Virus record (IMG/VR): IMGVR_UViG_3300037882_001356
Location: 1 to 59,691 of that record
Strand: one strand, 5' to 3'
DNA: 59,691 bases
Origin: a virus
A program made the translations under genes and the position numbers. Positions within the stretch are counted from its first letter, which is position 1; each line of letters starts with the position of its first letter. Positions 1 through 59,691 of the stretch are shown one piece after another. Under the pieces are notes generated by a model. It ran no database searches. It had not been told where the DNA came from and worked only from the letters and a program-made list of their open reading frames with translations.

Positions 1-2
1 AT

Positions 3-170
3 ACCGGGAAGCTGATCGGCGTGAACGATACCTGTGTGCTGTTGCAGGATGCCGCGATTGTCTACGAGACAGGCGCGTTTACGGATAGCAAGTGGAAGGA
101 CGCGCAAAGCCTGCCGCAGCCGGTGTACGTGATGGTGTCGGCGGTGGAGTCCTTCACGGTGATCCGGTGA
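3..170 (+). CDS. C-terminal fragment of a small hypothetical phage protein
   Basis: The window begins inside this frame, so only the last 55 residues are visible, ending at the TGA at 168-170. The piece looks beta-rich (LIGVNDTCVLLQDA, VYVMVSAVESFTVIR). It recalls small DUF6948-type proteins common in phages of this kind, but the fragment is too short for a firm family call. Its stop overlaps the GTG of the next small frame (GGTGA), which suggests translational coupling. Function unknown. Confidence 0.5.
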   Translation, partial: TGKLIGVNDTCVLLQDAAIVYETGAFTDSKWKDAQSLPQPVYVMVSAVESFTVIR

Positions 171-235
171 CGATTCGCAGCCAGAAGGGCCGCTATCGGT
201 CGGGGTCGGGGTCGCGGTCGCGGTCGGGGTCGTAA
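167..235 (+). CDS. 22-residue peptide ending in a (Arg/Gly)-Ser repeat
   Basis: This frame starts with a GTG overlapping the previous stop and encodes 22 residues. The last 12 alternate Arg or Gly with Ser, encoded by six NGGTCG hexamers. Simple dipeptide-repeat peptides behind small hypothetical genes occur elsewhere in planctomycetes. Coupling to the upstream gene is the main support; there is no independent ribosome site. The repeat could equally be a non-coding microsatellite. Confidence 0.35.
   Translation: MTIRSQKGRYRSGSGSRSRSGS
197..232 (+). repeat. Six tandem NGGTCG hexamers
   Basis: Six perfect hexamers of the form NGGTCG (N is C or G) follow each other without interruption. The same hexamer family recurs seven times at 59488-59529, near the other end of the window. 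Both arrays are in frame in small genes and encode X-Ser dipeptides. Confidence 0.9.
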
Positions 236-258
236 TTCAACACAAACAAGGAAAATCA

Positions 259-534
259 ATGCTCATTTGCTCAAACTGTCAGGGGGTGATGAAACCGCTC
301 GCCCACACAAAACCGGGCATCATCGCCGAATGGTGTCCCCGGTGCGGTTGCTACGTGGACTACACCGATGGCGAGTCGGGTTACATCTCACAGACGCCGC
401 GACTCGTTGAGGAAGTTGGTTCCTACTTGGAAAAACTCCGAGAGGATCATGCTAACCGTGAACGGGATCGCTCGCCGACGACGGTACTCGCCAACGCCAT
501 CAAGTGTTTGGCGTCGTTCATTCGCCGGAACTGA
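259..534 (+). CDS. Zinc-ribbon protein, 91 aa
   Basis: The start ATG follows an ACAAGGA ribosome site with a short spacer. Two CxxC knuckles near the N-terminus (CSNC at 4-7, CPRC at 27-30) form a likely zinc ribbon. The rest is a predicted helical, charged region (about 47-91) with no recognised domain. Single zinc ribbons of this size in phages usually bind nucleic acid or protein partners, but no specific role can be read here. It is the first complete gene of the rightward left-arm operon. Confidence 0.75.
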   Translation: MLICSNCQGVMKPLAHTKPGIIAEWCPRCGCYVDYTDGESGYISQTPRLVEEVGSYLEKLREDHANRERDRSPTTVLANAIKCLASFIRRN

Positions 535-608
535 TTCACCGTTGACACACCATGATTTGCACCCTTGAGTTAACCGTCGCCCGTCCTTCCTAACTCATTG
601 CGTGAACT

Positions 609-776
609 ATGCTTATCGAGAATTGGGACGCTTACGCTGTCCTCATAGGTCTGTGCGTGTCCATCTGGTTGACCGCACAAGTGGTTCGCTGTCTGTTGAA
701 CCGCCACGAACACAAGCAACGCATCTCCGTCAAACATGCGGAACGTTGCCGCCGAGGTCGTCCAACATGCTCCTGA
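609..776 (+). CDS. Small membrane protein, 55 aa
   Basis: An ATG at 609 opens a 55-residue frame with one hydrophobic segment (about residues 7-26, AYAVLIGLCVSIWLTAQVV) followed by a strongly basic tail, as in a type II membrane peptide with the tail inside. No good ribosome site precedes it. Its last codons overlap the start of the next membrane peptide at 767. The hydrophobic profile and tight packing with neighbours favour a real gene; function unknown. Confidence 0.5.
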   Translation: MLIENWDAYAVLIGLCVSIWLTAQVVRCLLNRHEHKQRISVKHAERCRRGRPTCS

Positions 777-997
777 ACTACCTTCTATTTCAGTCCGTTG
801 TTTGTACTATTGGGCTATCGTTACTATTGATTTTTTCCATGTGCCAAGCCGCTGCACAAGCGGATCGAATGTCGGAACGTACGTACTGGCAACTCAACAC
901 AACAAGGAACTTGCATGAAAAACCCGAAACAAATCGCCACCGTCCACCGCGTCAATGGGTACATCGACGAAGACGGCGAACCGATGGGCAAAATTGA
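767..997 (+). CDS. Small membrane or secreted peptide, 76 aa
   Basis: The ATG at 767 lies inside the end of the previous gene, with GAGGT eight bases upstream. Residues 3-27 are hydrophobic (LLFQSVVCTIGLSLLLIFSM) and could be a membrane anchor or signal sequence. The C-terminal third is arginine-rich and overlaps the next gene by 83 bases in another frame, so the true protein may be only the first 50 residues. A paired membrane-peptide unit with the preceding gene is possible. Confidence 0.4.
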   Translation: MLLNYLLFQSVVCTIGLSLLLIFSMCQAAAQADRMSERTYWQLNTTRNLHEKPETNRHRPPRQWVHRRRRRTDGQN

Positions 998-1286
998 ACT
1001 CATCGGAGACTGCCCCATCTTCATCGCCGACAAGTTCATCCTTGCCGTTGCGGAGTCGATGGAAGATTACGAAGGTCAATTGATTATCGCCTGCGACTAC
1101 GAAGGTACGATTGTCGCACAAACCAAGATTGCCAACACAACAACGGAACAGTTACGATGGAACGACGCTACCGAGTGCTTGTACTCAATGACTCCTATTG
1201 TCCGACGTGGAACCTTACAAAAACGGTTTACGAAGATGCCGCCGAAGCCGCTGTATTCGCTGAAGGGTTACAGGCGATTGAGATAA
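915..1286 (+). CDS. Hypothetical protein with a suspicious C-terminal overlap
   Basis: A clear AAGGAA site precedes the ATG. The first 80 residues read like a folded acidic domain (IELIGDCPIFIADKFILAVA, LIIACDYEGTIVAQTK). The last 43 residues overlap the next gene in another frame and are basic and low in protein character, so the natural stop may have been lost by mutation near 1150. No family recognised. Confidence 0.65.
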   Translation: MKNPKQIATVHRVNGYIDEDGEPMGKIELIGDCPIFIADKFILAVAESMEDYEGQLIIACDYEGTIVAQTKIANTTTEQLRWNDATECLYSMTPIVRRGTLQKRFTKMPPKPLYSLKGYRRLR

Positions 1287-1756
1287 CGGCGAAGTGGATG
1301 GAAGAACAATCTGCGATTGAGTTCATCAAGAGCTACGCCCCTGTACCACGGCAACGCCCGACGATTTACGAGATGCGACGACGTAACGTTCAGATGTCGG
1401 AAGAGGAACGCAAGCGACGTAACAACGATATTGTTCACGACATTATGAACACGTCGATGAGTCTCGGAAAGATTGCGGAAAAGTATGGCGTGTCCGATCA
1501 AACGGTATCGAACGTCGCCAAGAGCATACCGGGATACGATGGAAAGAAACGCGGTAGTGCAATCACGAAGCATTACGAAGGAACCGTCCCAAAGGAACAA
1601 CGCGAGGAAATTTATCGTCGGTTCCTTGCGGGCGAAAAGCAACAAGACATCGGCAACGATTACGGGGTTGATAATTGGGTTATCAGCTACATTTGCCGCC
1701 AGATGAGAGCCAAACAAAGGAAAGAACAACATGCCACTGACACAACAACAAATTGA
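1157..1756 (+). CDS. Protein with two helix-turn-helix motifs, probable regulator
   Basis: The start is supported by an AACAACGGAA leader. Residues 1-60 form a small alpha/beta domain without a clear family. Two helix-turn-helix motifs follow: MSLGKIAEKYGVSDQTVSNV (about 98-117) and a second at about 155-180 (QQDIGNDYGVDNWVISYI). Two recognition helices in one chain suggest a DNA-binding regulator that contacts two half sites. It lies just upstream of the annealing protein gene and overlaps its start by 26 bases, so it may regulate this early operon. Target unknown. Confidence 0.75.
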   Translation: MERRYRVLVLNDSYCPTWNLTKTVYEDAAEAAVFAEGLQAIEITAKWMEEQSAIEFIKSYAPVPRQRPTIYEMRRRNVQMSEEERKRRNNDIVHDIMNTSMSLGKIAEKYGVSDQTVSNVAKSIPGYDGKKRGSAITKHYEGTVPKEQREEIYRRFLAGEKQQDIGNDYGVDNWVISYICRQMRAKQRKEQHATDTTTN

Positions 1757-2495
1757 CCTCGCCAACGCCTTGAAGGAACCGTTCCCCGCCGATGTTCTCG
1801 GATGGAAACCTCAATCGGTAAAAGGTAATCGTGCCCTTGCGGTCTGCTTTATCGATGCCCGAGACGTGATGAACCGTCTCGATGAAGTGTTCGGTGTTGA
1901 CGGTTGGCAAGACGCCTACGCTCAACAGCCAAACGGTTCCGTGATGTGTCAATTGCGGGTCAAGGTCGATGGCCAATGGATCGAGAAATGCGACGTAGGG
2001 AACGAGTCCGATCAACCAGATAGCGGCGACAAGTTCAAGTCGGCGGTATCGGACTCGTTGAAGCGGGCGGCGGTCAAGTTGGGAATTGGTCGTTACTTGT
2101 ACTCATTGCCGTTGCAGTGGCACGACTACGACCCAACGAAAAAGCAATTCGCTAGCCCGCCACGCTTGCCACCTTGGGCCTTGCCGAAAGGGGCGAAGCC
2201 ACAACCCGCACCACAACAACAGCCTGCAACAACACCACCCGTACAGCCAACGCCTCAGACCGCACCGAACGCGGAGACGATGACGGGTCCGAAGCTACTG
2301 GCTACGTTGAGCGACTACGAGAAGAAGCTCGCGGGCGAAGGACTATGCTCGTTGGGCGATGTGATGTCGAAAGTGGCCGAGCGTACCGACGAATGGGTTG
2401 AGTCGCCTGATAAATGGTCGAAGGAACAAGTCGAAGACGTACGACTGTTTGCGAAGGGGATCGTTGAGAAGATCAAAGCGAAAAAGGGGAAGTGA
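1731..2495 (+). CDS. Rad52/Rad22-like single-strand annealing protein
   Basis: Residues 1-150 carry the pattern of the phage Rad52/Rad22-type annealing family: a start of LANALKEPFPADVLGWKPQS, then GNRALAVCFIDARDVMNRLD, a GW..AY turn, DVGNESDQPDSGDKFKSAVS and LKRAAVKLGIGRYLY. These proteins coat single-stranded DNA and anneal complementary strands in phage recombination and replication. A Pro/Gln-rich linker (about 150-185) leads to a helical tail, which may recruit partners. The ATG has an AAAGGAA site and overlaps the HTH gene. The helicase and nuclease genes downstream fit a recombination module. Confidence 0.85.
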   Translation: MPLTQQQIDLANALKEPFPADVLGWKPQSVKGNRALAVCFIDARDVMNRLDEVFGVDGWQDAYAQQPNGSVMCQLRVKVDGQWIEKCDVGNESDQPDSGDKFKSAVSDSLKRAAVKLGIGRYLYSLPLQWHDYDPTKKQFASPPRLPPWALPKGAKPQPAPQQQPATTPPVQPTPQTAPNAETMTGPKLLATLSDYEKKLAGEGLCSLGDVMSKVAERTDEWVESPDKWSKEQVEDVRLFAKGIVEKIKAKKGK

Positions 2496-2496
2496 T

Positions 2497-2910
2497 ATGA
2501 CGCCATCAGATTTAAGAGTCTGTGCTTTGCAAGTTGAGGAGTCACTGTTAGAAACTGGCGATCCATTTTCCGGCGATGACTGGTCCGCGATGCAGGTTGT
2601 TCGTGCGTATCTCGCCGAGCATCCCGCCGACGATGACGAACCAATCACGGCGAAATGGTTGGAGTCATGCGGATTCCGACTAAGTTGGTCCACCACAAAA
2701 ACAACAAAGTTGGACAATTACAACCAGTCGCTAGGCGATGATGTGACTCAATCATTCATTGAAGTTACGATCAGCAGTGACCGATCAAAAATTGATTTCT
2801 ACGGCATTGACAACCACGAGCTAGGAGTAATGAAGCCGTTAGTAACCCGTGGAGAATTCAAGATGATGGCAAAGATTGTCGGTATAGAATGGAAGGAGTT
2901 AACGAAGTAA
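2497..2910 (+). CDS. Hypothetical protein, 137 aa
   Basis: The start one base after the annealing protein stop, with AAAGGGGA upstream, indicates translational coupling. The N-terminal half is helical and acidic. The second half has WLESCGFRLSWSTTKTTKL and a beta-rich stretch (SFIEVTISSDRSKIDFYGI). No family recognised. The position suggests a recombination or replication accessory, but nothing in the sequence proves it. Confidence 0.7.
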   Translation: MTPSDLRVCALQVEESLLETGDPFSGDDWSAMQVVRAYLAEHPADDDEPITAKWLESCGFRLSWSTTKTTKLDNYNQSLGDDVTQSFIEVTISSDRSKIDFYGIDNHELGVMKPLVTRGEFKMMAKIVGIEWKELTK

Positions 2911-3005
2911 TGTCGCCACTCGAATTTATCGCCCTGTGCGTCGTGACGCTCGCCCTGTTCGGGTTCGCCTACGTCGCCGTGAGTTTGCCCAAACCGAAGG
3001 ATTAA
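2910..3005 (+). CDS. 31-residue membrane peptide
   Basis: The ATG overlaps the preceding stop (TAATG), with AAGGAG eleven bases upstream. Nearly the whole peptide is one hydrophobic helix (LEFIALCVVTLALFGFAYVA) followed by a short Lys/Pro tail, a typical single-pass inner membrane peptide. Too short for family assignment. Confidence 0.6.
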   Translation: MSPLEFIALCVVTLALFGFAYVAVSLPKPKD

Positions 3006-3026
3006 CAACAACCAACAAGGAAGATC

Positions 3027-3605
3027 ATGGAAGGTACAGAAGCAATCACTTGGGAAGTGTACAACGTCGGGATGAGGATGTTCCGCAAGCGGTGGAGTCT
3101 GCTCAAGAGCAAATACCCGATGGTGTACGAACATCTTGATAACCGCGTTCATACGTATTTACTCAACGCTTCCATACGTCACGATCCACGGGGCATGTCC
3201 GTATGGGAATATGCCCGCAACGCTGTGTACTTTGCTCTGTCCAAAGGGATCAACAGCAATCGAGTCAATGGGTTCAGCGACCGCAACACGGTCAAGGGAG
3301 TTCACCAAAAAGACTTCCTTGTTACCGGCGATGATGGTAGACAGTATGACCCAATCGACTATTACGCGGTCGATACCATCAATTGCCCGCAACGATCCAC
3401 GATGGTACGAGACTGCATTGAACGCATCAAGAGCATGCTACCGGAACGATCCTACAAAATCATTCGTATGCACTACATCGACGGCAAGACGCTCGAAGAA
3501 ATTGGCAAAGAGTTGAATTTGACTCGCCAGCGGATTCAGCAGATCGAAGATGCCGCCATGCAACGAGTGCGTGAGAAGTTGCCCCATTTACTTGATGGAG
3601 AATGA
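3027..3605 (+). CDS. Sigma-70-like RNA polymerase factor (first of two)
   Basis: The last 60 residues form a classic sigma region 4: LPERSYKIIRMHYIDGKTLE leading into EIGKELNLTRQRIQQIEDAA, a helix-turn-helix ending with the RIQQIE signature, which contacts the -35 box. Residues about 20-80 look like a region 2 remnant (VHTYLLNASIRHDPRGMSVW, EYARNAVYFAL). The middle is a short linker. At 192 residues it is the size of small ECF-like or phage sigma factors. An ACAAGGAAGATC leader supports the ATG. It probably redirects host RNA polymerase to a phage promoter class. A second sigma-like gene lies at 46178-46831. Confidence 0.85.
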   Translation: MEGTEAITWEVYNVGMRMFRKRWSLLKSKYPMVYEHLDNRVHTYLLNASIRHDPRGMSVWEYARNAVYFALSKGINSNRVNGFSDRNTVKGVHQKDFLVTGDDGRQYDPIDYYAVDTINCPQRSTMVRDCIERIKSMLPERSYKIIRMHYIDGKTLEEIGKELNLTRQRIQQIEDAAMQRVREKLPHLLDGE

Positions 3606-3607
3606 AG

Positions 3608-3688
3608 ATGCGTCAGACCATTGACCGGGATGAGTACGAAGAACCGGATTGCGATGTTGACCTTGGCGGTGAGTCGGGCGGTGCGTGA
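3608..3688 (+). CDS. 26-residue acidic peptide
   Basis: A tiny frame starts three bases after the sigma gene stop, with GGAG just upstream. It encodes an acidic peptide (DEYEEPDCDVDLGGESG). Its position directly behind the sigma gene would suit a small modulator, but this is speculative. Confidence 0.35.
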   Translation: MRQTIDRDEYEEPDCDVDLGGESGGA

Positions 3689-3708
3689 GTGTCTTACAAA
3701 GAATGTTG

Positions 3709-3736
3709 TTGACTATTCAGGATGAGCGTGTATGAT
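3709..3736 (+). promoter_or_regulatory. Promoter before the helicase gene
   Basis: TTGACT at 3709-3714 and TATGAT at 3731-3736 are separated by exactly 16 bp. This is the same design seen at the other promoters in this window. It lies 24 bases before the start of the helicase gene. Confidence 0.75.
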
Positions 3737-3759
3737 AGCGGGACCAACAAAGGAAGGTG

Positions 3760-6174
3760 ATGACGATGGAATACACGGAGTTTATTGAGTCGAAGACTCA
3801 ACTAGGAGGGATGACGGGATTCAATCCGCATTGGATTCCCGACTTCCTGTTTGACTTTCAGAAGTATTTGGTTGACTGGTCGATCCGTAAAGGGTGTTGT
3901 GCTACGCTTGCTGATTGCGGACTCGGAAAAGGATTACGCCCAGATTGCCCAGTTCTTACTCCTAAAGGGTTCGTTCCTTTAGGTTCATTATCAGTTGGCG
4001 ACAACGTGATTGGGTCTGATGGTAAAGAAACAAAAATTACTGGCGTTTTCCCACGCGGTATTCAACCTCTTTATCAAGTGACATTTTCTGACCAATCTTC
4101 TGTTGTGTGCGACTCTGACCATTTGTGGAATGTTAAATCGCAGAATGACAAATCGCGTGGCAAAGATTGGCGTACTTTAAGCACCGAAGAGTTGTCAAAA
4201 TCAAACTTACGTTATGGACATGACGGCAAGAGTCGAACATGGCACATACCTATGGTTGATCCTGTTCGTTATCCAAAACAACAACTTCCAATTGACCCAT
4301 ATTTTCTTGGTGTCCTCTTGGGAGACGGAAGTATTTGTAATAACTCCGTCTCTTGGTGCAAAAACGACGCAGAAATATCTGAGCGTATTTGTCAAGTAAT
4401 ACCGGATGAATTAGAGCTAGTACGTGTTGACTCTGAAGAACGAGCAACCGTCTGGAAGGTTGTTGGAGTAAAAGGAAAGCCAAATAAAGTAATGGGATAT
4501 TTGCGAGACTTGGGTCTTAGCGAATCTCGGTCTTGGGAAAAATTTGTACCAGAACAATATCTTATTTCAGACGTAGATGACCGCATTGCTTTATTGCAAG
4601 GTCTTATGGACACGGACGGATACGCTGGTGAATCACCAGAATTTACCAGTTCATCAGAAAAACTTGCGTTAGCAGTTCGTTGTATCGTCGAATCTCTTGG
4701 TGGAACAGCTTCGATTTCTATCAAAGAACATCCAACATACACATACAAAGAAGAACTTCGGACAGGAAGGCCATGTTATCGCGTAGTAATGACATTGCCG
4801 CAATTTGTTAATCCTTTTCACCTGAAGAGAAAGGCAGACAAATATAGAACGGCATCACGTGGTCTTGGTCGTTGGATTGATTCAATCGAGCGATGCGGAG
4901 AAGGTGAAACTATTTGTATTAAGGTTGAAGCAGAAAACGGGTTGTTCGTTATTGATCGACATATTGTTACCCACAATACGATTCTGCAATTAGTGTGGGC
5001 AGAGAACATTGTCCGCGAGACGAACAAGCCTGTCCTGATTCTCACTCCTCTCGCCGTTGCTTCACAAACGGCACGGGAGGCGGAAAAGTTTGGCATCGAG
5101 TGCCAAGTATCTCGCGACGGCAAAGCCACGTCGAAGATCGTAGTGACCAACTACGAACGGTTGCACTACTTTAACCCGTCCGATTACGTCGGGGCCGTGT
5201 GCGACGAGTCCAGTGCGATTAAGCACATGGACGCCAAGCGTACTCGTGGTATCACCGAGTTTATGCGATTGCTGCCGTATCGGTTCCTGTGTACTGCAAC
5301 ACCTGCCCCCAACGATTACGTCGAACTTGGTACGTCTGCCGAAGCGTTGGGCGAGATGGGGTTTCAGGACATGGTAACGAAGTTCTTCAAGAAGAACACT
5401 AAAGGCGGACAACATGGGTGGGCACGGTTGAAGTACGAACTCAAGGGACACGCCCACAAAGACTTTTGGCGGTGGGTCTGTTCGTGGGCGAGAGCAGTAC
5501 GCAAGCCATCGGACCTAGGTTTCGAGGATGGAAAATTTGAGTTGCCGGAACTCATCACCCATGAGCATGTGGTCGAAGCTAAAACGAAGCGTCCGGGGTT
5601 CCTGTTCGACATGCCCGCGATTACGCTCGAAGAACAACGGGAAGAACGGCGGCGGTCGATGCCAGAACGCTGCGAACAAGTGGCGGAACTGGTCAAAGAC
5701 AAAGAAATCTCGCTCGTGTGGTGTCACCTGAACAACGAAGGAGACTTACTCGAAAAGATCATCCCAGACGCGGTCCAAGTGTCTGGATCGGATAGCGACG
5801 AGAAGAAAGAGGAATTGTTCCTTGCATTCTCGTTAGGTCAAATCAAACGACTGGTAACGAAGCCAGTTCTTGCAGGATGGGGCTTGAACTTCCAAGTGTG
5901 CAACCATGAAACGTTCTTCCCGTCCCATAGTTTTGAGCAATACTATCAAGGTGTGCGACGGTGCTGGCGATTCGGTCAGACGAAACCTGTCACCGTTGAT
6001 ATTGTTACGTCGGAAGGTGAACGCGGTGTATTGGAAAACTTGCAACGCAAAGCCGATGCCGCCGATGTGCTGTTTAGCAAGCTGGTCGAACTGATGAACG
6101 ACCACTTGAAGATTGCCCGCTCTAATCCATTTACCAAACAGTCGACGCTTCCGTCGTGGCTGGTAAACAACTAA
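3760..6174 (+). CDS. SNF2-type DEAD-box helicase/ATPase interrupted by an intein
   Basis: Without the 349-residue insert, the host protein is about 455 residues. The Walker A loop ADCGLGKT is split between K and T by the intein. The DEAD-type Walker B is VCDESSAIK, motif III is CTATPAPN, and the C-terminal RecA-like domain has ETFFPSHSFEQYYQGVRRCW followed by RFGQ (motif VI). Phage SNF2-like helicases of this form act in replication or recombination. ATG at 3760 is preferred over GTG 3757 because AGGA at 3751-3754 has a five-base spacer to it; ATG 3766 is also possible. Its own promoter lies at 3709. Splicing is needed to rebuild the ATP-binding loop. Confidence 0.9.
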   Translation: MTMEYTEFIESKTQLGGMTGFNPHWIPDFLFDFQKYLVDWSIRKGCCATLADCGLGKGLRPDCPVLTPKGFVPLGSLSVGDNVIGSDGKETKITGVFPRGIQPLYQVTFSDQSSVVCDSDHLWNVKSQNDKSRGKDWRTLSTEELSKSNLRYGHDGKSRTWHIPMVDPVRYPKQQLPIDPYFLGVLLGDGSICNNSVSWCKNDAEISERICQVIPDELELVRVDSEERATVWKVVGVKGKPNKVMGYLRDLGLSESRSWEKFVPEQYLISDVDDRIALLQGLMDTDGYAGESPEFTSSSEKLALAVRCIVESLGGTASISIKEHPTYTYKEELRTGRPCYRVVMTLPQFVNPFHLKRKADKYRTASRGLGRWIDSIERCGEGETICIKVEAENGLFVIDRHIVTHNTILQLVWAENIVRETNKPVLILTPLAVASQTAREAEKFGIECQVSRDGKATSKIVVTNYERLHYFNPSDYVGAVCDESSAIKHMDAKRTRGITEFMRLLPYRFLCTATPAPNDYVELGTSAEALGEMGFQDMVTKFFKKNTKGGQHGWARLKYELKGHAHKDFWRWVCSWARAVRKPSDLGFEDGKFELPELITHEHVVEAKTKRPGFLFDMPAITLEEQREERRRSMPERCEQVAELVKDKEISLVWCHLNNEGDLLEKIIPDAVQVSGSDSDEKKEELFLAFSLGQIKRLVTKPVLAGWGLNFQVCNHETFFPSHSFEQYYQGVRRCWRFGQTKPVTVDIVTSEGERGVLENLQRKADAADVLFSKLVELMNDHLKIARSNPFTKQSTLPSWLVNN
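3931..4977 (+). mobile_element. Class 3 (WCT) intein with LAGLIDADG endonuclease, 349 aa
   Basis: The insert starts with Gly where most inteins have Cys or Ser, then LRPDCPVLTPKG matches block A. Block B ends in CDSDHLWNV with Trp66. Block F has Cys329 (ETICIKV), and the end is IVTHN with Thr347, followed by Thr as the +1 extein residue. The Trp, Cys and Thr positions are those defining class 3 inteins, where the block F Cys starts splicing instead of residue 1. Two LAGLIDADG motifs (FLGVLLGDG at 125-133, LLQGLMDTDG at 221-230) mark a homing endonuclease. The DNA here is visibly more AT-rich than the flanking helicase, a sign of separate origin. Confidence 0.9.
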
Positions 6175-6190
6175 CAACAAAGGAAGTTCC

Positions 6191-7189
6191 ATGAATGTGC
6201 TAGATCAGAAAGTTACCGATAGGTACGCCATCTACAATGGTGACTGTATTGAGGTTATCAAGGGAATACCTGATAAAACAGTCCATCTTTCCTTGTACTC
6301 ACCCCCATTTTGCGGGCTTTTCCACTATTCCTCTTCCGAACGGGATATGAGTAATTGCCGTAGCTACGAAGAGTTCTTCGTTCACTACGGGTTCCTTGTC
6401 AGCGAGTTGCACCGCATCACGTTACCAGGACGTTTGACCGGGGTTCATTGCATGGACGTGCCGAGTAACGGAGCGAACTTAGGCGGGAAGTTAATTGACT
6501 TCCCCGGCGATATTATCCGCCTGCACGCCGAACTAGGGTTCGATTACGTGGCTCGTTACTGCGTGTGGAAGGAACCTCTTGCCGTGCGTAATCGGACGAT
6601 GGCGAAAAGCCTTGCTCATCGACAACTGACGGAAGACTCGAGCTTGTGTGACAATGCGTCGGCGGATTACCTGTTGATGTTCCGCAAGCGTGGGGAGAAC
6701 AAAATCCCCATCACGCACACGACGGGGTTAGCAACGTATGCGGGGTCACGTCCCATTCCGCCAGAGTTATTGAAGTACAAGAACTACAAAGGAAACCAGA
6801 TCAAAAATCGTTACTCGCATTGGATTTGGCGACAATATGCGTCCGCGTTTTGGGATGATGTTCGCATCGAGCGTGTGTTGCCGTACCGAGAATCACGCGA
6901 ACCGGAAGACGAGAAGCACATGCACCCGCTGCAATTGGACGTTATTGAGCGTTGTTGCGTGTTGTGGTCCAACCCCGGCGAGACAGTTTTGACTCCGTTT
7001 ATGGGTGTGGGTAGCGAGGTCTATGGTGCGTTGATTAACGGACGCAACGCTATCGGCATCGAGTTGAAGCCGAGTTACTACAAGCAAGCGGTGAAGAACG
7101 TGGAACTAGCGTTTGCCGAACAAGTGGTACAAGAAGACTTGTTCGCTCAAATGGTCGATGCGGAATCCAACCCCGATGAGGCGGAATGA
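6191..7189 (+). CDS. DNA methyltransferase, N4/N6 type
   Basis: Residues about 20-45 give motif IV in the form LSLYSPPF (the (D/N/S)PP(Y/F) catalytic loop) behind NGDCIEVIKGIPDKTV. Near the C-terminus, ETVLTPFMGVGSEVYGALIN and NAIGIELKPSYY form the SAM-binding motif I region, so the order (catalytic then SAM) is that of beta-class enzymes. The enzyme would transfer a methyl group to adenine N6 or cytosine N4 in DNA. No partner endonuclease with a specificity domain is adjacent, so it may be an orphan protecting phage DNA or acting in regulation. AAAGGAAG precedes the ATG. Confidence 0.88.
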   Translation: MNVLDQKVTDRYAIYNGDCIEVIKGIPDKTVHLSLYSPPFCGLFHYSSSERDMSNCRSYEEFFVHYGFLVSELHRITLPGRLTGVHCMDVPSNGANLGGKLIDFPGDIIRLHAELGFDYVARYCVWKEPLAVRNRTMAKSLAHRQLTEDSSLCDNASADYLLMFRKRGENKIPITHTTGLATYAGSRPIPPELLKYKNYKGNQIKNRYSHWIWRQYASAFWDDVRIERVLPYRESREPEDEKHMHPLQLDVIERCCVLWSNPGETVLTPFMGVGSEVYGALINGRNAIGIELKPSYYKQAVKNVELAFAEQVVQEDLFAQMVDAESNPDEAE

Positions 7190-7692
7190 TGATCGACCCA
7201 CAACAACTGATAGCGTCGATGGCCGAAAAGATCTACGTGATGTCCACCCACCTAACAACCGTTGCGGAGCGTAAGATGAAGCACAACCCACCACTTGACG
7301 CCACCTACGATGATATAATCAAGTGGGCTTTCCGTCGTGCTTATATTCACGAGGATGGCAATTTGAACAAGGTTTCCAAGCGGCTAGGAGTGTCCCTCAA
7401 GACCTTGTATAATTGGCGAAATAAATGGGGCATTTGTGAGTCAATAAAAGATGGCCGCGAGATTATCCATTTCGGAGGCGATAGCGGCGGGTATCGAGAT
7501 ACCGCCCCTGAACGAACCGGCGAAGTTGCTCAAGAAACGGGCCAAGTTGACGGGGGCGTTCGATTGTGCGGACACGTTGGGGCAAGTCCTGAACATGGTG
7601 AAAATCTACGGGTGGGTGAGGGACTTCCGCTTCCATCCGTCCCGCAAGTGGGAACTGGACATTGCATGGCCGGAGTTGATGATCGCGGTTGA
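7186..7692 (+). CDS. Helix-turn-helix protein; C-terminal part doubtful
   Basis: Translation is coupled to the methyltransferase (ATG overlapping its TGA). Residues about 60-90 have a clear HTH with NLNKVSKRLGVSLKTLYNWR, similar to Fis-type DNA-binding tails. From about residue 90 the frame becomes Gly/Glu-rich and overlaps the nuclease gene by 242 bases in another frame, so a frameshift near 7430-7450 probably removed the original stop. The likely product is a short DNA-binding protein of 85-90 residues. Regulator or DNA-end binder; function not proven. Confidence 0.6.
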   Translation: MMIDPQQLIASMAEKIYVMSTHLTTVAERKMKHNPPLDATYDDIIKWAFRRAYIHEDGNLNKVSKRLGVSLKTLYNWRNKWGICESIKDGREIIHFGGDSGGYRDTAPERTGEVAQETGQVDGGVRLCGHVGASPEHGENLRVGEGLPLPSVPQVGTGHCMAGVDDRG

Positions 7693-7888
7693 AGTTGATG
7701 GGGGTCAGTTCATCGAAGGAGGTGGACGCCACCAACGCGGCAAGGGATACGAAGCCGATATTGAGAAGTTAAACGAGGCGATGTTGTTGGAGTGGTCCGT
7801 TCTTAGGGTCACTCCCGCACACGTCAAAGATGGTCGAGCGTTACAGTGGATTGAGCGAATGTTGAAACAAAATGAACGAACGTTATGA
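7451..7888 (+). CDS. PD-(D/E)XK-like endonuclease (VSR/DUF559-like fold)
   Basis: The core reads FRFHPSRKWELDIAWPELMI followed by AVEVDGGQF: an Asp on one strand and E-x-D-G on the next, as in DUF559/VSR-like nucleases. RHQRGKGYEADIEKLNEAML and WSVLRVTPAHV complete the usual helix and last strand. Such small enzymes in phages act as repair or recombination nucleases or junction resolvases. The position behind annealing, helicase and methyltransferase genes supports a DNA-processing role. The start lies inside the HTH frame and has no strong ribosome site. It overlaps the next gene by 17 bases. Confidence 0.8.
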   Translation: MAARLSISEAIAAGIEIPPLNEPAKLLKKRAKLTGAFDCADTLGQVLNMVKIYGWVRDFRFHPSRKWELDIAWPELMIAVEVDGGQFIEGGGRHQRGKGYEADIEKLNEAMLLEWSVLRVTPAHVKDGRALQWIERMLKQNERTL

Positions 7889-8507
7889 CCTATACGCTGT
7901 GGTTGTAGACAACCCCTTTGACGATGCCCCGCGTCTTATTTTCGCTGATTACTTGGAAGAGCGTGATCAGGAAGAGTTTGCTCACTTCATTCGCACGACG
8001 ATAAAAATTCACTCGAAAAACTTATCCCCAGATGACCGCTATACTCTTGGCGGTCAAGTGATCCTGAATCGTTCGTCTTGGTTCCCTGATGCCCACAACG
8101 CAGGGCAGATTATTTTCAACCATAAAGAGCCGCCTTATATAACTCGAACATGGCCGTTATTCAACGTGCTTCGCGGATTCCCTACCGAGTGCAACCTAAC
8201 CCTGCATCAATTTGTTACTCAAAGAAAAGACATTGTTGCAACAAACCCCATTTGCAAATGGACAATATCTGATCGCCTTCCTCAATGGAGAGAGTCAAAC
8301 AATTGGGATCAAGAATATTCCGATGGCTATGAATTTGAATTTGGCTCAGACAAGGAAATACCAGAACGACCATATCTTCCTTGGAAGTGGCTTGAGTACG
8401 CGGAGAGCTACGGCCTGAATTTAGAGCAACGCTTTGACGATAGTAGACAAGCTAATTTGAAGCTAGAAAAATTTCTTTGGTTGTACGCAAGAGATGGTAC
8501 AAAATAA
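7872..8507 (+). CDS. TIGR02996-type domain protein, 211 aa
   Basis: The N-terminus (VVVDNPFDDAPRLIFADYLE) is the short repeat-companion domain typical of Gemmata-group planctomycetes. The rest includes PLFNVLRGFPTECNLTLHQF and TNPICKWTISDRLPQW, a layout seen in these proteins where a leucine-rich-like tail follows. The biochemical role of the family is unknown. It is the last gene of the left rightward operon, and its TAA sits in the A-tract of a hairpin. Other copies or remnants are at 39153, 40544, 45351, 45632, 48240, 55400 and 59347. Confidence 0.8.
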   Translation: MNERYDLYAVVVDNPFDDAPRLIFADYLEERDQEEFAHFIRTTIKIHSKNLSPDDRYTLGGQVILNRSSWFPDAHNAGQIIFNHKEPPYITRTWPLFNVLRGFPTECNLTLHQFVTQRKDIVATNPICKWTISDRLPQWRESNNWDQEYSDGYEFEFGSDKEIPERPYLPWKWLEYAESYGLNLEQRFDDSRQANLKLEKFLWLYARDGTK

Positions 8508-8539
8508 AACCCCGCTAGCGGAAGGAAGGCTAGCGGGGT
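8501..8539 (-). terminator. Rho-independent terminator for the leftward gene at 8586
   Basis: Perfect 11-bp arms ACCCCGCTAGC (8509-8519) and GCTAGCGGGGT (8529-8539) enclose a 9-base loop. On the minus strand the hairpin is followed by TTTTATTTT. It ends the 8586-8930 gene and may also slow rightward transcription leaving the left operon. Confidence 0.85.
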
Positions 8540-8585
8540 CCAACAAGGAAGCAACGGAGGTTGCTACTTAGTTCATCGTCACTTC

Positions 8586-8930
8586 TCAGCGTCTTGCACA
8601 ATTTCCGTTGGGACAGTTTTGATAAATCACTCGCGAACCTACCGGATATGCCGTAGGCGTTGACTGTACGGCATTGCAACGCCCGTTGGAACAGTTTGCT
8701 GGTTGTGACGCGATGATTGGGCTAGTACCGCTTTGCTTCGCTGCGATGTGGGCTTTCAACGCCTCAACCATCCCTGCCGGACATTTGAACGTCCCGCCGT
8801 CCGTGGGGTCCAGAACGTCCACAATCGTATCGGGATTGGTCGCTGGCAACGTTTTTGGGGCATCTTTGGCGACGGGGGTTTGTGCGTTCAGGAATCCAGC
8901 ACTGAGGCACAACACAAACAGGATACGCAT
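8586..8930 (-). CDS. Small secreted Cys-containing protein, 114 aa
   Basis: ATG at 8930 is chosen because AAAGGAG lies seven bases upstream. The N-terminus (MRILFVLCLSAGFLNAQ) is a cleavable signal peptide. The mature part has a short acidic helix region and ends with two related Cys motifs, CSNGRCN and CPNGNC, which may form disulfides outside the membrane. It is a stand-alone leftward gene with its own terminator. Function unknown. Confidence 0.75.
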   Translation of the reverse strand: MRILFVLCLSAGFLNAQTPVAKDAPKTLPATNPDTIVDVLDPTDGGTFKCPAGMVEALKAHIAAKQSGTSPIIASQPANCSNGRCNAVQSTPTAYPVGSRVIYQNCPNGNCARR

Positions 8931-8946
8931 AACACTACTCCTTTGT

Positions 8947-8967
8947 CCGGGTGAGAAGTTCACCCGG
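8947..8967 (-). other. Hairpin in the leader of the secreted-protein gene
   Basis: Perfect 8-bp arms CCGGGTGA (8947-8954) and TCACCCGG (8960-8967) with a 5-base loop lie just upstream of the ribosome site of the 8586-8930 gene. It could stabilise the leader or act as a binding site. No U-tract follows. Confidence 0.5.
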
Positions 8968-9039
8968 TCGGAAAAGTGTATCGGTTGTTTGACGGACGAA
9001 CAAGAGCAAAAGTTTTTGAACTATTTTCTACAACGTGGC

Positions 9040-9067
9040 TTGCATCTGACAACGATAATGGTAGGAT
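9040..9067 (+). promoter_or_regulatory. Promoter for the gene at 9101
   Basis: TTGCAT (9040-9045) and TAGGAT (9062-9067) are 16 bp apart and the spacer ends in GG, matching the phage promoter pattern. The next start is 33 bases downstream. Confidence 0.7.
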
Positions 9068-9100
9068 ATGACGTATCGCCTAACAAATACAAAGAGGAAG

Positions 9101-9325
9101 ATGATGGGTAGTAAAAAGTTGAGTCATGTAACATTGCCTCAGGCCCTTGAGTATTTCAGCGGCCATTCAGGGGGAGCGGCTCACAACCATCCTTGTGTGG
9201 GTGCTTCTTCTGCTGGGATAACAGTGTCATGCAAAAAAGTATCAATGACATTCCGCTTAGATCAATTCGATATGGCAATGAGTTTTTACAAGTTCTGTTT
9301 GGCAGAAAGCGGCTACAAAGTGTAA
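9101..9325 (+). CDS. Hypothetical protein, 74 aa
   Basis: The -10 box at 9062-9067 rules out upstream starts, and AAGAGGAAG directly precedes the ATG pair at 9101/9104. The product is compact, with LSHVTLPQALEYFSGHSGG at the start and LDQFDMAMSFYKFCLAESGY near the end. No recognised domain. A hairpin follows the stop. Confidence 0.65.
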   Translation: MMGSKKLSHVTLPQALEYFSGHSGGAAHNHPCVGASSAGITVSCKKVSMTFRLDQFDMAMSFYKFCLAESGYKV

Positions 9326-9334
9326 ACAGAAAAA

Positions 9335-9367
9335 CCTTCCGGCGACTCGCCCACTATCACCGGAAGG
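9335..9367. terminator. Hairpin after the gene at 9101, possible terminator
   Basis: Arms CCTTCCGG (9335-9342) and CCGGAAGG (9360-9367) enclose 17 bases. On the plus strand no U-tract follows; on the minus strand five U do. It may terminate or stabilise transcripts between 9325 and 9400. Confidence 0.45.
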
Positions 9368-9399
9368 CCAAAGGAAGTCCGCCCGGATGAGGAGCGTAC

Positions 9400-9846
9400 A
9401 TGATTAGCCTAATCGAAGTGTTGCGACGTGTCAACGGTCAGCCGCAAAATGTGCAGATTCTCGTCGGCTACGAAGCGGATACGGGCATTCTGACCATCGG
9501 CACGGACATCCGCAAGAGTCGCACGACAGGGGCCAAACGTCCCGCGACACTCGAAACGTACGCCGTTGAGGAGTACCCAAGCTACGACGGCACAAAGAAG
9601 CCGGAAGTGCCCGGACGTTCGTTTCACCTCAAGAAGCAATCGAACGGCGAATTGTACAGCGTATTCATCTCGGAGACGGGGAACGCCGAACTGGACGATA
9701 TCAAGAATTTGTGCGTGTGTATGGGGTTCATGCACACGGGCATTTGCAAGCATTGCGATTCTGTGAAATACCTTGTCAAAAATGGACTCATCGCCGATCC
9801 AAAAGAGTATGCGGAATCTGTTTTCAGCGAAGAACTAGGGTTTTAA
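9400..9846 (+). CDS. SWIM-type zinc-finger protein, 148 aa
   Basis: GAGGAG lies nine bases before the ATG. The C-terminal third has the SWIM signature CxCx(n)CxH: C105 and C107 in LCVCMGF, then C116 and H118 in ICKHCDSV. The N-terminal two thirds is beta-rich with basic patches (DIRKSRTTGAKRP). SWIM fingers bind DNA or proteins and are found in SWI2/SNF2 ATPases and MuDR transposases, so a partner role with the SNF2-like helicase of this phage is conceivable. No catalytic motif is present. Confidence 0.75.
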   Translation: MISLIEVLRRVNGQPQNVQILVGYEADTGILTIGTDIRKSRTTGAKRPATLETYAVEEYPSYDGTKKPEVPGRSFHLKKQSNGELYSVFISETGNAELDDIKNLCVCMGFMHTGICKHCDSVKYLVKNGLIADPKEYAESVFSEELGF

Positions 9847-9860
9847 CAAAGGGAGTAGAA

Positions 9861-10376
9861 ATGGTAGAGTTGTTTGTTGTAGCTGGGGCACTTCTTGTTT
9901 TTGGATTTATAGCGCTTATTTGCATTTTAGGTGCGGACGAATGCGAAAAGAAAAACGAGGCACTTGAGGAGGTTAAACTACTGAAAAAAAAACTTGTTGA
10001 CGCCGAGGACATTTGGAAGAAGTATCAACAATCCGAGTCGCAAATAAAGGTTCTCACAAGAGAAGTTACGTTAGCGGAAGAGGAAATAAATCGTCTTGTC
10101 CGAGTAAAAGAACACCACGAACAAACGCTGGAACAACTACGAATTCAGATTCGGAAGTACGAAGAAGACATTGACTCGCCAGAGGTTAAAGACCTGCAAG
10201 ATACCATCGAGAAGATGCGTCTGCGACACGCCGAAGAATTAAGCATCGTTGAGGAAAACCGCTACGATTTGAACAAGGTGATCGAAGGAATCTCGAAGGA
10301 ATTGCGTCTTGCTGCCGGTCGCCTTGATGGGTTGTGCATCCCGTTCTGGCCAACAAAAAAGGGTGGGTCAAAGTGA
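9861..10376 (+). CDS. Membrane-anchored coiled-coil protein, 171 aa
   Basis: The ATG at 9861 follows AAAGGGAG. An N-terminal membrane helix (LFVVAGALLVFGFIALICIL, about 4-24) is followed by about 130 residues of charged heptad-like coiled coil (residues 30-150). The layout matches an inner membrane protein with a long rod, such as i-spanins or tail-like tethers, but there is no partner outer membrane lipoprotein next to it. The stop lies inside the following hairpin. Confidence 0.7.
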   Translation: MVELFVVAGALLVFGFIALICILGADECEKKNEALEEVKLLKKKLVDAEDIWKKYQQSESQIKVLTREVTLAEEEINRLVRVKEHHEQTLEQLRIQIRKYEEDIDSPEVKDLQDTIEKMRLRHAEELSIVEENRYDLNKVIEGISKELRLAAGRLDGLCIPFWPTKKGGSK

Positions 10377-10383
10377 CCCACCC
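10355..10383 (-). terminator. Rho-independent terminator ending the leftward late operon
   Basis: Perfect 10-bp arms GGGTGGGTCA (10361-10370) and TGACCCACCC (10374-10383), a 3-base loop, and six U on the minus strand. It lies 31 bases beyond the stop of the last leftward gene (10414) and covers the stop of the convergent rightward gene. Confidence 0.9.
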
Positions 10384-10413
10384 TAGCGAAGCCAGCCCAC
10401 GGCGTAACGTGGA

Positions 10414-10965
10414 TTAACGTCGGAATCCCGACCCGATAATGCTACCAATTGCCGAGCCAATGACCGCTCCAGCCAAGCCCGCCCCCGGCCCGGCTAATGC
10501 CGTTCCTGCAACCGCACCTGCTGCCCCGCCAAGAGTTTGAGGATCGAATAAGGCGTTGGCGAAGTTAGCGAAGTTCCCGCCACCGCCCGAACCGAATCCC
10601 CCACGATTCCCGCTGAACCGATCCCCTTGCGAAAATTGGCGTTGGGTGCCGTAGAACTGTTGACCTTGGAACTGTTGTGCGTAATGCACTTGGTTGACTT
10701 GGCGAACTACTTGTACTTGGCGAACCGCGTAAACAGGTTGCTGAACCGCCACGACTTGACGAACAGCGTACACCGGCTGAACGGCTTGGAACTGTACCGA
10801 TTGTTGGTACTGCACCGGAGCGGCGAACGATTGCACCGCTTGGCATCCACCAGAAGCAAAGTTGTTGCCGTAGCCACCGCTAAACGAGTTCGTGACTGCA
10901 TGGCATTGGCCAAACGACACGCTACCGAACACGGCGACAACCGCGATAGACAAGAGGCATTTCAT
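10414..10965 (-). CDS. Secreted Gln/Val-repeat protein with C-terminal glycine zipper
   Basis: The N-terminus (MKCLLSIAVVAVFGSVSFGQ) is a signal peptide. Residues about 50-105 are a low-complexity run of Q, V, A and Y with repeats of the type PVYAVRQV. A glycine-rich stretch follows, and the C-terminus (GAVAGTALAGPGAGLAGAVI, then GSAIGSIIGSG) is a glycine-zipper membrane segment as in outer membrane or pore-like proteins. It is the last gene of the late leftward transcript. Role unknown; envelope insertion or lysis assistance would fit. Confidence 0.75.
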   Translation of the reverse strand: MKCLLSIAVVAVFGSVSFGQCHAVTNSFSGGYGNNFASGGCQAVQSFAAPVQYQQSVQFQAVQPVYAVRQVVAVQQPVYAVRQVQVVRQVNQVHYAQQFQGQQFYGTQRQFSQGDRFSGNRGGFGSGGGGNFANFANALFDPQTLGGAAGAVAGTALAGPGAGLAGAVIGSAIGSIIGSGFRR

Positions 10966-11013
10966 AACTGGTTACTCCTAGGATTGTTACCACGTCATTA
11001 TACAGATAACGGG

Positions 11014-11667
11014 CTAGTTGCTGGATTCTTCATACGCCCATTGTTGAATCGAACGAATTTCAGCAAGAGCGAGCTTCGGCATCTTCAAAGGCATCGCCTT
11101 CGTGTCCTCATCATGTCGCACGGACGCAAGGATTTTCAAACGCCCTACCTTACCGATAGACGCCGGATACGACAGGTTCAACTTATCACCTTGGCCGTGG
11201 CATTTCGTGCAATGGGAATTGAAGATATTGCCCACAACCCCACCACTCGATGCCGTGTACTTGTTACCGCTTGTGCTGATTGGAACGTCTCCAAGCGGGT
11301 CGGTCGATTCAGCCTGCGGCTTATCGGGTAAACGCTGGTTCTGTTGCAACTTGCCCGCTTCGTCTTGCAATTCTTTCTTGAACTCGTTGAGGGCTTCTTT
11401 GGCCCCCCTCTTCGCTGCATCCTCAGCAATGACCTGATTGACCCGCGTTTGGGCTAAATCGGGTGCGACTTGATACAGCGTTTGGATCGGGATTGCCACC
11501 GGGTAAACGGCATTGTACGCCACCACGGGAGCGACGTACGCATTGTTGTGGTACGTCGGAGTCACGTAGCCCGACCGAATCACCCGGCATCCGTCCGCGT
11601 AGGACGTGACGGGGAGCGTGAGGAACGTACCGACGACGCAAACGGAAAGGCGATAGAGGTAGGTCAT
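11014..11667 (-). CDS. Exported mono-heme c-type cytochrome-like protein
   Basis: A signal peptide (about 1-25, VCVVGTFLTLPVTSYA) is followed by a Tyr/Val/Ala-rich stretch and a helical linker (about 70-125). The C-terminal 70 residues look like a class I cytochrome c: CTKCH at 153-157 for covalent heme, MPLKMP at 192-197 as candidate distal Met ligand, and a final amphipathic helix (AEIRSIQQWAYE). Heme attachment would need the host cytochrome c maturation system outside the membrane. A c-type cytochrome in a phage late operon is unusual. It overlaps the next upstream gene by 4 bases. Confidence 0.8.
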   Translation of the reverse strand: MTYLYRLSVCVVGTFLTLPVTSYADGCRVIRSGYVTPTYHNNAYVAPVVAYNAVYPVAIPIQTLYQVAPDLAQTRVNQVIAEDAAKRGAKEALNEFKKELQDEAGKLQQNQRLPDKPQAESTDPLGDVPISTSGNKYTASSGGVVGNIFNSHCTKCHGQGDKLNLSYPASIGKVGRLKILASVRHDEDTKAMPLKMPKLALAEIRSIQQWAYEESSN

Positions 11668-11855
11668 GTGTTCTCCAAATTCTTGAGTAATTTTATCGAG
11701 GCATCAACTGCATAAAACAACGTTGTTAAAATCACTGGGTAAGCAATAAGCAAGACGCTTGCGTTGTCTTTTTCGTACGACACAAGAATAATCAACACCA
11801 ATAACGCTGTCCAAAAAACAGACGCCCAACAAAAATAAAACTTTTGGTCACTCAT
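11664..11855 (-). CDS. Two-helix membrane protein, holin-like, 63 aa
   Basis: The chain has two hydrophobic segments (about 8-26, CWASVFWTALLVLIILVSY, and 34-52, LLIAYPVILTTLFYAVDA) separated by a short charged turn, with a charged tail. Size and topology resemble class II holins. It overlaps the neighbouring genes by 4 bases on both sides, so it is translated as part of the exported-protein cassette. Other holin candidates lie at 16388 and 16683. Confidence 0.6.
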   Translation of the reverse strand: MSDQKFYFCWASVFWTALLVLIILVSYEKDNASVLLIAYPVILTTLFYAVDASIKLLKNLENT

Positions 11856-12110
11856 TTCTGCACCTTCCCTTTTCGCAACAACTCAGATTGTTTTTCTGCA
11901 AGTTCAAATATTTCAAGGTCTTCGGGATTGTCAAATCCAATCTTGCAGCGAATAAGTGTCTCAATTCGACGTAGTTTGTCCATCTGCTCTTGGTGTCGTT
12001 TTGCTTGACATGTTTCCGCTAAACAAAACATTCCGAGTAACGCAATCATGGTCAAAACAAACAAAAGATAATCGCTCATTTCTGCACCTTCCCTTTTCGT
12101 AACAACTCAG
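11851..12110. repeat. 36-bp direct repeat flanking the gene at 11852
   Basis: Copies at 11851-11886 and 12075-12110 differ at one base. Each copy holds the end of one gene, the AAGGTGCAG ribosome site and the start codon of the next. It marks a duplication or cassette insertion in the operon. Confidence 0.9.
11852..12079 (-). CDS. Small membrane protein carrying a duplicated gene-end sequence, 75 aa
   Basis: The N-terminal helix (YLLFVLTMIALLGMFCLAE) is a membrane anchor, followed by a charged helical tail. Its last ten residues, ELLRKGKVQK, are the same as the end of the large heme protein encoded just upstream. The DNA shows a 36-bp direct repeat covering this end, the next ribosome site and the next start, so this gene sits on a 224-bp unit bounded by the repeat. 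Function unknown. Confidence 0.6.
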   Translation of the reverse strand: MSDYLLFVLTMIALLGMFCLAETCQAKRHQEQMDKLRRIETLIRCKIGFDNPEDLEIFELAEKQSELLRKGKVQK

Positions 12111-13914
12111 GTAGTAGCCACGCAAACAACGGCGATGGACTCTCTGCGTTCCGCATCACGGATAACGTCAACGCCAGCTTGCGGTACAGCACATCATCCC
12201 ATTCCGCCCGTGGGATCGATTCGCCCATGAACAAGTTCTGAGTGTCCAACCCGCCATCCTGCATACAGACCAGCATCATCGCCAATCGTGGCACGCCCAA
12301 TTCCACGGCGGCTTGTTCCAGCGAAACAGGGGCATCGTACCAGTCGCGGAACCGGATCGTTTCGTCAGCGAACTTTTGACCAGTCCAGCCAAGATTATCC
12401 GGTCGAGTGGTCAGTGTTCGCAAGGCTTTTTTGTAGGGCAGTCGCCAATACTCCGTATCCTCTTCCCATCCCACGAAGAACGCAGCTAACGCATCCGCGA
12501 CGTGTGGGTCAGCGTCAAGCAACCCGCCTTGGTTCGTCTTCGGACTCCGCAAGCGACGGATGCCGTCCTTTACTTTGGTGTTCGACGGGTCAAGAACGCC
12601 GAACGATGGAGCGTGACAGATCGCACAACTAAACTGCGTCTTGACCACACCGAACGACGGGTCTTTCGACGAGTGAACGACTTCCGCGTCCCCGAACTCT
12701 ACCCGCTTGCGTCCGTCCTTCGCCCCGCCCGTCAGGAATGCCGTTTGCAGTCCGCTAGGAAGCGTTACAAGGTGTTCGCCCGCGTCCTCTTGCAAGTCGC
12801 CAATCGCTACGCCCCGTGGATCGTTCGCGGGGTTGCTCTTGCCCGAAGTCTTGCGGAAGTCTCGCGTCCGCATCGACGGGAACCCACCGGCGAGAACAAG
12901 TATCTCAATCACCCGGTCGTTGTACGCCACGAACGAACCATTCTTGACGTTCCGACTTCCTCCGACCACTTCGCCTCGTTTGGCGAATATTCTCTCCCTG
13001 TCGAGCGTCTTCTGAGCGTCGGTGATGCCCCAACGGTCTTGGAACTGCGTCAAATCTTCGGGGAAGTCTTTGATAACCTTCGTGCTGACTTTCTGCTGCC
13101 CCACGATGGTAAAGGAAGGGACGGACGCAATGCCAACGGGTTCGTCAACTTCGTACTCTTCCTTGTGGTTGAACGAACCCGCTGCGTAGAATTTACCATC
13201 TTCGGGCCAGATGCCACCCTTCCACGGCACTTCGCGTATCTTCTGGACCTTCTTCGTCGTCTGTATCGCTTCGGTAAACGATTGCTTCAGGTAACTGAAC
13301 TGAGTCTTCCCGAAGCGTTCTTCTGGGTAGGTGAGGTTGTACAACAACGCCGTACGCCCACCCGGTTCCATCAACTCACGCATGAACCACTCGAGCGGAA
13401 CCATCACGTCAACGTGGAATGTAACGGGGTCTTGTTGCACGCCGATCAACTGCCGTGCCCGTTCCGCGAGGATGGGATCGCAATGCGGTTCCCGAAACTT
13501 TTGATCTTCCCGCACCGATGCCGTCCACGCTTCGACGGTCCAGCGTGTTTTGCGTAAGTCGATGGCCAGCAGTCGTTTATCGCCGCCGACGTTCGGCAAG
13601 AACCGTGCCAGCGTGTTCGCCGTGTTCGCGGTGTTGTAGTACGTCTCCGAGAGCGTCGTACGTTCCGTGAGCAACGGGTCAGGGGTTGCATGTGCCGCGA
13701 CAAACCGCGTAAAGAGGCGGTCCTGTTCGGGGAGCTTTTCTAGGTGAGCGATTGCTAGCTTAAGGTAAGCGTCGGGGTGCGTAATCGTGGTAGCGAACAG
13801 CTTCACGGGTTGAGCGACGGGAGCGGAACGGGATGGCTTCGCTTCGCCATGCAAATACGGATTGTCGGGAACTGGTCCCTGTGCCAACAAGCACGCTAAG
13901 AGAAGATAGTTCAA
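12076..13914 (-). CDS. Large exported protein with one CxxCH heme site, 612 aa
   Basis: TTG at 13914 is chosen because AAAAGGTGCAGT directly precedes it, the same leader as neighbouring genes, and it places a signal peptide (NYLLLACLLAQG) at the N-terminus. The chain is otherwise soluble. A single CAICH motif lies near residues 430-434, followed by APSFGVLDPS. The long first part has no recognised domain; its WEEDTEYWRLPYKKALRTL region and conserved-looking Trp and His residues suggest an enzyme of the planctomycete cytochrome type. Together with 11014-11667 it suggests an exported redox pair. A host-derived gene is possible. Confidence 0.75.
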   Translation of the reverse strand: MNYLLLACLLAQGPVPDNPYLHGEAKPSRSAPVAQPVKLFATTITHPDAYLKLAIAHLEKLPEQDRLFTRFVAAHATPDPLLTERTTLSETYYNTANTANTLARFLPNVGGDKRLLAIDLRKTRWTVEAWTASVREDQKFREPHCDPILAERARQLIGVQQDPVTFHVDVMVPLEWFMRELMEPGGRTALLYNLTYPEERFGKTQFSYLKQSFTEAIQTTKKVQKIREVPWKGGIWPEDGKFYAAGSFNHKEEYEVDEPVGIASVPSFTIVGQQKVSTKVIKDFPEDLTQFQDRWGITDAQKTLDRERIFAKRGEVVGGSRNVKNGSFVAYNDRVIEILVLAGGFPSMRTRDFRKTSGKSNPANDPRGVAIGDLQEDAGEHLVTLPSGLQTAFLTGGAKDGRKRVEFGDAEVVHSSKDPSFGVVKTQFSCAICHAPSFGVLDPSNTKVKDGIRRLRSPKTNQGGLLDADPHVADALAAFFVGWEEDTEYWRLPYKKALRTLTTRPDNLGWTGQKFADETIRFRDWYDAPVSLEQAAVELGVPRLAMMLVCMQDGGLDTQNLFMGESIPRAEWDDVLYRKLALTLSVMRNAESPSPLFAWLLPELLRKGKVQK

Positions 13915-14031
13915 ACTGCACCTTTTCCAAATCGTTGCACCGGAGCGGGAAGGCTGACGCCGGAAGGTGCAGTCCACAACGCCCCTTCAAACCGCCCCGG
14001 TCACAACGCTGCACCTTGGAGTTTTAACACC

Positions 14032-14832
14032 TTACGCCGTCAATGGGTTAACCCGATAGGGAACCCAAAAGTCACTCGCTAACTGTGGATTCAACGCATA
14101 CTCAAGAGGGATCGTACCGTAGCCGTCTGAACCCCAACTTGTATCCCAACTGTTGCGAATGATGAGGTTGTTTTGATCGTAGCCTACTACCGCGATGTCA
14201 TGACCGCCGATTGGACCGTTGCGAAGGTCGTTCTGCGTCGGCATCGGGATATTGCCCGTCCGTGCCGTCGAATCGGTCATCAACGATGGGTACACGCTGA
14301 ACCCGAAGATAAACGGACGCCCCTGATATTGACTGTTGCCAGCCAAGCACGCCTTGAACGAGTTGAGCGATTGCGGAACTGCCCGATACTCGGCAATCTT
14401 GTTCTTCGCTGCTTCGGCGAACGCTTCATCCGAAGGACGTTCGCGGAAACGACTGGTATCGTAGGGCATCATTCGTTCGGGGAAGAAGCCGAACTTGTTC
14501 AACGCCTTCATCAGATTGCGGTTATCAACGCCCGAATCTTGGTTGACCGTTCCCATCAGCGACCGGACCATCCAGTACAACCCCAAACGCGACGGCATTT
14601 CGACTTCGACGCCATCCGCCTCGGTGGAGTACAAGACGCAAAATAACGCCGTATGCGGCCCGCAACTTCCAATGTCAAGTTGTGACCATGCGGGGTTAAT
14701 AGGACCGCTCAACGCCTTGACGGGGAGCAGGAAACTTGACGGGTATTCTTCCGCCGTTTCGGGTGCGGAGAAGATGCGGTCTTGTGCGTCAAAGGCTTGT
14801 TTGACAAAGCCAGAGATATTGTACTGTGGCAT
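14032..14832 (-). CDS. Papain-like (C1 family) cysteine peptidase
   Basis: The oxyanion-hole Gln51 and active-site Cys57 have the papain spacing (QLDIGSCGPHTALF). His211 sits in GGHDIAVVGYD, and Asn227 in LIIRNSWDTSWGSDGYGTI, the standard C1 order. There is no pro-domain or signal peptide; the chain begins with MPQYNISGFVKQAF. Possible roles are tail or capsid processing, host attack from the virion, or cleavage of an exported partner. It lies between the large heme protein and an exported Ig-like protein. GGTGCA upstream supports the start. Confidence 0.88.
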   Translation of the reverse strand: MPQYNISGFVKQAFDAQDRIFSAPETAEEYPSSFLLPVKALSGPINPAWSQLDIGSCGPHTALFCVLYSTEADGVEVEMPSRLGLYWMVRSLMGTVNQDSGVDNRNLMKALNKFGFFPERMMPYDTSRFRERPSDEAFAEAAKNKIAEYRAVPQSLNSFKACLAGNSQYQGRPFIFGFSVYPSLMTDSTARTGNIPMPTQNDLRNGPIGGHDIAVVGYDQNNLIIRNSWDTSWGSDGYGTIPLEYALNPQLASDFWVPYRVNPLTA

Positions 14833-14841
14833 GAATGCACC

Positions 14842-15552
14842 TTATTTGCCGTATTTCTGGAACAACTCAAGAATCTTCCCCGGAGCGTCCGGCGAAGTTC
14901 CTTCCCAAAGTAATTTTGCCTGTCCCTCAACCTTCGTGAAGATCGCTAGATAAGGTAGGCGATTACCCTTATCCTTCCACGATTTCGCCAGTTGAGCGTA
15001 ACGAGCGAAATTGGGGTCATTGGTGTTCAGTGGCAACGCCGCTACAAAATGCTTCCCCGCATCCTGAAACTTACGCAACGGTAGCCCCGCTGCGAACAAC
15101 GCCCCACGAATGTCTACCGCATCCTCGGTGGCCTCAACGAAGTAGATATACAACTGCGACTTGGCAACAGGTTCAGGCGGGGCAGGAGGAACAGGGATCG
15201 GTGGGGTAGGAGGTTCTGGTGGAAGCGGTGCGGGGTCCGGTTTCCACGGAACAACCGTTACCTTACGCTTGATCTTGACGCCTTCGCCATCGGCGGAGAT
15301 GGCTACCGCAGTAAGTGTGTACTCGCCAACTGTCTTACACGTGATTTGCGGTTCCGTCTTGGAAGCAAGTTTGTCTTGCGGAGTGAACTCAATCGCGTCG
15401 GGAGCGTCCCAGATGATCGTCTTCGCGTCCGTCTTGACCACGATGAACGTGGGCGTACAAGCCTTGATGGTAATGGGGTCGAAGTCAATCTTTGGAGGAG
15501 CCGCGAACGTGACCGACACAAACAATAACAGACCGCAAAAAGCGTTACGCAT
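14842..15552 (-). CDS. Secreted Ig-like protein with proline linker, 236 aa
   Basis: ATG at 15552 has AAAGGTGCAGCG directly before it. A signal peptide (MRNAFCGLLLFVSVTFA) precedes an Ig/PKD-like beta domain (about 20-100, ending VGEYTLTAVAISADGEGV). A Pro-rich linker (about 103-128) leads to a C-terminal alpha/beta domain of about 105 residues (SQLYIYFVEATEDAVDI to LPYLAIFTKVEGQAKLLWEG), which is vaguely thioredoxin-like but lacks CxxC. It may be a cell-surface or virion protein. The stop is 10 bases from the peptidase start. Confidence 0.7.
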   Translation of the reverse strand: MRNAFCGLLLFVSVTFAAPPKIDFDPITIKACTPTFIVVKTDAKTIIWDAPDAIEFTPQDKLASKTEPQITCKTVGEYTLTAVAISADGEGVKIKRKVTVVPWKPDPAPLPPEPPTPPIPVPPAPPEPVAKSQLYIYFVEATEDAVDIRGALFAAGLPLRKFQDAGKHFVAALPLNTNDPNFARYAQLAKSWKDKGNRLPYLAIFTKVEGQAKLLWEGTSPDAPGKILELFQKYGK

Positions 15553-15613
15553 CGCTGCACCTTTCAAGAAAAGAATGTCTACATTGTATCATAAACACAA
15601 TGACATTGCCATG

Positions 15614-15841
15614 TTAAGCGTTGGCCCAAACCGGACGGCCTAACAACAAGCTATACTTGAGAATCGCTTCGTCAACTTCCGGTGGAGCAAGCAACGTGTA
15701 ATTGAATCCATCCCAATAAAGAATTTCACCGGGGACCGACCCAGTTGGAACGTACGTCATACCCGGAGGCGGAGTGGTTCGCGTCGGACCACTACCTACT
15801 ACCTTTTCACCCATTGGTACTTCGTCCATAGGATCACTCAT
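15614..15841 (-). CDS. Small virion-type protein, 75 aa
   Basis: ATG at 15841 begins MSDPMDEVPMGEKVVGSG. The middle (PPPGMTYVPTGSVPGEILYW, then DGFNYTLLAPP) resembles the short repeats of tail fibre or tail-tip accessory proteins that wrap a Trp/Tyr motif. The start codon overlaps in antisense the ATG of the lipoprotein on the other strand (shared CATG). No specific function. Confidence 0.5.
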   Translation of the reverse strand: MSDPMDEVPMGEKVVGSGPTRTTPPPGMTYVPTGSVPGEILYWDGFNYTLLAPPEVDEAILKYSLLLGRPVWANA

Positions 15842-16259
15842 GCGTAAATTCCTGTTACTATTTGTCATTGTCATTGCCGGATGCGAAACGCCACTTACCC
15901 CACCCGTCGAGCCTCTTGCCGTCCGTCCGATTGATTTGGTACACGGATATCGTGACCAAACCACAATTGCACAAACCGCTTACGATAACATCACAATTTC
16001 TCTATCGTTGCCATCAGGTTCCTACACCGTGTCGGGGAATACAATTTGCTGGCATCTTGCCAGCAAAGAGTTCCCGCCCGTTATCGTGTTCCACTTCAAG
16101 GAACCACCCGCCAAGACACATCGATCCTTGACAATTATCGGCGTGTGTCAGGGGCGACACGACGACAACAAAGACCGCGAGTTTATGGGCTTCACGTTCT
16201 GTATTACCGTGAGCGAATGTCGGTTTGCAAATCCGCCAGCATTGCCCGCACCTCGTTAA
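15840..16259 (+). CDS. Lipoprotein on the opposite strand, 139 aa
   Basis: The N-terminus (MRKFLLLFVIVIAGCETP) is a textbook lipoprotein signal with lipobox VIAGC at 12-16. The mature part is beta-rich (ITISLSLPSGSYTVSG, PPVIVFHFKEPPAK) and ends SLTIIGVCQGRHDDN to FMGFTFCITVSEC, like a small OB-fold. It is the only rightward gene between 10.4 and 38.7 kb, starting within the start codon of a leftward gene and ending inside another. A lipoprotein near holin-like genes could be an outer spanin or a superinfection-exclusion protein. No strong ribosome site. Confidence 0.65.
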   Translation: MRKFLLLFVIVIAGCETPLTPPVEPLAVRPIDLVHGYRDQTTIAQTAYDNITISLSLPSGSYTVSGNTICWHLASKEFPPVIVFHFKEPPAKTHRSLTIIGVCQGRHDDNKDREFMGFTFCITVSECRFANPPALPAPR

Positions 16260-16401
16260 CGTCCCGCAAGTATCTCGCCTGAATGATCCGCTGGTCAGAC
16301 CGCGACTGGATCATTTGTAGCGATACCAACACAATTAGAACGATGAACACAAGCCACGATGATTCGGTTGCACTGTCCCGCCGAATGTCATTTCGCACCA
16401 T
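16204..16401 (-). CDS. Single-pass membrane protein, 65 aa
   Basis: ATG at 16401 follows GAGGGGC. The N-terminal 15 residues are charged, then comes one membrane helix (SSWLVFIVLIVLVSLQMI) and a helical charged tail (residues 33-65). This topology resembles i-spanin or Rz-like proteins, though short. It overlaps the three-helix gene at 16388 by 14 bases. The end overlaps the lipoprotein gene on the other strand by 56 bases, an embedded antisense arrangement seen in some spanin pairs. Confidence 0.6.
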   Translation of the reverse strand: MVRNDIRRDSATESSWLVFIVLIVLVSLQMIQSRSDQRIIQARYLRDVNEVRAMLADLQTDIRSR

Positions 16402-16693
16402 TTGCCCCTCTGGGCTGTTCGCCGTTGCGGAACGGTCGAAAGGCGATACAGTACCCACCCAAGATTCCGAGGGCCAAATTCAGGTAGTACGCAGACTGAC
16501 TAATACCTGCCGTGTTGTCGGCAATGGCTCCGAGGACCGCATACACGCCCCAAAAGCCAATAATCGGACCCATGACAAACAAGGCAATTTTCGCCTTCAA
16601 TTTGTGGAACTTGTGTAACAGATCGTGATGGACCACCACGAACCCACTCATAGCGACAAAGAAGGCGAGTCCTGATGAAAGATTAACCCCCAT
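16388..16693 (-). CDS. Three-helix membrane protein, holin candidate, 101 aa
   Basis: ATG at 16693 follows AAGGGGAAAAAG. Three hydrophobic helices are visible: SSGLAFFVAMSGFVVVH (about 5-22), IALFVMGPIIGFWGVYAVLG (about 36-57) and AYYLNLALGILGGYCIAF (about 70-88), with a short basic tail. Size and topology fit class I holins. It overlaps the next upstream membrane gene by 11 bases. Confidence 0.6.
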   Translation of the reverse strand: MGVNLSSGLAFFVAMSGFVVVHHDLLHKFHKLKAKIALFVMGPIIGFWGVYAVLGAIADNTAGISQSAYYLNLALGILGGYCIAFRPFRNGEQPRGANGAK

Positions 16694-17015
16694 TCTTTTT
16701 CCCCTTCGCAATGAGCGTGAGTAGTTCGGCGATTTTCTCCAATGGCTTTTCCCTAAAGCCTCGAAACAACGCAAAAATTCCGCCCGAAATCATTAGTCCA
16801 CCTAACCCAATGAGGAAGTGAATACAGGCCGTCATCTTGTTGGAGAATGCGAAATACTCACCCACAACTGGAGCAACAAAAATGGCGGTCAGAGTGCCAA
16901 CAATGACCGCCCCGACTCTCTTCCACAAATCCAATTTCTGCAAATGGGCAAGACTCACCATACCACCCGCAAGAGCGGCGAGAGCGTACCAAACGTCATT
17001 AGGAATCGCATCCAT
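16683..17015 (-). CDS. Multi-helix membrane protein, probable phage holin, 110 aa
   Basis: ATG at 17015 has GGAG seven bases upstream; the GTG six bases earlier is too close to it. Hydrophobic helices run at about 7-23 (VWYALAALAGGMVSLAH), 33-55 (VGAVIVGTLTAIFVAPVVGE) and 63-85 (ACIHFLIGLGGLMISGGIFA). The arrangement is typical of phage holins placed after tail genes. Which of 11664, 16388 and 16683 is the true holin cannot be decided by reading. Confidence 0.65.
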   Translation of the reverse strand: MDAIPNDVWYALAALAGGMVSLAHLQKLDLWKRVGAVIVGTLTAIFVAPVVGEYFAFSNKMTACIHFLIGLGGLMISGGIFALFRGFREKPLEKIAELLTLIAKGKKNGG

Positions 17016-17045
17016 TGGCACGCTCCGTTTATTGATATTAACAGG

Positions 17046-17384
17046 CTACTCAGGGGGCTGATACACCCCTTCGGCAATCACCACTTGCCCACTTGAAATC
17101 GGGTACTCGTCATCGGTATTCGTTCGCCAAATGTCCCAAACGTATTTGCCTTTGGATAATGAGGCGGTCTGTGTTTCCGTCAATGACACGGTGAACGTCC
17201 CCGCTGAGGCATCGACAATAACCGCGTCCGCTTCTTCAAGGACTGTCGAACCGGCTTTGCGACTGATGTAAAACGTCATTGTCCAGCCGGTAATATCGGT
17301 ATCGGCTTGATTGGCCGATGGTCCGAGTGTCGCAGTCCAGTCTTGCCCGCGATAAATCGTGAACGGTCGATTGTTGACAGCCAT
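17046..17384 (-). CDS. Baseplate/tail Ig-like domain protein, 112 aa
   Basis: The fold pattern is a single beta domain: FTIYRGQDWTATLGPSAN, GWTMTFYISRKAGSTVLE and GKYVWDIWRTNTDDEYPI. The same pattern (RGQDLTNTVTLA to YCWDFWRTDTGSQAPI) forms the N-terminus of the connector protein at 29884, so this phage uses the module twice. Such domains are often tail decoration or baseplate (BppU-like) parts. It is the first gene past the tail fibre group. Confidence 0.65.
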   Translation of the reverse strand: MAVNNRPFTIYRGQDWTATLGPSANQADTDITGWTMTFYISRKAGSTVLEEADAVIVDASAGTFTVSLTETQTASLSKGKYVWDIWRTNTDDEYPISSGQVVIAEGVYQPPE

Positions 17385-17579
17385 TTATTGTTCCTCCCAA
17401 AGTAGCACGGTCGGAACAGGTTCCTGCCACGACAAAGCAACACCCGCTGCGGACGTTGACCAGAACGGGGTTGCTTGGCGGGGCAACTCCCATTTCAAAT
17501 CGGCGACGGATGGAGGCGGTTCTTCCCCCAAGCCAAACGGCTTCACCAACCGATACAGCATGTAGCGGATTAGGTTCAT
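17385..17579 (-). CDS. Hypothetical protein, 64 aa, tail region
   Basis: A short frame coupled to the upstream fibre gene (overlap at 17576-17579). It begins MNLIRYMLYRLVKPFGLGEE and is rich in Trp and Pro (ELPRQATPFWSTSAAGVA). Packing between two structural genes suggests a tail accessory or assembly protein. No family recognised. Confidence 0.6.
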   Translation of the reverse strand: MNLIRYMLYRLVKPFGLGEEPPPSVADLKWELPRQATPFWSTSAAGVALSWQEPVPTVLLWEEQ

Positions 17580-18793
17580 GTTGGGGTAATGCTCGCAATC
17601 GTTTCGGCCCCGGTGGTTGTCGTTGCCGTGAACAGTTCTGTTGAGTCGTTAGTTCCGTAAACCGTTATTGTAGTTCCAGTTGTAACAACCTTGTTCATCC
17701 CGCCTTGCCAGAAGTATGCCGCCGTTCGACCGTTGCCGATGTTGTATCCTGCAATCGCCGTAGCAATCGTGGCCGTTGTTAACCCCGTCACACTGCCAAC
17801 AGAACCGGACAGGTTGCCAGTGATATTGGCCGTTAGTGCGGACGTAATTGAGGTTGCGGCATTAGTCCCGGCGATGAACAAGCCACCCGATCCACCCGGC
17901 ACAACTCCTGCGGTGTAAAGTGATTTTCCAATCGAACTTGCAACCGTGAAATGCCCTGCGGTCGTGTCCTGCCAAACCGCCGCCGGTAAATTGTCAACGC
18001 TTGTTTGACTTGATCGCGTGTCAATAGACGCCAGGACCGTTAACAGTCCAGCGGCGGTAGCTAACCCAGTTTGAATCTCCGTAATCGCATCGGCAGTGAA
18101 GGCAGCGTCCGTGATTGAATCAGTGCCGAGTAGCGTTACTTGATCTACAAGCGTTACACGAGCCAACGTTGCGGACTTTTGGGTTGTCGTGAAGTCCAGT
18201 GCGGCATTGAACGCAAAAGACGCAGAGTTGAGGGCGTACGCTCCACCTGTAACTTGAGTTTGCGTTAGTGTCGAGAGCGTTGCCCCAGCACTACCGAGCG
18301 ACCACGCACCGATGCCGGTGATTGTGCCAGCACCGCCGCCGAGGACTTTGCCTGCGACGTCGCCGTTTACGCTGCCAATAACGTCAGTAACTTGGCCGAA
18401 TGTTGTAGTGTCGAGAATGACTGCCGTTGATTGGTTTTCTACGTTGCCCCAATTAATCCCCACCGTCCCGCCAGCGGTGATTTCTAACAAGGAAAGATTA
18501 GCCGGGACTGTGTAAACCAACACACCCACCATCGCCACATTCGCCGTCGAACTCTTGCCAGTGAAGTTCAACGCGACAGCATCCGTTTCGCCTTGCGTCA
18601 GGTCAAACGAGTACCAACCGGGAGCATTCGTCGAACTCAGTTCGGTTGCACTCGTATCGCCGAGGACCGTGACGCCTCCCCAATCCTTGTTCACGTAGGC
18701 GGTCAGGTTCGCTGCATCGCCAGTTTTGGGAGCCCCCGTGCTGTAGTCAAAACAGAACAGGGCGATTTTTTGGGAGCCAACATTACGATCCAT
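17576..18793 (-). CDS. Large repetitive tail protein, probable fibre/adhesin, 405 aa
   Basis: ATG at 18793 overlaps the previous stop (TAATG). The N-terminus (KIALFCFDYSTGAPKTGDAA, then NLTAYVNKDWGG) is a beta domain shared by many phage tail proteins. The rest is Thr/Ala/Gly/Ser-rich with beta-helix-like repeats (VIGSVNGDVAGKVLGGGAG, TANITGNLSGSVGSVTGLTT), as in fibres. Probably part of the receptor-binding apparatus. Confidence 0.75.
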   Translation of the reverse strand: MDRNVGSQKIALFCFDYSTGAPKTGDAANLTAYVNKDWGGVTVLGDTSATELSSTNAPGWYSFDLTQGETDAVALNFTGKSSTANVAMVGVLVYTVPANLSLLEITAGGTVGINWGNVENQSTAVILDTTTFGQVTDVIGSVNGDVAGKVLGGGAGTITGIGAWSLGSAGATLSTLTQTQVTGGAYALNSASFAFNAALDFTTTQKSATLARVTLVDQVTLLGTDSITDAAFTADAITEIQTGLATAAGLLTVLASIDTRSSQTSVDNLPAAVWQDTTAGHFTVASSIGKSLYTAGVVPGGSGGLFIAGTNAATSITSALTANITGNLSGSVGSVTGLTTATIATAIAGYNIGNGRTAAYFWQGGMNKVVTTGTTITVYGTNDSTELFTATTTTGAETIASITPT

Positions 18794-19632
18794 TAGAATG
18801 GTCTCCCGATGATTTGTTGAGCGTAATACTGAAAGCCGATCTTCGGTGTTGCCCCGCCGACCGTTGAATAACTTCGCGTCGAAACCCACCGCAACGGCGA
18901 ATCAGGAGTGCGATAGCCAACCCGCGAAGCGTTGTAATCCAAAGCAACTTCAGCAGCAGATAAAGCACGATTATGAACGCTAACATCTCTAATAAATCCG
19001 CCAAAAGGGATCGCCCCAGATGACGATCTTGCACCAATACCAGAAGTCCCTCCTGATGCTGGATTAGTTGCTGTGGTAGTCGATCCTGCTAAGACACCGT
19101 TCAGGTATAAAGAAACAGTCCATGACCCAGTTGACCCAGACCTAACACACACAACACGATTCCATTTTCCAGCTTCAATTACTCCCGTGCCGGTGAGAAT
19201 CAACGAGTTGTTCCATACCACGCTATTACGACCGCTAGTTCGTCCAACTTCTAGGACAAAACTGGTGGCATGGCCACCAGTTTCCTCACCCATAATTGCT
19301 TGATTGCTCGCAACAGAAGTAGCAAAAAACCATGCCGAAGCGGTCATAGTAGAAAGCCAATAAGAAGTCCCAAATCCGCTTGGTAACGCAACGACATCGT
19401 TCGTCCCATCAAAAAAAACCGACGGGGTGTCGGTTTGAACAGAATTATTCCACTTCGCTCCGTTAGTCAGAGTGCCGTGATTATTCTTTGCAATATCTAG
19501 GAGCCGTGAGCCAGCCCCCAACCCCATTGGGGTGTGCCACCAAGCAACTCGTCCCTTATTCAATGGATGATCCCAATCGACGGCGTTGCCAGCGTCGATG
19601 CAGGAATACCGAATTGGCGGATGGAAGTTCAT
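18793..19632 (-). CDS. LamG/concanavalin-like tail protein, 279 aa
   Basis: Residues about 45-235 have the LamG-like pattern: NHGTLTNGAKWNNS, SVFFDGTNDVVALPS, FTMTASAW-type strand (STMTASAWFFATS), RVVCVRSGSTGSWTVSLYLN, GIGARSSSGAIPFGGFIRDV and NRALSAAEVALDYNAS. These jellyroll domains bind carbohydrate and occur in phage tail and receptor-binding proteins. The C-terminal extension (about 240-279) probably joins the particle. Confidence 0.82.
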   Translation of the reverse strand: MNFHPPIRYSCIDAGNAVDWDHPLNKGRVAWWHTPMGLGAGSRLLDIAKNNHGTLTNGAKWNNSVQTDTPSVFFDGTNDVVALPSGFGTSYWLSTMTASAWFFATSVASNQAIMGEETGGHATSFVLEVGRTSGRNSVVWNNSLILTGTGVIEAGKWNRVVCVRSGSTGSWTVSLYLNGVLAGSTTTATNPASGGTSGIGARSSSGAIPFGGFIRDVSVHNRALSAAEVALDYNASRVGYRTPDSPLRWVSTRSYSTVGGATPKIGFQYYAQQIIGRPF

Positions 19633-20234
19633 TACGTGATTGTATCCGATGCGTAGGTGATCGCATCAACGCCCATGATAAGAGTCTGCCCGCTGTTATT
19701 GACAGGAGTTATTTCCCAAATATCACCGCCCGGAATCCACACCGCACCCACATCCGCACCCCATGTGATCGTATCACCGGAGTTGTGCGTCAGCCTGAAC
19801 CCAGTGCTACGATCAATGGTTAGGGTGCTGGTGGTCAAGTCGTCCACTTGGCAGAACTCAATTCGTGAACCAGACGAGTTCATGCAAATCGTTTGCCCTG
19901 CCGCAAATCCCGTCGCCGTGGTCAGCACAATCGTCGTCGTGCCGCTATTCGACGCCCCGTTGAGCGTCGTCGCATTGACTGCCGTAGTACTGGACTGGAA
20001 GTCGTAATTCGTGTTAGGAACGTTGAGCGTATTATTGACTGTGCGACGGATAGCAATGTAGCCAAATCGAGTCAACGCCGTCGCCGCGTTGCGTCCGATT
20101 CGGCATACGAGCCACGCCCCAAACTTTGTTAGCAAATCCAATTGCACCGTCGTCCCCGGCGTTGCGGACGTTGCAAACGATGCCGCCGTAATCGGCGTAG
20201 AGAATGTCGGGCTTGTTGGTGTTACAGTTGCCAT
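19632..20234 (-). CDS. Tail structural protein, 200 aa
   Basis: Beta-rich, Thr/Ala/Ser-rich chain with LDLLTKFGAWLVCRIGRNAA and repeated strand-turn units (TTTIVLTTATGFAAGQTICM, VDDLTTSTLTIDRSTGF, as in baseplate or fibre modules). It ends coupled to the LamG gene. A virion role is inferred from composition and position; no exact family. Confidence 0.65.
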   Translation of the reverse strand: MATVTPTSPTFSTPITAASFATSATPGTTVQLDLLTKFGAWLVCRIGRNAATALTRFGYIAIRRTVNNTLNVPNTNYDFQSSTTAVNATTLNGASNSGTTTIVLTTATGFAAGQTICMNSSGSRIEFCQVDDLTTSTLTIDRSTGFRLTHNSGDTITWGADVGAVWIPGGDIWEITPVNNSGQTLIMGVDAITYASDTIT

Positions 20235-20731
20235 TACGGTAGATTCCTCGCAGTTTCACAATCAACGGGAGCAATCGGACTGGTATAGCCAACCGTTGCC
20301 GGACCATCGCCCGCCGCATCACACACGGTTCCATTGCCAGCGATTTTGAGCAACTTTTCCGCCACCGTTGCCGGTCGGAAACAGTGCAAGTACACTGCCG
20401 CCCGCACCGCTAAATCGGCTGCGGTTCCCACCCACACCGCATTAATTCCCGCCCGCACATTGGCAAGAACTGGGTTGATCGTCCGCCCTTGTGGATCGGC
20501 TTCGATCATCCATTCCCAGATACGAGCTTTGCCAACGCTGAGATTGTCAACTCGGGTCCAGTCGAACCCATTAGTCATAATCCCGGACATGGGAACCGAC
20601 GAACGATAGACGTAGTACGTCGGCGTAGCGACGGCATTGAGCAAGTCGGCGGCTTCGCCATCACTTAGTCCGGCGGCATTGGTTGCCATCCACGACTTGA
20701 TAAGTTGCAATTGTGGCGTTGTCAGTGGCAT
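20234..20731 (-). CDS. Tail-region protein, 165 aa
   Basis: ATG at 20731 begins MPLTTPQLQLIKSWMATNAA. The N-terminal half is helical and includes DGEAADLLNAVATPTYYVYR, AGINAVWVG and AAVYLHCFRPATVAEKLLKI, a layout seen in a family of hypothetical tail proteins of planctomycete phages. The end is Cys-containing. Probably structural or assembly. Confidence 0.6.
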   Translation of the reverse strand: MPLTTPQLQLIKSWMATNAAGLSDGEAADLLNAVATPTYYVYRSSVPMSGIMTNGFDWTRVDNLSVGKARIWEWMIEADPQGRTINPVLANVRAGINAVWVGTAADLAVRAAVYLHCFRPATVAEKLLKIAGNGTVCDAAGDGPATVGYTSPIAPVDCETARNLP

Positions 20732-20809
20732 CGTAGCGAACCCCAATGGTAGTTTTGGCCATGCGACGTACCGGCATTTTATTTGCTTTAGCTACGAATT
20801 GCAAAGCAT

Positions 20810-21481
20810 TTACGACTTTTGTGCCACAACCAATTGACCCGCATCCCAAACAAGCGTCGTCACGATGCGACACTTCCGCTTTACGATAGCATGCTGTAAC
20901 TCCAAATGGCTTGGAATTTGCAGATGCCCCATGATGTACACGTTGGCGTACGTGTGCCACGGCCGGGGGGTTTGGATTTGAATAATCCCCTTCGGCGATA
21001 GGGCAAGGATTAACTCGTCTAGGAACGTATGGAAGTCGGGAACGTGTTCGATTACTTCCCGGCATTGAATCGCCCCGTATTGTCGCGGGAACAACGACGC
21101 CTTGAATTCAGGGGCAATCGTCGTGTGCGGTCCCATATCGCAGCAAGGGACGACATCGAAACCGTGGACCGCGTATCCTTCGTCCTGCATGTTGGCGAGT
21201 GCCGCCCCGTCACAATGCCCAACGTCAAGGAAGTCCAGATTCGGGCAGAGGTGCTTGTAGCGGGTGAAGTAGCCAACGTTGGTTGTTTGTTGGTTGCGTG
21301 ACTCGTCGAAGTTTACGCCCGTTTGGAGTCGATAAACTTCTAGGTAGTTGGTGTAGAGGTCAGGGTTGTAGACTTCTTCACTGCTGGACGAATTGCACTC
21401 GAAGCAATGCCACCACGGACCACCGGGAGCGTGATGGTGAATGCGGGTCGTGTTGGGCGAGTGACAGATTTTGCAATTCAT
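20810..21481 (-). CDS. SAM-dependent methyltransferase with N-terminal zinc finger
   Basis: ATG at 21481. A zinc knuckle opens the chain (CKIC at 3-6, CFEC at 26-29). Class I motif I is LDFLDVGHCDGAALANM (about 82-98), motif II FDVV, and IQCREVIEHVPDFHTFLDEL with LSPKGIIQIQTP is the usual post-I to motif IV region of Methyltransf_11/12/23 enzymes. The substrate is not visible; the adjacent oxygenase and glycosyltransferase-like genes suggest modification of a glycan or a virion protein. Confidence 0.82.
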   Translation of the reverse strand: MNCKICHSPNTTRIHHHAPGGPWWHCFECNSSSSEEVYNPDLYTNYLEVYRLQTGVNFDESRNQQTTNVGYFTRYKHLCPNLDFLDVGHCDGAALANMQDEGYAVHGFDVVPCCDMGPHTTIAPEFKASLFPRQYGAIQCREVIEHVPDFHTFLDELILALSPKGIIQIQTPRPWHTYANVYIMGHLQIPSHLELQHAIVKRKCRIVTTLVWDAGQLVVAQKS

Positions 21482-22128
21482 TTTGAGCGACTCGGCACGA
21501 AGAGGGCACGCTTCCGCGTTGCCGTAGGTCGTGCGGGAGCGAGATAATACACCGCGATGGTATGACGCGACTGCGGTCCTGTCACCACTTCGCATCCGTG
21601 GAACGACGTATCAGTAGGTTCCCACAACACCAACCGCCCCCGCTTCGGATAGATTCGGGTCACGACTTTGTTGCCCATGTCGTCATAGAAGCACAACGCC
21701 CCACCCCATTGCTCTTGCCAATCGTCAAGGAACAAGATGGCGTTTAGTCGTCGTTCCATGTTGGGAATGTGCGGATGTAGTGCGTAGTCGATGTGCGGGG
21801 CAAGGAACCCACCGGGATCGGTAACGTGAAGACCGCCACCGTGGAGCGTGTCGTCGCCGCGAATTCCGTCAATGTCAAACTTGAAATCGACACACAACGA
21901 TTGAGCAACTTCTTTTTCTAGTAATGTTTTTACGGCGACGTTGACCGACAACGGCAAGTTGTCCAAGTCATTGCATGATCGTTTGCGTTCGTGATCGTTG
22001 GCGTACACGGCCCATTTCCCCGAGTACTTTGGGAGCGATACAAGAAATTGATTGCCAATGTTGTAGGCATTATCAATTACCCAATGACGGAAAGGTGTTT
22101 CGCATTCTGTTGCTTCCAGTTCACCCAT
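21478..22128 (-). CDS. 2-oxoglutarate-Fe(II) oxygenase (prolyl-4-hydroxylase-like)
   Basis: The double-stranded beta helix iron site is clear: H112-x-D114 in GGFLAPHIDYALHP and H177 in DTSFHGCEVV, with R188 in GPQSRHTIAVYYL for 2-oxoglutarate. LNAILFLDDWQEQWGGALCF is the usual strand between. Such enzymes hydroxylate protein side chains, sugars or nucleobases. It sits between a methyltransferase and a glycosyltransferase-like gene in one coupled unit, so sequential modification of one target is likely. Confidence 0.88.
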   Translation of the reverse strand: MGELEATECETPFRHWVIDNAYNIGNQFLVSLPKYSGKWAVYANDHERKRSCNDLDNLPLSVNVAVKTLLEKEVAQSLCVDFKFDIDGIRGDDTLHGGGLHVTDPGGFLAPHIDYALHPHIPNMERRLNAILFLDDWQEQWGGALCFYDDMGNKVVTRIYPKRGRLVLWEPTDTSFHGCEVVTGPQSRHTIAVYYLAPARPTATRKRALFVPSRSK

Positions 22129-23183
22129 TCGCTTTGCACCTTTGAAAAGTAGGACGTATTGTACAAGTCAAACCGCTTGCCATCGTGAAAAACAACGCCC
22201 GCATCCGCTGCCTTAAAATTGGTTCCCGGCCACGACTCCGTGCCGTACCACTTGGCGTCAATCTTCCCAATTTTGGGAACCGCACTGCCGTATCGTACCC
22301 AATACATCCCACCCGAATAATGGAACTCCGTTCCAGCAAAGTCTTTACATACTTTCTTGAACGATCCGGCAACGGGGAACCGCTGCAATTGTTCTTCGAC
22401 CAGTGGCCAATAATCCAACAGTGATTCGTATAGCATCTCAGTCCATCGCCATGTTGACGGACCACGAACGACGCTCTTGGCGTGACCGTAGAATACGCTG
22501 TCATTCGAGTTCGGTTCTGTGGCTTTGAGTGATTCCCACAACGCCGCCCATGTTGCCGTTTCGCGTTTCTCCTTGACGTTCTTGGCTTCGAGGACCGTGA
22601 AGCCCATGTCAAGGAACCGCTGGCGTGCGGAATCGTAGTCGTCGATGGTTGTGCCGTTATGAGCGATGGCGACGATACGCTTGCCGTTGAACAGGTCGAT
22701 TCGCTTGGCGAGTTCGTCGGCGTTGCGTTGCCACATTCCATTGCCGCGAACGGGCCAACAGTGGTAGAGGATGTGCCGAAACCCGGACAAATGGAATCGT
22801 TGTGGTGGGGCAGGTTTTACCTTATCAACGCATATCCTGCAGGTCTTGATCGGCTTGCCGTTCTCTTCGGAGATGACCCGATCCGGCGAACATTTCCCAT
22901 GCACGGAACAACCATATACTGGGGCTTGCGTCGTCTTGTCGCCGCACGATTTGCAAGGACGCATCTCGCCCGTTGGTTTACCCCGATGAATGCACTCGTT
23001 CATCGTGATTTGGAACGTTCGTGCCGCGTTGCCCTTTGACTTGGCTTTCTCTCTCTCTTGTGACACTTGTGCTTTGTGTTCGTCCGAGGTCCGAACCCAA
23101 AACCAGCACGTCTTGCACTGCCCCACTTCGTAGGGTTGCATCGGGTCGAGTGTCGGCGTATGTCCACAGGTTGGTAGCATCAT
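22077..23183 (-). CDS. Glycosyltransferase-like protein with Cys-rich N-terminus, 368 aa
   Basis: Residues 1-125 hold several CxxC pairs (CKTCWFW, CKSCGDK, CRICVDK), probable zinc ribbons. From about 130, FRHILYHCWPVRGNGMWQRN, NGKRIVAIAHNGTT, VLEAKN and SVFYGHAKSVVRG follow the order of a GT-A-like nucleotide-sugar transferase known from planctomycete and phage genomes, with HYSGGMYWVR near the end. It overlaps the oxygenase gene by 52 bases. A role in adding sugar to a host glycan or tail protein is inferred. Confidence 0.7.
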   Translation of the reverse strand: MMLPTCGHTPTLDPMQPYEVGQCKTCWFWVRTSDEHKAQVSQEREKAKSKGNAARTFQITMNECIHRGKPTGEMRPCKSCGDKTTQAPVYGCSVHGKCSPDRVISEENGKPIKTCRICVDKVKPAPPQRFHLSGFRHILYHCWPVRGNGMWQRNADELAKRIDLFNGKRIVAIAHNGTTIDDYDSARQRFLDMGFTVLEAKNVKEKRETATWAALWESLKATEPNSNDSVFYGHAKSVVRGPSTWRWTEMLYESLLDYWPLVEEQLQRFPVAGSFKKVCKDFAGTEFHYSGGMYWVRYGSAVPKIGKIDAKWYGTESWPGTNFKAADAGVVFHDGKRFDLYNTSYFSKVQSEWVNWKQQNAKHLSVIG

Positions 23184-24655
23184 GGTCTAGTGATCGTTAT
23201 GTCGGGGTTGACGCCATCGGTAAACGTATTTGGTCCAGCACAATCAAACGACGCATCTGGCATCGTGTACGTGACGGGCGAACCGCCAAACGGATTATAC
23301 AATACCCACTCGCTCAATGCTGTGTCGTGCCACAATGACCAACCTACGACGGTTGAACCAAACTGAGTAAAAATGCAGTCGAGGTCGCCAGTTGGCGTAC
23401 CGCAATTTAATGGGTAAAAATCATCACCTTCAACTATCCACGAATCGCCATCAGGACAAGGTACGCATGCTGTGCATTCACTAGTGGGGTCGCAGTCACC
23501 CGCCACGGTGGGTTCAATCGTGAAGCCAAACACGGACCCTTCTGGGAAATCAATCGACGGTAAGCAAAGTCCCGATCCTTCCAAAAATAGCGGTTCGCAC
23601 ACGCATGGACAAGCTGCAACTCCGTAGTTGCATATTGTCAATTCCAGTGCTTCGTTTAGAAAGAAAAATCGAACCGCCCCGGTCGAACGGAAACATGCCG
23701 GAATTGTGTCACTATTGTAAGTGTGAGCAGAAAAATTCAGTCCGTCACAAACAATTGGCGGAGCTGTAATTTCTGTGTATGTTCCCGGCGATGATGGGAA
23801 ACATCCGTATTGACGCAATACCAAATGGTTTCTGAAGATGCCCGTTGTTATTAAAGAGTACTCGTCTGCGGAACTGGATATTGGAACCCATCCGCCAACA
23901 TAGCCATCTACCGCACCGGGAGCGTCCGCACATTCAATAGCCGTTGTGCTGTACTCGTAGCAAATCTTAATGCCATTCAAACATGAAAAAGCTACCTCAC
24001 CTTGCATGGTGAGGGTAAATTGCGAAGGAACAGGGATGTCGCCACAGCAGGGAACCAAAATATCAATGTCATCGCAACAATCTTCGGGGTTCAGTTCGCA
24101 CGATGGATCGTAGATCGGTTCGCCGAACAGGGACCACAATTGGCTTTCGACGGTAATCCCTGTCACCATGCCGGAAACAATCGTCGGGCAAACGCCTGTG
24201 ACGATGCGAACGACACTCGACTGAGCAAGAAAGATGATCTCATATTCCTTGGAGTTCTTGTACTGTGTGACCCCCTTTTCCACCATCACACATTGCACGG
24301 GGTTGTAGGGGGAAACGTCGCTCGGCACGGGCAACCCCGGCATCAGTTTCGCCGGTTGCAATAGGTAGGTCCCCGACCGTCCAAACGGCTTATCGTATGG
24401 TGCACCCCCCGAAGCAACTTCGTACGTCTGCTCAATCCAGTCAAAGTAACCCGTAGCCTCATCGTAGCCCGTGAGTTTCGCTCGAAACATGTTGAGCGAC
24501 GGGTACATCAACGCAATCGTGTTGAGGTTGTTGTTCAGTCCATTATTGGAGGCGTTACGCTTTTGCGACTGCAAAAGTTGGTACATCTCGTTCAACGCAT
24601 TGGCTTGCGAACCGGAAATGAACCCCGCCGAAAATGGTCCGTTGGCGTTCGTCAT
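23180..24655 (-). CDS. Cys-rich tail/minor structural protein, 491 aa
   Basis: ATG at 24655 overlaps the previous stop (TAATG). Residues 1-160 are helical then beta (MFRAKLTGYDEATGYFDWIE is a module common in phage minor structural proteins, YNPVQCVMVEKG). From about 200 the chain is rich in Cys pairs (CELNPEDCCDDID, CVCEPL, CTACVPCPDGD), which may form disulfides or bind metal. Probably a baseplate or tail-tip protein. Confidence 0.7.
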   Translation of the reverse strand: MTNANGPFSAGFISGSQANALNEMYQLLQSQKRNASNNGLNNNLNTIALMYPSLNMFRAKLTGYDEATGYFDWIEQTYEVASGGAPYDKPFGRSGTYLLQPAKLMPGLPVPSDVSPYNPVQCVMVEKGVTQYKNSKEYEIIFLAQSSVVRIVTGVCPTIVSGMVTGITVESQLWSLFGEPIYDPSCELNPEDCCDDIDILVPCCGDIPVPSQFTLTMQGEVAFSCLNGIKICYEYSTTAIECADAPGAVDGYVGGWVPISSSADEYSLITTGIFRNHLVLRQYGCFPSSPGTYTEITAPPIVCDGLNFSAHTYNSDTIPACFRSTGAVRFFFLNEALELTICNYGVAACPCVCEPLFLEGSGLCLPSIDFPEGSVFGFTIEPTVAGDCDPTSECTACVPCPDGDSWIVEGDDFYPLNCGTPTGDLDCIFTQFGSTVVGWSLWHDTALSEWVLYNPFGGSPVTYTMPDASFDCAGPNTFTDGVNPDITITRP

Positions 24656-25689
24656 TAATCGCCCCCTGCATACTGGAACGCCAAATTCCAATCGTACAAC
24701 TTGAACAGACGACGCTCATCATCCGGCAGAGATTCGGACGAATTGACGGCCGGATAATACTTGCCGTTGAACGCAGGCACAAGGTTATGACCAAAACATT
24801 CAAACTGATTCAGTTCATCGGGAACCGCCGATTCCGGGCTAAAGTGCGTGAGCGTGAACTTGATGTCGTAGAAATACATCTCCCGCTCTTGGATCAACGA
24901 CACTAACGGCATCGTGTACCGTTCGCCGAGGTCGATGTCTTCACAAAACAACGTTTGCCATGTGTATCCCGTTGCGTCTTTGATAAAAGAAAAGTCGTTG
25001 GCGTTGACCGTCTTATCCATCGCTAGCAACCGCGACGGAGTGCCCGCTGAATCCAGAATGAAGTCTTCAGGTACTTGATACCACGTCATGAAAATGTTGG
25101 TCTTTTTCATGACGATCCGCGTTTGTGGTGCGGATATTTGAGCCTGGTCGAACGATTCGCCCGGGGCAAAGAAGTAGAACGCTCCATTGTCGTAAGTGAA
25201 AATCTGCGAATTGGGCTTCATCGAATATTGCACGTACCGCTGATATTCCGGGTGCGGGAATGGTGCGTAGTCATTGACGAACACATCCCACTGAATGCCC
25301 CACGGCAACGGCTCGTAGGCCACGGTCAAACGGCAGTACGTGTAATCCGCGTAGGCTAACCCCGGTGGATCGTAAGGACTATCCAACTTGCCCGTAAAGT
25401 GAATCGCCGTAGCTTCAACGATTGTGGTTGCCCACATGTAATCGTAGATCGGATGATATGCTGGAACGACACGAGCGAGGTTGTCGCTGTCAACGAACGA
25501 ATACCCAACAAAGTAAAGGATCGCGGCCCGTAGCTTTGAGAACGGGATGTAGCCCGTCATGGTGCAATAGCTTTTACGAGTCGTGATGTTCGACGTTGAT
25601 TGACTGTACAACGCGACGGCTTCCAGCCAATCGTCCGCTGTGAACACCAAAGGGAATTGCTCGAATTCAGTAATTACTGCTAGTGGCAT
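24655..25689 (-). CDS. Minor tail protein, 344 aa
   Basis: A Tyr/Phe-rich soluble chain (TYCRLTVAYEPLPWGIQWDV, YFFAPGESFDQAQI, MYFYDIKFTLTHFSPES) directly downstream of the tape-measure-like gene, where distal tail or baseplate hub proteins are encoded in siphophages. No membrane segment or enzyme motif. Probably a baseplate component. Confidence 0.68.
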   Translation of the reverse strand: MPLAVITEFEQFPLVFTADDWLEAVALYSQSTSNITTRKSYCTMTGYIPFSKLRAAILYFVGYSFVDSDNLARVVPAYHPIYDYMWATTIVEATAIHFTGKLDSPYDPPGLAYADYTYCRLTVAYEPLPWGIQWDVFVNDYAPFPHPEYQRYVQYSMKPNSQIFTYDNGAFYFFAPGESFDQAQISAPQTRIVMKKTNIFMTWYQVPEDFILDSAGTPSRLLAMDKTVNANDFSFIKDATGYTWQTLFCEDIDLGERYTMPLVSLIQEREMYFYDIKFTLTHFSPESAVPDELNQFECFGHNLVPAFNGKYYPAVNSSESLPDDERRLFKLYDWNLAFQYAGGD

Positions 25690-25692
25690 TTA

Positions 25693-26745
25693 TCACCTTG
25701 TGAAAATAGACTCGGCAATGCCACGCCCAATCCGCTGAGCGATATTGACTCCCGAACCGCCCAGCATTCCTAACCCCATCCCTATTCCGCCAACTCCAGC
25801 CGCCCCTACATGTCCGATACCACCACCAGCTGCTTGCCCCGCTTGCATTCCAATCCCGCCCCCGCCTTGACCAACTGCCACCCCACCCCATTTATTATTC
25901 AGAAACTCAAGGATTTGAGTTTGGATGGATAATTGCTCGTCTTGCACTGTCTTTTTTTTCTCCGTCCCTGAAGAGGCTTGAAGAGCCGCTAGTGCTGCCG
26001 GATTGTAAACCTCTTCACTGCGATTGGCAATACCCGGTGGCTGAACGGCTCGCGTGTTTTGGTTCGGATCGAACACCGGACCGCCGCCTTTTATGCGTCG
26101 CTTTATCTCCCCAATCATTCCGGGTATTCCACCTATCAAGAATCCACCACCGGGCAAATCGCTTAACGAGCCGATTGTTTTGGCCAGCAGATTGAGTATT
26201 GGCAATGACTCACGAAACGCATCCGTGAGCGTGGCAATACCTGAAGCATAATCGCGAACGACTTTCGCCCCGTCTGGACCCATCTCCTCAATTGTCTTCC
26301 CAAGTTCAGTAAGGAACTTCTCAAAAGCCTCTGTCGCTGGCTTAATGACTGAACCCATACCCGAAATGACTCGATTAAACGAATTGACTAGGTTCGTAGT
26401 CCCTCTCAACACGGGTTGTAAATGCTTCCCGATGGATGCCATCAAGTTTTGCACCGCCAAATCCGCTTGCCGGGCTTGACCAGGATTCACCAACCGAACC
26501 AACGACGATAACCGCGACGAACGAGCCGCTAGTTGATCCATTGGTTCAATGAGAGATTGGATTGGATTTTTCAACCGATGAGCTGACAGACCAAGCTGAT
26601 TCATCACCCGTTGAACTTGCTGAACGCCACCCCCACCCGTTCGCAGGTTGTACGCCCCTTGTGCCGCTGAACCAATCCCTTGAGAAATCCCTCTCCCCAC
26701 ACTGCTTAGTAACCTTGCTGCTGCTGCCACAATTTGCGGTATCAT
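25693..26745 (-). CDS. Tape-measure-like tail protein, 350 aa
   Basis: A long helical chain with Gly/Ala-rich ends. Residues 1-230 are amphipathic helices (VVRDYASGIATLTDAFRES, ILNLLAKTIGSLSDL), then a linker (about 235-290) and a Gly-rich tail with hydrophobic segments (GGGIGMQAGQAAGGGIGHVG). The position directly after the two tail-assembly chaperone frames is diagnostic for tape-measure proteins. At 350 residues it is short, which predicts a short tail. ATGA overlap with the previous gene. Confidence 0.75.
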   Translation of the reverse strand: MIPQIVAAAARLLSSVGRGISQGIGSAAQGAYNLRTGGGGVQQVQRVMNQLGLSAHRLKNPIQSLIEPMDQLAARSSRLSSLVRLVNPGQARQADLAVQNLMASIGKHLQPVLRGTTNLVNSFNRVISGMGSVIKPATEAFEKFLTELGKTIEEMGPDGAKVVRDYASGIATLTDAFRESLPILNLLAKTIGSLSDLPGGGFLIGGIPGMIGEIKRRIKGGGPVFDPNQNTRAVQPPGIANRSEEVYNPAALAALQASSGTEKKKTVQDEQLSIQTQILEFLNNKWGGVAVGQGGGGIGMQAGQAAGGGIGHVGAAGVGGIGMGLGMLGGSGVNIAQRIGRGIAESIFTR

Positions 26746-27155
26746 GACACACCGCCTTGATTGTTAGGCTTAGGTTTGGGGTTTGGCTTGAAGCCCGTTT
26801 GCCCTGGTTTCTTTGTCGTCCGACGCTGCTGCTGTTGCTGTTGTTGTTTGGCTTGTTGTGCTCTCATGCGGGCAACAAGTGCTTCGCCGCCCGAACGGTC
26901 AAAATCCTTACCGTAGGATTCAAAGAACGCCTTCGACGCTTGGTCGGGAGTGACTTTCCCTTTCGCCAATAGCATCGAAAGTGCCAGCATATTCTCGTGT
27001 TGTCCTTGTGGGTCGGTTGGTACGTCGCCTTGTTTCGCTTGTTCGGAATCCTTCGACAACCGCTCCAATAACGGGTCGAGATAGTACTGCCTTGCGTCAT
27101 GCCAAGTCATCCCATCAATATCCGCTTGCGACTTGAAAAACGGCTCCCCGCTCAA
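26742..27155 (-). CDS. Tail assembly chaperone, frameshift (T-like) part
   Basis: The open frame from a TTG at 27155 encodes 137 residues, but it is most likely made as the C-terminal part of a -1 frameshift product of the upstream gene (slip at 27218-27212). In the -1 frame, residues VGWTYRYTGPTGYGEFVAEL run straight into SGEPFFKSQADIDG, a natural-looking chain. The tail carries a poly-Gln tract and basic Pro-rich end. By analogy with lambda gpGT it would bind tape measure and tail tube subunits during assembly. Confidence 0.8.
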   Translation of the reverse strand: MSGEPFFKSQADIDGMTWHDARQYYLDPLLERLSKDSEQAKQGDVPTDPQGQHENMLALSMLLAKGKVTPDQASKAFFESYGKDFDRSGGEALVARMRAQQAKQQQQQQQRRTTKKPGQTGFKPNPKPKPNNQGGVS

Positions 27156-27637
27156 TTCGGCGACGAACTCACCGTATCCGGTGGGTCCGGTGTAACGGTA
27201 GGTCCAACCGACTTTTTTTCGGCCATATGTTCCTCCAATTCGGGGAACCGCTTCTTCATCACCAGCGTAAAGGCTTGATACAGCGACGACGTTTCGTCTT
27301 TGATCGTTTCATATAGCTTGTCAAAATCAGCGTGAGTCAAGTTCTTGATCGCTTCCCCAAAACACAATCGGACAAGATGTTTTGTGCCTTCATCGGATTG
27401 GAAGACGCCAATCACCCCATCGGACATGCTTCCTTCATTCCAGAATTCTTTGCCCGAACACAAGTATGAAATGTAGGATTGCAGTTGCAAACTACCCAAG
27501 AATTTGCGAGATTCATCAAGCAATTTCATCTTGGCGAAGCTAACAAACTGCTGCTCAATCCCCACCGTAATATGCGAAAGAGAAAGGAGCGTGTCGTTGC
27601 CTGCCGAGTCCTTATACCGAACCAATTCGCTGCCCAT
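27152..27637 (-). CDS. Tail assembly chaperone (G-like), 161 aa
   Basis: ATG at 27637 has AAGGTGCAACAA upstream. It is helical, with VQFVSFAKMKLLDE-type and FGEAIKNLTHADFDKLYETI segments and no enzyme motif. It lies between the tail tube gene and the tape measure gene, as gpG does in lambda. Near its end GAAAAAAAG contains the slippery heptamer A AAA AAG in the right phase, so most ribosomes make this 161-residue form and a fraction make a 298-residue fusion. Confidence 0.82.
   Translation of the reverse strand: MGSELVRYKDSAGNDTLLSLSHITVGIEQQFVSFAKMKLLDESRKFLGSLQLQSYISYLCSGKEFWNEGSMSDGVIGVFQSDEGTKHLVRLCFGEAIKNLTHADFDKLYETIKDETSSLYQAFTLVMKKRFPELEEHMAEKKSVGPTVTPDPPDTVSSSPN
27212..27218 (-). 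promoter_or_regulatory. A AAA AAG -1 frameshift site
   Basis: In the zero frame the codons read GAA AAA AAG, so A AAA AAG has the X XXY YYZ phase. GGAGG at 27236-27232, about a dozen bases upstream, could be the stimulatory Shine-Dalgarno element known from other bacterial frameshift sites. The -1 frame is open from here through to 26742. Confidence 0.85.
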
Positions 27638-27649
27638 TTGTTGCACCTT

Positions 27650-28141
27650 TTAGAACGGCGATGGATTGATACCAGTTGTGGTAAACTCCACGCCGGTAAT
27701 ACGAAAACTGAAGTTGTACATACCGCCTGACGTTTGCGTAATGCCTTGCAAGGGGTTGTTCCCCGTCATCACGTATTGGCAAATCAGACCGACGAGATTG
27801 GTGAACCCCAGATAAACGACTCCAGTTCCGTTGAATACCCCATCAGCACCTAATCCATCGTTCGCAAGGTACAACGCCAGAGAATTTGACACCCCGTGAT
27901 TGGCGTCCAAGTCCATCTTGGCGGAAATTCGCCCCGTCCCGCGTGCGAAGCCGGTAATCACCGCTGGCCAATAAAGTCCATATTGGTCAATATCCATGTT
28001 GAAGTGAGGAATATCGCCCTCTTCGACTTCAAGCTGTGCGTCCCAATCGTCGCCGTAGAGCGAGAAAATGTCACCGTTCGCCCCAGCGATGCCGATTACC
28101 CCACGTTTCCCGGCTGCTGGCACAATTACTGTTCCGGCCAT
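27650..28141 (-). CDS. Major tail tube-like protein, 163 aa
   Basis: ATG at 28141. A beta-rich chain with VEEGDIPHFNMDIDQYGLYW, PAVITGFARGTGRISAKMDL, VVYLGFTNLVGLICQYVMTG and a final YNFSFRITGVEFTTTG strand, as expected of tail tube subunits. The position directly before the assembly chaperones supports this. No sequence family was confirmed. Confidence 0.75.
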   Translation of the reverse strand: MAGTVIVPAAGKRGVIGIAGANGDIFSLYGDDWDAQLEVEEGDIPHFNMDIDQYGLYWPAVITGFARGTGRISAKMDLDANHGVSNSLALYLANDGLGADGVFNGTGVVYLGFTNLVGLICQYVMTGNNPLQGITQTSGGMYNFSFRITGVEFTTTGINPSPF

Positions 28142-28152
28142 ATGTTCCGTCC

Positions 28153-28629
28153 TCAACCGTTACGCGGTTCGCTGGTAAAAAACCCTACGGCAAATCGACT
28201 GACTTCAACCCCGGCTTTGAATGGCTGATTTTCCCATTCATAGTTGTTTTCAATCAGGTCCGTGTCAAACACTTCCGGCACATACGCACTCACACCAAAC
28301 GGCGGGTACGTATTCAACGCTTGCTTCGCTTGCAGGATAAACGACGGGTTCACATCATCGCCCGCTAAATCCGCCAAGTTTGACCCGTAGACCGTAATCC
28401 CAATCGTGTAACCCTTCTGCACGCTGCCCGCATATTGCGGAGTTGACACGCCACCTAAGGAGCCGCGATTCGTTTGTGATTCCGGTCCGTTGGTCACAAT
28501 CACAATGGTCGTGGGGTCACGCGATTCCATCGCATCGGTTTTCCGCCAGACACACGGGCAACCACTTGGCGTCATCCCCGAAAGGATCGTCACCACGGCT
28601 TCGGCGATAGATGAGGAGTATGATGGCAT
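28153..28629 (-). CDS. Tail terminator/completion-like protein, 158 aa
   Basis: The chain starts SSIAEAVVTILSGMTPSGCP and has VQKGYTIGITVYGSNLADLA and EVFDTDLIENNYEWENQPFK. Size, order (between connector and tail tube genes) and alpha/beta pattern fit tail-completion or minor tail proteins such as gpU-like terminators. Inference is mostly from gene order. Confidence 0.6.
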   Translation of the reverse strand: MPSYSSSIAEAVVTILSGMTPSGCPCVWRKTDAMESRDPTTIVIVTNGPESQTNRGSLGGVSTPQYAGSVQKGYTIGITVYGSNLADLAGDDVNPSFILQAKQALNTYPPFGVSAYVPEVFDTDLIENNYEWENQPFKAGVEVSRFAVGFFTSEPRNG

Positions 28630-28632
28630 CGG

Positions 28633-29295
28633 TTATTCATACCCCACGTTACTCGTAATTGACCATCCCGTTGTTGGTGGATCAGAATCTCCACACGACA
28701 TGAATACCTTTCCTACCGTCACGCCCGCAAACGGGTTCGTAACGTCCGACACCGACGTTGCAATCCACGGGACTGCTGCTCGATACGTCGAGGGGATGAG
28801 GTAGGTAGCAATCACGGTGTTATCGGATTGGGTGAACGTGATTCGACTTGAGGCCGTGGTGCAAAGCGATTGACAGAAAATCCATTGAGCGTTATTTCCC
28901 GTGATCGCCGTCGTCTCCGAGTTAGGGACCATCGCCGTTAACGCTGTGTTCGCGACCGGAAGATTGTCACCTGCTCCGAGGTCAATTGGCACACTCACCC
29001 CTGAGACGGTCCCTACCGTGACTTGGTATCGTGACCCATCGGCCCAATAAATGTCCAGTTTCGCACCGGTTGTTATCGTGTGGGCAGGGTCCGTGATCGT
29101 AATCGTTCCCGTGTTATCGTCCGTCCGCGTTGTCAATGCACCTGCCCATGCGGGATCAATTGCCGACTCGGATGTTCCGCCCACGACGACGGACACAGGC
29201 CATGAAGCATTGGCGGACACTTCCCCCGTTGGAACGCAGGAGAATGACTGCCCGTTCACACTGGTCTGAAGATTAATCGTTGGTGTAATCGGCAT
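28633..29295 (-). CDS. Virion structural protein, 220 aa
   Basis: Thr/Ser/Val-rich beta protein (TINLQTSVNGQSFSCVPTGE, TGTITITDPAHTITTGAKLD, IYWADGSRYQVTVG). It sits in the connector to tail tube region. Composition and strand-turn pattern suggest a head or tail decoration protein; no catalytic motif. Confidence 0.62.
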   Translation of the reverse strand: MPITPTINLQTSVNGQSFSCVPTGEVSANASWPVSVVVGGTSESAIDPAWAGALTTRTDDNTGTITITDPAHTITTGAKLDIYWADGSRYQVTVGTVSGVSVPIDLGAGDNLPVANTALTAMVPNSETTAITGNNAQWIFCQSLCTTASSRITFTQSDNTVIATYLIPSTYRAAVPWIATSVSDVTNPFAGVTVGKVFMSCGDSDPPTTGWSITSNVGYE

Positions 29296-29304
29296 CGCTC
29301 ACCC

Positions 29305-29661
29305 TCAAGCATTGGTCAGTTTCGTTACAACACAATCGTAAACCGCATAACTCATTGCCTCATCAGCATTTAAGCGAGAGGTAACTTTCGTAATCAAGTA
29401 CGCCGTCCCATCGGCGAGCGTCCACGTATCATCCGACTTCGGCGGGTATGTCTCGCCTTCCCGATAGGCGGTAATCATGTCGCCACTCACGGGATAACCA
29501 CTGCCACCGATGCCGCTGGTGTCGGGGTTCGGCCACACGTAGAGGTATTGGTAGGCTACCGTCGTCGTGTGGTCGGGGTTCAGTGCCAGCGTACCCGTAA
29601 CGAGTTTCCAGCCCTGTTTCGAGCGGTCAGCAATCACGGTTCCAGCGTCCCCAAACGGCAT
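29305..29661 (-). CDS. Head-tail connector-region protein, 118 aa
   Basis: A compact beta domain (GWKLVTGTLALNPDHTTTVA, YQYLYVWPNPDTSG, GDMITAYREGETYPPKSDDT, TAYLITKVTSRL). Genes of this size after a gp6-like connector often encode head closure or stopper proteins. No direct motif proof. Confidence 0.58.
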   Translation of the reverse strand: MPFGDAGTVIADRSKQGWKLVTGTLALNPDHTTTVAYQYLYVWPNPDTSGIGGSGYPVSGDMITAYREGETYPPKSDDTWTLADGTAYLITKVTSRLNADEAMSYAVYDCVVTKLTNA

Positions 29662-29664
29662 TAA

Positions 29665-29877
29665 CTACCTCAATATTGCTTTTACCTTCTGATCAAAAGA
29701 CAACTTAGACCACTCGATGTATTTCTTAATTTGCCTCTCCATACAGAGCGATGCTTTTTCTGGAGAAGAACAATAGTAAGCGACAACCCATTCGCCGAAG
29801 TGGAGGCGTTGCACCTGATGTGATGGTTTGGCCACCACGCGGTACAATTTTCTTGCCTCTCGCTCAACCTTTGTCAT
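29665..29877 (-). CDS. Hypothetical protein, 70 aa, connector region
   Basis: ATG at 29877 is preferred over the GTG at 29883 because AGGATAAG lies upstream. It is basic, with MTKVEREARKLYRVVAKPS, RLHFGEWVVAYYCSSPEK and CMERQIKKYIEWSKLSF. The amino-acid bias differs from the Ser/Thr-rich structural genes around it, so it may be an assembly or DNA-binding factor or an insertion. Confidence 0.6.
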   Translation of the reverse strand: MTKVEREARKLYRVVAKPSHQVQRLHFGEWVVAYYCSSPEKASLCMERQIKKYIEWSKLSFDQKVKAILR

Positions 29878-29883
29878 ATCCAC

Positions 29884-30948
29884 TTATCCTAGCAACATTT
29901 CCGCCGAACGGTAGTTGTTTACGACCATCTGCACGGAACCAAGTTTCTTTTCCTCATCCGTGTACGGTCCCAACGAGTAGGAATACCCTTCGCCCGACTC
30001 GCTCACGAACGACGCCCCACGACTGACAATGTTCAGCCGGTCACGGACAATCGTAAAGACTGCCAGTTTCACATCTTCGGGAACAAGTTGGTAGCCCGCC
30101 GCGTACGTGACCTGAATACAGCCCGGCAAACGCATCGGAATCTTCGTCAGTGTCGCCCACGAACGATTGTATGCCGAACCAAATGAGCCATCCGACGCCC
30201 AGCCCCACGGTAACGTTTGCGGGAGCGTGGATTGTTGGTTGTAGTTGTTGAACCTCAGAATCCCCGAATAACTCGCCCCGTCGTTACGAAAGCTATTCAG
30301 GTCAATCGAGTAGTTCCCTTCCTCAACGATGGTATCTTCGCCAAACGTGTCGGGAATCTGACCATACCCTCCGTTCTGGTCAACCTTTACTTCGTTGATG
30401 CACCACACGGGCTGCCGTCGTAATTGGATGCCGCCGTCCGGCCACGAATCGAAATACTCCACGATGTCAGGATCGTAGGTTAACTTGCGTCCAATGGCGT
30501 TCGTGAGTGCCGATTCTGCCGCTCCGAGTAGTTGCAACGTTTGACGTAGGAACGTGTCGGTAATCGTCCCCGTCATGCCCAGAAACGCCATGTACTCGGA
30601 GAAGTTCGTGAGTGTTGGTCCACCGAGTTCACCCGATTGCCGAATCTGGAACCCCGAAACGTCCACGATGGGAGCTTGACTACCCGTATCCGTTCGCCAG
30701 AAGTCCCAGCAGTACAAGCCCTGCAAGTCGAGGTCTTCACCGCTCCACGCAATCGACCATACGCCCGTTGCGGTGTTCGTCGCCGTGACGGTTCCCGTGG
30801 CAAGGATGGGACCGCCTGCGTAGGAGTAGAGGTTCGCCGACACGTCCCAGCCAACGATGGATTGTGCCGTCGCCAGCGTGACCGTATTGGTCAGGTCTTG
30901 CCCACGGTCGGCAACGATGTACGACGATGCTACGGTTGCCAAGCCCAT
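29884..30948 (-). CDS. gp6-like head-tail connector with N-terminal Ig-like domain, 354 aa
   Basis: Residues 1-105 repeat the beta module of 17046-17384 (RGQDLTNTVTLATAQSIVGW, YCWDFWRTDTGSQAPI). From about 110, helical LTNFSEYMAFLGMTGTITDT, FLRQTLQLLGAAESALTNAI and GCIQVTYAAGYQLVPEDVKL followed by AVFTIVRDRL match the helix bundle of phage gp6-like connectors, which join the portal to the tail. A fusion of decoration and connector domains is unusual in itself. Confidence 0.78.
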   Translation of the reverse strand: MGLATVASSYIVADRGQDLTNTVTLATAQSIVGWDVSANLYSYAGGPILATGTVTATNTATGVWSIAWSGEDLDLQGLYCWDFWRTDTGSQAPIVDVSGFQIRQSGELGGPTLTNFSEYMAFLGMTGTITDTFLRQTLQLLGAAESALTNAIGRKLTYDPDIVEYFDSWPDGGIQLRRQPVWCINEVKVDQNGGYGQIPDTFGEDTIVEEGNYSIDLNSFRNDGASYSGILRFNNYNQQSTLPQTLPWGWASDGSFGSAYNRSWATLTKIPMRLPGCIQVTYAAGYQLVPEDVKLAVFTIVRDRLNIVSRGASFVSESGEGYSYSLGPYTDEEKKLGSVQMVVNNYRSAEMLLG

Positions 30949-30957
30949 TTCGGAACC

Positions 30958-31539
30958 TTATGGGACGTAAGTAAACGCGGTCGGAGTAATGTAACAACCA
31001 AGTCGCGTAATCGTGCTAATGTTCGTGATCATGATGTAGTACCACGTCGCCCGCGATACGTCCATTTGCAGCTGAACGGGTTGATCGTTTTCCGTGCCGC
31101 CGATGAGGTTGAACAACTGCCCCTGCTGTTGTGCTCCCGTAATCGTCGAGAGGTCGAACAATCGCCACGTTACTGATGCCGTTGCTTCGCCCGTATACGG
31201 GTTAACGTTCGCGACGGTTCCCGCTGTGGTGATGCTCTTGAGCGAATCAGACGCGAACGGCTGAGCCAATGCCCCCGACGCCTGAATCAAGCCAAACTCT
31301 ACCGCCACAGTTACATCTGCCGCCCCGACGCCCGCAAAGTCAATCAGGATGGCGGGGACGCTTGCCCTCGGAGCGTACACCCCGCCGATCGTTGCCCCGG
31401 AACCGTTGAGGATCGGAGCAACCTGGTTACTTCCTGCACTCGGAAGCGTGCAAGTATTCGTGCCGGGAAAGAGCAAGTTCGCCAGCGTTGTACCCGCTGC
31501 GGTTGCGTCGAAAAGCGTGATAGGTGCTTGTCGGAACAT
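30958..31539 (-). CDS. Structural protein, paralog A of a tandem pair, 193 aa
   Basis: It shares its plan with the next upstream gene (31546): MFR, ATAAG, LA..FPG..NTCTLP, VAP-I-NGSGATIGGV near the start and SWYYxxxxxxTxxxLxxYITPTAFT at the end, with a variable middle. Beta-rich and without enzyme motif, it is probably a head decoration or neck protein arisen by tandem duplication. Confidence 0.7.
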   Translation of the reverse strand: MFRQAPITLFDATAAGTTLANLLFPGTNTCTLPSAGSNQVAPILNGSGATIGGVYAPRASVPAILIDFAGVGAADVTVAVEFGLIQASGALAQPFASDSLKSITTAGTVANVNPYTGEATASVTWRLFDLSTITGAQQQGQLFNLIGGTENDQPVQLQMDVSRATWYYIMITNISTITRLGCYITPTAFTYVP

Positions 31540-31545
31540 CGTTTC

Positions 31546-32154
31546 TCACGCTGCTGGAGGTAAGGGGATGAAGGTAAACGCGGTGGGGGTGATGTATACG
31601 GACAATTGGCTTACGGTAAAATCCGCCACGGAAATTGCATAGTACCAGCTAAATTGACTCACGTCTATTTGCGATAAGCATAGAGATTGCACTAACGCGT
31701 CGGAGGTTAGCAAATAAACAGGGTCATAGTTCCCGTATTCGGTAATCAAAGAAGACGCCTCGGAAAAGCACAGATTCCATATCCCGCCGTCATCTGATTC
31801 GCCAGTTACAGGATTTATGTCTTCAAATTGTTGTGCCGTCGCCGTAAACTGGAATTTGACTAGCGGCTGAGACATACCACCAGACGCCAACAATCCGCCA
31901 AATTCTACCGCCCCGACTTGATCGTCACCGCTCACAACACAAATCGCATTGATTACAGCACTTGGGGTATTGTTGCTTGCAGCCCAAACGCCTCCAATCG
32001 TTGCCCCACTACCGTTGACAATCGGAGCGACTCCGCCACTTCCAAACGCTGGCAACGTGCAAGTATTACCGCTTCCGGGGAAGATGGTCTTAGCAAGACT
32101 ACTCCCCGCAGCGGTGGCACGAAACCATTCAGTCGGTTGTGGCGGTCGAAACAT
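31546..32154 (-). CDS. Structural protein, paralog B of a tandem pair, 202 aa
   Basis: It is collinear with the protein at 30958-31539 over its full length (FPGSGNTCTLPAFGSGGVAP, IVNGSGATIGGVWAAS, SWYYAISVADFTVSQLSVYI, TPTAFTF). It has a slightly longer C-terminus (IPLPPAA). The DNA here looks less GC-rich than copy A, suggesting that the two diverged or one was replaced from another phage. Confidence 0.7.
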   Translation of the reverse strand: MFRPPQPTEWFRATAAGSSLAKTIFPGSGNTCTLPAFGSGGVAPIVNGSGATIGGVWAASNNTPSAVINAICVVSGDDQVGAVEFGGLLASGGMSQPLVKFQFTATAQQFEDINPVTGESDDGGIWNLCFSEASSLITEYGNYDPVYLLTSDALVQSLCLSQIDVSQFSWYYAISVADFTVSQLSVYITPTAFTFIPLPPAA

Positions 32155-32162
32155 GTCGTCCC

Positions 32163-32336
32163 CTACGTCGGGTTCACTTCCGGTTCGTACTTCTTCTTCA
32201 ACTCTTGCACGTCATTCAACGCCTGAACCGTAGACTCTTGAGATTTCCTTAACTTGTCCCGCAGCAACTCGTTTTCAATTGCCATACGGCCAATTTTCTC
32301 AAACAATTTCTCCTCTTCAATATTCGACGGTTCCAT
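32163..32336 (-). CDS. Small coiled-coil protein, 57 aa
   Basis: ATG at 32336 follows AGGGTGCAATAC. Nearly the whole chain is a charged helix with heptads (LFEKIGRMAIENELLRDKLR, QALNDVQELKKKYEP). It is the first gene past the terminator behind the capsid genes. Likely an assembly chaperone or scaffold-like helper; not proven. Confidence 0.6.
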   Translation of the reverse strand: MEPSNIEEEKLFEKIGRMAIENELLRDKLRKSQESTVQALNDVQELKKKYEPEVNPT

Positions 32337-32350
32337 GTATTGCACCCTAC

Positions 32351-32398
32351 AAAGAAAAAGCCAGCGACGGACGACGCCGCACGCTGGCTAACGTAATC
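32351..32398 (-). terminator. Internal terminator/attenuator behind the capsid genes
   Basis: Arms GCCAGCG (32360-32366) and CGCTGGC (32392-32398) with a 25-base GC-rich loop that can fold further, followed on the minus strand by TTTTTCTTT. Within the late operon it would lower expression of connector and tail genes relative to capsid genes. Confidence 0.75.
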
Positions 32399-32406
32399 AA
32401 TTTTGC

Positions 32407-32850
32407 TTAGGCTTCGTAGTTGGCGTTGTCGTTGACCCACCCACCGAAATCGGAAGGCAAGTACTTTTGCTGTGCGATAAACCAGCTAACGACGTTGATC
32501 GACGTACCGCTGTTGAGCGTCCCGAACAACCGCACGTATCGCTGTACCACGTTGAACGACAACACTTGGTACGTTTGCACAGCGGTAAATGCCGTGGTTG
32601 CAACCGTGTTTCCCAAATTGTCGGTGAGGTCTGTCCACGTCGTGCCGTCAATCGACTGTTGCACTTTGAACGTGACATTCCCCGCACCCGTAACCGTGGT
32701 ACAGAAGATTGCAACCGAGATTCGATCCGCACCCGCGTCATTGAGGTCAACCGTGGTCAAACCAGCGGTCGAGCTAACGGCGGAACTCCATGTATTGCCG
32801 CTTGTGTTGGCAACCACGAGGTTTTTCACATCTTCGATGATGTTTGGCAT
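32407..32850 (-). CDS. Head decoration-like protein, 147 aa
   Basis: It lies directly behind the major capsid gene and before the attenuator. The chain is a beta sandwich type (LTTVDLNDAGADRISVAIFC, GNVTFKVQQSIDGTTWTDLT, YQVLSFNVVQRYVRLFGTLN). SIDGTTWTDLTDN is common in phage Ig/decoration proteins. Probably decorates the capsid. Confidence 0.68.
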   Translation of the reverse strand: MPNIIEDVKNLVVANTSGNTWSSAVSSTAGLTTVDLNDAGADRISVAIFCTTVTGAGNVTFKVQQSIDGTTWTDLTDNLGNTVATTAFTAVQTYQVLSFNVVQRYVRLFGTLNSGTSINVVSWFIAQQKYLPSDFGGWVNDNANYEA

Positions 32851-32902
32851 GCTATGTACCTACTGGTTAATGACTTACGATAACTCAACGCCGGTTTATT
32901 TC

Positions 32903-34342
32903 TTAGTTGGGCAAAACATCATCGTACCGAACGAATGCACCCGGATAACGGAAGGCCACGTCGCCGTAGGCAATCCCACGAATACCCGTTTGATCCGCGA
33001 AAAACATCTGTTCGCCAACTGCCCGGCTGAACTCAACAGCCCCGAACATCCCGATAAGACATTGGTTCCACATCCCGCCCCAAATCTGGGTCAGGTTGGT
33101 TGCCCCACCCTTCGCAGCGGTGTTCGTGACTTGTGCCGAGCGAACCACGTCCATCCCCGCCCAACGCGAGGCGACAGGATCGCCAAACGCCTTGAGGATT
33201 TCGACATACGTTCCGCTTTGATCCCCAGCGGTCACGGCATCAGCCCGCGTTGCCGCGAGTGAACGCCACCGACCACCACGCATGACCCACTTGAACCCGT
33301 TGTCCACATCGAAGTTTCGATCTTCGAGATAGCCCATCATGATGTCGCCGTCTTGCGGCAATGGCGTATTACCATTGGCCCCAATCCCACCCGGAGCCGG
33401 TGTTTGGGCTTCATATTGCAGCAATTCGTTCGTGCCCGTGTACATGCTCAGACCCTTCGGACGCCCGTTACCGGGACCGTAAAGGGTTGCGTAGTCGAAG
33501 GTCAACGCCAGCGTGAGAGCCATGTCGCCTTGGAACAGAGCATCGGCAGACTCCGACGCGAACCGGAATAGGTCGTTTGGCACAACCATCGCAATGCCGA
33601 GTTTCTTGGCTTCCAACATCACTTGACCCGTTTTGATGGTAGTCAAGTCAATCGTCGTATTTTCAACAATCCAGTGAGCCACGGACGCGGTTTGTTGCGA
33701 AGCAAAGACTGCTTTGCCCTGTGGCGGGAGACTGATGAACTGTGCCCCGGCCCGGTCCATCATCGATTGGTTCCGCATCAATGGGATCAAACCCATATAT
33801 TCGGGTGGTTTGACCAACGCCCCACCGTAGCTATTATCAAGCCACGATTCGGCGGGAGTTAACGCTGCACGGGCAATCTGTTCGCCACGGTTCCATCCCA
33901 TCCGGCGTGCCATCCACTGCATTTCGGCGGGATCGGCATTGCCAGCGGGAGCCATCGCCGCACGAAGCAAGGAACATTCTTGCGTTTCCGTGACCGAGGC
34001 GGGAAGGTCAGCGAAGGAGATTGGCAACGAGCAAAGGTCGCTTTCGCTATCGAGCGAGTAGCGGCTGTTGGTCGTCGCAGAAAGTGTTTTGTTGAACGCC
34101 TTGAGGAGTTCGTATTCGGGTTTGGCGTTTTCTTTGTTGACTCGTCCCACCATCAAGCCCATCATCTTCACGAAGGACAGACGGCGAGATGTGTTGGCGT
34201 TTTCGCCGCGACGTACCGAAGGAACGCCCCGTGTGCCAGACCCGGTCACATCAGCGGGGTTCGCTGCATACACCGGCTTTGCCATTTCGGTGCGTAAAGA
34301 CTTTACTTCATTGAGAAGTTTCGTCACTTCTGATTCTGCCAT
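32903..34342 (-). CDS. HK97-fold major capsid protein, 479 aa
   Basis: ATG at 34342 follows GAGAAAGAT. The N-terminal helix (VTKLLNEVKSLRTEMAKPV) is a probable delta-domain remnant, removed in maturation by the protease encoded next door. The core shows HK97 features: RMGWNRGEQIARAALTPAES, QFISLPPQGKAVFASQQTAS, AKKLGIAMVVPNDLFRFASE, DMALTLALTFDYATLYGPGN with GRPKGL, and a final GMFGAVEFSRAVGEQMFFAD. Gene order portal, protease, capsid supports it. Confidence 0.88.
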   Translation of the reverse strand: MAESEVTKLLNEVKSLRTEMAKPVYAANPADVTGSGTRGVPSVRRGENANTSRRLSFVKMMGLMVGRVNKENAKPEYELLKAFNKTLSATTNSRYSLDSESDLCSLPISFADLPASVTETQECSLLRAAMAPAGNADPAEMQWMARRMGWNRGEQIARAALTPAESWLDNSYGGALVKPPEYMGLIPLMRNQSMMDRAGAQFISLPPQGKAVFASQQTASVAHWIVENTTIDLTTIKTGQVMLEAKKLGIAMVVPNDLFRFASESADALFQGDMALTLALTFDYATLYGPGNGRPKGLSMYTGTNELLQYEAQTPAPGGIGANGNTPLPQDGDIMMGYLEDRNFDVDNGFKWVMRGGRWRSLAATRADAVTAGDQSGTYVEILKAFGDPVASRWAGMDVVRSAQVTNTAAKGGATNLTQIWGGMWNQCLIGMFGAVEFSRAVGEQMFFADQTGIRGIAYGDVAFRYPGAFVRYDDVLPN

Positions 34343-34377
34343 ATCTTTCTCACCGTAAATGGTTATCAATCAACACG

Positions 34378-35769
34378 TTATGAACGGTTTGCATTAGCCA
34401 ATTGTCGCCGACGAATCGCTTGCATGTTTCGCAACTCAAGCCGCAAGGCTGCAAGGTCTTCGGGGCTAAGTTTGTCTTCTGGTTTGGCGGTCGGAACAAC
34501 TGCCGCCTTAATCACGCCGAAGCGTGCCGGACGATAATTGAACGCCGTTTTTGTCGCCTTCATGATGTCCGCCACTGCTTCCATCTTTTCGGGATTGCTA
34601 GCGGGTTTGGCTTTCTTGCACATGGCCCGCAGTTCTTCCGTCGCCATCGCTGCGGGTCCGCCCTTAACACCTTTGGCTAACAACACATCCGTAAAAATCT
34701 GTTCGATTTGGTGCAAGTGGTCTTGGATATCAGCGAAGGCGGCTAGACCTTGCTCGTCTTCAATGCCCGCTTCGGTCTGGAGTAAGTTGGTGCGAAGGTC
34801 GCGGATCATTTGGTGTCCGTCCATCGCCGCTCGTGGGGTAGGCTTGAGGTCTTCAGGGTCGGCGGATTCGGCTTTCTCAACTTCGCCTTCGTTTTCGTCA
34901 CCGTTGCCTTCTACGTCCGTCTCTGATTCAGCCTCGTCGGGAGTCTCGTCGCCAGACGGGTTCGGTTTTTCCATCTCGTCGTCAACTTCTTCGTTGATCG
35001 ACTCATCTTCGCGGTCTTTGTCTTCTTCGTAATCCATGCTCTCGCCCCGCTTGATGGTAACACCGTTTGACTGAACCTTAGGTGTTAGCATAAACGGGCT
35101 TAGGTCACGTTGCAAGACTTTGTGAAATTTTTCACTAATTATCTTGCCACTCTGTAACGCGACTGTTAGGCGGTCGCGATCAACGAACGATGCTCGTTGA
35201 ACTGATGTCGCAAGTGCTTCGGGGTTAACAGGCAACGCCGTCGCCGAATATTCTTTCAGGAACCATTGCCCGTATTCAAAGCAAGGCTTGCGTTGTCCAC
35301 CAGGAAGAATCTTGTCTTCGATCCGTTTCCATGTTCCGGGAATTGGTAGGGCATTGACGGAAAAGCCGCGAAGGATTTTCTCCGCGTAAAGTGCGAATAC
35401 TTGCTGTGCAAATTGCGACGACTGAGAAAACTTGGTAGCAGCGGTGACGAGCAACGGAGTAACGTTCACCCCGTATTGGCCTTGCTCGTCTTCCGCTTTC
35501 CCAACAGGAAGAATGTAACCGGGTGAATCAGGACCGCCCACTCCGATACCATGGTGATACATCACGACGGGGTTGATGCGGTGATAATCGGTGAGGCATC
35601 CACCCGGTACAACGATATCGCCCGCGTTGTCAACGATGTCCGTGCAGATGTCCGCGACAACGATGCACTTGGACTCGTCGATGTTCCGAACGATGGCGGG
35701 AGAATCACCCAGCGGATTGCTAGGGGAAGCGTAAGAGGATAGTTCGTCACTGGTTAGGAGTTGGTCCAT
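34378..35769 (-). CDS. HK97-type prohead protease fused to acidic scaffold domain, 463 aa
   Basis: Residues 1-215 are a U35-type prohead protease: candidate active His in VVMYHHGIG (72-73) and Ser137 in LRGFSVNALP. Residues about 240-310 are strongly acidic and low complexity (EEDKDREDESINEEVDDEME), followed by a helical C-terminal domain (about 315-463). Fusion of protease and scaffold in one chain occurs in other phages; the protease would cleave off the scaffold during head maturation. ATG at 35769. Confidence 0.85.
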   Translation of the reverse strand: MDQLLTSDELSSYASPSNPLGDSPAIVRNIDESKCIVVADICTDIVDNAGDIVVPGGCLTDYHRINPVVMYHHGIGVGGPDSPGYILPVGKAEDEQGQYGVNVTPLLVTAATKFSQSSQFAQQVFALYAEKILRGFSVNALPIPGTWKRIEDKILPGGQRKPCFEYGQWFLKEYSATALPVNPEALATSVQRASFVDRDRLTVALQSGKIISEKFHKVLQRDLSPFMLTPKVQSNGVTIKRGESMDYEEDKDREDESINEEVDDEMEKPNPSGDETPDEAESETDVEGNGDENEGEVEKAESADPEDLKPTPRAAMDGHQMIRDLRTNLLQTEAGIEDEQGLAAFADIQDHLHQIEQIFTDVLLAKGVKGGPAAMATEELRAMCKKAKPASNPEKMEAVADIMKATKTAFNYRPARFGVIKAAVVPTAKPEDKLSPEDLAALRLELRNMQAIRRRQLANANRS

Positions 35770-35798
35770 TTCTACCAGTGTACACAAAATGAAGGCGA

Positions 35799-35820
35799 CT
35801 TTGTGAAAAAAATCACAAAG
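35799..35820. promoter_or_regulatory. CTTTGTGA-N6-TCACAAAG palindrome (CRP/FNR-like)
   Basis: Perfect 8-bp arms around AAAAAA lie between the portal stop and the protease start. The core TGTGA-N6-TCACA equals the consensus of CRP/FNR-family sites. A second perfect site is at 53697-53716. Confidence 0.6.
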
Positions 35821-38724
35821 TTATTTTGTGGCGGGTTCGGGGTAGTATTTTTCAAAGGATTTGTCTTCGAGGAAGATGTTGTAATACATGCCGGTGAGGT
35901 CGTCGTATTTCTCTTTAATCTTCTCATCCAAGCTGCTTAAAACTTCTTCTCGATCACCCCGCAAATCGTAGAGTCGGTCGTTCGCTCTCTCGGCTTTTCT
36001 TTCTTCGGCACGAGCCATCTTTTCAACTTGGGAATTTCTCTCTTCAGTCAATCGCTCAAATTGACTTTCTACCTTGTCTTTTGTTGCTTCCCATTCCTTT
36101 TGAGCCGCTTGATATTCGAGCCATTCGGGGGTTGGGGTATCTTCCAACTCGTCGAAGTCGGCATCTTCGGGAATGCCAAAATCGTAGGTGTTTGGCTCTT
36201 CGGGAATATGGTTCGCAAAAAATTCTTCTTCGTTTAACTCCGGGATTTTTTCGCTGGCCCACTCTTCAAAATCAAACGAACTAGGATCGTCTGTAAGCAA
36301 ATCCTTTTGTATGGTGGCGATTTGTTCGTCTATTTTTGCGACCTTCTCAGATGCCCGATCAATCGTGGTCGCAATTGATTTCAACCCCGCATCTGCTTTT
36401 CGATTCGCTTTGTCCACGGCCTTATCCGCACCATACTTGCGTAGCGTATCGGCGTATTGCTTCACATCTGCGACGAGTGCTTGGGGAATCTTTTCTTTCA
36501 ACTCAGACAAGGTTTCTGTAGTCACTGTTTCGTACTGTCCTAAATCCGTTTCTAACAACGACAACGCATCGTCTAGACTTTCATTGCTAACGCCATCCGT
36601 TAAAAAATCGTCATCTACCGGGTCAAGTTTGTCCGGCGATTCAGTGTATTCTTTCTTGCTTGCTTGTTCTTGTTGTGTGCCAAGTTCTTTTTCTAGTTTC
36701 GCCCGCTGTTCGGGATCGGTCACGCGGGAAAGCAATTCCTCAGCCTTGTCAGGGTCATTTTTCGCCGCGTCCATTTCATCCTTTGACACGAACCGCCCAT
36801 GATCGTCGCGGGGATGATCGGATTCGCTGAACGCCTTGAGAACTCCATTTGTGTAACCGTTCGCGTGGCTGTTTTTACCCACGACTATCGCCTTTTTCAC
36901 TTTGCCTTCGGACGGCATGTGTTGCTTAATCAACGCCACGATTTCATCCGTACTCATCTTTCTCTTCGTGCCGTCTTCAAACTCTACCTCAGAGTAGGTT
37001 TTGCCAGTCTTGAGGTCAAATTGCGGCTTGCCTCGTTTCATGCCAATATCTGACAACGCACCATTCACTTGGTCTACGGACCATTTCTTGGAATTTTTGG
37101 GCAAGAATACTTTGATTTGTTTCTTACCCCCTTCTTTCTTCTCGCCACTTGATCCACCGCCTCCCGTCTCAGAAAACTGACCTTCATCGTCACGCTTAAT
37201 CTTCGACTCATCGAACGCCCGCAACACGCTTTCTCGCCCGTTGAGTTGATGGGACCGCATCGCCCCACCTAACGCACCTTTGCCCGCTGTGTTGACGGGT
37301 GGCGTGCCTGCCCCGTCGTCACCTTCGGATGGCATACCATTCTTGGCCTGAACACGTTCCGCTTGCATCTGGTTCTTCTGTGCGGAAATGGTCAATTCCT
37401 TTTCCTTCATCTCGCGTTCTGCCGCCGAGGGATCGCCCGCAATCTCGTCGTCGCGTTCGTCGCCAAACAACGGCAAACCGAGCAGGGAGTTGAGTTTCCC
37501 CTTCGTGATGCTCTTGGCTTTGATGGCGATGTCCAAGCGTGCCCGTTGTTCTTCTTTGTCGTCAATCGCCGGCGGGTCGATCTGGACGCGGTAATCCGGC
37601 CCCCAGAACGGCAGGATCAATTCCCGCGTCCAGAATTGGCCACGCTTGCGACATTCAGGTAATAGGGTGTTCGTATAAAACTGTTTCAACGCTGCGAAGT
37701 ACGTCGCGTAGGTAGTGGCCGATACAAGGCCAACAATCTCTTTCGGGATGTTCATCACCGAACAGAGGAACGTAACGAGTTGTTCCCATACTTCCACGCC
37801 TCCGAGGTCGTTGAGCGTTCGTGACCACGGACTGAACTTCGCCCCGCCCATCAGGACGGGAATTTTACCGCTGTTCTTCGCCCCAGCGTAGACTTGCTCA
37901 ATCTTCAATTGCAATTGCTTCACGGCATCGGCGTTAGTTCCAACGGGTGTCTCGATGAACCCGGTCGGATTGACCCCCTGATTCGACGAGGCGAGTCGTG
38001 CGATGTCGATTTGGGCAAGGATGTCACGCTGTACCGAAGTCGCTTGGAGCGTCGAGTATCCGTCCCACTGTGCCCACGGATGCGGGTTGCGGTTCACCAT
38101 CACCTGTTCGGCGGGGAGAACGGTTCCGGTTGCCTGTGACGTGACTGGCGACGACGTAAACTGACCGTACAACGCCGGTTGCGTGACTCGCCACGCCCCA
38201 TGCGGATAGTACTGCGAGATCGGGAACGGTTGCGTGAGGCACGTTGGGACCACGTATAATTCGCACGGTTCGCCGTAGCCGTTCGGTACTTTCCATGTGT
38301 AATCGGAACCTGTCAGCAAGAATTGCATGCAAGATTCGTGCAACACGTCCCCGATGGATTGACGGGGATTCGGTCGCTCGAAAATCTTGCATTGATGGTA
38401 AATGTCATCGTTCTCGTCGACGGGTTCCCATTTGTCGTCAGTTTCCTGACCGCCCGCTTGCGTCATGGCCTTTTTGATCGACGTAGTAGCCTTTGCTTGG
38501 GTGCGTTTCCGCTTCATGATCGTCACGTTGGACGACGACATGGCCCGGCACAGGCTGTTAACGATGGGGTAGAGGACGCCGTAGTAGGCTTGCGATTCAG
38601 CCCAGTGGTTGGTGATCCAATTGGAGGGCGGAATCTGCTTGATGGTTTCCAAGTAGCGTTCCCGTTGTTGACGGTCGCTATCGGAGCCTGATGAGGACGC
38701 GAGGAAATCGAGTTCGGTATCCAT
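35821..38724 (-). CDS. HK97-type portal protein with long C-terminal extension, 967 aa
   Basis: Residues 1-440 are the portal: PSNWITNHWAESQAYYGVLY, PNPRQSIGDVLHESCMQFLL, GEPCELYVVPTCLTQPFP, NPHPWAQWDGYSTLQATSVQ and MNIPKEIVGLVSATTYATYF. About 520 further residues follow, with two repeats of the form RDDxGxFS (KRDDEGQFSE, PRDDHGRFVS), a basic segment and long coiled coils. Normal HK97-type portals have 400-550 residues, so the extension is an unusual fusion, perhaps a scaffold-like or ejected domain. Confidence 0.85.
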   Translation of the reverse strand: MDTELDFLASSSGSDSDRQQRERYLETIKQIPPSNWITNHWAESQAYYGVLYPIVNSLCRAMSSSNVTIMKRKRTQAKATTSIKKAMTQAGGQETDDKWEPVDENDDIYHQCKIFERPNPRQSIGDVLHESCMQFLLTGSDYTWKVPNGYGEPCELYVVPTCLTQPFPISQYYPHGAWRVTQPALYGQFTSSPVTSQATGTVLPAEQVMVNRNPHPWAQWDGYSTLQATSVQRDILAQIDIARLASSNQGVNPTGFIETPVGTNADAVKQLQLKIEQVYAGAKNSGKIPVLMGGAKFSPWSRTLNDLGGVEVWEQLVTFLCSVMNIPKEIVGLVSATTYATYFAALKQFYTNTLLPECRKRGQFWTRELILPFWGPDYRVQIDPPAIDDKEEQRARLDIAIKAKSITKGKLNSLLGLPLFGDERDDEIAGDPSAAEREMKEKELTISAQKNQMQAERVQAKNGMPSEGDDGAGTPPVNTAGKGALGGAMRSHQLNGRESVLRAFDESKIKRDDEGQFSETGGGGSSGEKKEGGKKQIKVFLPKNSKKWSVDQVNGALSDIGMKRGKPQFDLKTGKTYSEVEFEDGTKRKMSTDEIVALIKQHMPSEGKVKKAIVVGKNSHANGYTNGVLKAFSESDHPRDDHGRFVSKDEMDAAKNDPDKAEELLSRVTDPEQRAKLEKELGTQQEQASKKEYTESPDKLDPVDDDFLTDGVSNESLDDALSLLETDLGQYETVTTETLSELKEKIPQALVADVKQYADTLRKYGADKAVDKANRKADAGLKSIATTIDRASEKVAKIDEQIATIQKDLLTDDPSSFDFEEWASEKIPELNEEEFFANHIPEEPNTYDFGIPEDADFDELEDTPTPEWLEYQAAQKEWEATKDKVESQFERLTEERNSQVEKMARAEERKAERANDRLYDLRGDREEVLSSLDEKIKEKYDDLTGMYYNIFLEDKSFEKYYPEPATK

Positions 38725-38761
38725 GCGTTAAGTTTATCAGCGTAACGGTTTGCGTGCTATA

Positions 38762-39151
38762 TTATTTGCTCTCCAACGCAAGTTCTACCTCCTTCAGAAG
38801 ATCGAGCCGCATCATAATTCTTTCTTCATCATCAAACCAACCGAGGAAATGATGGATGCCCGCGTCCGGTCCCGTACCGAGCAACTCCCCCGCCTTCATA
38901 CACACATCGTAGAACGCATCCGTCACTTTCCCCACCGTGTCAAGTCCTTCACCCTTCCACGTCGCGTAGCCAATCGCACAACCCGCTTCGCACTTGCTGG
39001 GCAGGTTAAGCAACGCTGGAAACGGTATCACCGTCGCCCCCTGAATCAAGGCTTCGTCGTCGTCCAGCAAGCCTTGCCGCAACGCCTCTAACGCCTTCTT
39101 GCTCAGTACGGGTGCAAAACCCTCACGCCAACAGGTTCTCCATGATTCCAT
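38762..39151 (-). CDS. Hypothetical protein, 129 aa, between portal and terminase
   Basis: The chain has MESWRTCWREGFAPVLSKKA, LEALRQGLLDDDEALIQGAT, CEAGCAIGYATWKGEGLDTV and HHFLGWFDDEERIMMRLDLL. It is compact and helical with two Cys. Its neighbours are a split TIGR02996-type gene and the portal, so it could be accessory. No family assigned. Confidence 0.65.
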   Translation of the reverse strand: MESWRTCWREGFAPVLSKKALEALRQGLLDDDEALIQGATVIPFPALLNLPSKCEAGCAIGYATWKGEGLDTVGKVTDAFYDVCMKAGELLGTGPDAGIHHFLGWFDDEERIMMRLDLLKEVELALESK

Positions 39152-39152
39152 C

Positions 39153-39662
39153 TCATTCTCCCTTGTTAAGTGTGCCTTGTTTGGCCATGCGGATCAGAGT
39201 TGACGAGAGATTTTCGTAGGCGTCTTGTTTGGACACCGAGCAGCGGAACCCATTAACCCAAACGCCAGTCAAAGATTCGTAGACATCTCGCGGTACGTTG
39301 TAAGATTCCTGTTGCAATCCTTGTGATCTGAAGTTCCACCCGAATTCATTTAAGGGACTAACAGCGATTGGTGACTTCCCCACAATCCGCACCTCCTCAA
39401 TCGGGAAGTTCTGCACCAGATTCGACCCAAACTTCCGCCACACGGCAAACGACGTGTGTATAGCGGAAACGAACCCCCGCGACACACAGATGTAAATTCT
39501 GTCTAAATCTGCAATGGAAGTCGGCCCAGTGCCATCACGATAAAAAATATGTGCTGAATACCCGATTACTTCGCGAAGTTCATCGTAACAAATTCCCGTT
39601 GTCGAATGGTTCATCCCATTTGCAACGTCAACACATGCCAACGAGCGAATCCTCTTTCTCAA
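39153..39662 (-). CDS. C-terminal half of a split TIGR02996-type gene, 169 aa
   Basis: The frame opens with TTG at 39662, overlapping the stop of the gene at 39659 (TTGA), with AAGGA nine bases upstream. ISRGFVSAI-type and FGSNLVQNFPIEEVRIVGKS segments match the second part of TIGR02996-type proteins, as in 7872-8507. The two frames together would make one usual-length protein of about 230 residues, so the gene was probably split by a frameshift and may still be translated by coupling. Confidence 0.6.
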   Translation of the reverse strand: MRKRIRSLACVDVANGMNHSTTGICYDELREVIGYSAHIFYRDGTGPTSIADLDRIYICVSRGFVSAIHTSFAVWRKFGSNLVQNFPIEEVRIVGKSPIAVSPLNEFGWNFRSQGLQQESYNVPRDVYESLTGVWVNGFRCSVSKQDAYENLSSTLIRMAKQGTLNKGE

Positions 39663-39856
39663 GACATCCGTTCCTTGTCGTTTCTTTTTCGTTCTTCCAG
39701 CTCAATCCCCAACCGAATCAACTCTGCCCGTGCGTCGTTTTCCTCTGTACCCCGTTCTTCCAGCCAATCCGCGTAGATCAACCGTGGGGCATCGTCTGCC
39801 GGGTTCGCAATGATGGCTTGCACGAAGGCGTGGCGGTCGCTGGTCAACGTTACCAT
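39659..39856 (-). CDS. TIGR02996-type domain protein, N-terminal half, 65 aa
   Basis: SDRHAFVQAIIANPADDAPR followed by LIYADWLEERGTEENDARAE is the complete family domain. The frame then stops early, in a charged helix (RLGIELEERKRNDKERM). AAGGAGAGCAA precedes the ATG and a consensus promoter lies 36 bases upstream. See the following frame at 39153 for the missing half. Confidence 0.75.
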   Translation of the reverse strand: MVTLTSDRHAFVQAIIANPADDAPRLIYADWLEERGTEENDARAELIRLGIELEERKRNDKERMS

Positions 39857-39891
39857 TTGCTCTCCTTGTCTCTCCTTGTCTTACAACATTG

Positions 39892-39919
39892 TTTGTAGCA
39901 CATCCGTTCGCACTGTCAA
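39892..39919 (-). promoter_or_regulatory. Leftward promoter (divergent pair, 39.9 kb)
   Basis: On the minus strand TTGACA (39919-39914) and TACAAA (39897-39892) are 16 bp apart. It drives the split TIGR02996-type gene and perhaps the portal region. Confidence 0.75.
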
Positions 39920-39951
39920 CGTACGTTCTGAAAGATTCTCGGAAATTCTAC

Positions 39952-39979
39952 TTGCTTTGTTGTTGGACGATGGTAAGAT
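39952..39979 (+). promoter_or_regulatory. Rightward promoter (divergent pair, 39.9 kb)
   Basis: TTGCTT (39952-39957), 16-bp spacer ending in GG, TAAGAT (39974-39979). It is preceded by CTAC, as at 44.66 and 50.74 kb, and lies 32 bp from the leftward -35 box. Confidence 0.8.
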
Positions 39980-40001
39980 GAGGTTGCCCAACAAAGGAGA
40001 G

Positions 40002-40331
40002 ATGATGCCGAAGATTATTGAGCTAGAAGTCACCGTCGAGCAGTCCACTACCATTTTGGTAACGGTCCCCGACGATACGCCACTGAACAATCTGTATCGC
40101 CACAATTACGGCGATGCGATTCGCAAGGCCATCAGAGAACAAGACCCAGAATGGGAAACGGACGACTATTTTTGCCACTCGCTTGATGTCCAAAGTATCA
40201 AAGAAGTGACAGAAGATGAGGCGGACGATTACGAAGTCACTGACATTTGTGCGGAAATCGAAGCCGCCAAACTGGATGAACAAAAGAAAAAGGAAGAGTA
40301 CGAAGCCAGCAAGAAAGCAGAAGGAGCCTAA
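40002..40331 (+). CDS. Hypothetical acidic protein, 109 aa
   Basis: The promoter -10 box at 39974 fixes the start downstream, and ACAAAGGAGAG precedes the ATG pair 40002/40005. It has a beta N-terminus (KIIELEVTVEQSTTILVTVP) and an acidic helical tail with Lys/Glu repeats at the end. Part of a three-gene rightward cassette inserted among leftward packaging genes. No family. Confidence 0.68.
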   Translation: MMPKIIELEVTVEQSTTILVTVPDDTPLNNLYRHNYGDAIRKAIREQDPEWETDDYFCHSLDVQSIKEVTEDEADDYEVTDICAEIEAAKLDEQKKKEEYEASKKAEGA

Positions 40332-40334
40332 CCC

Positions 40335-40547
40335 ATGCCGCGTACCTTAGTAACCTTCCGAAGCGTCCGGGTGTATGTGGACTACCGACAAATCGCAACG
40401 CATTGGACGCCAATCGGTCCAGCGTTCGACATCGAATGGACCTTCGTGAACCCCATGCTCGAAGACCTTATTCTCTCCGAGGCGGAATCGGACGACATCA
40501 CCGAGCAACTACGGAACTGCGACGACGCCGGAGACGTGAACCCATGA
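40335..40547 (+). CDS. Hypothetical protein, 70 aa
   Basis: The ATG lies three bases after the previous stop with GGAGCC upstream. It begins MPRTLVTFRSVRVYVDYRQI and becomes acidic (LEDLILSEAESDDITEQLRN). Compact and soluble, it is translated with its neighbours; function unknown. Confidence 0.6.
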   Translation: MPRTLVTFRSVRVYVDYRQIATHWTPIGPAFDIEWTFVNPMLEDLILSEAESDDITEQLRNCDDAGDVNP

Positions 40548-40663
40548 CTAACGACCGTGACGCCATTTACAACGCCATCCTTGCTAATCCTCTGGCGGTT
40601 CAAAGTAGAATCGGAACGCTAGAAGAACACGTCCACATCAGGAACTACACTTCTCAGGCGTGA
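40544..40663 (+). pseudogene. Truncated TIGR02996-type gene, 39 aa
   Basis: The start (TNDRDAIYNAILANP) is the beginning of the TIGR02996-type domain, but the DDAPRLIYADWLEE part is missing and the frame continues into unrelated sequence, ending inside the convergent terminase gene (44-base overlap). Probably a deletion remnant. ATGA-type overlap with the previous gene. Confidence 0.6.
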
Positions 40664-42121
40664 ACAGATGTACCTAAAACTATCCATGAGGTGGAAAGTT
40701 TCCTTGTCCGTGATGGACTCAAGCACGTTGCCGCTCTCGTCAGTGTCTCTCACGTAGTCGCCGATTTGAGCGATGAATTGTTTGCAGTGACTGGATACCA
40801 TCAAGCCCGGCGTCGTGCCAATACCACCAGCTTTAATCTGAGCGTAACACCTTGCAATACCAACGTTAACATCAGGTTGATCGGGTTCGAGGATTGGGTA
40901 TCCGCCATCCTCAAAGTCGAGACGCCATTGGTTTTCACCCTTGCTACCACCACAGCACAAATCAGGTAGTGCCGTCTCGCCTTCCATAAGCGAGACAATG
41001 TGTTCGCGGGAAGTCTTGGACTCTTTAGGAAGGTACTCCCGATAAAGAATCAATCGACCGGAAAGAATCTCTTTCCCCGGTTCAGCGTCGTCGGGGATCA
41101 TCTCCGCAGCGTAGAACGTCGCCGCAAAGTTCGGTGCTCCAAAGTCGATCCCCACGTATCGCGGCCAATGTGATGGCGGATGATTGTTCTGACAGTCGCC
41201 GAAATACTTGATAGGGTCATAAACCATTCCGGTGTTCAAGCCGTCGCATAAGTTAGGATCGAACACATCGAATATCTGCCCCGGTGGTCGGGTGAGGATG
41301 CCACGGTAAAATAAGTCGAACTTGTACGTCGGTAACGTCTGCCTAGCTCTATCCCACTCCTCCATCGGGAAGAGCGGATTCGCCCGCGACTCGAACGACA
41401 CGACACGATAGTTCTTGTCCTTCGGCTGCTCGTTGACCGTGCCCCTACGCTTCCACGAGTCGAAAATCTCGGTCTTGATCCAGTGGCTTAGCATGTACGG
41501 CGTCGTGGTCATCAACGCCCGACCCTCATCAATGGCAAGGCGTCGATTGATCGCTTCCCACGAATCGGACTTGAACCCCTTTTGACCCGCCTCATCCAGC
41601 CATGCGGCTTTGTACTCAGCGGCTTCGAGTGAATCGGGAGCAGCGGCGTGACCGAATACCACCCGCGACGGTTCATGCTCGTTGTACGGGATGTTCGGCC
41701 AAATCATCGAGTGACCGCGTTCCGACACCACGAAGTAACCGGACGCCCCGCCGACGATCCGGCCTAACTTTAGTTCGGAACAGAAGATGCGACGTAACGC
41801 CTTGTAGATGCCCTTTTCCAGAATCTTGAACGACGGGGCAACGGCGAGATATTCACCCGGACCTTTCCGCATCATCTCCTTGAGAAGCCAAAACGGGCCG
41901 CCAAGAGTCTTGCCCGAACGCGACCCAGCCATGACGAGTACAAATCGTTCCGTCGCGTCGTAGGCTTCTTTCTGTGCTTTGTGGAAGTTGCCGGTCAGCG
42001 TGCCGTCTTCCCATGACAGGAACTTATCGGAACGCTTCTCGATGACCGCGAACAGTGGCTTCGTTCGCGGCTCGACCTTCTTCGGCTTGAGGAAGTGATT
42101 AACTAAATCGGCGTACTTCAT
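40619..42121 (-). CDS. Terminase large subunit
   Basis: Walker A is AGSRSGKT (65-72), Walker B AAWLDEAGQ (172-180), and the C-terminal RNase H-like nuclease shows YVGIDFGAPN with Asp326, and DSFRY near the end (about 480). The 500-residue length is normal. It cuts concatemers and packages DNA into the procapsid. The probable small subunit is about 9 kb away (51018), and a rightward cassette separates it from the portal, so the packaging cluster has been rearranged. Confidence 0.9.
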   Translation of the reverse strand: MKYADLVNHFLKPKKVEPRTKPLFAVIEKRSDKFLSWEDGTLTGNFHKAQKEAYDATERFVLVMAGSRSGKTLGGPFWLLKEMMRKGPGEYLAVAPSFKILEKGIYKALRRIFCSELKLGRIVGGASGYFVVSERGHSMIWPNIPYNEHEPSRVVFGHAAAPDSLEAAEYKAAWLDEAGQKGFKSDSWEAINRRLAIDEGRALMTTTPYMLSHWIKTEIFDSWKRRGTVNEQPKDKNYRVVSFESRANPLFPMEEWDRARQTLPTYKFDLFYRGILTRPPGQIFDVFDPNLCDGLNTGMVYDPIKYFGDCQNNHPPSHWPRYVGIDFGAPNFAATFYAAEMIPDDAEPGKEILSGRLILYREYLPKESKTSREHIVSLMEGETALPDLCCGGSKGENQWRLDFEDGGYPILEPDQPDVNVGIARCYAQIKAGGIGTTPGLMVSSHCKQFIAQIGDYVRDTDESGNVLESITDKETFHLMDSFRYICSRLRSVVPDVDVFF

Positions 42122-42324
42122 TCACCAATCTCTGCTAATGCGTTGTTCATGTCCGTATCACGCAATCGCTCATAGGCCAACGCCGCCATGTGCCAGCACA
42201 TCAGCTCTTGTGGGTGACAAGACAAATCAAAGCGAAATCCCTTGCGGCACTTATAGCCCATGATACTGTAAAACTCGCCCGCTAGTTCATTGCACTCCAT
42301 CACCAATTCAAGTTCAGTTTTCAT
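42118..42324 (-). CDS. Hypothetical protein, 68 aa
   Basis: A very strong site (AAAAGGAGGTCGC) supports ATG at 42324. The frame is open further upstream to 42417, where it would add a CEHCGQSC zinc knuckle and a start (MKYRDLVK) resembling that of the terminase (MKYADLVN), so an older, longer form is possible. The short form is helical with three Cys (MECNELAGEFYSIMGYKCRK, SCHPQELMCWHMAALAY). ATGA overlap couples it to the terminase. Confidence 0.65.
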   Translation of the reverse strand: MKTELELVMECNELAGEFYSIMGYKCRKGFRFDLSCHPQELMCWHMAALAYERLRDTDMNNALAEIGE

Positions 42325-42434
42325 GCGACCTCCTTTTAGAGTCTGCAATCTCATTCGCAAACGTGCAATACAACTCTGCCCGCAGTGCTCGCACTTGACT
42401 AAATCGCGGTACTTCATGACCGCATTTTAGAGAA

Positions 42435-43181
42435 TTAGCTTTCTTCATTCTTCTTGGACAACTCAAATTCCTTGAGCGACTGGCGTAGTCGTTGCCGTCT
42501 CTTTTTGAACTCAGAAACCGACTTACTACGGGCAATATCCCTTGCAGCGTGCCAAACATCCATGAGCAAACCAATATGGACGCTCAAAATATGCAACGCA
42601 AACTTGGGAGATATCTCCAATGGCTGACTTTTTTCCAACCATCGATTCAGGTCACGAAGCTCTGAGGTTATCTCGATTTTCTTTTGTTTCGCCAAGGTAA
42701 TTTGTCGTTGGTCGTTTCTCTTTTTTGCCAACGCCAATAACTCTTCGGTTGACTCGACGCTATCTCGCAAAGATGTCTTGCGGCTAAGTGCTTCGTCGCG
42801 GGTTCTTGGCTCAACAAAAACACGCTTGGCATCCGTTGTTATCGTCCCCACATTACTCGCCTTCCTTTTCTTTGGCTTCGTGCTTACTGGTTCTGGCTTC
42901 ACTTCTGGCAGAGGAACGGCTTCCTCTGGTGGTAATTCGACAGCTTTCTTGACCATCGAATCAAACTCAACGCGAACAATTGCCCGTAGCGACTTTGGTT
43001 TCAGTGAGCGATGGTTATGCCCAACGTGTAACAATTGGCAATGCTCGCACTGGTACACGTTGAGATTACCAACATCTTCCTTTAGCTTTATCGCAACACG
43101 TTCGGCGTAATGCAGGGCATGGTAATTGTCTTCAAATCCCCGCTTGCCTGTTTCCTGACAGAGAACTATGCCGCTACCCAT
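42435..43181 (-). CDS. Zinc-finger and coiled-coil hypothetical protein, 248 aa
   Basis: The N-terminus has NVYQCEHCQLLHVGHNHRSL, a CxxC..HxxxH zinc motif. A Pro/Lys-rich linker (about 85-115) follows, then long helices (VESTEELLALAKKRNDQRQI, TLAKQKKIEI) and a C-terminal helical bundle. Proteins of this plan, with a host-type GKRGF..YH.A zinc domain, occur upstream of terminase genes. Function unknown; DNA binding is plausible. Confidence 0.7.
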   Translation of the reverse strand: MGSGIVLCQETGKRGFEDNYHALHYAERVAIKLKEDVGNLNVYQCEHCQLLHVGHNHRSLKPKSLRAIVRVEFDSMVKKAVELPPEEAVPLPEVKPEPVSTKPKKRKASNVGTITTDAKRVFVEPRTRDEALSRKTSLRDSVESTEELLALAKKRNDQRQITLAKQKKIEITSELRDLNRWLEKSQPLEISPKFALHILSVHIGLLMDVWHAARDIARSKSVSEFKKRRQRLRQSLKEFELSKKNEES

Positions 43182-43641
43182 TGCCGTTCCCCTGTGTCGG
43201 GTCCGTGTCGTCGATCACAAAGAGCGGTTCGGCTTGTTCAAGTCGAGTCAGTTCCTCATCGAATCCCACCGTTTCCGCCGTGGCGTCGTGAATGTCAACG
43301 TCGCTTTCTAATCGTCCTGCGGCAACCCGCGAAAGGATGGTGGATTCACTACCCATTGGGTAATCCCATTGCACAAACGGGTGCGGCGTGTTGTTGAAAA
43401 CGCACGGCACAATCGACCCCGACACGTTCCGCACCATTGGGGCATACTCCACCGGGAACCCCTTCCACGTCTCATCCCACGTCGCCACGCCATACGCCCG
43501 GAGCTCTTCCCGCTGGCATTCGCTCAAATCGTCCCATCGTGGCAACGATCCGAGCGGGCAATCGCTCCGCATGATGCTCGCCCCAACGCAGTACGTTTGG
43601 TACGCGGTTTGGCCGAGGTAGTTACGCTGTTGGTCGGTCAT
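43174..43641 (-). CDS. Hypothetical protein, 155 aa
   Basis: ATG at 43641 follows AAAGGAGCAAGTTC. Sequence highlights are MTDQQRNYLGQTAYQTYCVG, DDLSECQREELRAYGVATWD and FNNTPHPFVQWDYPMG. DLSExQREELRAYG is a motif common in short planctomycete phage proteins, but the role is unknown. Acidic C-terminus. Overlaps the next gene by 8 bases. Confidence 0.65.
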   Translation of the reverse strand: MTDQQRNYLGQTAYQTYCVGASIMRSDCPLGSLPRWDDLSECQREELRAYGVATWDETWKGFPVEYAPMVRNVSGSIVPCVFNNTPHPFVQWDYPMGSESTILSRVAAGRLESDVDIHDATAETVGFDEELTRLEQAEPLFVIDDTDPTQGNGNG

Positions 43642-43901
43642 TGAACTTGCTCCTTTAACAAACTCGCAAGAAACGACATCACCCACCAATCAGGGACATC
43701 AAGTTCCTCAGGATCATACTCGTCAAGGCTGTTGTTGCGTTTGTGCATCATCTTAACAAACTTCTGTTTTTCTTTCTTTGTCCAGTTTGCTGGAAATTCC
43801 CAGTCATTACACCCATGCTTCGAGAACTCATCTGAGGCAAGCTCAAGAAAATCACTGGCAATTAACATCATCTTTCGTGCAAGAACTTTGTCTTCCATCA
43901 T
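43638..43901 (-). CDS. Hypothetical protein, 87 aa
   Basis: ATG at 43901 (or 43898) follows AAGGGGAA. It is helical, with KVLARKMMLIASDFLELASD and WTKKEKQKFVKMMHKRNNSL, ending DVPDWWVMSFLASLLKE. Four-base overlaps on both sides show tight coupling in the leftward packaging-side operon. Confidence 0.62.
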   Translation of the reverse strand: MMEDKVLARKMMLIASDFLELASDEFSKHGCNDWEFPANWTKKEKQKFVKMMHKRNNSLDEYDPEELDVPDWWVMSFLASLLKEQVQ

Positions 43902-44248
43902 TTCCCCTTCGTTTGTACAACCCACTTCGGCATCGTCCATTGCGTAGCGGGTTCGGTTAATACTTCCGCCTCTTGCTTCGGTAGTGTGCCATCAAGCTCC
44001 GCACACAACGCTACCGAATCTCTATCGGCTTTCTGTTGCAGCACATCCATCGCCTTCCGTAACGCTTCGGAGTATGACGCTACTGTGTAGAGCGTACCAC
44101 GTTCGCCTTCGATGCGTGAGCAAAGTAGCTCGATGGACTTGCCATCCTCAGGCGGGTAAATCACCCCGTGCAACTTGTCGCGTGAGACAAGCCGCACGGC
44201 AGGCAACGCCCCGCGTGTGTGGTAATTGGTCTTCACGGCCACGATCAT
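43898..44248 (-). CDS. Hypothetical protein, 116 aa
   Basis: Beta then helical chain: MIVAVKTNYHTRGALPAVRL, KSIELLCSRIEGERGTLYTV, SYSEALRKAMDVLQQKADRD. It overlaps both neighbours by 4 bases. No family recognised; the operon begins at the divergent promoter at 44.6 kb. Confidence 0.65.
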   Translation of the reverse strand: MIVAVKTNYHTRGALPAVRLVSRDKLHGVIYPPEDGKSIELLCSRIEGERGTLYTVASYSEALRKAMDVLQQKADRDSVALCAELDGTLPKQEAEVLTEPATQWTMPKWVVQTKGK

Positions 44249-44340
44249 TGCTTACCCTCCATGTGCTTCATAAATTTCGTCAACAAGATAAAGACGAGCA
44301 TACAAAACGATACTCCAAACAACACAATTGCACCAGTCAT
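44245..44340 (-). CDS. 31-residue membrane peptide
   Basis: One hydrophobic helix (GAIVLLFGVSFCMLVFILLT) followed by a basic tail. ATGA overlap with the downstream gene is strong support despite the length. Similar one-helix peptides are at 2910, 57473 and 57613. Confidence 0.55.
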   Translation of the reverse strand: MTGAIVLFGVSFCMLVFILLTKFMKHMEGKQ

Positions 44341-44354
44341 TGCACATAACTTTG

Positions 44355-44573
44355 TTAATGCCGCTCTACCACGGTAGAAACGTGTGTGATCATTTCCTTA
44401 ACTTGGCCATAAGTCTCATTGACGCGAATCTCTTTGTTGCCGTTTGCGGTTATGTTTGCGTCAATGTAAATTTCCGTTGTGGTGGTGGTTTCACAAAACA
44501 AAATAATTTGTGAAACTGGCACGCAAATAGCCTTTCCATTAGTCGCCATGTGCAGTTCAATAAACGCATTCAT
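44355..44573 (-). CDS. Hypothetical protein, 72 aa
   Basis: ATG at 44573 follows AAAGGAGAGTGT and is the first start behind the leftward promoter. A beta-rich chain with FIELHMATNGKAICVPVSQI and a Thr run (CETTTTTEIYIDANIT), reminiscent of small phage proteins with a LytTR-like or flagellar FlbD-like beta fold (FIxLxxxNGxxIxVxxxxIxxF). Function not known. Confidence 0.65.
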   Translation of the reverse strand: MNAFIELHMATNGKAICVPVSQIILFCETTTTTEIYIDANITANGNKEIRVNETYGQVKEMITHVSTVVERH

Positions 44574-44599
44574 ACACTCTCCTTTGGTTGGGCTACCAT

Positions 44600-44628
44600 A
44601 TCCTACAACACTGTACGTAGGATAGCAA
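44600..44628 (-). promoter_or_regulatory. Leftward promoter (divergent pair, 44.6 kb)
   Basis: On the minus strand TTGCTA (44628-44623) and TAGGAT (44605-44600), spacer 17. It precedes the 44355-44573 gene by 27 bases. Confidence 0.65.
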
Positions 44629-44661
44629 GAGCGAAAACTTCCCTTTCTCAAATAATCCTAC

Positions 44662-44689
44662 TTGCTGCGTTGTTGGATTGTGGTAGGAT
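44662..44689 (+). promoter_or_regulatory. Rightward promoter (divergent pair, 44.6 kb)
   Basis: TTGCTG (44662-44667), 16-bp spacer ending in GG, TAGGAT (44684-44689). CCTAC before the -35 box and the GTTGTTGGA inside the spacer are shared with the 39.95 and 50.74 kb promoters. Confidence 0.8.
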
Positions 44690-44722
44690 ATGGGTATCCC
44701 AAGAAATAAGGAGTATCTAGCC

Positions 44723-45070
44723 ATGACGACCACTACACCCGCCCCGACGCTCGACCTCTGGGGCAAGCAACTCGATGAGTTGTTCCGTACCATCCGGTTA
44801 GTGATGGATCAACCCCGCATGGAAGACCGCGAAAAACTCGCCGCACTCCGCGACTACGCCGCCACAATTGGCGACGACACCGCATCCGCCTTTGAGCGAT
44901 TTTTACAACTTCAATGCAGTGACAACTCCCTCTTCGCCGCCGCTCCCGATCTTCTGGACGTGTGCAAGGCGATGGTGGGGGAACTGGACCAAGTCCTCGG
45001 CGTGTTCTCCGAGTTCGGCCTGCGTGACCAATTACGTGCTGCAATCGACAAAGCGGAAGGAAAATCATGA
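44723..45070 (+). CDS. Hypothetical helical protein, 115 aa
   Basis: ATG at 44723 follows AAGGAG; the longer frame to 44690 would overlap the -10 box. Helical and acidic: LWGKQLDELFRTIRLVMDQP, KLAALRDYAATIGDDTASAF, LLDVCKAMVGELDQVLGVFS. First gene of a four-gene rightward operon. No family. Confidence 0.65.
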   Translation: MTTTTPAPTLDLWGKQLDELFRTIRLVMDQPRMEDREKLAALRDYAATIGDDTASAFERFLQLQCSDNSLFAAAPDLLDVCKAMVGELDQVLGVFSEFGLRDQLRAAIDKAEGKS

Positions 45071-45354
45071 CCCACATTGAAACCACGATGGCCGACTGGC
45101 TAGCCAACGGTCCCCGGTACGTGTCGGAGGGGGTCACGTCAGTACGGATCATTAACAAAGAGCCTGCCACGAGTGTTAAAGGTGAACGGTATTGGTGTCC
45201 AGATACCGCCGGAATCCCAGAGTCGTACTACGATATCCCGCGATTGATCGCCCCGAAAATCAGCTTTCACGCCACCCGCGAAGATGCCAACGCCTTCCTC
45301 AGTGAGTCGTGTATCATCTGGGCACGGCAACAACTCAAGGAGAAAGCGTCATGA
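45067..45354 (+). CDS. Hypothetical protein, 95 aa
   Basis: Four-base overlaps with both neighbours. An alpha/beta chain with MADWLANGPRYVSEGVTSVR, GERYWCPDTAGIPESYYDIP and HATREDANAFLSESCIIWAR. No known domain. Confidence 0.62.
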   Translation: MTHIETTMADWLANGPRYVSEGVTSVRIINKEPATSVKGERYWCPDTAGIPESYYDIPRLIAPKISFHATREDANAFLSESCIIWARQQLKEKAS

Positions 45355-45635
45355 GTATCCTAGACGGGGCTCGACTGTTCCAACGCATGCTCGATACGCC
45401 CGACGACAACGCGGCACGGCTGATACTGGCCGATTGGTTGCAAGAGAATGGCCGCGAAGGACTGGCGGAGCAGTTCCGGCTTGCCGATCCGCAACGGGTT
45501 CATGAGATGAGGATTGCACGGTTGAGTTCTGCAACGTCTATTTACGCTGGATGGCTATCTGGTCCTAGTACCAGCATAGGTAATAACAACCCATTGACAC
45601 GTGCCATCAAAATACTTGACGAGGAACTTTCATGA
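45351..45635 (+). CDS. Short TIGR02996-type protein, 94 aa
   Basis: FQRMLDTPDDNAARLILADW followed by LQENGREGLAEQFRL is a variant of the family domain at the N-terminus. The C-terminal half is unrelated to the long members. ATG at 45351 overlaps the previous stop and follows AAGGAG. Confidence 0.7.
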   Translation: MSILDGARLFQRMLDTPDDNAARLILADWLQENGREGLAEQFRLADPQRVHEMRIARLSSATSIYAGWLSGPSTSIGNNNPLTRAIKILDEELS

Positions 45636-45853
45636 CCCTCACCGACCTCATGCCGTTCCTGAACACGTTCGCGGACAATCCCGCAGACTGGTTCGTTTGG
45701 AAAGCGATGGCCGACTACTTTTCCGATCATGGTGATGATGTTGGGGAAGAATGGGCGTTGTGGGTGGAAGAGAAGCGGGTTTTTGTCATCAAGAGCAAAA
45801 TTGGCGACCAATACCGATGGTATTTCAACGAGAATGGGTCAGTGCTCCCATAA
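45632..45853 (+). CDS. TIGR02996-related protein, 73 aa
   Basis: FADNPADWFVWKAMADYFSD and HGDDVGEEWALWV keep the helix-turn-helix spacing of the family domain but have lost APRLI. It ends in a beta hairpin (RVFVIKSKIGDQYRWYFNEN). Coupled to the previous gene by a four-base overlap. Confidence 0.65.
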   Translation: MTLTDLMPFLNTFADNPADWFVWKAMADYFSDHGDDVGEEWALWVEEKRVFVIKSKIGDQYRWYFNENGSVLP

Positions 45854-45994
45854 AAACTATGGAATACTTACATTAGAATTGATTTTGGCGACTGGTGGTG
45901 CGGTCGTCTTAATCCTCAGGAATGCTACCTGTTCCTACTCGCCGCTTGGCGTCAATCAACCCACAACCAACGGAATAAGTACAAGGAATGGTGT

Positions 45995-46123
45995 TCAGCG
46001 CCCCAAACACATGCCGACGTATGAGCCACTGACCCACAGGAACAGCGGGTCGAGAGCGTACAGGACGCCTAGGGCGAACCCGGCGAGTATCCATAGGCCG
46101 TAGCGAGTTGATTGTTGACGCAT
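45995..46123 (-). CDS. Small membrane protein, 42 aa
   Basis: A minus-strand frame with one or two hydrophobic stretches (YGLWILAGFALGVLYALDPL, FLWVSGSYVGM). GGGGA lies six bases upstream inside a hairpin arm. Between two rightward operons, it is the only candidate gene in 45854-46177; the rest of that stretch shows nothing clear on the plus strand. Confidence 0.45.
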   Translation of the reverse strand: MRQQSTRYGLWILAGFALGVLYALDPLFLWVSGSYVGMCLGR

Positions 46124-46129
46124 GATGGG

Positions 46130-46151
46130 TCCCCGTGAGTCGTCACGGGGA
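46130..46151. other. Perfect hairpin between divergent small gene and sigma gene
   Basis: Nine-bp arms TCCCCGTGA (46130-46138) and TCACGGGGA (46143-46151) with a GTCG loop. It covers the ribosome site of the leftward gene at 45995 and lies 26 bases before the sigma gene start. Could be an operator or translational switch. Confidence 0.6.
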
Positions 46152-46177
46152 TATTGTAGACAACAAAGGAATCTGAT

Positions 46178-46831
46178 GTGAAAAAAGACCGTTCGAAAAA
46201 CAATTTGTCTCATAAAGAACGATTGGATTTAGTCGCTAGCGTAAATGATTTCTGTCACCGAATGGCTAAGAAGTTTGGGCGGAATGTCCCAAATGACCGA
46301 GACGACCTGTTTCAATTGGCATGGCTAGCGGCCTACGACGCTGCTGTTCATTATATCCCCAACGAAACGTCGTCCTATTTCACTTACGCATTTGTGGTCA
46401 TCCGTGGGGCGATGCTTAATCACCATCGCCAACAACGGCAACGAAAGATGGGGGCAATAATCAATGATGAACTATGGGATGGGGAGAGAAAATTTGACGG
46501 TCAATTTGAATGGCAAGAAGTGGCCAAAATGGTAAGCAATCTTGTTCGACGCTCTTTGCCAAACAAATCCCACCGCAACATATTTTGGAGCTACTACTAC
46601 GAAGAAGTTCCGACGGAAATCATTGCCAAGTCATACGGGATTAGCACCACAAGAGTGCGACAATTAAACCATCGTTCGATGAAAACGATACGAGAACGGA
46701 TCGACAACGAGATTATGTTATTTCTTGAGGACAGCAACAAAAACTACTTCTCGCCTTCTAATTCATTCCTCTACAACGATGGCGAAACGTCCCAAGAGAA
46801 CGCCATTCGCCTGATGGAAGATTCCGTTTGA
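46178..46831 (+). CDS. Second sigma-70-like factor, 217 aa
   Basis: GTG start at 46178 follows ACAACAAAGGAATCTGAT. Region 2-like: VNDFCHRMAKKFGRNVPNDR, DDLFQLAWLAAYDAAVHYIP and YFTYAFVVIRGAMLNHHRQQ (about 20-90). Region 4-like: RSLPNKSHRNIFWSYYYEEV, PTEIIAKSYGISTTRVRQLN and HRSMKTIRERI (about 130-185). It is clearly a different protein from the sigma at 3027, so two promoter classes may exist in the phage. It is followed by a long structured non-coding region. Confidence 0.8.
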   Translation: MKKDRSKNNLSHKERLDLVASVNDFCHRMAKKFGRNVPNDRDDLFQLAWLAAYDAAVHYIPNETSSYFTYAFVVIRGAMLNHHRQQRQRKMGAIINDELWDGERKFDGQFEWQEVAKMVSNLVRRSLPNKSHRNIFWSYYYEEVPTEIIAKSYGISTTRVRQLNHRSMKTIRERIDNEIMLFLEDSNKNYFSPSNSFLYNDGETSQENAIRLMEDSV

Positions 46832-46849
46832 CACGCTTCCCGTCGCCAA

Positions 46850-47460
46850 GTAGACTAGGGGAATGAAAATGCCGCACTCAATTGCTAGTTGATGCGGCGT
46901 GGCTGTTTGGAGTTTGCGGAACACAGCGAAATCATCTTAGCATTTCGTTTGTCCCAAATCAACTACGAACTACCGAAAAGTGTACTAGCCGAGCGTTTGT
47001 GATCCGTGCAGGGGTCAACGGTTATCTTTCGAGCAGGTTTCTCCGTAAAAAGAAGCTCGTAAAAGATCGTCGCACGGTTATAAGCTCCCGTGCGGTTCGT
47101 AAGGTTAGGAACCTTAACAGTCCTGAGGGTGATAATCGCGTCCGGTGTGGGGTCATGTCCACGCTGGTTGTCCGGGCAACGGAGTGGTAGTCGATCCACA
47201 ATAGCACCTACGTCCCGGTCCAACTTCTCGGTGAGATACTACCGAGCCGCATGAACGAAAACGCGAGCCGAATCATCCGCTGACGAACCTGCAAAGACTC
47301 ATTCAGTACCAATACCTACCTGCACTGAACTAGACCAAGAGGGTCTGTATAAGGTTCATGCGGAAAAGTAGGGAAGGTGCTGTATTGCCTTAGACTACCA
47401 GTAACCTGACTTGCTTGTTCGGGGTCAATCCGTACCCACCATTGCCGGGAATGTTTTTGT
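46850..47460 (+). ncRNA. Large structured non-coding RNA candidate
   Basis: The 653 bases between the sigma gene (46831) and the next start (47485) have no convincing gene. Strong pairings include a 10-bp perfect long-range helix CCGCATGAAC (47247-47256) with GTTCATGCGG (47354-47363), enclosing hairpins TTCAGT/ACTGAA (47302/47324) and AGACC/GGTCT (47332/47342). Further hairpins are GCCGCA/TGCGGC (46871-46898), CGCACGG/CCGTGCG (47071-47094), TAAGGTT/AACCTTA (47100-47116), GTCCGG/CCGGGC (47140/47172) and CTCGGT/ACCGAG (47227-47246). Size and context resemble the large ornate RNAs of phages (GOLLD, ROOL), but no sequence match was established. Ends are approximate; a U-rich stretch lies at 47454-47466. 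Confidence 0.7.
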
Positions 47461-47484
47461 TGTTTTAACCAAAGGAGAGTTCAG

Positions 47485-47778
47485 ATGGGAGTTTCGATGA
47501 AAGTAACGATCAGCAGCTTCAAGGATGATGATTCAACTTACCAATGCCAAGGAACAAACGACATCGGAATCAAAGTGAATTTCCACATTGAAAAGGGGGC
47601 TGGCTTTGCAAGCTTACGATTTATTCAGTTCTCCAAAGATGGATGGGGCAATATGGATGATCGTTTCTGTGAAATACTTAATGTGGGCGATCTGAAATCA
47701 CTACGGTCATTTTGCGAACATGCAATATCTCGGATCGAATCCGATATCGCCGAACAGATTGGGGAGAGTCATGACTGA
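47485..47778 (+). CDS. Hypothetical protein, 97 aa
   Basis: AAAGGAGAGTTCAG precedes the ATG. A beta N-terminal half (VTISSFKDDDSTYQCQGTND, IGIKVNFHIEKGAGFASLRF) and helical C-terminus (LKSLRSFCEHAISRIESDIA). It is the first gene behind the structured RNA region and heads a three-gene coupled operon. No family. Confidence 0.68.
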   Translation: MGVSMKVTISSFKDDDSTYQCQGTNDIGIKVNFHIEKGAGFASLRFIQFSKDGWGNMDDRFCEILNVGDLKSLRSFCEHAISRIESDIAEQIGESHD

Positions 47779-48037
47779 GCAAGAAGCGAGAGCGTGGATA
47801 AATAAGGCAGTCAAATTAGGTTTCGACCGCCAATCACCAATCAATTCAAGTTTATCCGCGTTGAGATACGAATGTTATTCTCTGCGTGAATCGCTTGGTC
47901 AAAATGTAATTGTATTCGGGGAAATACCCATCAAGCGTCTCATCGCCCACCTCATCCGCTTCCGTGTCCGTGTCCGCACCCCGACCCCTGACGATGGGTT
48001 CAACTGGCTCACGGGGCGGCAGGAGAACGAACAATGA
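47771..48037 (+). CDS. Hypothetical protein with Arg-Val repeat, 88 aa
   Basis: ATG at 47771 follows GGGGAGAGTC and overlaps the previous stop. Helical (EQEARAWINKAVKLGFDRQS), then LIAHLIRFRVRVRTPTPDDG encoded by short CCGTGT tandem hexamers. The four-base overlap with the next gene supports coupling. Confidence 0.62.
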   Translation: MTEQEARAWINKAVKLGFDRQSPINSSLSALRYECYSLRESLGQNVIVFGEIPIKRLIAHLIRFRVRVRTPTPDDGFNWLTGRQENEQ

Positions 48038-48243
48038 ATGAATTTGCAATCATACTATCAAATTTACGTGACGAAAACGACATGATGAACGCTCTTCGTC
48101 GCACGCTGACAATTGAGCAATACATTGCCATCCTCAGAGACAAGACCGCCATGCAGCTTATCTCAAACTTGATGGTAAATGATTTGGACAATGGCCTGCG
48201 TAACGTTGCCAATGACCGAGTGACTGAGCTGTTGGATGGCTAG
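48034..48243 (+). CDS. Hypothetical helical protein, 69 aa
   Basis: All-helical chain (FAIILSNLRDENDMMNALRR, TLTIEQYIAILRDKTAMQLI). It overlaps the previous gene by 4 bases and the convergent TIGR02996-type gene by 4. Function unknown. Confidence 0.62.
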   Translation: MNEFAIILSNLRDENDMMNALRRTLTIEQYIAILRDKTAMQLISNLMVNDLDNGLRNVANDRVTELLDG

Positions 48244-49004
48244 GATTTGGCCCATGCGAGTAGGGCACGGGAGAGGTCTTCAATAGCGTACTCTGATAAT
48301 TCATAGCCACGCCAAGATGATTGCGTTCCATCCTTGAGATGGCAAAACACTTCGCTCGGAATGTTTGGTGATTCGATTGACGACGTGACACGATGCCGCC
48401 ACCACGCAAACCGATTCTCTTTTTCGCACAAGAGACGCTGGAACGGTTTTTTATCCGTTGCCATCACTTTCGTCACCGGATGCTCCCGCACAATGTCCTT
48501 GCCGTGGTCGAGCCATTGTTGTAGGGTGCAGTGAATTTCATCGACGAATCCACGCCGAACAATGCCAACGATACCATCAGGGCGTTGCTTGTTCCACACC
48601 CAATTTCCGTCTTGAGTCGCAGCGAATTCATCTTTGCAGTGAGATGATTTCAGCCACGACAAGGCGTCGAGATAACCGTCTTCATTTTTGTTAGCCGATT
48701 CCATCCACGTATCATCGCCAAACCATCTTGGATGTTTGATTTGACAGCGGATCAACGCGGCCCGCTCCGCAAAGCCGTTGGAGACTCGGCCAGTGCCGTG
48801 GCAATTACCGCATGGGATAATATCCGTTTTGAATCCGTACACGCTTTCTATCTTTCCGCCGAGGCCATCGCAAATAAAGCAACACGATTCCACCACATTC
48901 TCATCCAACCAATCGGCGAAAATCAGTCGCGGGGCATCATCTTCCGGGTTGGCGATGATCGCGTTGAGCAACGCCAGTTGGGTGATGTCGGTGATCGTGT
49001 TCAT
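48240..49004 (-). CDS. TIGR02996-type protein with DnaJ-like zinc insert, 254 aa
   Basis: The family domain (ALLNAIIANPEDDAPRLIFA, DWLDEN) is followed by CCFICDGLGG and CGNCHGTGR (about 42-73), CxxCxGxG pairs like those of DnaJ zinc fingers. Then comes the usual family tail with IVGIVRRGFVDEIHCTLQQW, LDHGKDIVREHPVTKVMATD and WWRHRV. It is the longest intact member in the window. Role unknown; the zinc insert suggests binding to protein or RNA. Confidence 0.78.
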   Translation of the reverse strand: MNTITDITQLALLNAIIANPEDDAPRLIFADWLDENVVESCCFICDGLGGKIESVYGFKTDIIPCGNCHGTGRVSNGFAERAALIRCQIKHPRWFGDDTWMESANKNEDGYLDALSWLKSSHCKDEFAATQDGNWVWNKQRPDGIVGIVRRGFVDEIHCTLQQWLDHGKDIVREHPVTKVMATDKKPFQRLLCEKENRFAWWRHRVTSSIESPNIPSEVFCHLKDGTQSSWRGYELSEYAIEDLSRALLAWAKS

Positions 49005-49264
49005 TTCGCTCGTCCCTCATCCAGTAACGCGTCCACGGTCGAATCAAACTCGCTCGCCAACTCCGGCCACTTCGCCCGGATCGCCTTGGCGAGCAGCTTG
49101 TTCCCGTCCTCAAGAGCACATTGGTAATCGGTGATAATCATCTCGGTAGCGGTGCGGAACTTGTCGCCACCGTTGTAAGTGATTTCCTGATAGATGATTC
49201 GGTCGGATCGTGACAGGGAGGCCACAATCCGACGCGTCAAGTCCCGTTTCTCGGCGTTGGTCAC
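49001..49264 (-). CDS. Hypothetical helical protein, 87 aa
   Basis: Four-base overlaps on both sides. Helical with LTRRIVASLSRSDRIIYQEI and CALEDGNKLLAKAIRAKWPE. No family. Belongs to a run of small leftward genes read from the 50.63 kb promoter. Confidence 0.62.
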   Translation of the reverse strand: MTNAEKRDLTRRIVASLSRSDRIIYQEITYNGGDKFRTATEMIITDYQCALEDGNKLLAKAIRAKWPELASEFDSTVDALLDEGRAK

Positions 49265-49521
49265 GACTCATACCTCACCAGTTCCAGCTCATAGCCAGCG
49301 AGTATACTCGTGATGTCTGTGGACGTTACGTGACCGCCTTTCGCGGCACACTCCATCAGGGCTTGCATCCCGGCGTTACTGGCTTTCAGGAGTTCTACTT
49401 TGGGCCGAAGAGTATTTAGTTCGTCGATGAGCGGCTCTCGTCCGACCTGTATCTCTCGCCTCAGGTGGGCGATTAATTCTTTCGCCCACACCGGCAGTTT
49501 TTCTTCCCGTGGGTCACTCAT
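49261..49521 (-). CDS. Hypothetical protein, 86 aa
   Basis: Begins MSDPREEKLPVWAKELIAHL and continues with a coiled-coil-like helix (IDELNTLRPKVELLKASNAG). Coupled to both neighbours. No recognised domain. Confidence 0.6.
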   Translation of the reverse strand: MSDPREEKLPVWAKELIAHLRREIQVGREPLIDELNTLRPKVELLKASNAGMQALMECAAKGGHVTSTDITSILAGYELELVRYES

Positions 49522-49714
49522 GACATATCCTCCAGTGGCTACACTGGCCCCCGATTTCTCTGATCATTTCTTCAAGTCCATCCAAAAACAATTGGCGATC
49601 ACTTTTAGCAAGCGTCTCCAGCAACGGTACCATTTTCCAGACAGCATTGATGAGTTCCGCGTTCGCCTTGTAGTTCAGTTGCCACAATGACCTTCTAAAT
49701 TGTCTCCGTGTCAT
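49514..49714 (-). CDS. Hypothetical protein, 66 aa, start inside a hairpin
   Basis: Basic N-terminus (MTRRQFRRSLWQLNYKANAE) then a helical part and a Cys/His end (GGQCSHWRICHE). Its start codon lies within one arm of a perfect 14-bp hairpin (49678-49723), which should hide the start until ribosomes finish the upstream gene. Function unknown. Confidence 0.62.
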   Translation of the reverse strand: MTRRQFRRSLWQLNYKANAELINAVWKMVPLLETLAKSDRQLFLDGLEEMIREIGGQCSHWRICHE

Positions 49715-49723
49715 TGTGGCAAC
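49678..49723 (-). promoter_or_regulatory. 14-bp hairpin covering a start codon
   Basis: GTTGCCACAATGAC and its exact complement GTCATTGTGGCAAC occupy 49678-49691 and 49710-49723, with an 18-base loop. In the leftward mRNA the first arm holds the stop of gene 49711 and the ATG of gene 49514. This predicts translational coupling. Confidence 0.7.
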
Positions 49724-49878
49724 CCCTCATGACCGGGTACTCTTTGACGTTTCAATTGCTCCTTCTCTTTGGCCAGCAAAGAACGCAACACCTGAATCAT
49801 ACTGTCAGGCAATCCATCCTCAATTGCCTCACGCAAAGCGATTTTAAGCCTTGCAACCGTCTCTTGTTGTGCAGTCAT
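49711..49878 (-). CDS. Hypothetical helical protein, 55 aa
   Basis: MTAQQETVARLKIALREAIE, then DGLPDSMIQVLRSLLAKEKE and a basic end. Small helical protein overlapping both neighbours by 4 bases. No family. Confidence 0.6.
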   Translation of the reverse strand: MTAQQETVARLKIALREAIEDGLPDSMIQVLRSLLAKEKEQLKRQRVPGHEGLPQ

Positions 49879-50105
49879 CCCATCACCTCCACTGGCATCC
49901 CAAACGGGTCCAGTCCACCCACCACAACCGGCTGCGTCGTGTGGATTTGCTGGTAGCCGTCCTCATGGTGAATATACATCGTTTCCCACGGTCGGGAGTA
50001 GTCGGTAATCGACTTTCGCATGATGGTAACGGCGTGGGAGACAAGCTCCACGGCCCATCCCCGGCTCTGTGCGGCGATGATGGCGTCAAGTGCGGCGGTG
50101 TGCAT
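49875..50105 (-). CDS. Hypothetical protein, 76 aa
   Basis: Begins MHTAALDAIIAAQSRGWAVE and continues VSHAVTIMRKSITDYSRPWE to YIHHEDGYQQIHTTQPVVVG. The start overlaps the previous stop (TAATG). Alpha/beta, no domain recognised. Confidence 0.62.
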   Translation of the reverse strand: MHTAALDAIIAAQSRGWAVELVSHAVTIMRKSITDYSRPWETMYIHHEDGYQQIHTTQPVVVGGLDPFGMPVEVMG

Positions 50106-50284
50106 TACTTATCCCCTTTGACTGATTCAACGATTTTCATGGCGTTCCGCAATCCGCGAAGGATGCCAATTTCGTAAGCATCGGACGACTTTGAGTCTCG
50201 TTCTTCGGCTATCGCAATCTCTAAACGGGCGATGATCCGCGAGACAATGACGAGCTGTTCTGGGGTCAAACTTTGATCGTGCAT
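50105..50284 (-). CDS. Hypothetical helical protein, 59 aa
   Basis: ACAAAGGAACCTCCG precedes ATG at 50284. All-helical (LTPEQLVIVSRIIARLEIAI, AYEIGILRGLRNAMKIVESV). The YEIGILRGLRNAMKIVE stretch resembles YDLGYVRGLKRSINMID in the protein at 51784, so the two may be distant relatives. Confidence 0.6.
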   Translation of the reverse strand: MHDQSLTPEQLVIVSRIIARLEIAIAEERDSKSSDAYEIGILRGLRNAMKIVESVKGDK

Positions 50285-50343
50285 CGGAGGTTCCTTTGTT
50301 GTGCAAGTGTGGGGGCGAATGAGGGGACGAATGAATGAGGGGA

Positions 50344-50601
50344 CTACGATTGAATCTTATCGGCGGTCAACACGGGGCACATTGAATGAACGCCATGAGG
50401 ATAAAGGGACTCAATCCCGTTGTTCCATGCGGTCAGTTTTTGATTGATCCGCCACGTCTTGCCGCATTCCGTTTTGACGGTCTTCTCGGTGCGGCTGACG
50501 ATCTTGTACGTCCAGATACATTCGTGGTCGCAGACGCTACGACAGTAGTAGGTGTTACCGACTTCAAACTTCTTGACTTGCGTTTCGGTTTCCATCGTCA
50601 T
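50344..50601 (-). CDS. Hypothetical protein, 85 aa
   Basis: ATG at 50601 follows AAGGGGA and lies 30 bases behind a consensus promoter. A beta domain with two Cys (KKFEVGNTYYCRSVCDHECI, WTYKIVSRTEKTVKTECGKT). This G-YYCRSxCDxxCxWxYxV pattern is seen in short phage proteins of unknown role. Confidence 0.65.
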   Translation of the reverse strand: MTMETETQVKKFEVGNTYYCRSVCDHECIWTYKIVSRTEKTVKTECGKTWRINQKLTAWNNGIESLYPHGVHSMCPVLTADKIQS

Positions 50602-50630
50602 TCCCCTTGTGTTGTTTGTCATACACCATC

Positions 50631-50658
50631 ATCCTACCACGAATAGCGTAGGTGTCAA
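50631..50658 (-). promoter_or_regulatory. Leftward promoter (divergent pair, 50.7 kb)
   Basis: On the minus strand TTGACA (50658-50653), 16-bp spacer ending in GG, TAGGAT (50636-50631). Closest to consensus among the leftward sites. Confidence 0.82.
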
Positions 50659-50735
50659 CGCCATCACTCAGATAATCGGAAAGATTTTCAAAGATTCCCA
50701 TTCGTGAGAATCTGTAACTATTTCCGATTGCCTAC

Positions 50736-50763
50736 TTGCTTTGTTGTTGGATGAGGTTATATT
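50736..50763 (+). promoter_or_regulatory. Rightward promoter (divergent pair, 50.7 kb)
   Basis: TTGCTT (50736-50741), 16-bp spacer, TATATT (50758-50763). TTTCCGATTG lies just upstream, and a matching AATCGGAAA copy at 50674-50682 forms an inverted pair between the two promoters, a likely shared operator. Confidence 0.75.
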
Positions 50764-50802
50764 GAAGGTGTCGAACGAGAAACAACACAAGGGGAATGAG
50801 AG

Positions 50803-51012
50803 ATGATCGTAGCTAAAAAGAATGGCCGCATGGTTTACAGCGTTGTGGTCAGTGGCAAATGGTATCACACAACAATTGAGACTCCGTTCGAATTCGAGTC
50901 TCTTGCTGATGCCGGATGGATTCGCGTTACTCATTGCGGTGATGAGAATTGCTATTTCGACTTCAAAGATGATGGCGGTGAAGAGCATACGGGATACTGC
51001 AAGTGCTTCTAA
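50803..51012 (+). CDS. Hypothetical protein, 69 aa
   Basis: AGGGGAATGAGAG precedes the ATG. Beta-rich with a Cys-containing end (VTHCGDENCYFDFKDDGGEE, HTGYCKC). Single-gene rightward unit ending against the convergent small terminase-like gene. Confidence 0.65.
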   Translation: MIVAKKNGRMVYSVVVSGKWYHTTIETPFEFESLADAGWIRVTHCGDENCYFDFKDDGGEEHTGYCKCF

Positions 51013-51017
51013 CACTC

Positions 51018-51602
51018 TCACATCCGACCACCCACCGCCTCCCTCGCATCGGCTTCCGCTTTCTTGTGGGCCTGATACACTTTCCACAATTCCTCGAGCC
51101 ACGGCTTATCCTTGCCCCATCGATCCGGGTAGGTACGTTCGAGTTTCCATGCAGCGGCTTGCCATTGGGACGGCAACACGTCCTCGGTAACGGTGGTTGT
51201 GGTGTTTCCCTCTCTATCTACCTTGGTCACTTCGATACGCCGTGTAACACTTCCCCCCATCGCTGCTAGGCGTACCTTATCGACATACCACGACTCACTT
51301 ACGGCTTCCGCCTTTTTAACTTTGTGCATAAAGGGAATGTACAATTCATCACCTTCTCTTCCAAGTCTGATCCAACGTCGCAGAGTATCGTAGCTAATCC
51401 CGGAGGAAAGAGCCGAGACACGGCGTGAGTTCCCGGCTTCGAGTAGCTCAATAATCTTGTCCGCGACTTCGGTAGTGATCTTGGGAATTGGTCCCTTGCG
51501 GGTCTTCTTTGGTTCGTAGGGGAGTGGATCGGCGTCGTTAGTCTTATCTTCCCCCATTGACCCCCATAGCGTCTGGATCGGCTCATCGTCGTGTGCGGCC
51601 AT
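51018..51602 (-). CDS. Probable terminase small subunit, 194 aa
   Basis: ATG at 51602 follows GGAA. A helix-turn-helix (about 55-85: KITTEVADKIIELLEAGNSR, RVSALSSGISYDTLRRWIRL) is followed by a helical region (FMHKVKKAEAVSESWYVDKV, RLAAMGG) and DVLPSQWQAAAWKLERTYPD with RWGKDK. The HTH plus WxAAAWxLERxYPxxWG end is a frequent layout of small terminase subunits that recognise packaging sites. It is about 9 kb from the large subunit, in the accessory arm, which is unusual. Confidence 0.75.
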   Translation of the reverse strand: MAAHDDEPIQTLWGSMGEDKTNDADPLPYEPKKTRKGPIPKITTEVADKIIELLEAGNSRRVSALSSGISYDTLRRWIRLGREGDELYIPFMHKVKKAEAVSESWYVDKVRLAAMGGSVTRRIEVTKVDREGNTTTTVTEDVLPSQWQAAAWKLERTYPDRWGKDKPWLEELWKVYQAHKKAEADAREAVGGRM

Positions 51603-51715
51603 GTGTGCGTTCCGTAACGTGGTTATTGTGCTGATGATCGGGCTATCGTCGTCAGTGGAGATTGTACACGATTTCGGGGCAGGGGAATTATTTTGAATTA
51701 TTTTCCGATTGACGA

Positions 51716-51743
51716 TTGACACCAACGACCAATCAGGTAAGAT
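51716..51743 (+). promoter_or_regulatory. Rightward promoter with conserved upstream element
   Basis: TTGACA (51716-51721), 16-bp spacer ending in GG, TAAGAT (51738-51743). The 35 bases ending with the -35 box (51687-51721) match 52378-52412 at 30 positions. Confidence 0.85.
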
Positions 51744-51783
51744 GATTTGGACGAGACGAAAACAACCAAACAGGGGAATCAAA

Positions 51784-51954
51784 ATGAGCCAAGAACAACT
51801 CGACATTTACGCGAACATTTTAGCCGCGTTGGAATTAGAAGTGATGAGTGAAGAAAAGAAAAAGTCTTACGAACCATACGATCTTGGTTATGTTCGCGGT
51901 TTGAAACGTTCAATCAATATGATCGACAAGATCATGGAAGATAACGATAAATAG
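51784..51954 (+). CDS. Hypothetical helical protein, 56 aa
   Basis: CAGGGGAATCAAA precedes the ATG. Helical: QLDIYANILAALELEVMSEE, YDLGYVRGLKRSINMIDKIM. It stops 7 bases before a tRNA-like acceptor/T-arm element. See also 50105-50284. Confidence 0.65.
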   Translation: MSQEQLDIYANILAALELEVMSEEKKKSYEPYDLGYVRGLKRSINMIDKIMEDNDK

Positions 51955-51961
51955 CCCTCAC

Positions 51962-51999
51962 TCCGCTCACGGCTCGCCGGTTCAACTCCGGCCAGCGGA
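51962..51999 (+). ncRNA. tRNA-like acceptor/T-arm element 1
   Basis: TCCGCT (51962-51967) pairs with AGCGGA (51994-51999). Inside, a perfect 5-bp stem GCCGG/CCGGC holds the 7-base loop TTCAACT, a T-loop pattern. D- and anticodon arms are absent; only eight bases separate the outer and inner stems. It starts 7 bases after a stop codon. Possible processing signal. Confidence 0.6.
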
Positions 52000-52033
52000 T
52001 TCCGCCCGAACCAACCAAAAAGGAAGACTTGAG

Positions 52034-52330
52034 ATGCCGAAGAACAAAACAGAGTCCGGGTCATTCGTCGCCATATTGACCGACGGGACGCACATCACAG
52101 GTTCCGGCGAATGTTCGGACAATGACTCATTCGGCAATCACGTGCGATGCGCGTTAGACGGACGGCAGTACGACATCGTGACGTTCTTTTACGCTTACGG
52201 GCCGTCCGAAGCTCAAATGTACTCGCGGGATGAGGTGTTGGAAGTGTTTTACGGTGAGGACATGAATTTCGTCGGCAAAGTAAGAGCTGCCGCGTTCCAA
52301 GCAAAAAAATTACTGCGTGGCCACAAGTAA
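52034..52330 (+). CDS. Hypothetical protein, 98 aa
   Basis: AAAAAGGAAGACTTGAG precedes the ATG. Beta N-terminal half (SFVAILTDGTHITGSGECSD), then FFYAYGPSEAQMYSRDEVLE and a basic helical end. It lies between two tRNA-like elements and reads from the 51.72 kb promoter. Confidence 0.65.
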   Translation: MPKNKTESGSFVAILTDGTHITGSGECSDNDSFGNHVRCALDGRQYDIVTFFYAYGPSEAQMYSRDEVLEVFYGEDMNFVGKVRAAAFQAKKLLRGHK

Positions 52331-52337
52331 CTGCCTC

Positions 52338-52379
52338 ATCCGTGCATGGTTCGTGGGGTTCGATTCCCCACACACGGAT
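52338..52379 (+). ncRNA. tRNA-like acceptor/T-arm element 2
   Basis: ATCCGTG (52338-52344) pairs perfectly with CACGGAT (52373-52379). TGGGG/CCCCA encloses TTCGATT, an exact T-loop. It aligns with element 1 (CTCA-TCCG-T-CA-GG-TCG-GGTTC-A-TCC) while stem bases differ in a compensated way. It starts 7 bases after a stop codon and touches the next promoter's upstream repeat. Confidence 0.65.
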
Positions 52380-52406
52380 TATTTTGAAATAAATTCCGAT
52401 TGACCG

Positions 52407-52434
52407 TTGACACCTACACATTCCGTGGTAAGAT
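52407..52434 (+). promoter_or_regulatory. Rightward promoter with conserved upstream element (copy 2)
   Basis: TTGACA (52407-52412), 16-bp spacer ending in GG, TAAGAT (52429-52434). It is the twin of the 51.72 kb promoter. Confidence 0.85.
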
Positions 52435-52485
52435 ACCTACATGATCGCTGACACAACGCCAGCGACAAACAAAGGATGAAGAATC

Positions 52486-52833
52486 ATGACCGCAACGAAA
52501 ACACTTGCAGAAATTTTTAAGGTCAACGGCCAAACGGATGACATGGAGCCGTGGACTGCAGCCGATGATTGCGAAATCATCGAAATCAACGGTGAAGACA
52601 TCCTTGCACTCGCCGAAGATGGCGTTGCGATCTGGGATAACAGCGAGCGGGAATGGAGGGAGGTGCCAGCATCAGACGCGGCAAAGATCGCTATGTTGGT
52701 TTTTGGATCGGGGTTCCGAGCCAATTCCGAAAAGAAGCGAAGCCAAGTCGAAACACTGCTCGACCACATGAGCAAGACGCACCCATACGCCGACGTCCCG
52801 ACTCATATCTCGGTGCTGTCGGAAGTCGAATAA
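52486..52833 (+). CDS. Hypothetical acidic protein, 115 aa
   Basis: ACAAAGGATGAAGAATC precedes the ATG. Sequence: KTLAEIFKVNGQTDDMEPWT, CEIIEINGEDILALAEDGVA, IWDNSEREWREVPASDAAKI. The C-terminal half is helical. The single gene behind the 52.41 kb promoter, directly followed by tRNA-like element 3. Confidence 0.66.
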   Translation: MTATKTLAEIFKVNGQTDDMEPWTAADDCEIIEINGEDILALAEDGVAIWDNSEREWREVPASDAAKIAMLVFGSGFRANSEKKRSQVETLLDHMSKTHPYADVPTHISVLSEVE

Positions 52834-52875
52834 TCAGCATCGGGGGTAGGAGGGGTTCCACTCCCCTCCGGCTGA
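52834..52875 (+). ncRNA. tRNA-like acceptor/T-arm element 3
   Basis: It begins right after a TAA stop. TCAGC(AT)CGG pairs with CCGGCTGA (52868-52875) with a 2-base bulge, and AGGGG/CCCCT encloses TTCCACT (52856-52862). More diverged than elements 1 and 2, but the layout and position after a stop are the same. Confidence 0.5.
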
Positions 52876-52930
52876 ATCTGGGAGTTGCCGCCGAAGTGAA
52901 CGTTGGCGGCCAACGATACCGCTGTAGCGA

Positions 52931-53056
52931 ATGAACACCACCCCCGCGACCCTCGCCCCGTCGCGGCCCTGCAACAAAATTGTCACCGCTCCGATAGGGG
53001 CGGTGTATTACATGAGCCACCGAATTGGAGCAAGACATGACCGAATCCTATTATGA
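52931..53056 (+). CDS. Possible 41-residue peptide over a hairpin repeat
   Basis: An ATG frame (NTTPATLAPSRPCNKIVTAP, IGAVYYMSH) spans the hairpin at 52984-53005 and overlaps the start of the 53037 gene. The peptide part TAPIGA is echoed by TAPRGA in the frame at 53477. No clear ribosome site, so this could be a non-coding leader instead. Confidence 0.3.
   Translation: MNTTPATLAPSRPCNKIVTAPIGAVYYMSHRIGARHDRILL
52984..53005 (+). repeat. Hairpin repeat CACCGCTCC-loop-GGGGCGGTG, copy 1
   Basis: Nine paired positions (one G-T) around GATA. A second copy at 53497-53516 differs in one loop base over 20 bases. The two copies bracket the gene at 53037. Confidence 0.75.
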
Positions 53057-53477
53057 CGTCGGGGATGGAACACGCTGTGCTGTCCGCGAATGGGAATCAT
53101 GTAGCGTGTATGGCCACTGCTACGAGATCGACTTCCTCGTAGACGACTGCATTTATTGTCTTCGGCTTTCGCCGCGCTGCCACGCGGAGCATTATGCGTA
53201 TTTCCACGATATACTCAATCGTGGCCAGCGTGCCCCATGCGGATTCTTGCAGGGCATGAAGGACCTGCTCATTGAGACGCTCGACGAGCCGACTAACGAT
53301 CATCCCGGCGCAACGGATTTCACGCCTCGGATGACCAAAAACTGTCTGCCGGGCAAAATCTGGCACAGCAGGAATGCAATTGTGACGACACCGTGCTGCG
53401 GTCACTCAATCGTCTTGCCGCGTGGCTCGGTGTACGTGTGTTGCGAGCGGACACGTATCGCAGAGGATGGTCACTAA
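53037..53477 (+). CDS. Cys/His-rich hypothetical protein, 146 aa
   Basis: ATG at 53037 has GGAGC seven bases upstream; the frame is open back to a TTG at 53025. Contains CSVYGHCYEIDFLVDDCIYC, HAEHYAYFHDILNRGQRAPC and near the end TTPCCGHSIVL with VYVCCERT, a likely zinc ribbon. Flanked by the hairpin repeats. Function unknown. Confidence 0.65.
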   Translation: MTESYYDVGDGTRCAVREWESCSVYGHCYEIDFLVDDCIYCLRLSPRCHAEHYAYFHDILNRGQRAPCGFLQGMKDLLIETLDEPTNDHPGATDFTPRMTKNCLPGKIWHSRNAIVTTPCCGHSIVLPRGSVYVCCERTRIAEDGH

Positions 53478-53554
53478 TGAGCCGCTGCCACCCTGACACC
53501 GCTCCGAGAGGGGCGGCGGGCGTCGTTATTCACGACGCCATCGCAATCGAATAG
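53477..53554 (+). CDS. Possible 25-residue peptide over hairpin repeat copy 2
   Basis: ATG overlaps the previous stop (TAATG). The peptide MSRCHPDTAPRGAAGVVIHD runs over the second hairpin copy and ends at a TAG within the left arm of the 20-bp inverted repeat at 53550. Coupled overlap is the main support. Confidence 0.35.
   Translation: MSRCHPDTAPRGAAGVVIHDAIAIE
53497..53516 (+). repeat. Hairpin repeat, copy 2
   Basis: CCGCTCC (53499-53505), loop GAGA, GGGGCGG (53510-53516). Same 20-base unit as 52984-53003 with a single loop change (T to G). Confidence 0.75.
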
Positions 53555-53632
53555 GAACGCATTACAGACGCTTTTAATATAAGACGTGGAATTGATCGAC
53601 TAATATTATCGTGTCTGTAATGCGTTCCTATT
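53550..53632. repeat. Perfect 20-bp inverted repeat with 43-bp centre
   Basis: AATAGGAACGCATTACAGAC at 53550-53569 is the exact complement of 53613-53632. The AT-rich centre contains a further TAATAT/ATATTA pair. It lies in the gene-free gap between rightward and leftward genes, at a point of convergence. Candidates are a bidirectional terminator-like structure, a replication or recombination site, or a small MITE-like insertion. Confidence 0.85.
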
Positions 53633-53696
53633 GCGTCCTAGTAATGAGTGTACGTATTAACAATCCCATAGGTCGTTCTTGTGACCGTTAGAATGA

Positions 53697-53716
53697 TTTG
53701 TGAAAATTTTCACAAA
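53697..53716. promoter_or_regulatory. TTTGTGAAAATTTTCACAAA palindrome (CRP/FNR-like)
   Basis: A perfect 20-bp palindrome with core TGTGA-N6-TCACA, in the same gap as the 20-bp inverted repeat. Nothing else is seen between 53633 and 53767. Confidence 0.6.
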
Positions 53717-53767
53717 AAAATCCGGAAAATTTCCCGATTTTTCGGCTGTTTGTTCAACGATGACCAG

Positions 53768-53920
53768 CTACTTTTTCTTGTTCTTCGCTCTCGCTCCCAT
53801 TCGAGCGATGCGGGATCGTTCCGACGCGGTGAGGACTTTAGCCCGTGCGGGTCCGCCCACTTTGCCGCCCTTATTGCCGAGTGCGACCGCGTTGGGGTCT
53901 TTTCCTGATTTGTTCGCCAT
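53768..53920 (-). CDS. Small basic KGG-like protein, 50 aa
   Basis: The chain (MANKSGKDPNAVALGNKGGK, VGGPARAKVLTASERSRIAR, then MGARAKNKKK) is very basic and Gly-rich. It resembles short planctomycete proteins with the GNKGGKxGGPARAxxLTxxERSxIAxxGxxAR pattern, thought to bind nucleic acid. It could compact or regulate DNA. GAG lies upstream of the ATG. Confidence 0.65.
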   Translation of the reverse strand: MANKSGKDPNAVALGNKGGKVGGPARAKVLTASERSRIARMGARAKNKKK

Positions 53921-53924
53921 GTTT

Positions 53925-54119
53925 TTAACTCTCATTAAGTTGTTGCGTTAGGTCCGCTTGACTGTTCAAGCTATATTGTACACGGTTCAGGTTATCCCGC
54001 AAGACTTTCGCCTGATGTGCGTTGAACGTGATCGGCGTTGGTTTCTTCTTGCCAAGCTGTTGGGCGTCGTGCATCTCGAACACGCCACGGAGGAAGGTGC
54101 AGAATTGTTCGGGGGTCAT
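53925..54119 (-). CDS. Hypothetical protein, 64 aa
   Basis: AGAGGAATACGACGA precedes the ATG. It begins MTPEQFCTFLRGVFEMHDAQ and continues with ITFNAHQAKVLRDNLNRVQY. This EQFCxxLxGxxE..xP..ltxxqxxxIxdxLxxVf pattern is common in short phage proteins. Function unknown. Confidence 0.68.
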   Translation of the reverse strand: MTPEQFCTFLRGVFEMHDAQQLGKKKPTPITFNAHQAKVLRDNLNRVQYSLNSQADLTQQLNES

Positions 54120-54150
54120 TCGTCGTATTCCTCTTGCTTCGAGTAGTTGA

Positions 54151-54282
54151 TTAAACCGCGTGGCATTGGTTGCGTATCGTCGCCATCAAGTACCAAGCGT
54201 TCTTCTTCGTGATGAATTTGTTCCACGATGGACGCATCTTGTCCGCAAGACGATCCGCGATTATTTTTTCCATCTCGTTCAT
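54151..54282 (-). CDS. Small basic helical protein, 43 aa
   Basis: AAGGTGAAAT precedes the ATG. The chain MNEMEKIIADRLADKMRPSW, NKFITKKNAWYLMATIRNQC is helical. An alternative GTG frame at 54226-54116 (EQIHHEEERLVLDGDDTQPM) runs into the next gene's start and also looks protein-like; either or both may be used. The leader belongs to a 30-bp repeat shared with 54532. Confidence 0.5.
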   Translation of the reverse strand: MNEMEKIIADRLADKMRPSWNKFITKKNAWYLMATIRNQCHAV

Positions 54283-54286
54283 ATTT

Positions 54287-54566
54287 CACCTTGCTTGACC
54301 GCTCTTGTTAAACGGTTCCTTTGCCTGTTTCTGTGCGTAACAAATCAAGCTGATACTGTTCAATATCGCCCAGCAACGAATTGACTTGGCTGATTAGTTC
54401 CGGGGTCTTGTTGTCGCTGGGTAAGAAGGTTATTAAGCCAACCACCCACTGAGCAATACGAACTCGCTCCAAGTTCTGCGAGAAGTTCTGCGAGCGACTT
54501 ATAATTTGACTTATAATTAGGTCTTCGTTCATGCTGCACCTTGCTTGACCGCTCTTGTTAAATGGT
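54287..54566. repeat. 30-bp direct repeat of gene end and leader
   Basis: Copies at 54287-54316 and 54537-54566 differ at one base. On the minus strand each holds a TAA-type gene end followed by the AAGGTG ribosome site of the next gene. Confidence 0.88.
54308..54532 (-). CDS. Hypothetical helical protein, 74 aa
   Basis: AAGGTGCAGC precedes the ATG. Helical: MNEDLIISQIISRSQNFSQN, LERVRIAQWVVGLITFLPSD, LISQVNSLLGDIEQYQLDLL. It starts with MNE like the next gene and shares a near-identical leader with it. Function unknown. Confidence 0.65.
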   Translation of the reverse strand: MNEDLIISQIISRSQNFSQNLERVRIAQWVVGLITFLPSDNKTPELISQVNSLLGDIEQYQLDLLRTETGKGTV

Positions 54567-54660
54567 GTTCGCCGAGACTCCTGTGTGCCGATAATAGACT
54601 CGCTACTCGGTTGCGTTCACCGGCTGGATACTGCCACAGCAGACCACAGAACTAGGTTAG

Positions 54661-54834
54661 TCAAAAGCTAACCACGAACACCAACCGCCTGCAACAGTCA
54701 CCACAAACTTTCGCTTGCAGCAACTGTCTCACCCTTTCGGGTCGCTTCAAAATGCCATCCCCATCGCTCCCCAATTCACTCGATCCCGTCAACCGAGCGA
54801 AAACAATGAGGATGGCAATGCTACTTGTTCGCAT
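54661..54834 (-). CDS. Possible small membrane/secreted protein, 57 aa
   Basis: ATG at 54834 overlaps the end of the KTSC-type gene by 14 bases. The N-terminus is hydrophobic (SSIAILIVFARLTG), then charged with CGDCC. Support is weak: composition is uneven and no strong ribosome site exists. In the 94 bases from 54567 to 54660 only a small GGTTAG/CTAACC hairpin is seen. Confidence 0.35.
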   Translation of the reverse strand: MRTSSIAILIVFARLTGSSELGSDGDGILKRPERVRQLLQAKVCGDCCRRLVFVVSF

Positions 54835-55390
54835 CCACTCGACGTTGCAACGCTGCACCGTGATAGAGTTGGCCGCGTACCGTCGTGTAATCGCTCTTAC
54901 GCGACCACGAATACATCCACTTACCATGCGACGGCGAATGGTAAAAGTCCAAGAAATCCCGACTCGTCGTGTTCTGGAATAGGGCCACGAAACCATCCGT
55001 GTACTCTACGCTCATGTCCCCGTTTCCGTCACGTTGCGACGGGTACGGGTCGAACCGTATCGCCATGATCCACGACGATTGCATGGGTATCCAGTGACCC
55101 ACCAACGCCGCCATTTCGGGGTTCGTCCAGCGTAGTATCTGCTCTGGATCACCCGCATCCGGCGAGGGCGTGTACGTGCCGTAGTCCGTCACTTCCGGCA
55201 ATTGGTTCGCGATGGGCAAGCCGTTCGGCGTGTACTCCTGAGCGAATCCCGCTTCCGGCAAGACCGCGTGTCGGGCGATGGGTAACGCCATCGGCAAGCG
55301 TGATTGCGGGCGTTGCGTCACGGGTCGAGCCGTGGACGCAGGGGCCGGGGCACGGTGGAATAAACGCATGATCGCCGCACGAATGCTCAT
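54821..55390 (-). CDS. KTSC-like domain protein, 189 aa
   Basis: Residues 1-85 are Pro/Ala/Arg-rich linker sequence. Then WIPMQSSWIMAIRFDPYPSQ, VEYTDGFVALFQNTTSRDFL and DFYHSPSHGKWMYSWSRKSD match the KTSC fold (S-S-x-I-x-x-I-x-Y...L-x-V-x-F-x-x-G-x-x-Y-x-Y), in which the domain packs against nucleic-acid enzymes such as lysyl-tRNA synthetase. The function in phages is unknown. Confidence 0.7.
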   Translation of the reverse strand: MSIRAAIMRLFHRAPAPASTARPVTQRPQSRLPMALPIARHAVLPEAGFAQEYTPNGLPIANQLPEVTDYGTYTPSPDAGDPEQILRWTNPEMAALVGHWIPMQSSWIMAIRFDPYPSQRDGNGDMSVEYTDGFVALFQNTTSRDFLDFYHSPSHGKWMYSWSRKSDYTTVRGQLYHGAALQRRVDANK

Positions 55391-55399
55391 GCCATCATC

Positions 55400-55525
55400 C
55401 TACGTTGTGGGTTGTAGGTTGTCTACGTCAGTTCGCGGCGAAAGTTCGGCGAAGCGTGGGGCATCGTCGGCGGGATTGTCGAGTATCGCCCGCAAGAGAA
55501 CGTCGGCATCGGTGTACGTGGTCAT
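55400..55525 (-). pseudogene. Truncated TIGR02996-type gene, 41 aa
   Basis: VLLRAILDNPADDAPRFAEL keeps the first part of the family domain, but LIYADWLEE is replaced by FAELSPRTDVDNLQPT and the frame stops. AAAGGGGATTTG precedes the ATG, so it may still be translated. Second clear remnant of this family besides 40544. Confidence 0.6.
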
Positions 55526-55749
55526 CAAATCCCCTTTGGGAAAACTAGGCCGCATGACAAGCACTCGGTGTGCTCGTCGATCTTTCGTGTGTTTTGGTGC
55601 GGACAGAACGATCGGAGCGTGGCGATACTCTTGTGAGTTTCTTCCATCTGTTGCTGCACGCTGAGAATTAGCCCTTCCCACTTCGACAAGTGTGCGACCA
55701 TCTTTCGATAGCACGCCGCAACACGTTGCTCACGTTCCTTGCTGGTCAT
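55525..55749 (-). CDS. Zinc-ribbon and coiled-coil protein, 74 aa
   Basis: ATG at 55749 follows TTGGGGGAAGAAGAA. A helix of about 50 residues (REQRVAACYRKMVAHLSKWE, SVQQQMEETHKSIATLRS) leads to CPHQNTRK and CLSCG, a C-x-H..CxxC zinc ribbon. Coupled to the truncated TIGR02996-type gene. Confidence 0.65.
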   Translation of the reverse strand: MTSKEREQRVAACYRKMVAHLSKWEGLILSVQQQMEETHKSIATLRSFCPHQNTRKIDEHTECLSCGLVFPKGI

Positions 55750-55829
55750 TTCTTCTTCCCCCAATTGGAGCGTAGATAGCTCTCGTAGCTGAAGAATCCT
55801 AGTTTCGCTAACCGTTGCTTAAATGTCAT
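55746..55829 (-). CDS. 27-residue peptide, remnant of a larger phage protein
   Basis: MTFKQRLAKLGFFSYESYLR followed by SNWGKKK. The pattern F.xRLxxxGFxxYxxYLxSxxW is the start of a longer family in planctomycete phages, so this looks like a truncated copy. GGAT lies upstream and the stop overlaps the next ATG. Confidence 0.45.
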   Translation of the reverse strand: MTFKQRLAKLGFFSYESYLRSNWGKKK

Positions 55830-56308
55830 TGGAAAGTATCCTTCTGTGAGTCGTTCCACCGTTTCATGAATGCCGCTGATATTTTCGCAACCTCTTCACG
55901 AACTTCTGGAAGAGATCCGTACTCCTTCTCTCGTTGTCGTTCTTCTGCCTCTTTTTGTGACTTTCGTTTGTTGGCACACTCAACTACCATCGACGCCATA
56001 TCCGGCATCAAGTCCCATACGCCGTGATGGTTCATCGTACGTCGAGCAGATTGCAACCGATCCGTGATGCCAATGAACTCGTCGAGAGTCAAACCGTCCT
56101 TGTACATCCAGCCCAACAACTCCGAGATGAACGCGGAACGGTTTTTGATGAGCGTAGCCTTTTGGATGCAAAACGCACCAACCGGGACACGCCACGGAAC
56201 GGGGAGATACTCAAACGGGTTGACCTTCTTTCCCGAATCTTCTTCGACGATAAGTCGAGCAATTGCTTTCGACTTAGCCGAATAGGTAGCCATCGTCTGT
56301 TGATCCAT
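55826..56308 (-). CDS. Hypothetical replication-region protein, 160 aa
   Basis: ATG at 56308 follows TAAAGGAGAAGGCA. Helical and basic with KSKAIARLIVEEDSGKKVNP, LLGWMYKDGLTLDEFIGITD and a charged coiled-coil (ANKRKSQKEAEERQREKEYG). It overlaps the replication initiator-like gene by 35 bases; a helicase-loader-like role would fit the position, but no motif proves it. Confidence 0.65.
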   Translation of the reverse strand: MDQQTMATYSAKSKAIARLIVEEDSGKKVNPFEYLPVPWRVPVGAFCIQKATLIKNRSAFISELLGWMYKDGLTLDEFIGITDRLQSARRTMNHHGVWDLMPDMASMVVECANKRKSQKEAEERQREKEYGSLPEVREEVAKISAAFMKRWNDSQKDTFQ

Positions 56309-57248
56309 TGCCTTCTCCTTTATCGTTAAGTGAATTGTCAATACGGGTTGCCGCTTCTCGAGCCGCGTCTTTCGCGTTTGCTTCTTGAATCTCTCGAAGG
56401 ATGTCCATCGTGGGATCGTTGCGGTTTTGATAGCCGTTGGTGTAACCGTTGTGTGATGATGTTGGTTCCTGTAACCCCGTCCAGCCTTTTCCGATGGTGT
56501 GATAAATCGCGGCGATAGAGCGTTCCTCACCCCATGCCAAGAACTCTTTGAAGTTCTGTTCGATAGTTACCTGTGTAAGAATTGCACGCTTCTGTTTGCG
56601 ATGCAATTCCCACTTCCCCCACGCTTCCGCAAACTCCTTCGATGGGAACGGCAACGACGTAACAACGCCGGGAGATTTCTTAGGACGCTTGGACTTAGTA
56701 GGTTCTTGCTTCCCATCTTCCCCCTTTGGGGGGTTAGGGGGGTATTCTTGCTCTTGCTCTTGCTCTTGCTCTTGCTCTTGATTAGGGCAAGCCTTAAGGA
56801 AAGGCTTTCTTATAGCCTCAATGAAAGCCTTATGGAAAGACTCCTTGTAAGACTTTAATTCCGCTAAAATGCGGTGATATGCGATGATTTTCAACTCGCA
56901 TTCGGGCAATTCTTCCCAAGCATTTTTCCAAGATGTGACGACATTAGGAGACTCTGGAAGGTTGTACTTGAGAGCGTTTGGAACCCATAATAATCGTGAC
57001 TCCCAATCGACCTCAACCATACCTTCCCGGAAGACTTCGTTAAAGGCTTCCCGAAAGGCTTTCAAAGGCCATCCAAGTTGTTCCGCGAATGCTGCTTCGC
57101 CGATGCAAGATAAACCGGGTATGATGCCAGTGTGTTGACCTGCTAGAAGATGCCACCAAAGCATCTGGCCACATGGTTGAGATTTGGACAGACGACGATA
57201 CTTTGCATCCGCATGAATGCGTAAGTCGATCTTTCGATGCCGTGCCAT
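56274..57248 (-). CDS. Replication initiator/DnaD-like protein with Glu-Gln repeat, 324 aa
   Basis: Residues 1-115 form a winged-helix-like domain (YRRLSKSQPCGQMLWWHLLA, CIGEAAFAEQLGWPLKAFRE, AFNEVFREGMVEVDWESRLL), the form of phage O-like or DnaD-type replication proteins. A Glu-Gln repeat (about 157-168), a Lys/Pro-rich linker and a helical C-terminal domain (about 200-270) follow. It likely binds the phage origin. The Glu-Gln run is encoded by a hexamer repeat and may vary in length between isolates. Confidence 0.75.
   Translation of the reverse strand: MARHRKIDLRIHADAKYRRLSKSQPCGQMLWWHLLAGQHTGIIPGLSCIGEAAFAEQLGWPLKAFREAFNEVFREGMVEVDWESRLLWVPNALKYNLPESPNVVTSWKNAWEELPECELKIIAYHRILAELKSYKESFHKAFIEAIRKPFLKACPNQEQEQEQEQEQEYPPNPPKGEDGKQEPTKSKRPKKSPGVVTSLPFPSKEFAEAWGKWELHRKQKRAILTQVTIEQNFKEFLAWGEERSIAAIYHTIGKGWTGLQEPTSSHNGYTNGYQNRNDPTMDILREIQEANAKDAAREAATRIDNSLNDKGEGNGSTDDGYLFG
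56747..56780. repeat. CTTGCT hexamer array (Glu-Gln codons)
   Basis: Five and two-thirds copies of CTTGCT on the plus strand, read on the minus strand as GAG CAA codons in the replication protein gene. Same unit length as the NGGTCG arrays at both window ends. Confidence 0.9.
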
Positions 57249-57349
57249 ATGCGATTCCCTACGCTAAGGCCAAAAGTCCATTATCTGCACATAAAGACAA
57301 AGCCAATTTCGGATGTATTTTGAGTTGCTGGAGTTGAAAATGCGTAGGA

Positions 57350-57440
57350 TCGCGGTTAAGATACCACCATCAAACGCTGTTTCGACACAAAACAGCTTCT
57401 CAAGGGCATTGCAGCTAGTCACTGCATGCCCTTTCTTTTT
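57350..57440 (+). ncRNA. Candidate small RNA with two hairpins and terminator
   Basis: GCTGTTT/AAACAGC (57376-57396) and a strong hairpin AAGGGCATTGCAG/CTGCATGCCCTT (57402-57433, one bulged T) followed by TCTTTTT. The region 57249-57472 has no convincing gene; the plus-strand frame there lacks protein character. The promoter is unclear (TAGGAT at 57352 has no -35 box at 16 bp). Confidence 0.45.
57402..57440 (+). terminator. Rightward rho-independent terminator
   Basis: Thirteen-base left arm and twelve-base right arm, 7-base loop, then TCTTTTT at 57434-57440. It faces against the leftward genes at 57473 and beyond, whose leftward transcripts read through the reverse hairpin without a U-tract. 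Confidence 0.75.
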
Positions 57441-57472
57441 GCTTCCAACATCCTATAAATGCGTCTGCCAAA

Positions 57473-57613
57473 TTACAAGAGAAACGAGGACGCTTTATCA
57501 AGGACGCGACCAATCGCCGTGGGTAGCCAGTCAAACCACCCGACAACGTGTAACACGTTCATGCCTAAGTACGCGATTAGTACCATGACAATCGCACTGT
57601 CGAAATATCCCAT
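57473..57613 (-). CDS. Small membrane protein, 46 aa
   Basis: ATG overlaps the stop of the next upstream gene (TAATG), with GGGGAAG just before. One hydrophobic helix (SAIVMVLIAYLGMNVLHVVG) and an amphipathic tail. Paired with another membrane peptide. Confidence 0.6.
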   Translation of the reverse strand: MGYFDSAIVMVLIAYLGMNVLHVVGWFDWLPTAIGRVLDKASSFLL

Positions 57614-57750
57614 TACTTCCCCCAGTAGCCAGTTACGGCAATCAGCCAAACGACAATCAGGGCCGTGCCTAAGATGCCCGTGAACAGCCCTGTTAGGTAC
57701 GATACTGCTTCGGGGCGAAGGTCGGGGATCGCGTTGCGTAATCGGTTCAT
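57613..57750 (-). CDS. Small membrane protein, 45 aa
   Basis: A short N-terminal cytoplasmic part, then SYLTGLFTGILGTALIVVWL and IAVTGYWGK, one membrane helix. Coupled at both ends to its neighbours. Function unknown; a two-component membrane unit with 57473 is possible. Confidence 0.6.
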   Translation of the reverse strand: MNRLRNAIPDLRPEAVSYLTGLFTGILGTALIVVWLIAVTGYWGK

Positions 57751-58097
57751 TTCCAAACTCCTGTTGCTTCTACAATACCGCCTAGCATATGCCCTTGCAT
57801 GATGCCGTAGCCGGTCTTGCGGTTGAAGTGGACTGTAAGCGATTGTATTACGGGCGGTTGCGTCGAATCGTTACCGAGCGTCACGCCCTGTATGCGGGCA
57901 ATCGTCACATGGTCCCGAATCTCCACCCGCATTGACGTAACACGTCCCTCAACCTTGAACGGTAGCTCCAGCTTCATCCCACCGAGTTTGGCGGCATTCA
58001 ACGCGGCGGTGAGGCTGATGTTCTTGAACTGCAACGCCATCGGACGCGGCGGTAGTATGGCGAAGATCAGGGCGAGAGCGAATGATGGGGCGGTCAT
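57747..58097 (-). CDS. Possibly exported small protein, 116 aa
   Basis: ATG at 58097 overlaps the previous stop. The N-terminus (APSFALALIFAILPPRPMAL) may be a signal or membrane segment. The rest is a beta domain (MKLELPFKVEGRVTSMRVEI, VIQSLTVHFNRKTGYGIMQG). No family recognised. Confidence 0.62.
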   Translation of the reverse strand: MTAPSFALALIFAILPPRPMALQFKNISLTAALNAAKLGGMKLELPFKVEGRVTSMRVEIRDHVTIARIQGVTLGNDSTQPPVIQSLTVHFNRKTGYGIMQGHMLGGIVEATGVWK

Positions 58098-58318
58098 TCT
58101 GTTTTCTCGCACATGTCAAGGATTGACTGCTGCATTTCCGAGAGTATTACCGCTGGTATCGGAACCATTTCTGGTATCAAAAATTCAGGTATGTTCTCGT
58201 AAATGTTCATTACCTTTTTGCATGCTGAAAGAACCTTCCTAACCAAGATTGGGTTATGAATGCCTTGCATTGCATCAATGCACTCTTGGACTCGTTTGTC
58301 ATAATCTGCGTCGATCAT
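58094..58318 (-). CDS. Hypothetical helical protein, 74 aa
   Basis: MIDADYDKRVQECIDAMQGI, HNPILVRKVLSACKKVMNIY, then a helical end. Four-base overlaps with both neighbours. No family. Confidence 0.62.
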   Translation of the reverse strand: MIDADYDKRVQECIDAMQGIHNPILVRKVLSACKKVMNIYENIPEFLIPEMVPIPAVILSEMQQSILDMCEKTE

Positions 58319-58560
58319 TTCCCTTCCTCTGGTTGCACGCCATCAAGTAGGCGTTGGGTTGCCAAGGAGATTGCTTCCTGTGCGTAAATGTGCCGCTTGC
58401 CGACGACAAGGGGCGTTTGCTGGACGACAGCGGCACACTTGGAACGAGCGTTCCCGACCATGTTCTCAACGAGCTCGAGAATCTCTTGCCCTAGAAAGTC
58501 GTTGATCTCGCCCGTGTCGATGGCTCCATTGATGTAGCCGCGAAATTCTTCCATCGTCAT
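58315..58560 (-). CDS. Hypothetical helical protein, 81 aa
   Basis: First gene of the leftward operon read from 58.6 kb, with GAGGAAAGCGT before the ATG. Helical: MEEFRGYINGAIDTGEINDF, LGQEILELVENMVGNARSKC, with a C-terminal AQEAISLATQRLLDGVQPEE. Its start lies next to the XRE regulator control region, so it is a good candidate for the regulated early leftward gene. Confidence 0.65.
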   Translation of the reverse strand: MTMEEFRGYINGAIDTGEINDFLGQEILELVENMVGNARSKCAAVVQQTPLVVGKRHIYAQEAISLATQRLLDGVQPEEGK

Positions 58561-58572
58561 ACGCTTTCCTCT

Positions 58573-58637
58573 TACAAAGTGTGTCGTTAGTTGCTAGTAT
58601 AATAGCTACGTCCGAATATGCAACAATAAACTTTGTA
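58573..58637. promoter_or_regulatory. Inverted 8-bp operator-like pair at the switch region
   Basis: TACAAAGT (58573-58580) and its complement ACTTTGTA (58630-58637) flank both promoters symmetrically. They are good candidates for binding sites of the adjacent XRE regulator. Confidence 0.55.
58599..58626 (-). promoter_or_regulatory. Leftward promoter overlapping a rightward -10 box
   Basis: On the minus strand TTGTTG (58626-58621), 16-bp spacer, TATTAT (58604-58599). On the plus strand TATAAT occupies 58598-58603, so the two -10 boxes lie on the same bases and cannot be used at once. Confidence 0.65.
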
Positions 58638-58650
58638 GGATTGTCAAATA

Positions 58651-59001
58651 ATGGCCAAGAAACAAGAACAAGAACCCGCTAAGCCAAAGAGCAAAGCCAA
58701 GTTCTTCATCAAAAACGTCGGGCACGTACTGCGTGATATTCGCATTGAGCTTGAACTCAATCAGGCCACGCTTGAGAAACGGAGCCGAATCAAGCAACAG
58801 TCGATTGCCCGCATCGAACAAACCGGGTCCGCACGGTTTCACGTCGTACGGCAACTCGCCTACGCTCTGGGCGTGTCACTGGATGAGATTTCCCGCCGTA
58901 TGGGACCGATTATCCCCGGCGACATGAAAGTCGAGAACGCGGAGGGAATTTTCTTCCGCGATTGGGACAGCTACAACGCTGACCGATGGGCTGCCAGATA
59001 A
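58651..59001 (+). CDS. XRE-family (Cro/CI-type) regulator, 116 aa
   Basis: A Lys-rich start is followed by a classic HTH of the Cro/CI type: VGHVLRDIRIELELNQATLE, KRSRIKQQSIARIEQTGSAR and VVRQLAYALGVSLDEISRRM (about 22-90). The short C-terminus has no protease or dimer domain visible. It faces a leftward operon across overlapping promoters, the layout of a genetic switch, though no integrase was seen. A virulent-phage regulator is equally possible. Confidence 0.82.
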   Translation: MAKKQEQEPAKPKSKAKFFIKNVGHVLRDIRIELELNQATLEKRSRIKQQSIARIEQTGSARFHVVRQLAYALGVSLDEISRRMGPIIPGDMKVENAEGIFFRDWDSYNADRWAAR

Positions 59002-59027
59002 AATTCGTAGTCTTACCAAAATTGTTG

Positions 59028-59055
59028 TTGACAATATGGAATGACGTGGTACATT
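59028..59055 (+). promoter_or_regulatory. Rightward promoter near the right end
   Basis: TTGACA (59028-59033), 16-bp spacer ending in GG, TACATT (59050-59055). An ACAACAAAGGAAACG leader and the start at 59090 follow. Confidence 0.78.
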
Positions 59056-59089
59056 TTACTTTGTCGACAACAACAAAGGAAACGATGCG

Positions 59090-59347
59090 ATGGAAATTGG
59101 AAGCAACTATTTTATCAGGACTGATACGGACCATTGGCTAGGACGTTTAGTTTCAGTTGATGGTCCGTACACCGTGACGCTCGAAGACTTCGCATGGGTA
59201 GCAAGTGCGGGAAGGCTTAATGAGTTCCTAAACAAAGGAACGGCGAATGAAATGGAAATTGAGCATGCACCTGATGGCATGCGTATAACGTTGAATTGGC
59301 GTGCGTGCATCACATGGCCACATGATTTGATTCGGAGGACGGTGTAA
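59090..59347 (+). CDS. Hypothetical protein, 85 aa
   Basis: A beta domain of the type MEIGSNYFIRTDTDHWLGRL, VSVDGPYTVTLEDFAWVASA, GRLNEFLNKG. WLGRLVxVxGPxxVxLxDxAWVxxxGR resembles the DUF6948-like proteins, and the next gene ends in a Ser-dipeptide repeat as at the left end, so both window ends carry the same type of gene pair. GGAAACG precedes the ATG. Confidence 0.7.
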   Translation: MEIGSNYFIRTDTDHWLGRLVSVDGPYTVTLEDFAWVASAGRLNEFLNKGTANEMEIEHAPDGMRITLNWRACITWPHDLIRRTV

Positions 59348-59535
59348 TGCTGCCTTATCCAACACCGACGTATGCAGTTCAACTCGCGGCGGCAGATTGG
59401 TGCTATGAAAATGGCATGGATCAATTCGCGGATCGCCTACGCGAAGTAAGACCAATGTCAACGTCATGCTTGGTTTTATATTTTTCGGGGTCGTGGTCGT
59501 GGTCGCGGTCGGGGTCGTGGTCGTGGTCGACATGA
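59347..59535 (+). CDS. TIGR02996-related peptide ending in Ser-dipeptide repeat, 62 aa
   Basis: The start overlaps the previous stop (TAATG). VQLAAADWCYENGMDQFADR matches the second half of the TIGR02996-type domain. The end (SGSWSWSRSGSWSWS) comes from seven NGGTCG hexamers. It looks like a fusion of a domain remnant with a microsatellite. Confidence 0.6.
   Translation: MLPYPTPTYAVQLAAADWCYENGMDQFADRLREVRPMSTSCLVLYFSGSWSWSRSGSWSWST
59488..59529 (+). repeat. Seven tandem NGGTCG hexamers
   Basis: Seven copies in a row (N is G, T or C), same unit as at 197-232. Length variation here would change the peptide by two residues per unit and keep the frame. Confidence 0.9.
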
Positions 59536-59566
59536 CCGATCCGGGGCGATGGTATAGGAGGGAGAG

Positions 59567-59691
59567 ATGAAGGCATTGATCGACGAGTTTTTTCCCAACC
59601 GCGAAGCTGACCCTGACTGGTATGCCGCCGATATGATGTTCGACATCAACGACGCTATCTGCACGAAGCTGGATGGACGCAGCAAGGCATG
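59567..59691 (+). CDS. Partial hypothetical protein at the right edge
   Basis: TAGGAGGGAGAG is a strong ribosome site before the ATG. The visible 41 residues (MKALIDEFFPNREADPDWYA, ADMMFDINDAICTKL) are acidic and helical. The gene continues beyond the window. Joining the two window ends directly would stop this frame at once, so the window is probably not a complete circle cut between these bases. Confidence 0.65.
   Translation, partial: MKALIDEFFPNREADPDWYAADMMFDINDAICTKLDGRSKA

Follow-up and report, generated by a model that had tools for sequence, protein, structure and literature searches.

Short tRNA-like elements at gene ends in a Gemmata-type phage record and in other viruses of bacteria and archaea: putative viral t-elements

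The stretch of DNA analysed here (the window) is the 59.7-kb IMG/VR virus record IMGVR_UViG_3300037882_001356, the proteins of which match terminase, portal and major head protein. The motif PxDDAPRLIYADWLEE of Gemmata-type planctomycetes is encoded at 7872-8507, 39659-39856, 45353-45635 and 48240-49004 of the window and was also found in three further phages (G001, G002 and G003). Since the relatives sharing this motif are mainly Gemmataceae or Planctomycetes genomes, a Gemmata-like host is likely for the window phage. No close relatives were found among viral contigs via gene B, TerL and MCP, nor by phage DNA and protein BLAST.

In the locus under study, small genes are followed by three short tRNA-like elements, E1, E2 and E3 (Table 1). 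A σ70-like promoter, gene A, E1, gene B and E2 form a unit divergent from the small-terminase gene, and the promoter repeat recurs, as a second copy, ahead of gene C, E3 and gene D. The terminator scan detected no terminator-like site between E2 and this second copy. The protein encoded by gene A and that encoded at 50105-50284 on the minus strand are apparent paralogues, with a related promoter repeat near each gene.

Table 1. Genes, promoter repeats and tRNA-like elements of the locus (positions in the window; CM, covariance model built from E1-E4)
Feature	Position	Strand	Basis and remarks
Small-terminase gene	51018-51806	-	
σ70-like promoter TTGACA-16-TAAGAT	51716..51743	+	upstream of gene A; repeated at 52407, reversed at 50658
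Gene A (small, 56 aa)	51784..51954	+	ORF and coding score; stop 7 nt before E1; no Pfam/PHROG family
E1, mini-tRNA element	51962..51999	+	sequence and fold; CM 46.3 bits (itself in training set)
E1 acceptor	51962-51967/51994-51999	+	
E1 linker	51968-51975	+	CACGGCTC
E1 T arm (loop)	51976-51992 (51981-51987)	+	unpaired C 51993
Gene B (small, 98 aa)	52034..52330	+	ORF; stop 7 nt before E2; no Pfam/PHROG family
E2, mini-tRNA element	52338..52379	+	sequence and fold; CM 55.8 bits (itself in training set)
E2 acceptor	52338-52344/52373-52379	+	
E2 linker	52345-52352	+	CATGGTTC
E2 T arm (loop)	52353-52371 (52359-52365)	+	unpaired A 52372
Promoter repeat, second copy	52407..52434	+	start 28 nt after E2
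Gene C (small, 115 aa)	52486..52833	+	ORF and coding score; stop immediately before E3; no confident Pfam/PHROG family
E3, mini-tRNA element	52834..52875	+	sequence; CM 48.7 bits (itself in training set)
E3 acceptor	52834-52838/52871-52875	+	
E3 linker	52839-52848	+	ATCGGGGGTA
E3 T arm (loop)	52849-52869 (52856-52862)	+	unpaired G 52870
Gene D	53037..53477	+	next gene 3' of E3; ORF; no confident Pfam/PHROG family

Several other features of the window were recorded. About 650 nt at 46832-47486, which separate a sigma-factor-like gene from the gene that follows it, carry no called gene, look structured and gave no Rfam match at the gathering or E-value threshold; a large noncoding RNA or an intron-like element is possible there. 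An inverted repeat at 53551-53633, whose arms measure about 22 nt (AATAGGAACGCATTACAGACG ... CGTGTCTGTAATGCGTTCCTATT) and flank an AT-rich centre, lies between converging genes and is a candidate bidirectional terminator or replication/recombination site. Two pairs of direct repeats of 42-44 nt (11848-11891/12072-12115 and 54275-54316/54525-54566) at the starts of neighbouring minus-strand genes are candidate repeated leader or promoter regions. Repeats of the TCGGGG type occur near both ends of the record (200-233 and 59485-59530).

The earlier note on this DNA had described three acceptor/T-arm minihelices that closely follow small-gene stop codons, and both parts of this description were confirmed. 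E1 consists of a 6-bp acceptor (TCCGCT/AGCGGA), the T stem GCCGG/CCGGC and the loop TTCAACT; E2 of a 7-bp acceptor (ATCCGTG/CACGGAT), the T stem GTGGGG/CCCCAC and the loop TTCGATT; and E3 of a 5-bp acceptor (TCAGC/GCTGA), the T stem GGAGGGG/CCCCTCC and the loop TTCCACT, with C at the R57 position. All three lie on the coding strand, and 7, 7 and 0 nt, respectively, separate them from the preceding stop codon. Minimum free energy (MFE) folding of E1 and E2 gave exactly the acceptor and T-arm structure (z -1.8 and -2.2), whereas a different fold was slightly favoured for E3 alone (z -1.0). E3 is the weakest of the three copies. When the 101-nt contexts of the elements were folded in the same way, competing folds were present.

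The number of elements in the window is far above that expected by chance. When a TTCNANT loop, a T stem of at least 5 bp, an acceptor of at least 5 bp and a linker of 5-12 nt were required, the scan returned three matches on the plus strand and one, inside a gene, on the minus strand, whereas 200 first-order Markov sequences of window length contained a mean of 0.175 matches on both strands together (maximum 2). D and anticodon arms are missing from E1-E3, and no tRNA was detected there by ARAGORN. This agrees with the description of the elements as an acceptor plus T arm lacking these arms, except that the linker retains a D-loop-like YGG. No Rfam family reached its cut-off at the window copies; sub-cut-off matches to Plastid-ycf2 and Clostridiales-2 were taken as chance.

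Three further virus contigs (G001, G002 and G003) were reached through the ADWLEE motif. G001, which is the nearest relative by terminase (TerL 44% identity), contains no element. A fourth element, E4, was found in the second Gemmata phage, G003 (CCGCG.AGTGGTTCC.GGCGGG-TTCGACT-CCCGCC.C.CGCGG). It starts on the base after a TAG codon (0 nt), between genes for proteins of 69 aa and 288 aa (phrog_12094), and is divergent from a terminase-like gene. With the covariance model, 95 Gemmata-family genomes were searched (68 candidates scored per genome) and at least one match was obtained, on a contig of a Gemmata MAG that looks phage-like. In a comparison with the G003-type terminase locus, neither the 22 Gemmata terminase loci nor the 30 MCP loci contained the element. 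Since it is missing from G001 and from the 22 Gemmata terminase loci, the element is not conserved by descent at the terminase locus.

A DNA pattern made of the linker and T loop led to contigs of Mu-like phages, assigned through a DNA transposition protein family. Each of them carries one or two copies, which follow stop codons at a distance of 0 or 7 nt. The contigs L120, L137 and L176 belong to HF1/HF2-group haloviruses. Among the matches listed, about ten further contigs showed the same architecture. A T-loop variant with normal spacing matched four contigs and gave one clear new element (L288), and none of five contigs yielded mini elements with a pattern in which the CCG is shifted one base further (TTCGATTCC loops). 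Matches that were coding or had no T stem (L101, L114, L125, L126, L129 and others) or lay inside or among tRNA genes (L103, L104 and L112) were rejected. Downstream of a gp16-like gene, L111 (4986-5163) has a mini element and, about 70 nt further on, a full tRNA-Pro. The locus L281 (G110:54000-72000), on a virus contig of 67% GC, carries a graded series of mini-tRNAs with linkers of 7-15 nt, some of them with CCA, which are possibly intermediates between tRNAs and t-elements. The copies can be clustered: three occur in 0.9 kb of the window, and G110 has at least five within about 7 kb. A search of the open-licence PMC literature returned no description of phage mini-tRNA or T-arm elements.

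The members of this group are 38-44 nt long, correspond to a tRNA top half with acceptor and T arm, are mostly intergenic and often lie behind stop codons. The T stem of 5-7 bp closes a loop TTC-R-A-Y-T (TTCRAYT). A single unpaired base joins the T stem to the 3' strand of the acceptor in all of E1-E4 and, among the matches listed, in 17 of the 19 acceptor-bearing copies, some of these assignments being a choice between equivalent pairings. The ruler formed by T stem, unpaired base and acceptor has a mode of 12 and a range of 10-14 (12 in E1 and E4, 13 in E3 and 14 in E2); that of a tRNA is 5 + 7. The elements thus have the T-arm/acceptor stack, about 12 bp counted from the loop, that characterizes a minimal RNase P substrate. 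The linker of 8-11 nt contains YGG, usually from its third base. YGG formed part of the DNA search pattern, and it is also present in copies that were identified from their structure alone (E1-E4, HF2 site 2, L168, L178 and L105a); GG occupies linker positions 4-5 in five of the eight copies found without the pattern. In tRNA, G18 and G19 of the D loop contact T-loop positions 55 and 56, and the linker YGG may represent a D loop reduced to its minimum, which would dock on the T loop to form an elbow. CCA directly follows the acceptor in the tRNA register in L117, L173 and L178/G110; a 3' RCCA is favoured by bacterial RNase P. It is absent from E1-E4, as it is from 44 of 52 Gemmata tRNA listings (some of them duplicates).

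Pattern and covariance-model searches favour look-alikes, and the pairing was examined with an acceptor-blind pattern, RYGGYTC N3-5 GGTTCGACTCC, which requires neither an acceptor nor a stop codon. Among the matches listed, an acceptor strand adjoins the linker in 19 of 43 independent ARAGORN-negative cases, compared with 1.7 (maximum 6) for shuffled flanks; among the real tRNAs listed as a control, the adjacent strand was seen in 4 of 35 (1.8 in shuffles). In 9 of 18 representative copies (E4 included), an ORF of at least 40 codons ends within 10 nt upstream; random positions in the same contigs give 1.4. When 29 distinct sequences were aligned to the model, 94.6% of the cells paired (59.6% after shuffling) and the covariation score was 0.647, compared with 0.127 for shuffled and at most 0.149 for slid pairings. 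These sequences showed 97 double-sided changes, and two-sided changes occurred at all six acceptor pairs. Because the covariance model itself selects for pairing, the acceptor-blind test and the orthologues in the HF group, described below, constitute the cleaner evidence. By number, covariation and placement, the element is a real and recurrent RNA element.

Ten HF-group viruses, examined individually, share two intergenic sites with one element at each (2906-2944 and 4375-4414 in HF2), about 30 nt after the stop codon; they are unannotated in the HF2 record. The acceptor covaries between the orthologues (GCCCCG/CGGGGC, GCTCCG/CGGAGC and GCTCTG/CAGAGC). The earlier note had named a lack of homologues with compensatory changes in related phages as grounds for refuting its proposal, and this check did not refute it: elements of the same architecture with compensatory changes occur in a further Gemmata phage, in Mu-like phages, in haloviruses of the HF2 group and in additional contigs, often close behind stop codons. 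In HF2, very long transcripts were detected by RT-PCR and mostly bands of 1-2.5 kb by Northern blotting, and processing was suggested by the authors (PMC8707807). A primer-extension 5' end at T-4384 was interpreted in the same study as a promoter start (PMC8707807). This end lies inside the element 4375-4414, 9 nt past the RNase P site predicted at its 5' foot, and counts against a reading as cleavage; it may mark a promoter that overlaps the element, or else a processed or RT-stop end.

The closest known counterpart is the t-element of Haloferax volcanii, a tRNA-like structure upstream of 5S rRNA which is described as being cut by both RNase P and tRNase Z (Holzle 2008, 2012, in PMC4326828), and Haloferax t-elements have been employed to release guide RNA (PMC4326828). 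Compared by description, the two share a tRNA-like fold with an acceptor-like helix stacked on a T arm, and both sit in longer precursors. The Haloferax t-element is, however, cellular and located at the 5' end of rRNA, whereas the elements reported here are viral and lie mostly between protein genes, often behind stop codons. They also differ from its description in their occurrence in bacterial and archaeal viruses, their common YGG linker and their one unpaired base. The elements would be a broad viral variant of a Haloferax-type t-element, likened to it by description. In mitochondria, RNase P and RNase Z cut out intergenic tRNAs and thereby separate the mRNAs; those are real tRNAs, whereas the elements here have about 40 nt and no anticodon. 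To our knowledge, the non-tRNA phage RNAs cut by RNase P are single cases that form no recurrent family behind stop codons, and they are set apart from our elements by this description. They include phi80 M3 RNA, the C4 antisense RNA of P1/P7 and T4 gene 32 mRNA (PMC11143913). The tRNA-like structures of MALAT1 and MEN-beta are likewise RNase P substrates within long transcripts, but they belong to eukaryotic long noncoding RNAs (PMC4919913). Prokaryotic tRNA gene fragments (PMC9897764) have the T arm and the 3' acceptor strand in common with the elements, although an adjacent compensating 5' acceptor strand is not expected in them.

We propose, with a probability of about 0.6, that E1-E3 are viral t-elements, i.e. 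sites at which host RNase P and RNase Z would punctuate polycistronic transcripts. The proposal draws on the following background: RNase P, starting at the elbow, gauges the stack of T arm and acceptor and also cuts RNAs other than tRNAs that present such a stack (PMC4919913), it acts on bacterial polycistronic mRNAs (PMC11143913), and both the Haloferax t-element and the phage RNAs mentioned above are cleaved. From the anatomy we infer that the element would act as a compact tRNA top half, with the linker YGG mimicking G18G19 in the elbow, and that host tRNA maturation enzymes would recognize it within the polycistronic transcript. The 5' foot of the acceptor, 0-7 nt past the stop codon, would be the cutting site of RNase P, which would release the upstream mRNA; cleavage by RNase Z at the 3' foot would release the downstream mRNA, the tRNAs of Gemmata being mostly without encoded CCA. 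Gene expression would be affected in that the operon would be punctuated at gene ends, as it is by tRNAs in mitochondria. Since a terminating ribosome would cover the acceptor at zero spacing, cutting could there wait for passing translation. The 12-bp ruler, the elbow residues and the CCA encoded in some copies fit the idea of processing, and the number, recurrence, covariation and placement of the elements, the negative terminator scan at E1-E3 and the short HF2 bands favour it. The competing folds in the longer context, the 5' end at T-4384 of HF2, the absence of the element from G001 and the 22 Gemmata terminase loci, and the bias of the searches towards look-alikes speak against it.

The main rival is a stabilizer of 3' ends, in which the element would be kept on the upstream mRNA and, after trimming by exonucleases or RNase Z and capping with CCA, would form a decay-resistant tRNA-like head. 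The position directly behind stop codons and the CCA encoded in some copies would suit this role, and so would E2, which ends a transcription unit with the next promoter 28 nt on and no terminator; the CCA-adding enzyme also measures the T-arm/acceptor stack (PMC4919913). A good RNase P substrate would, however, be severed from the upstream mRNA, and copies between tightly packed genes need no 3' cap, so that we consider this role unlikely, if clearly ahead of the alternatives that follow. A decoy or regulator is improbable: the T-arm mimic would titrate or recruit RNase P, TruB/TrmA-type or CCA enzymes or affect translation of the next gene. The elbow determinants are kept, and at 0-nt spacing a terminating ribosome would, judging from the anatomy, melt the acceptor, but one to three copies on an mRNA seem too few to titrate abundant enzymes.

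The remaining alternatives concern the origin of the elements or a role at the DNA level. Decaying tRNA genes or fragments without present function are suggested by the tRNA-like T arm and YGG, by the full tRNA-Pro about 70 nt downstream of the L111 element and by the graded series of G110 with its longer linkers. The stems covary, however, the 5' acceptor strand stands at a fixed distance, and the placement at stop codons and the compensatory changes in the conserved HF-group orthologues also speak against mere decay, to which we give little credence. The suggestion of the earlier note that the elements are remnants of tRNA genes may thus describe their origin, but as a full explanation it fails because the stems are maintained by covariation. 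We regard attachment sites, i.e. attP-like 3' pieces of tRNA genes used by tRNA-targeting integrases, as very improbable. A separate tRNA-like gene of HF2 is indeed an attP (PMC8707807), but a 3' tRNA piece would bring no complementary 5' acceptor strand within 8-10 nt, and the three copies of the window differ from one another. Moreover, the longest exact matches of E1-E4 to 30 tRNA loci of two candidate Gemmata host genomes were 10-14 nt rather than a long tRNA 3' end, and no integrase was found among the window proteins tested. Intrinsic terminators can be given just as little weight: hairpins are located at gene ends, but the GC hairpin is not accompanied by a T-run and the terminator scan was negative at E1-E3. 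Integron attC sites were dropped because the core site is missing.

The occurrence of the same element in unrelated viruses of bacteria and archaea suggests that viruses may widely use host tRNA-cutting enzymes between genes. We rate the chances as even that the elements constitute a distinct RNA family across these viruses, a top half of 38-44 nt with a YGG elbow at which host RNase P and RNase Z would cut viral transcripts. If so, viruses of two domains of life would share a portable mRNA-cutting signal that exploits essential host enzymes, which are not easily lost or mutated. The short transcripts arising from long primary ones, as seen in HF2, would be explained. Such a family would also supply a rule by which overlooked RNA elements of viruses could be annotated, and a natural set of minimal substrates for the study of recognition by RNase P and RNase Z.
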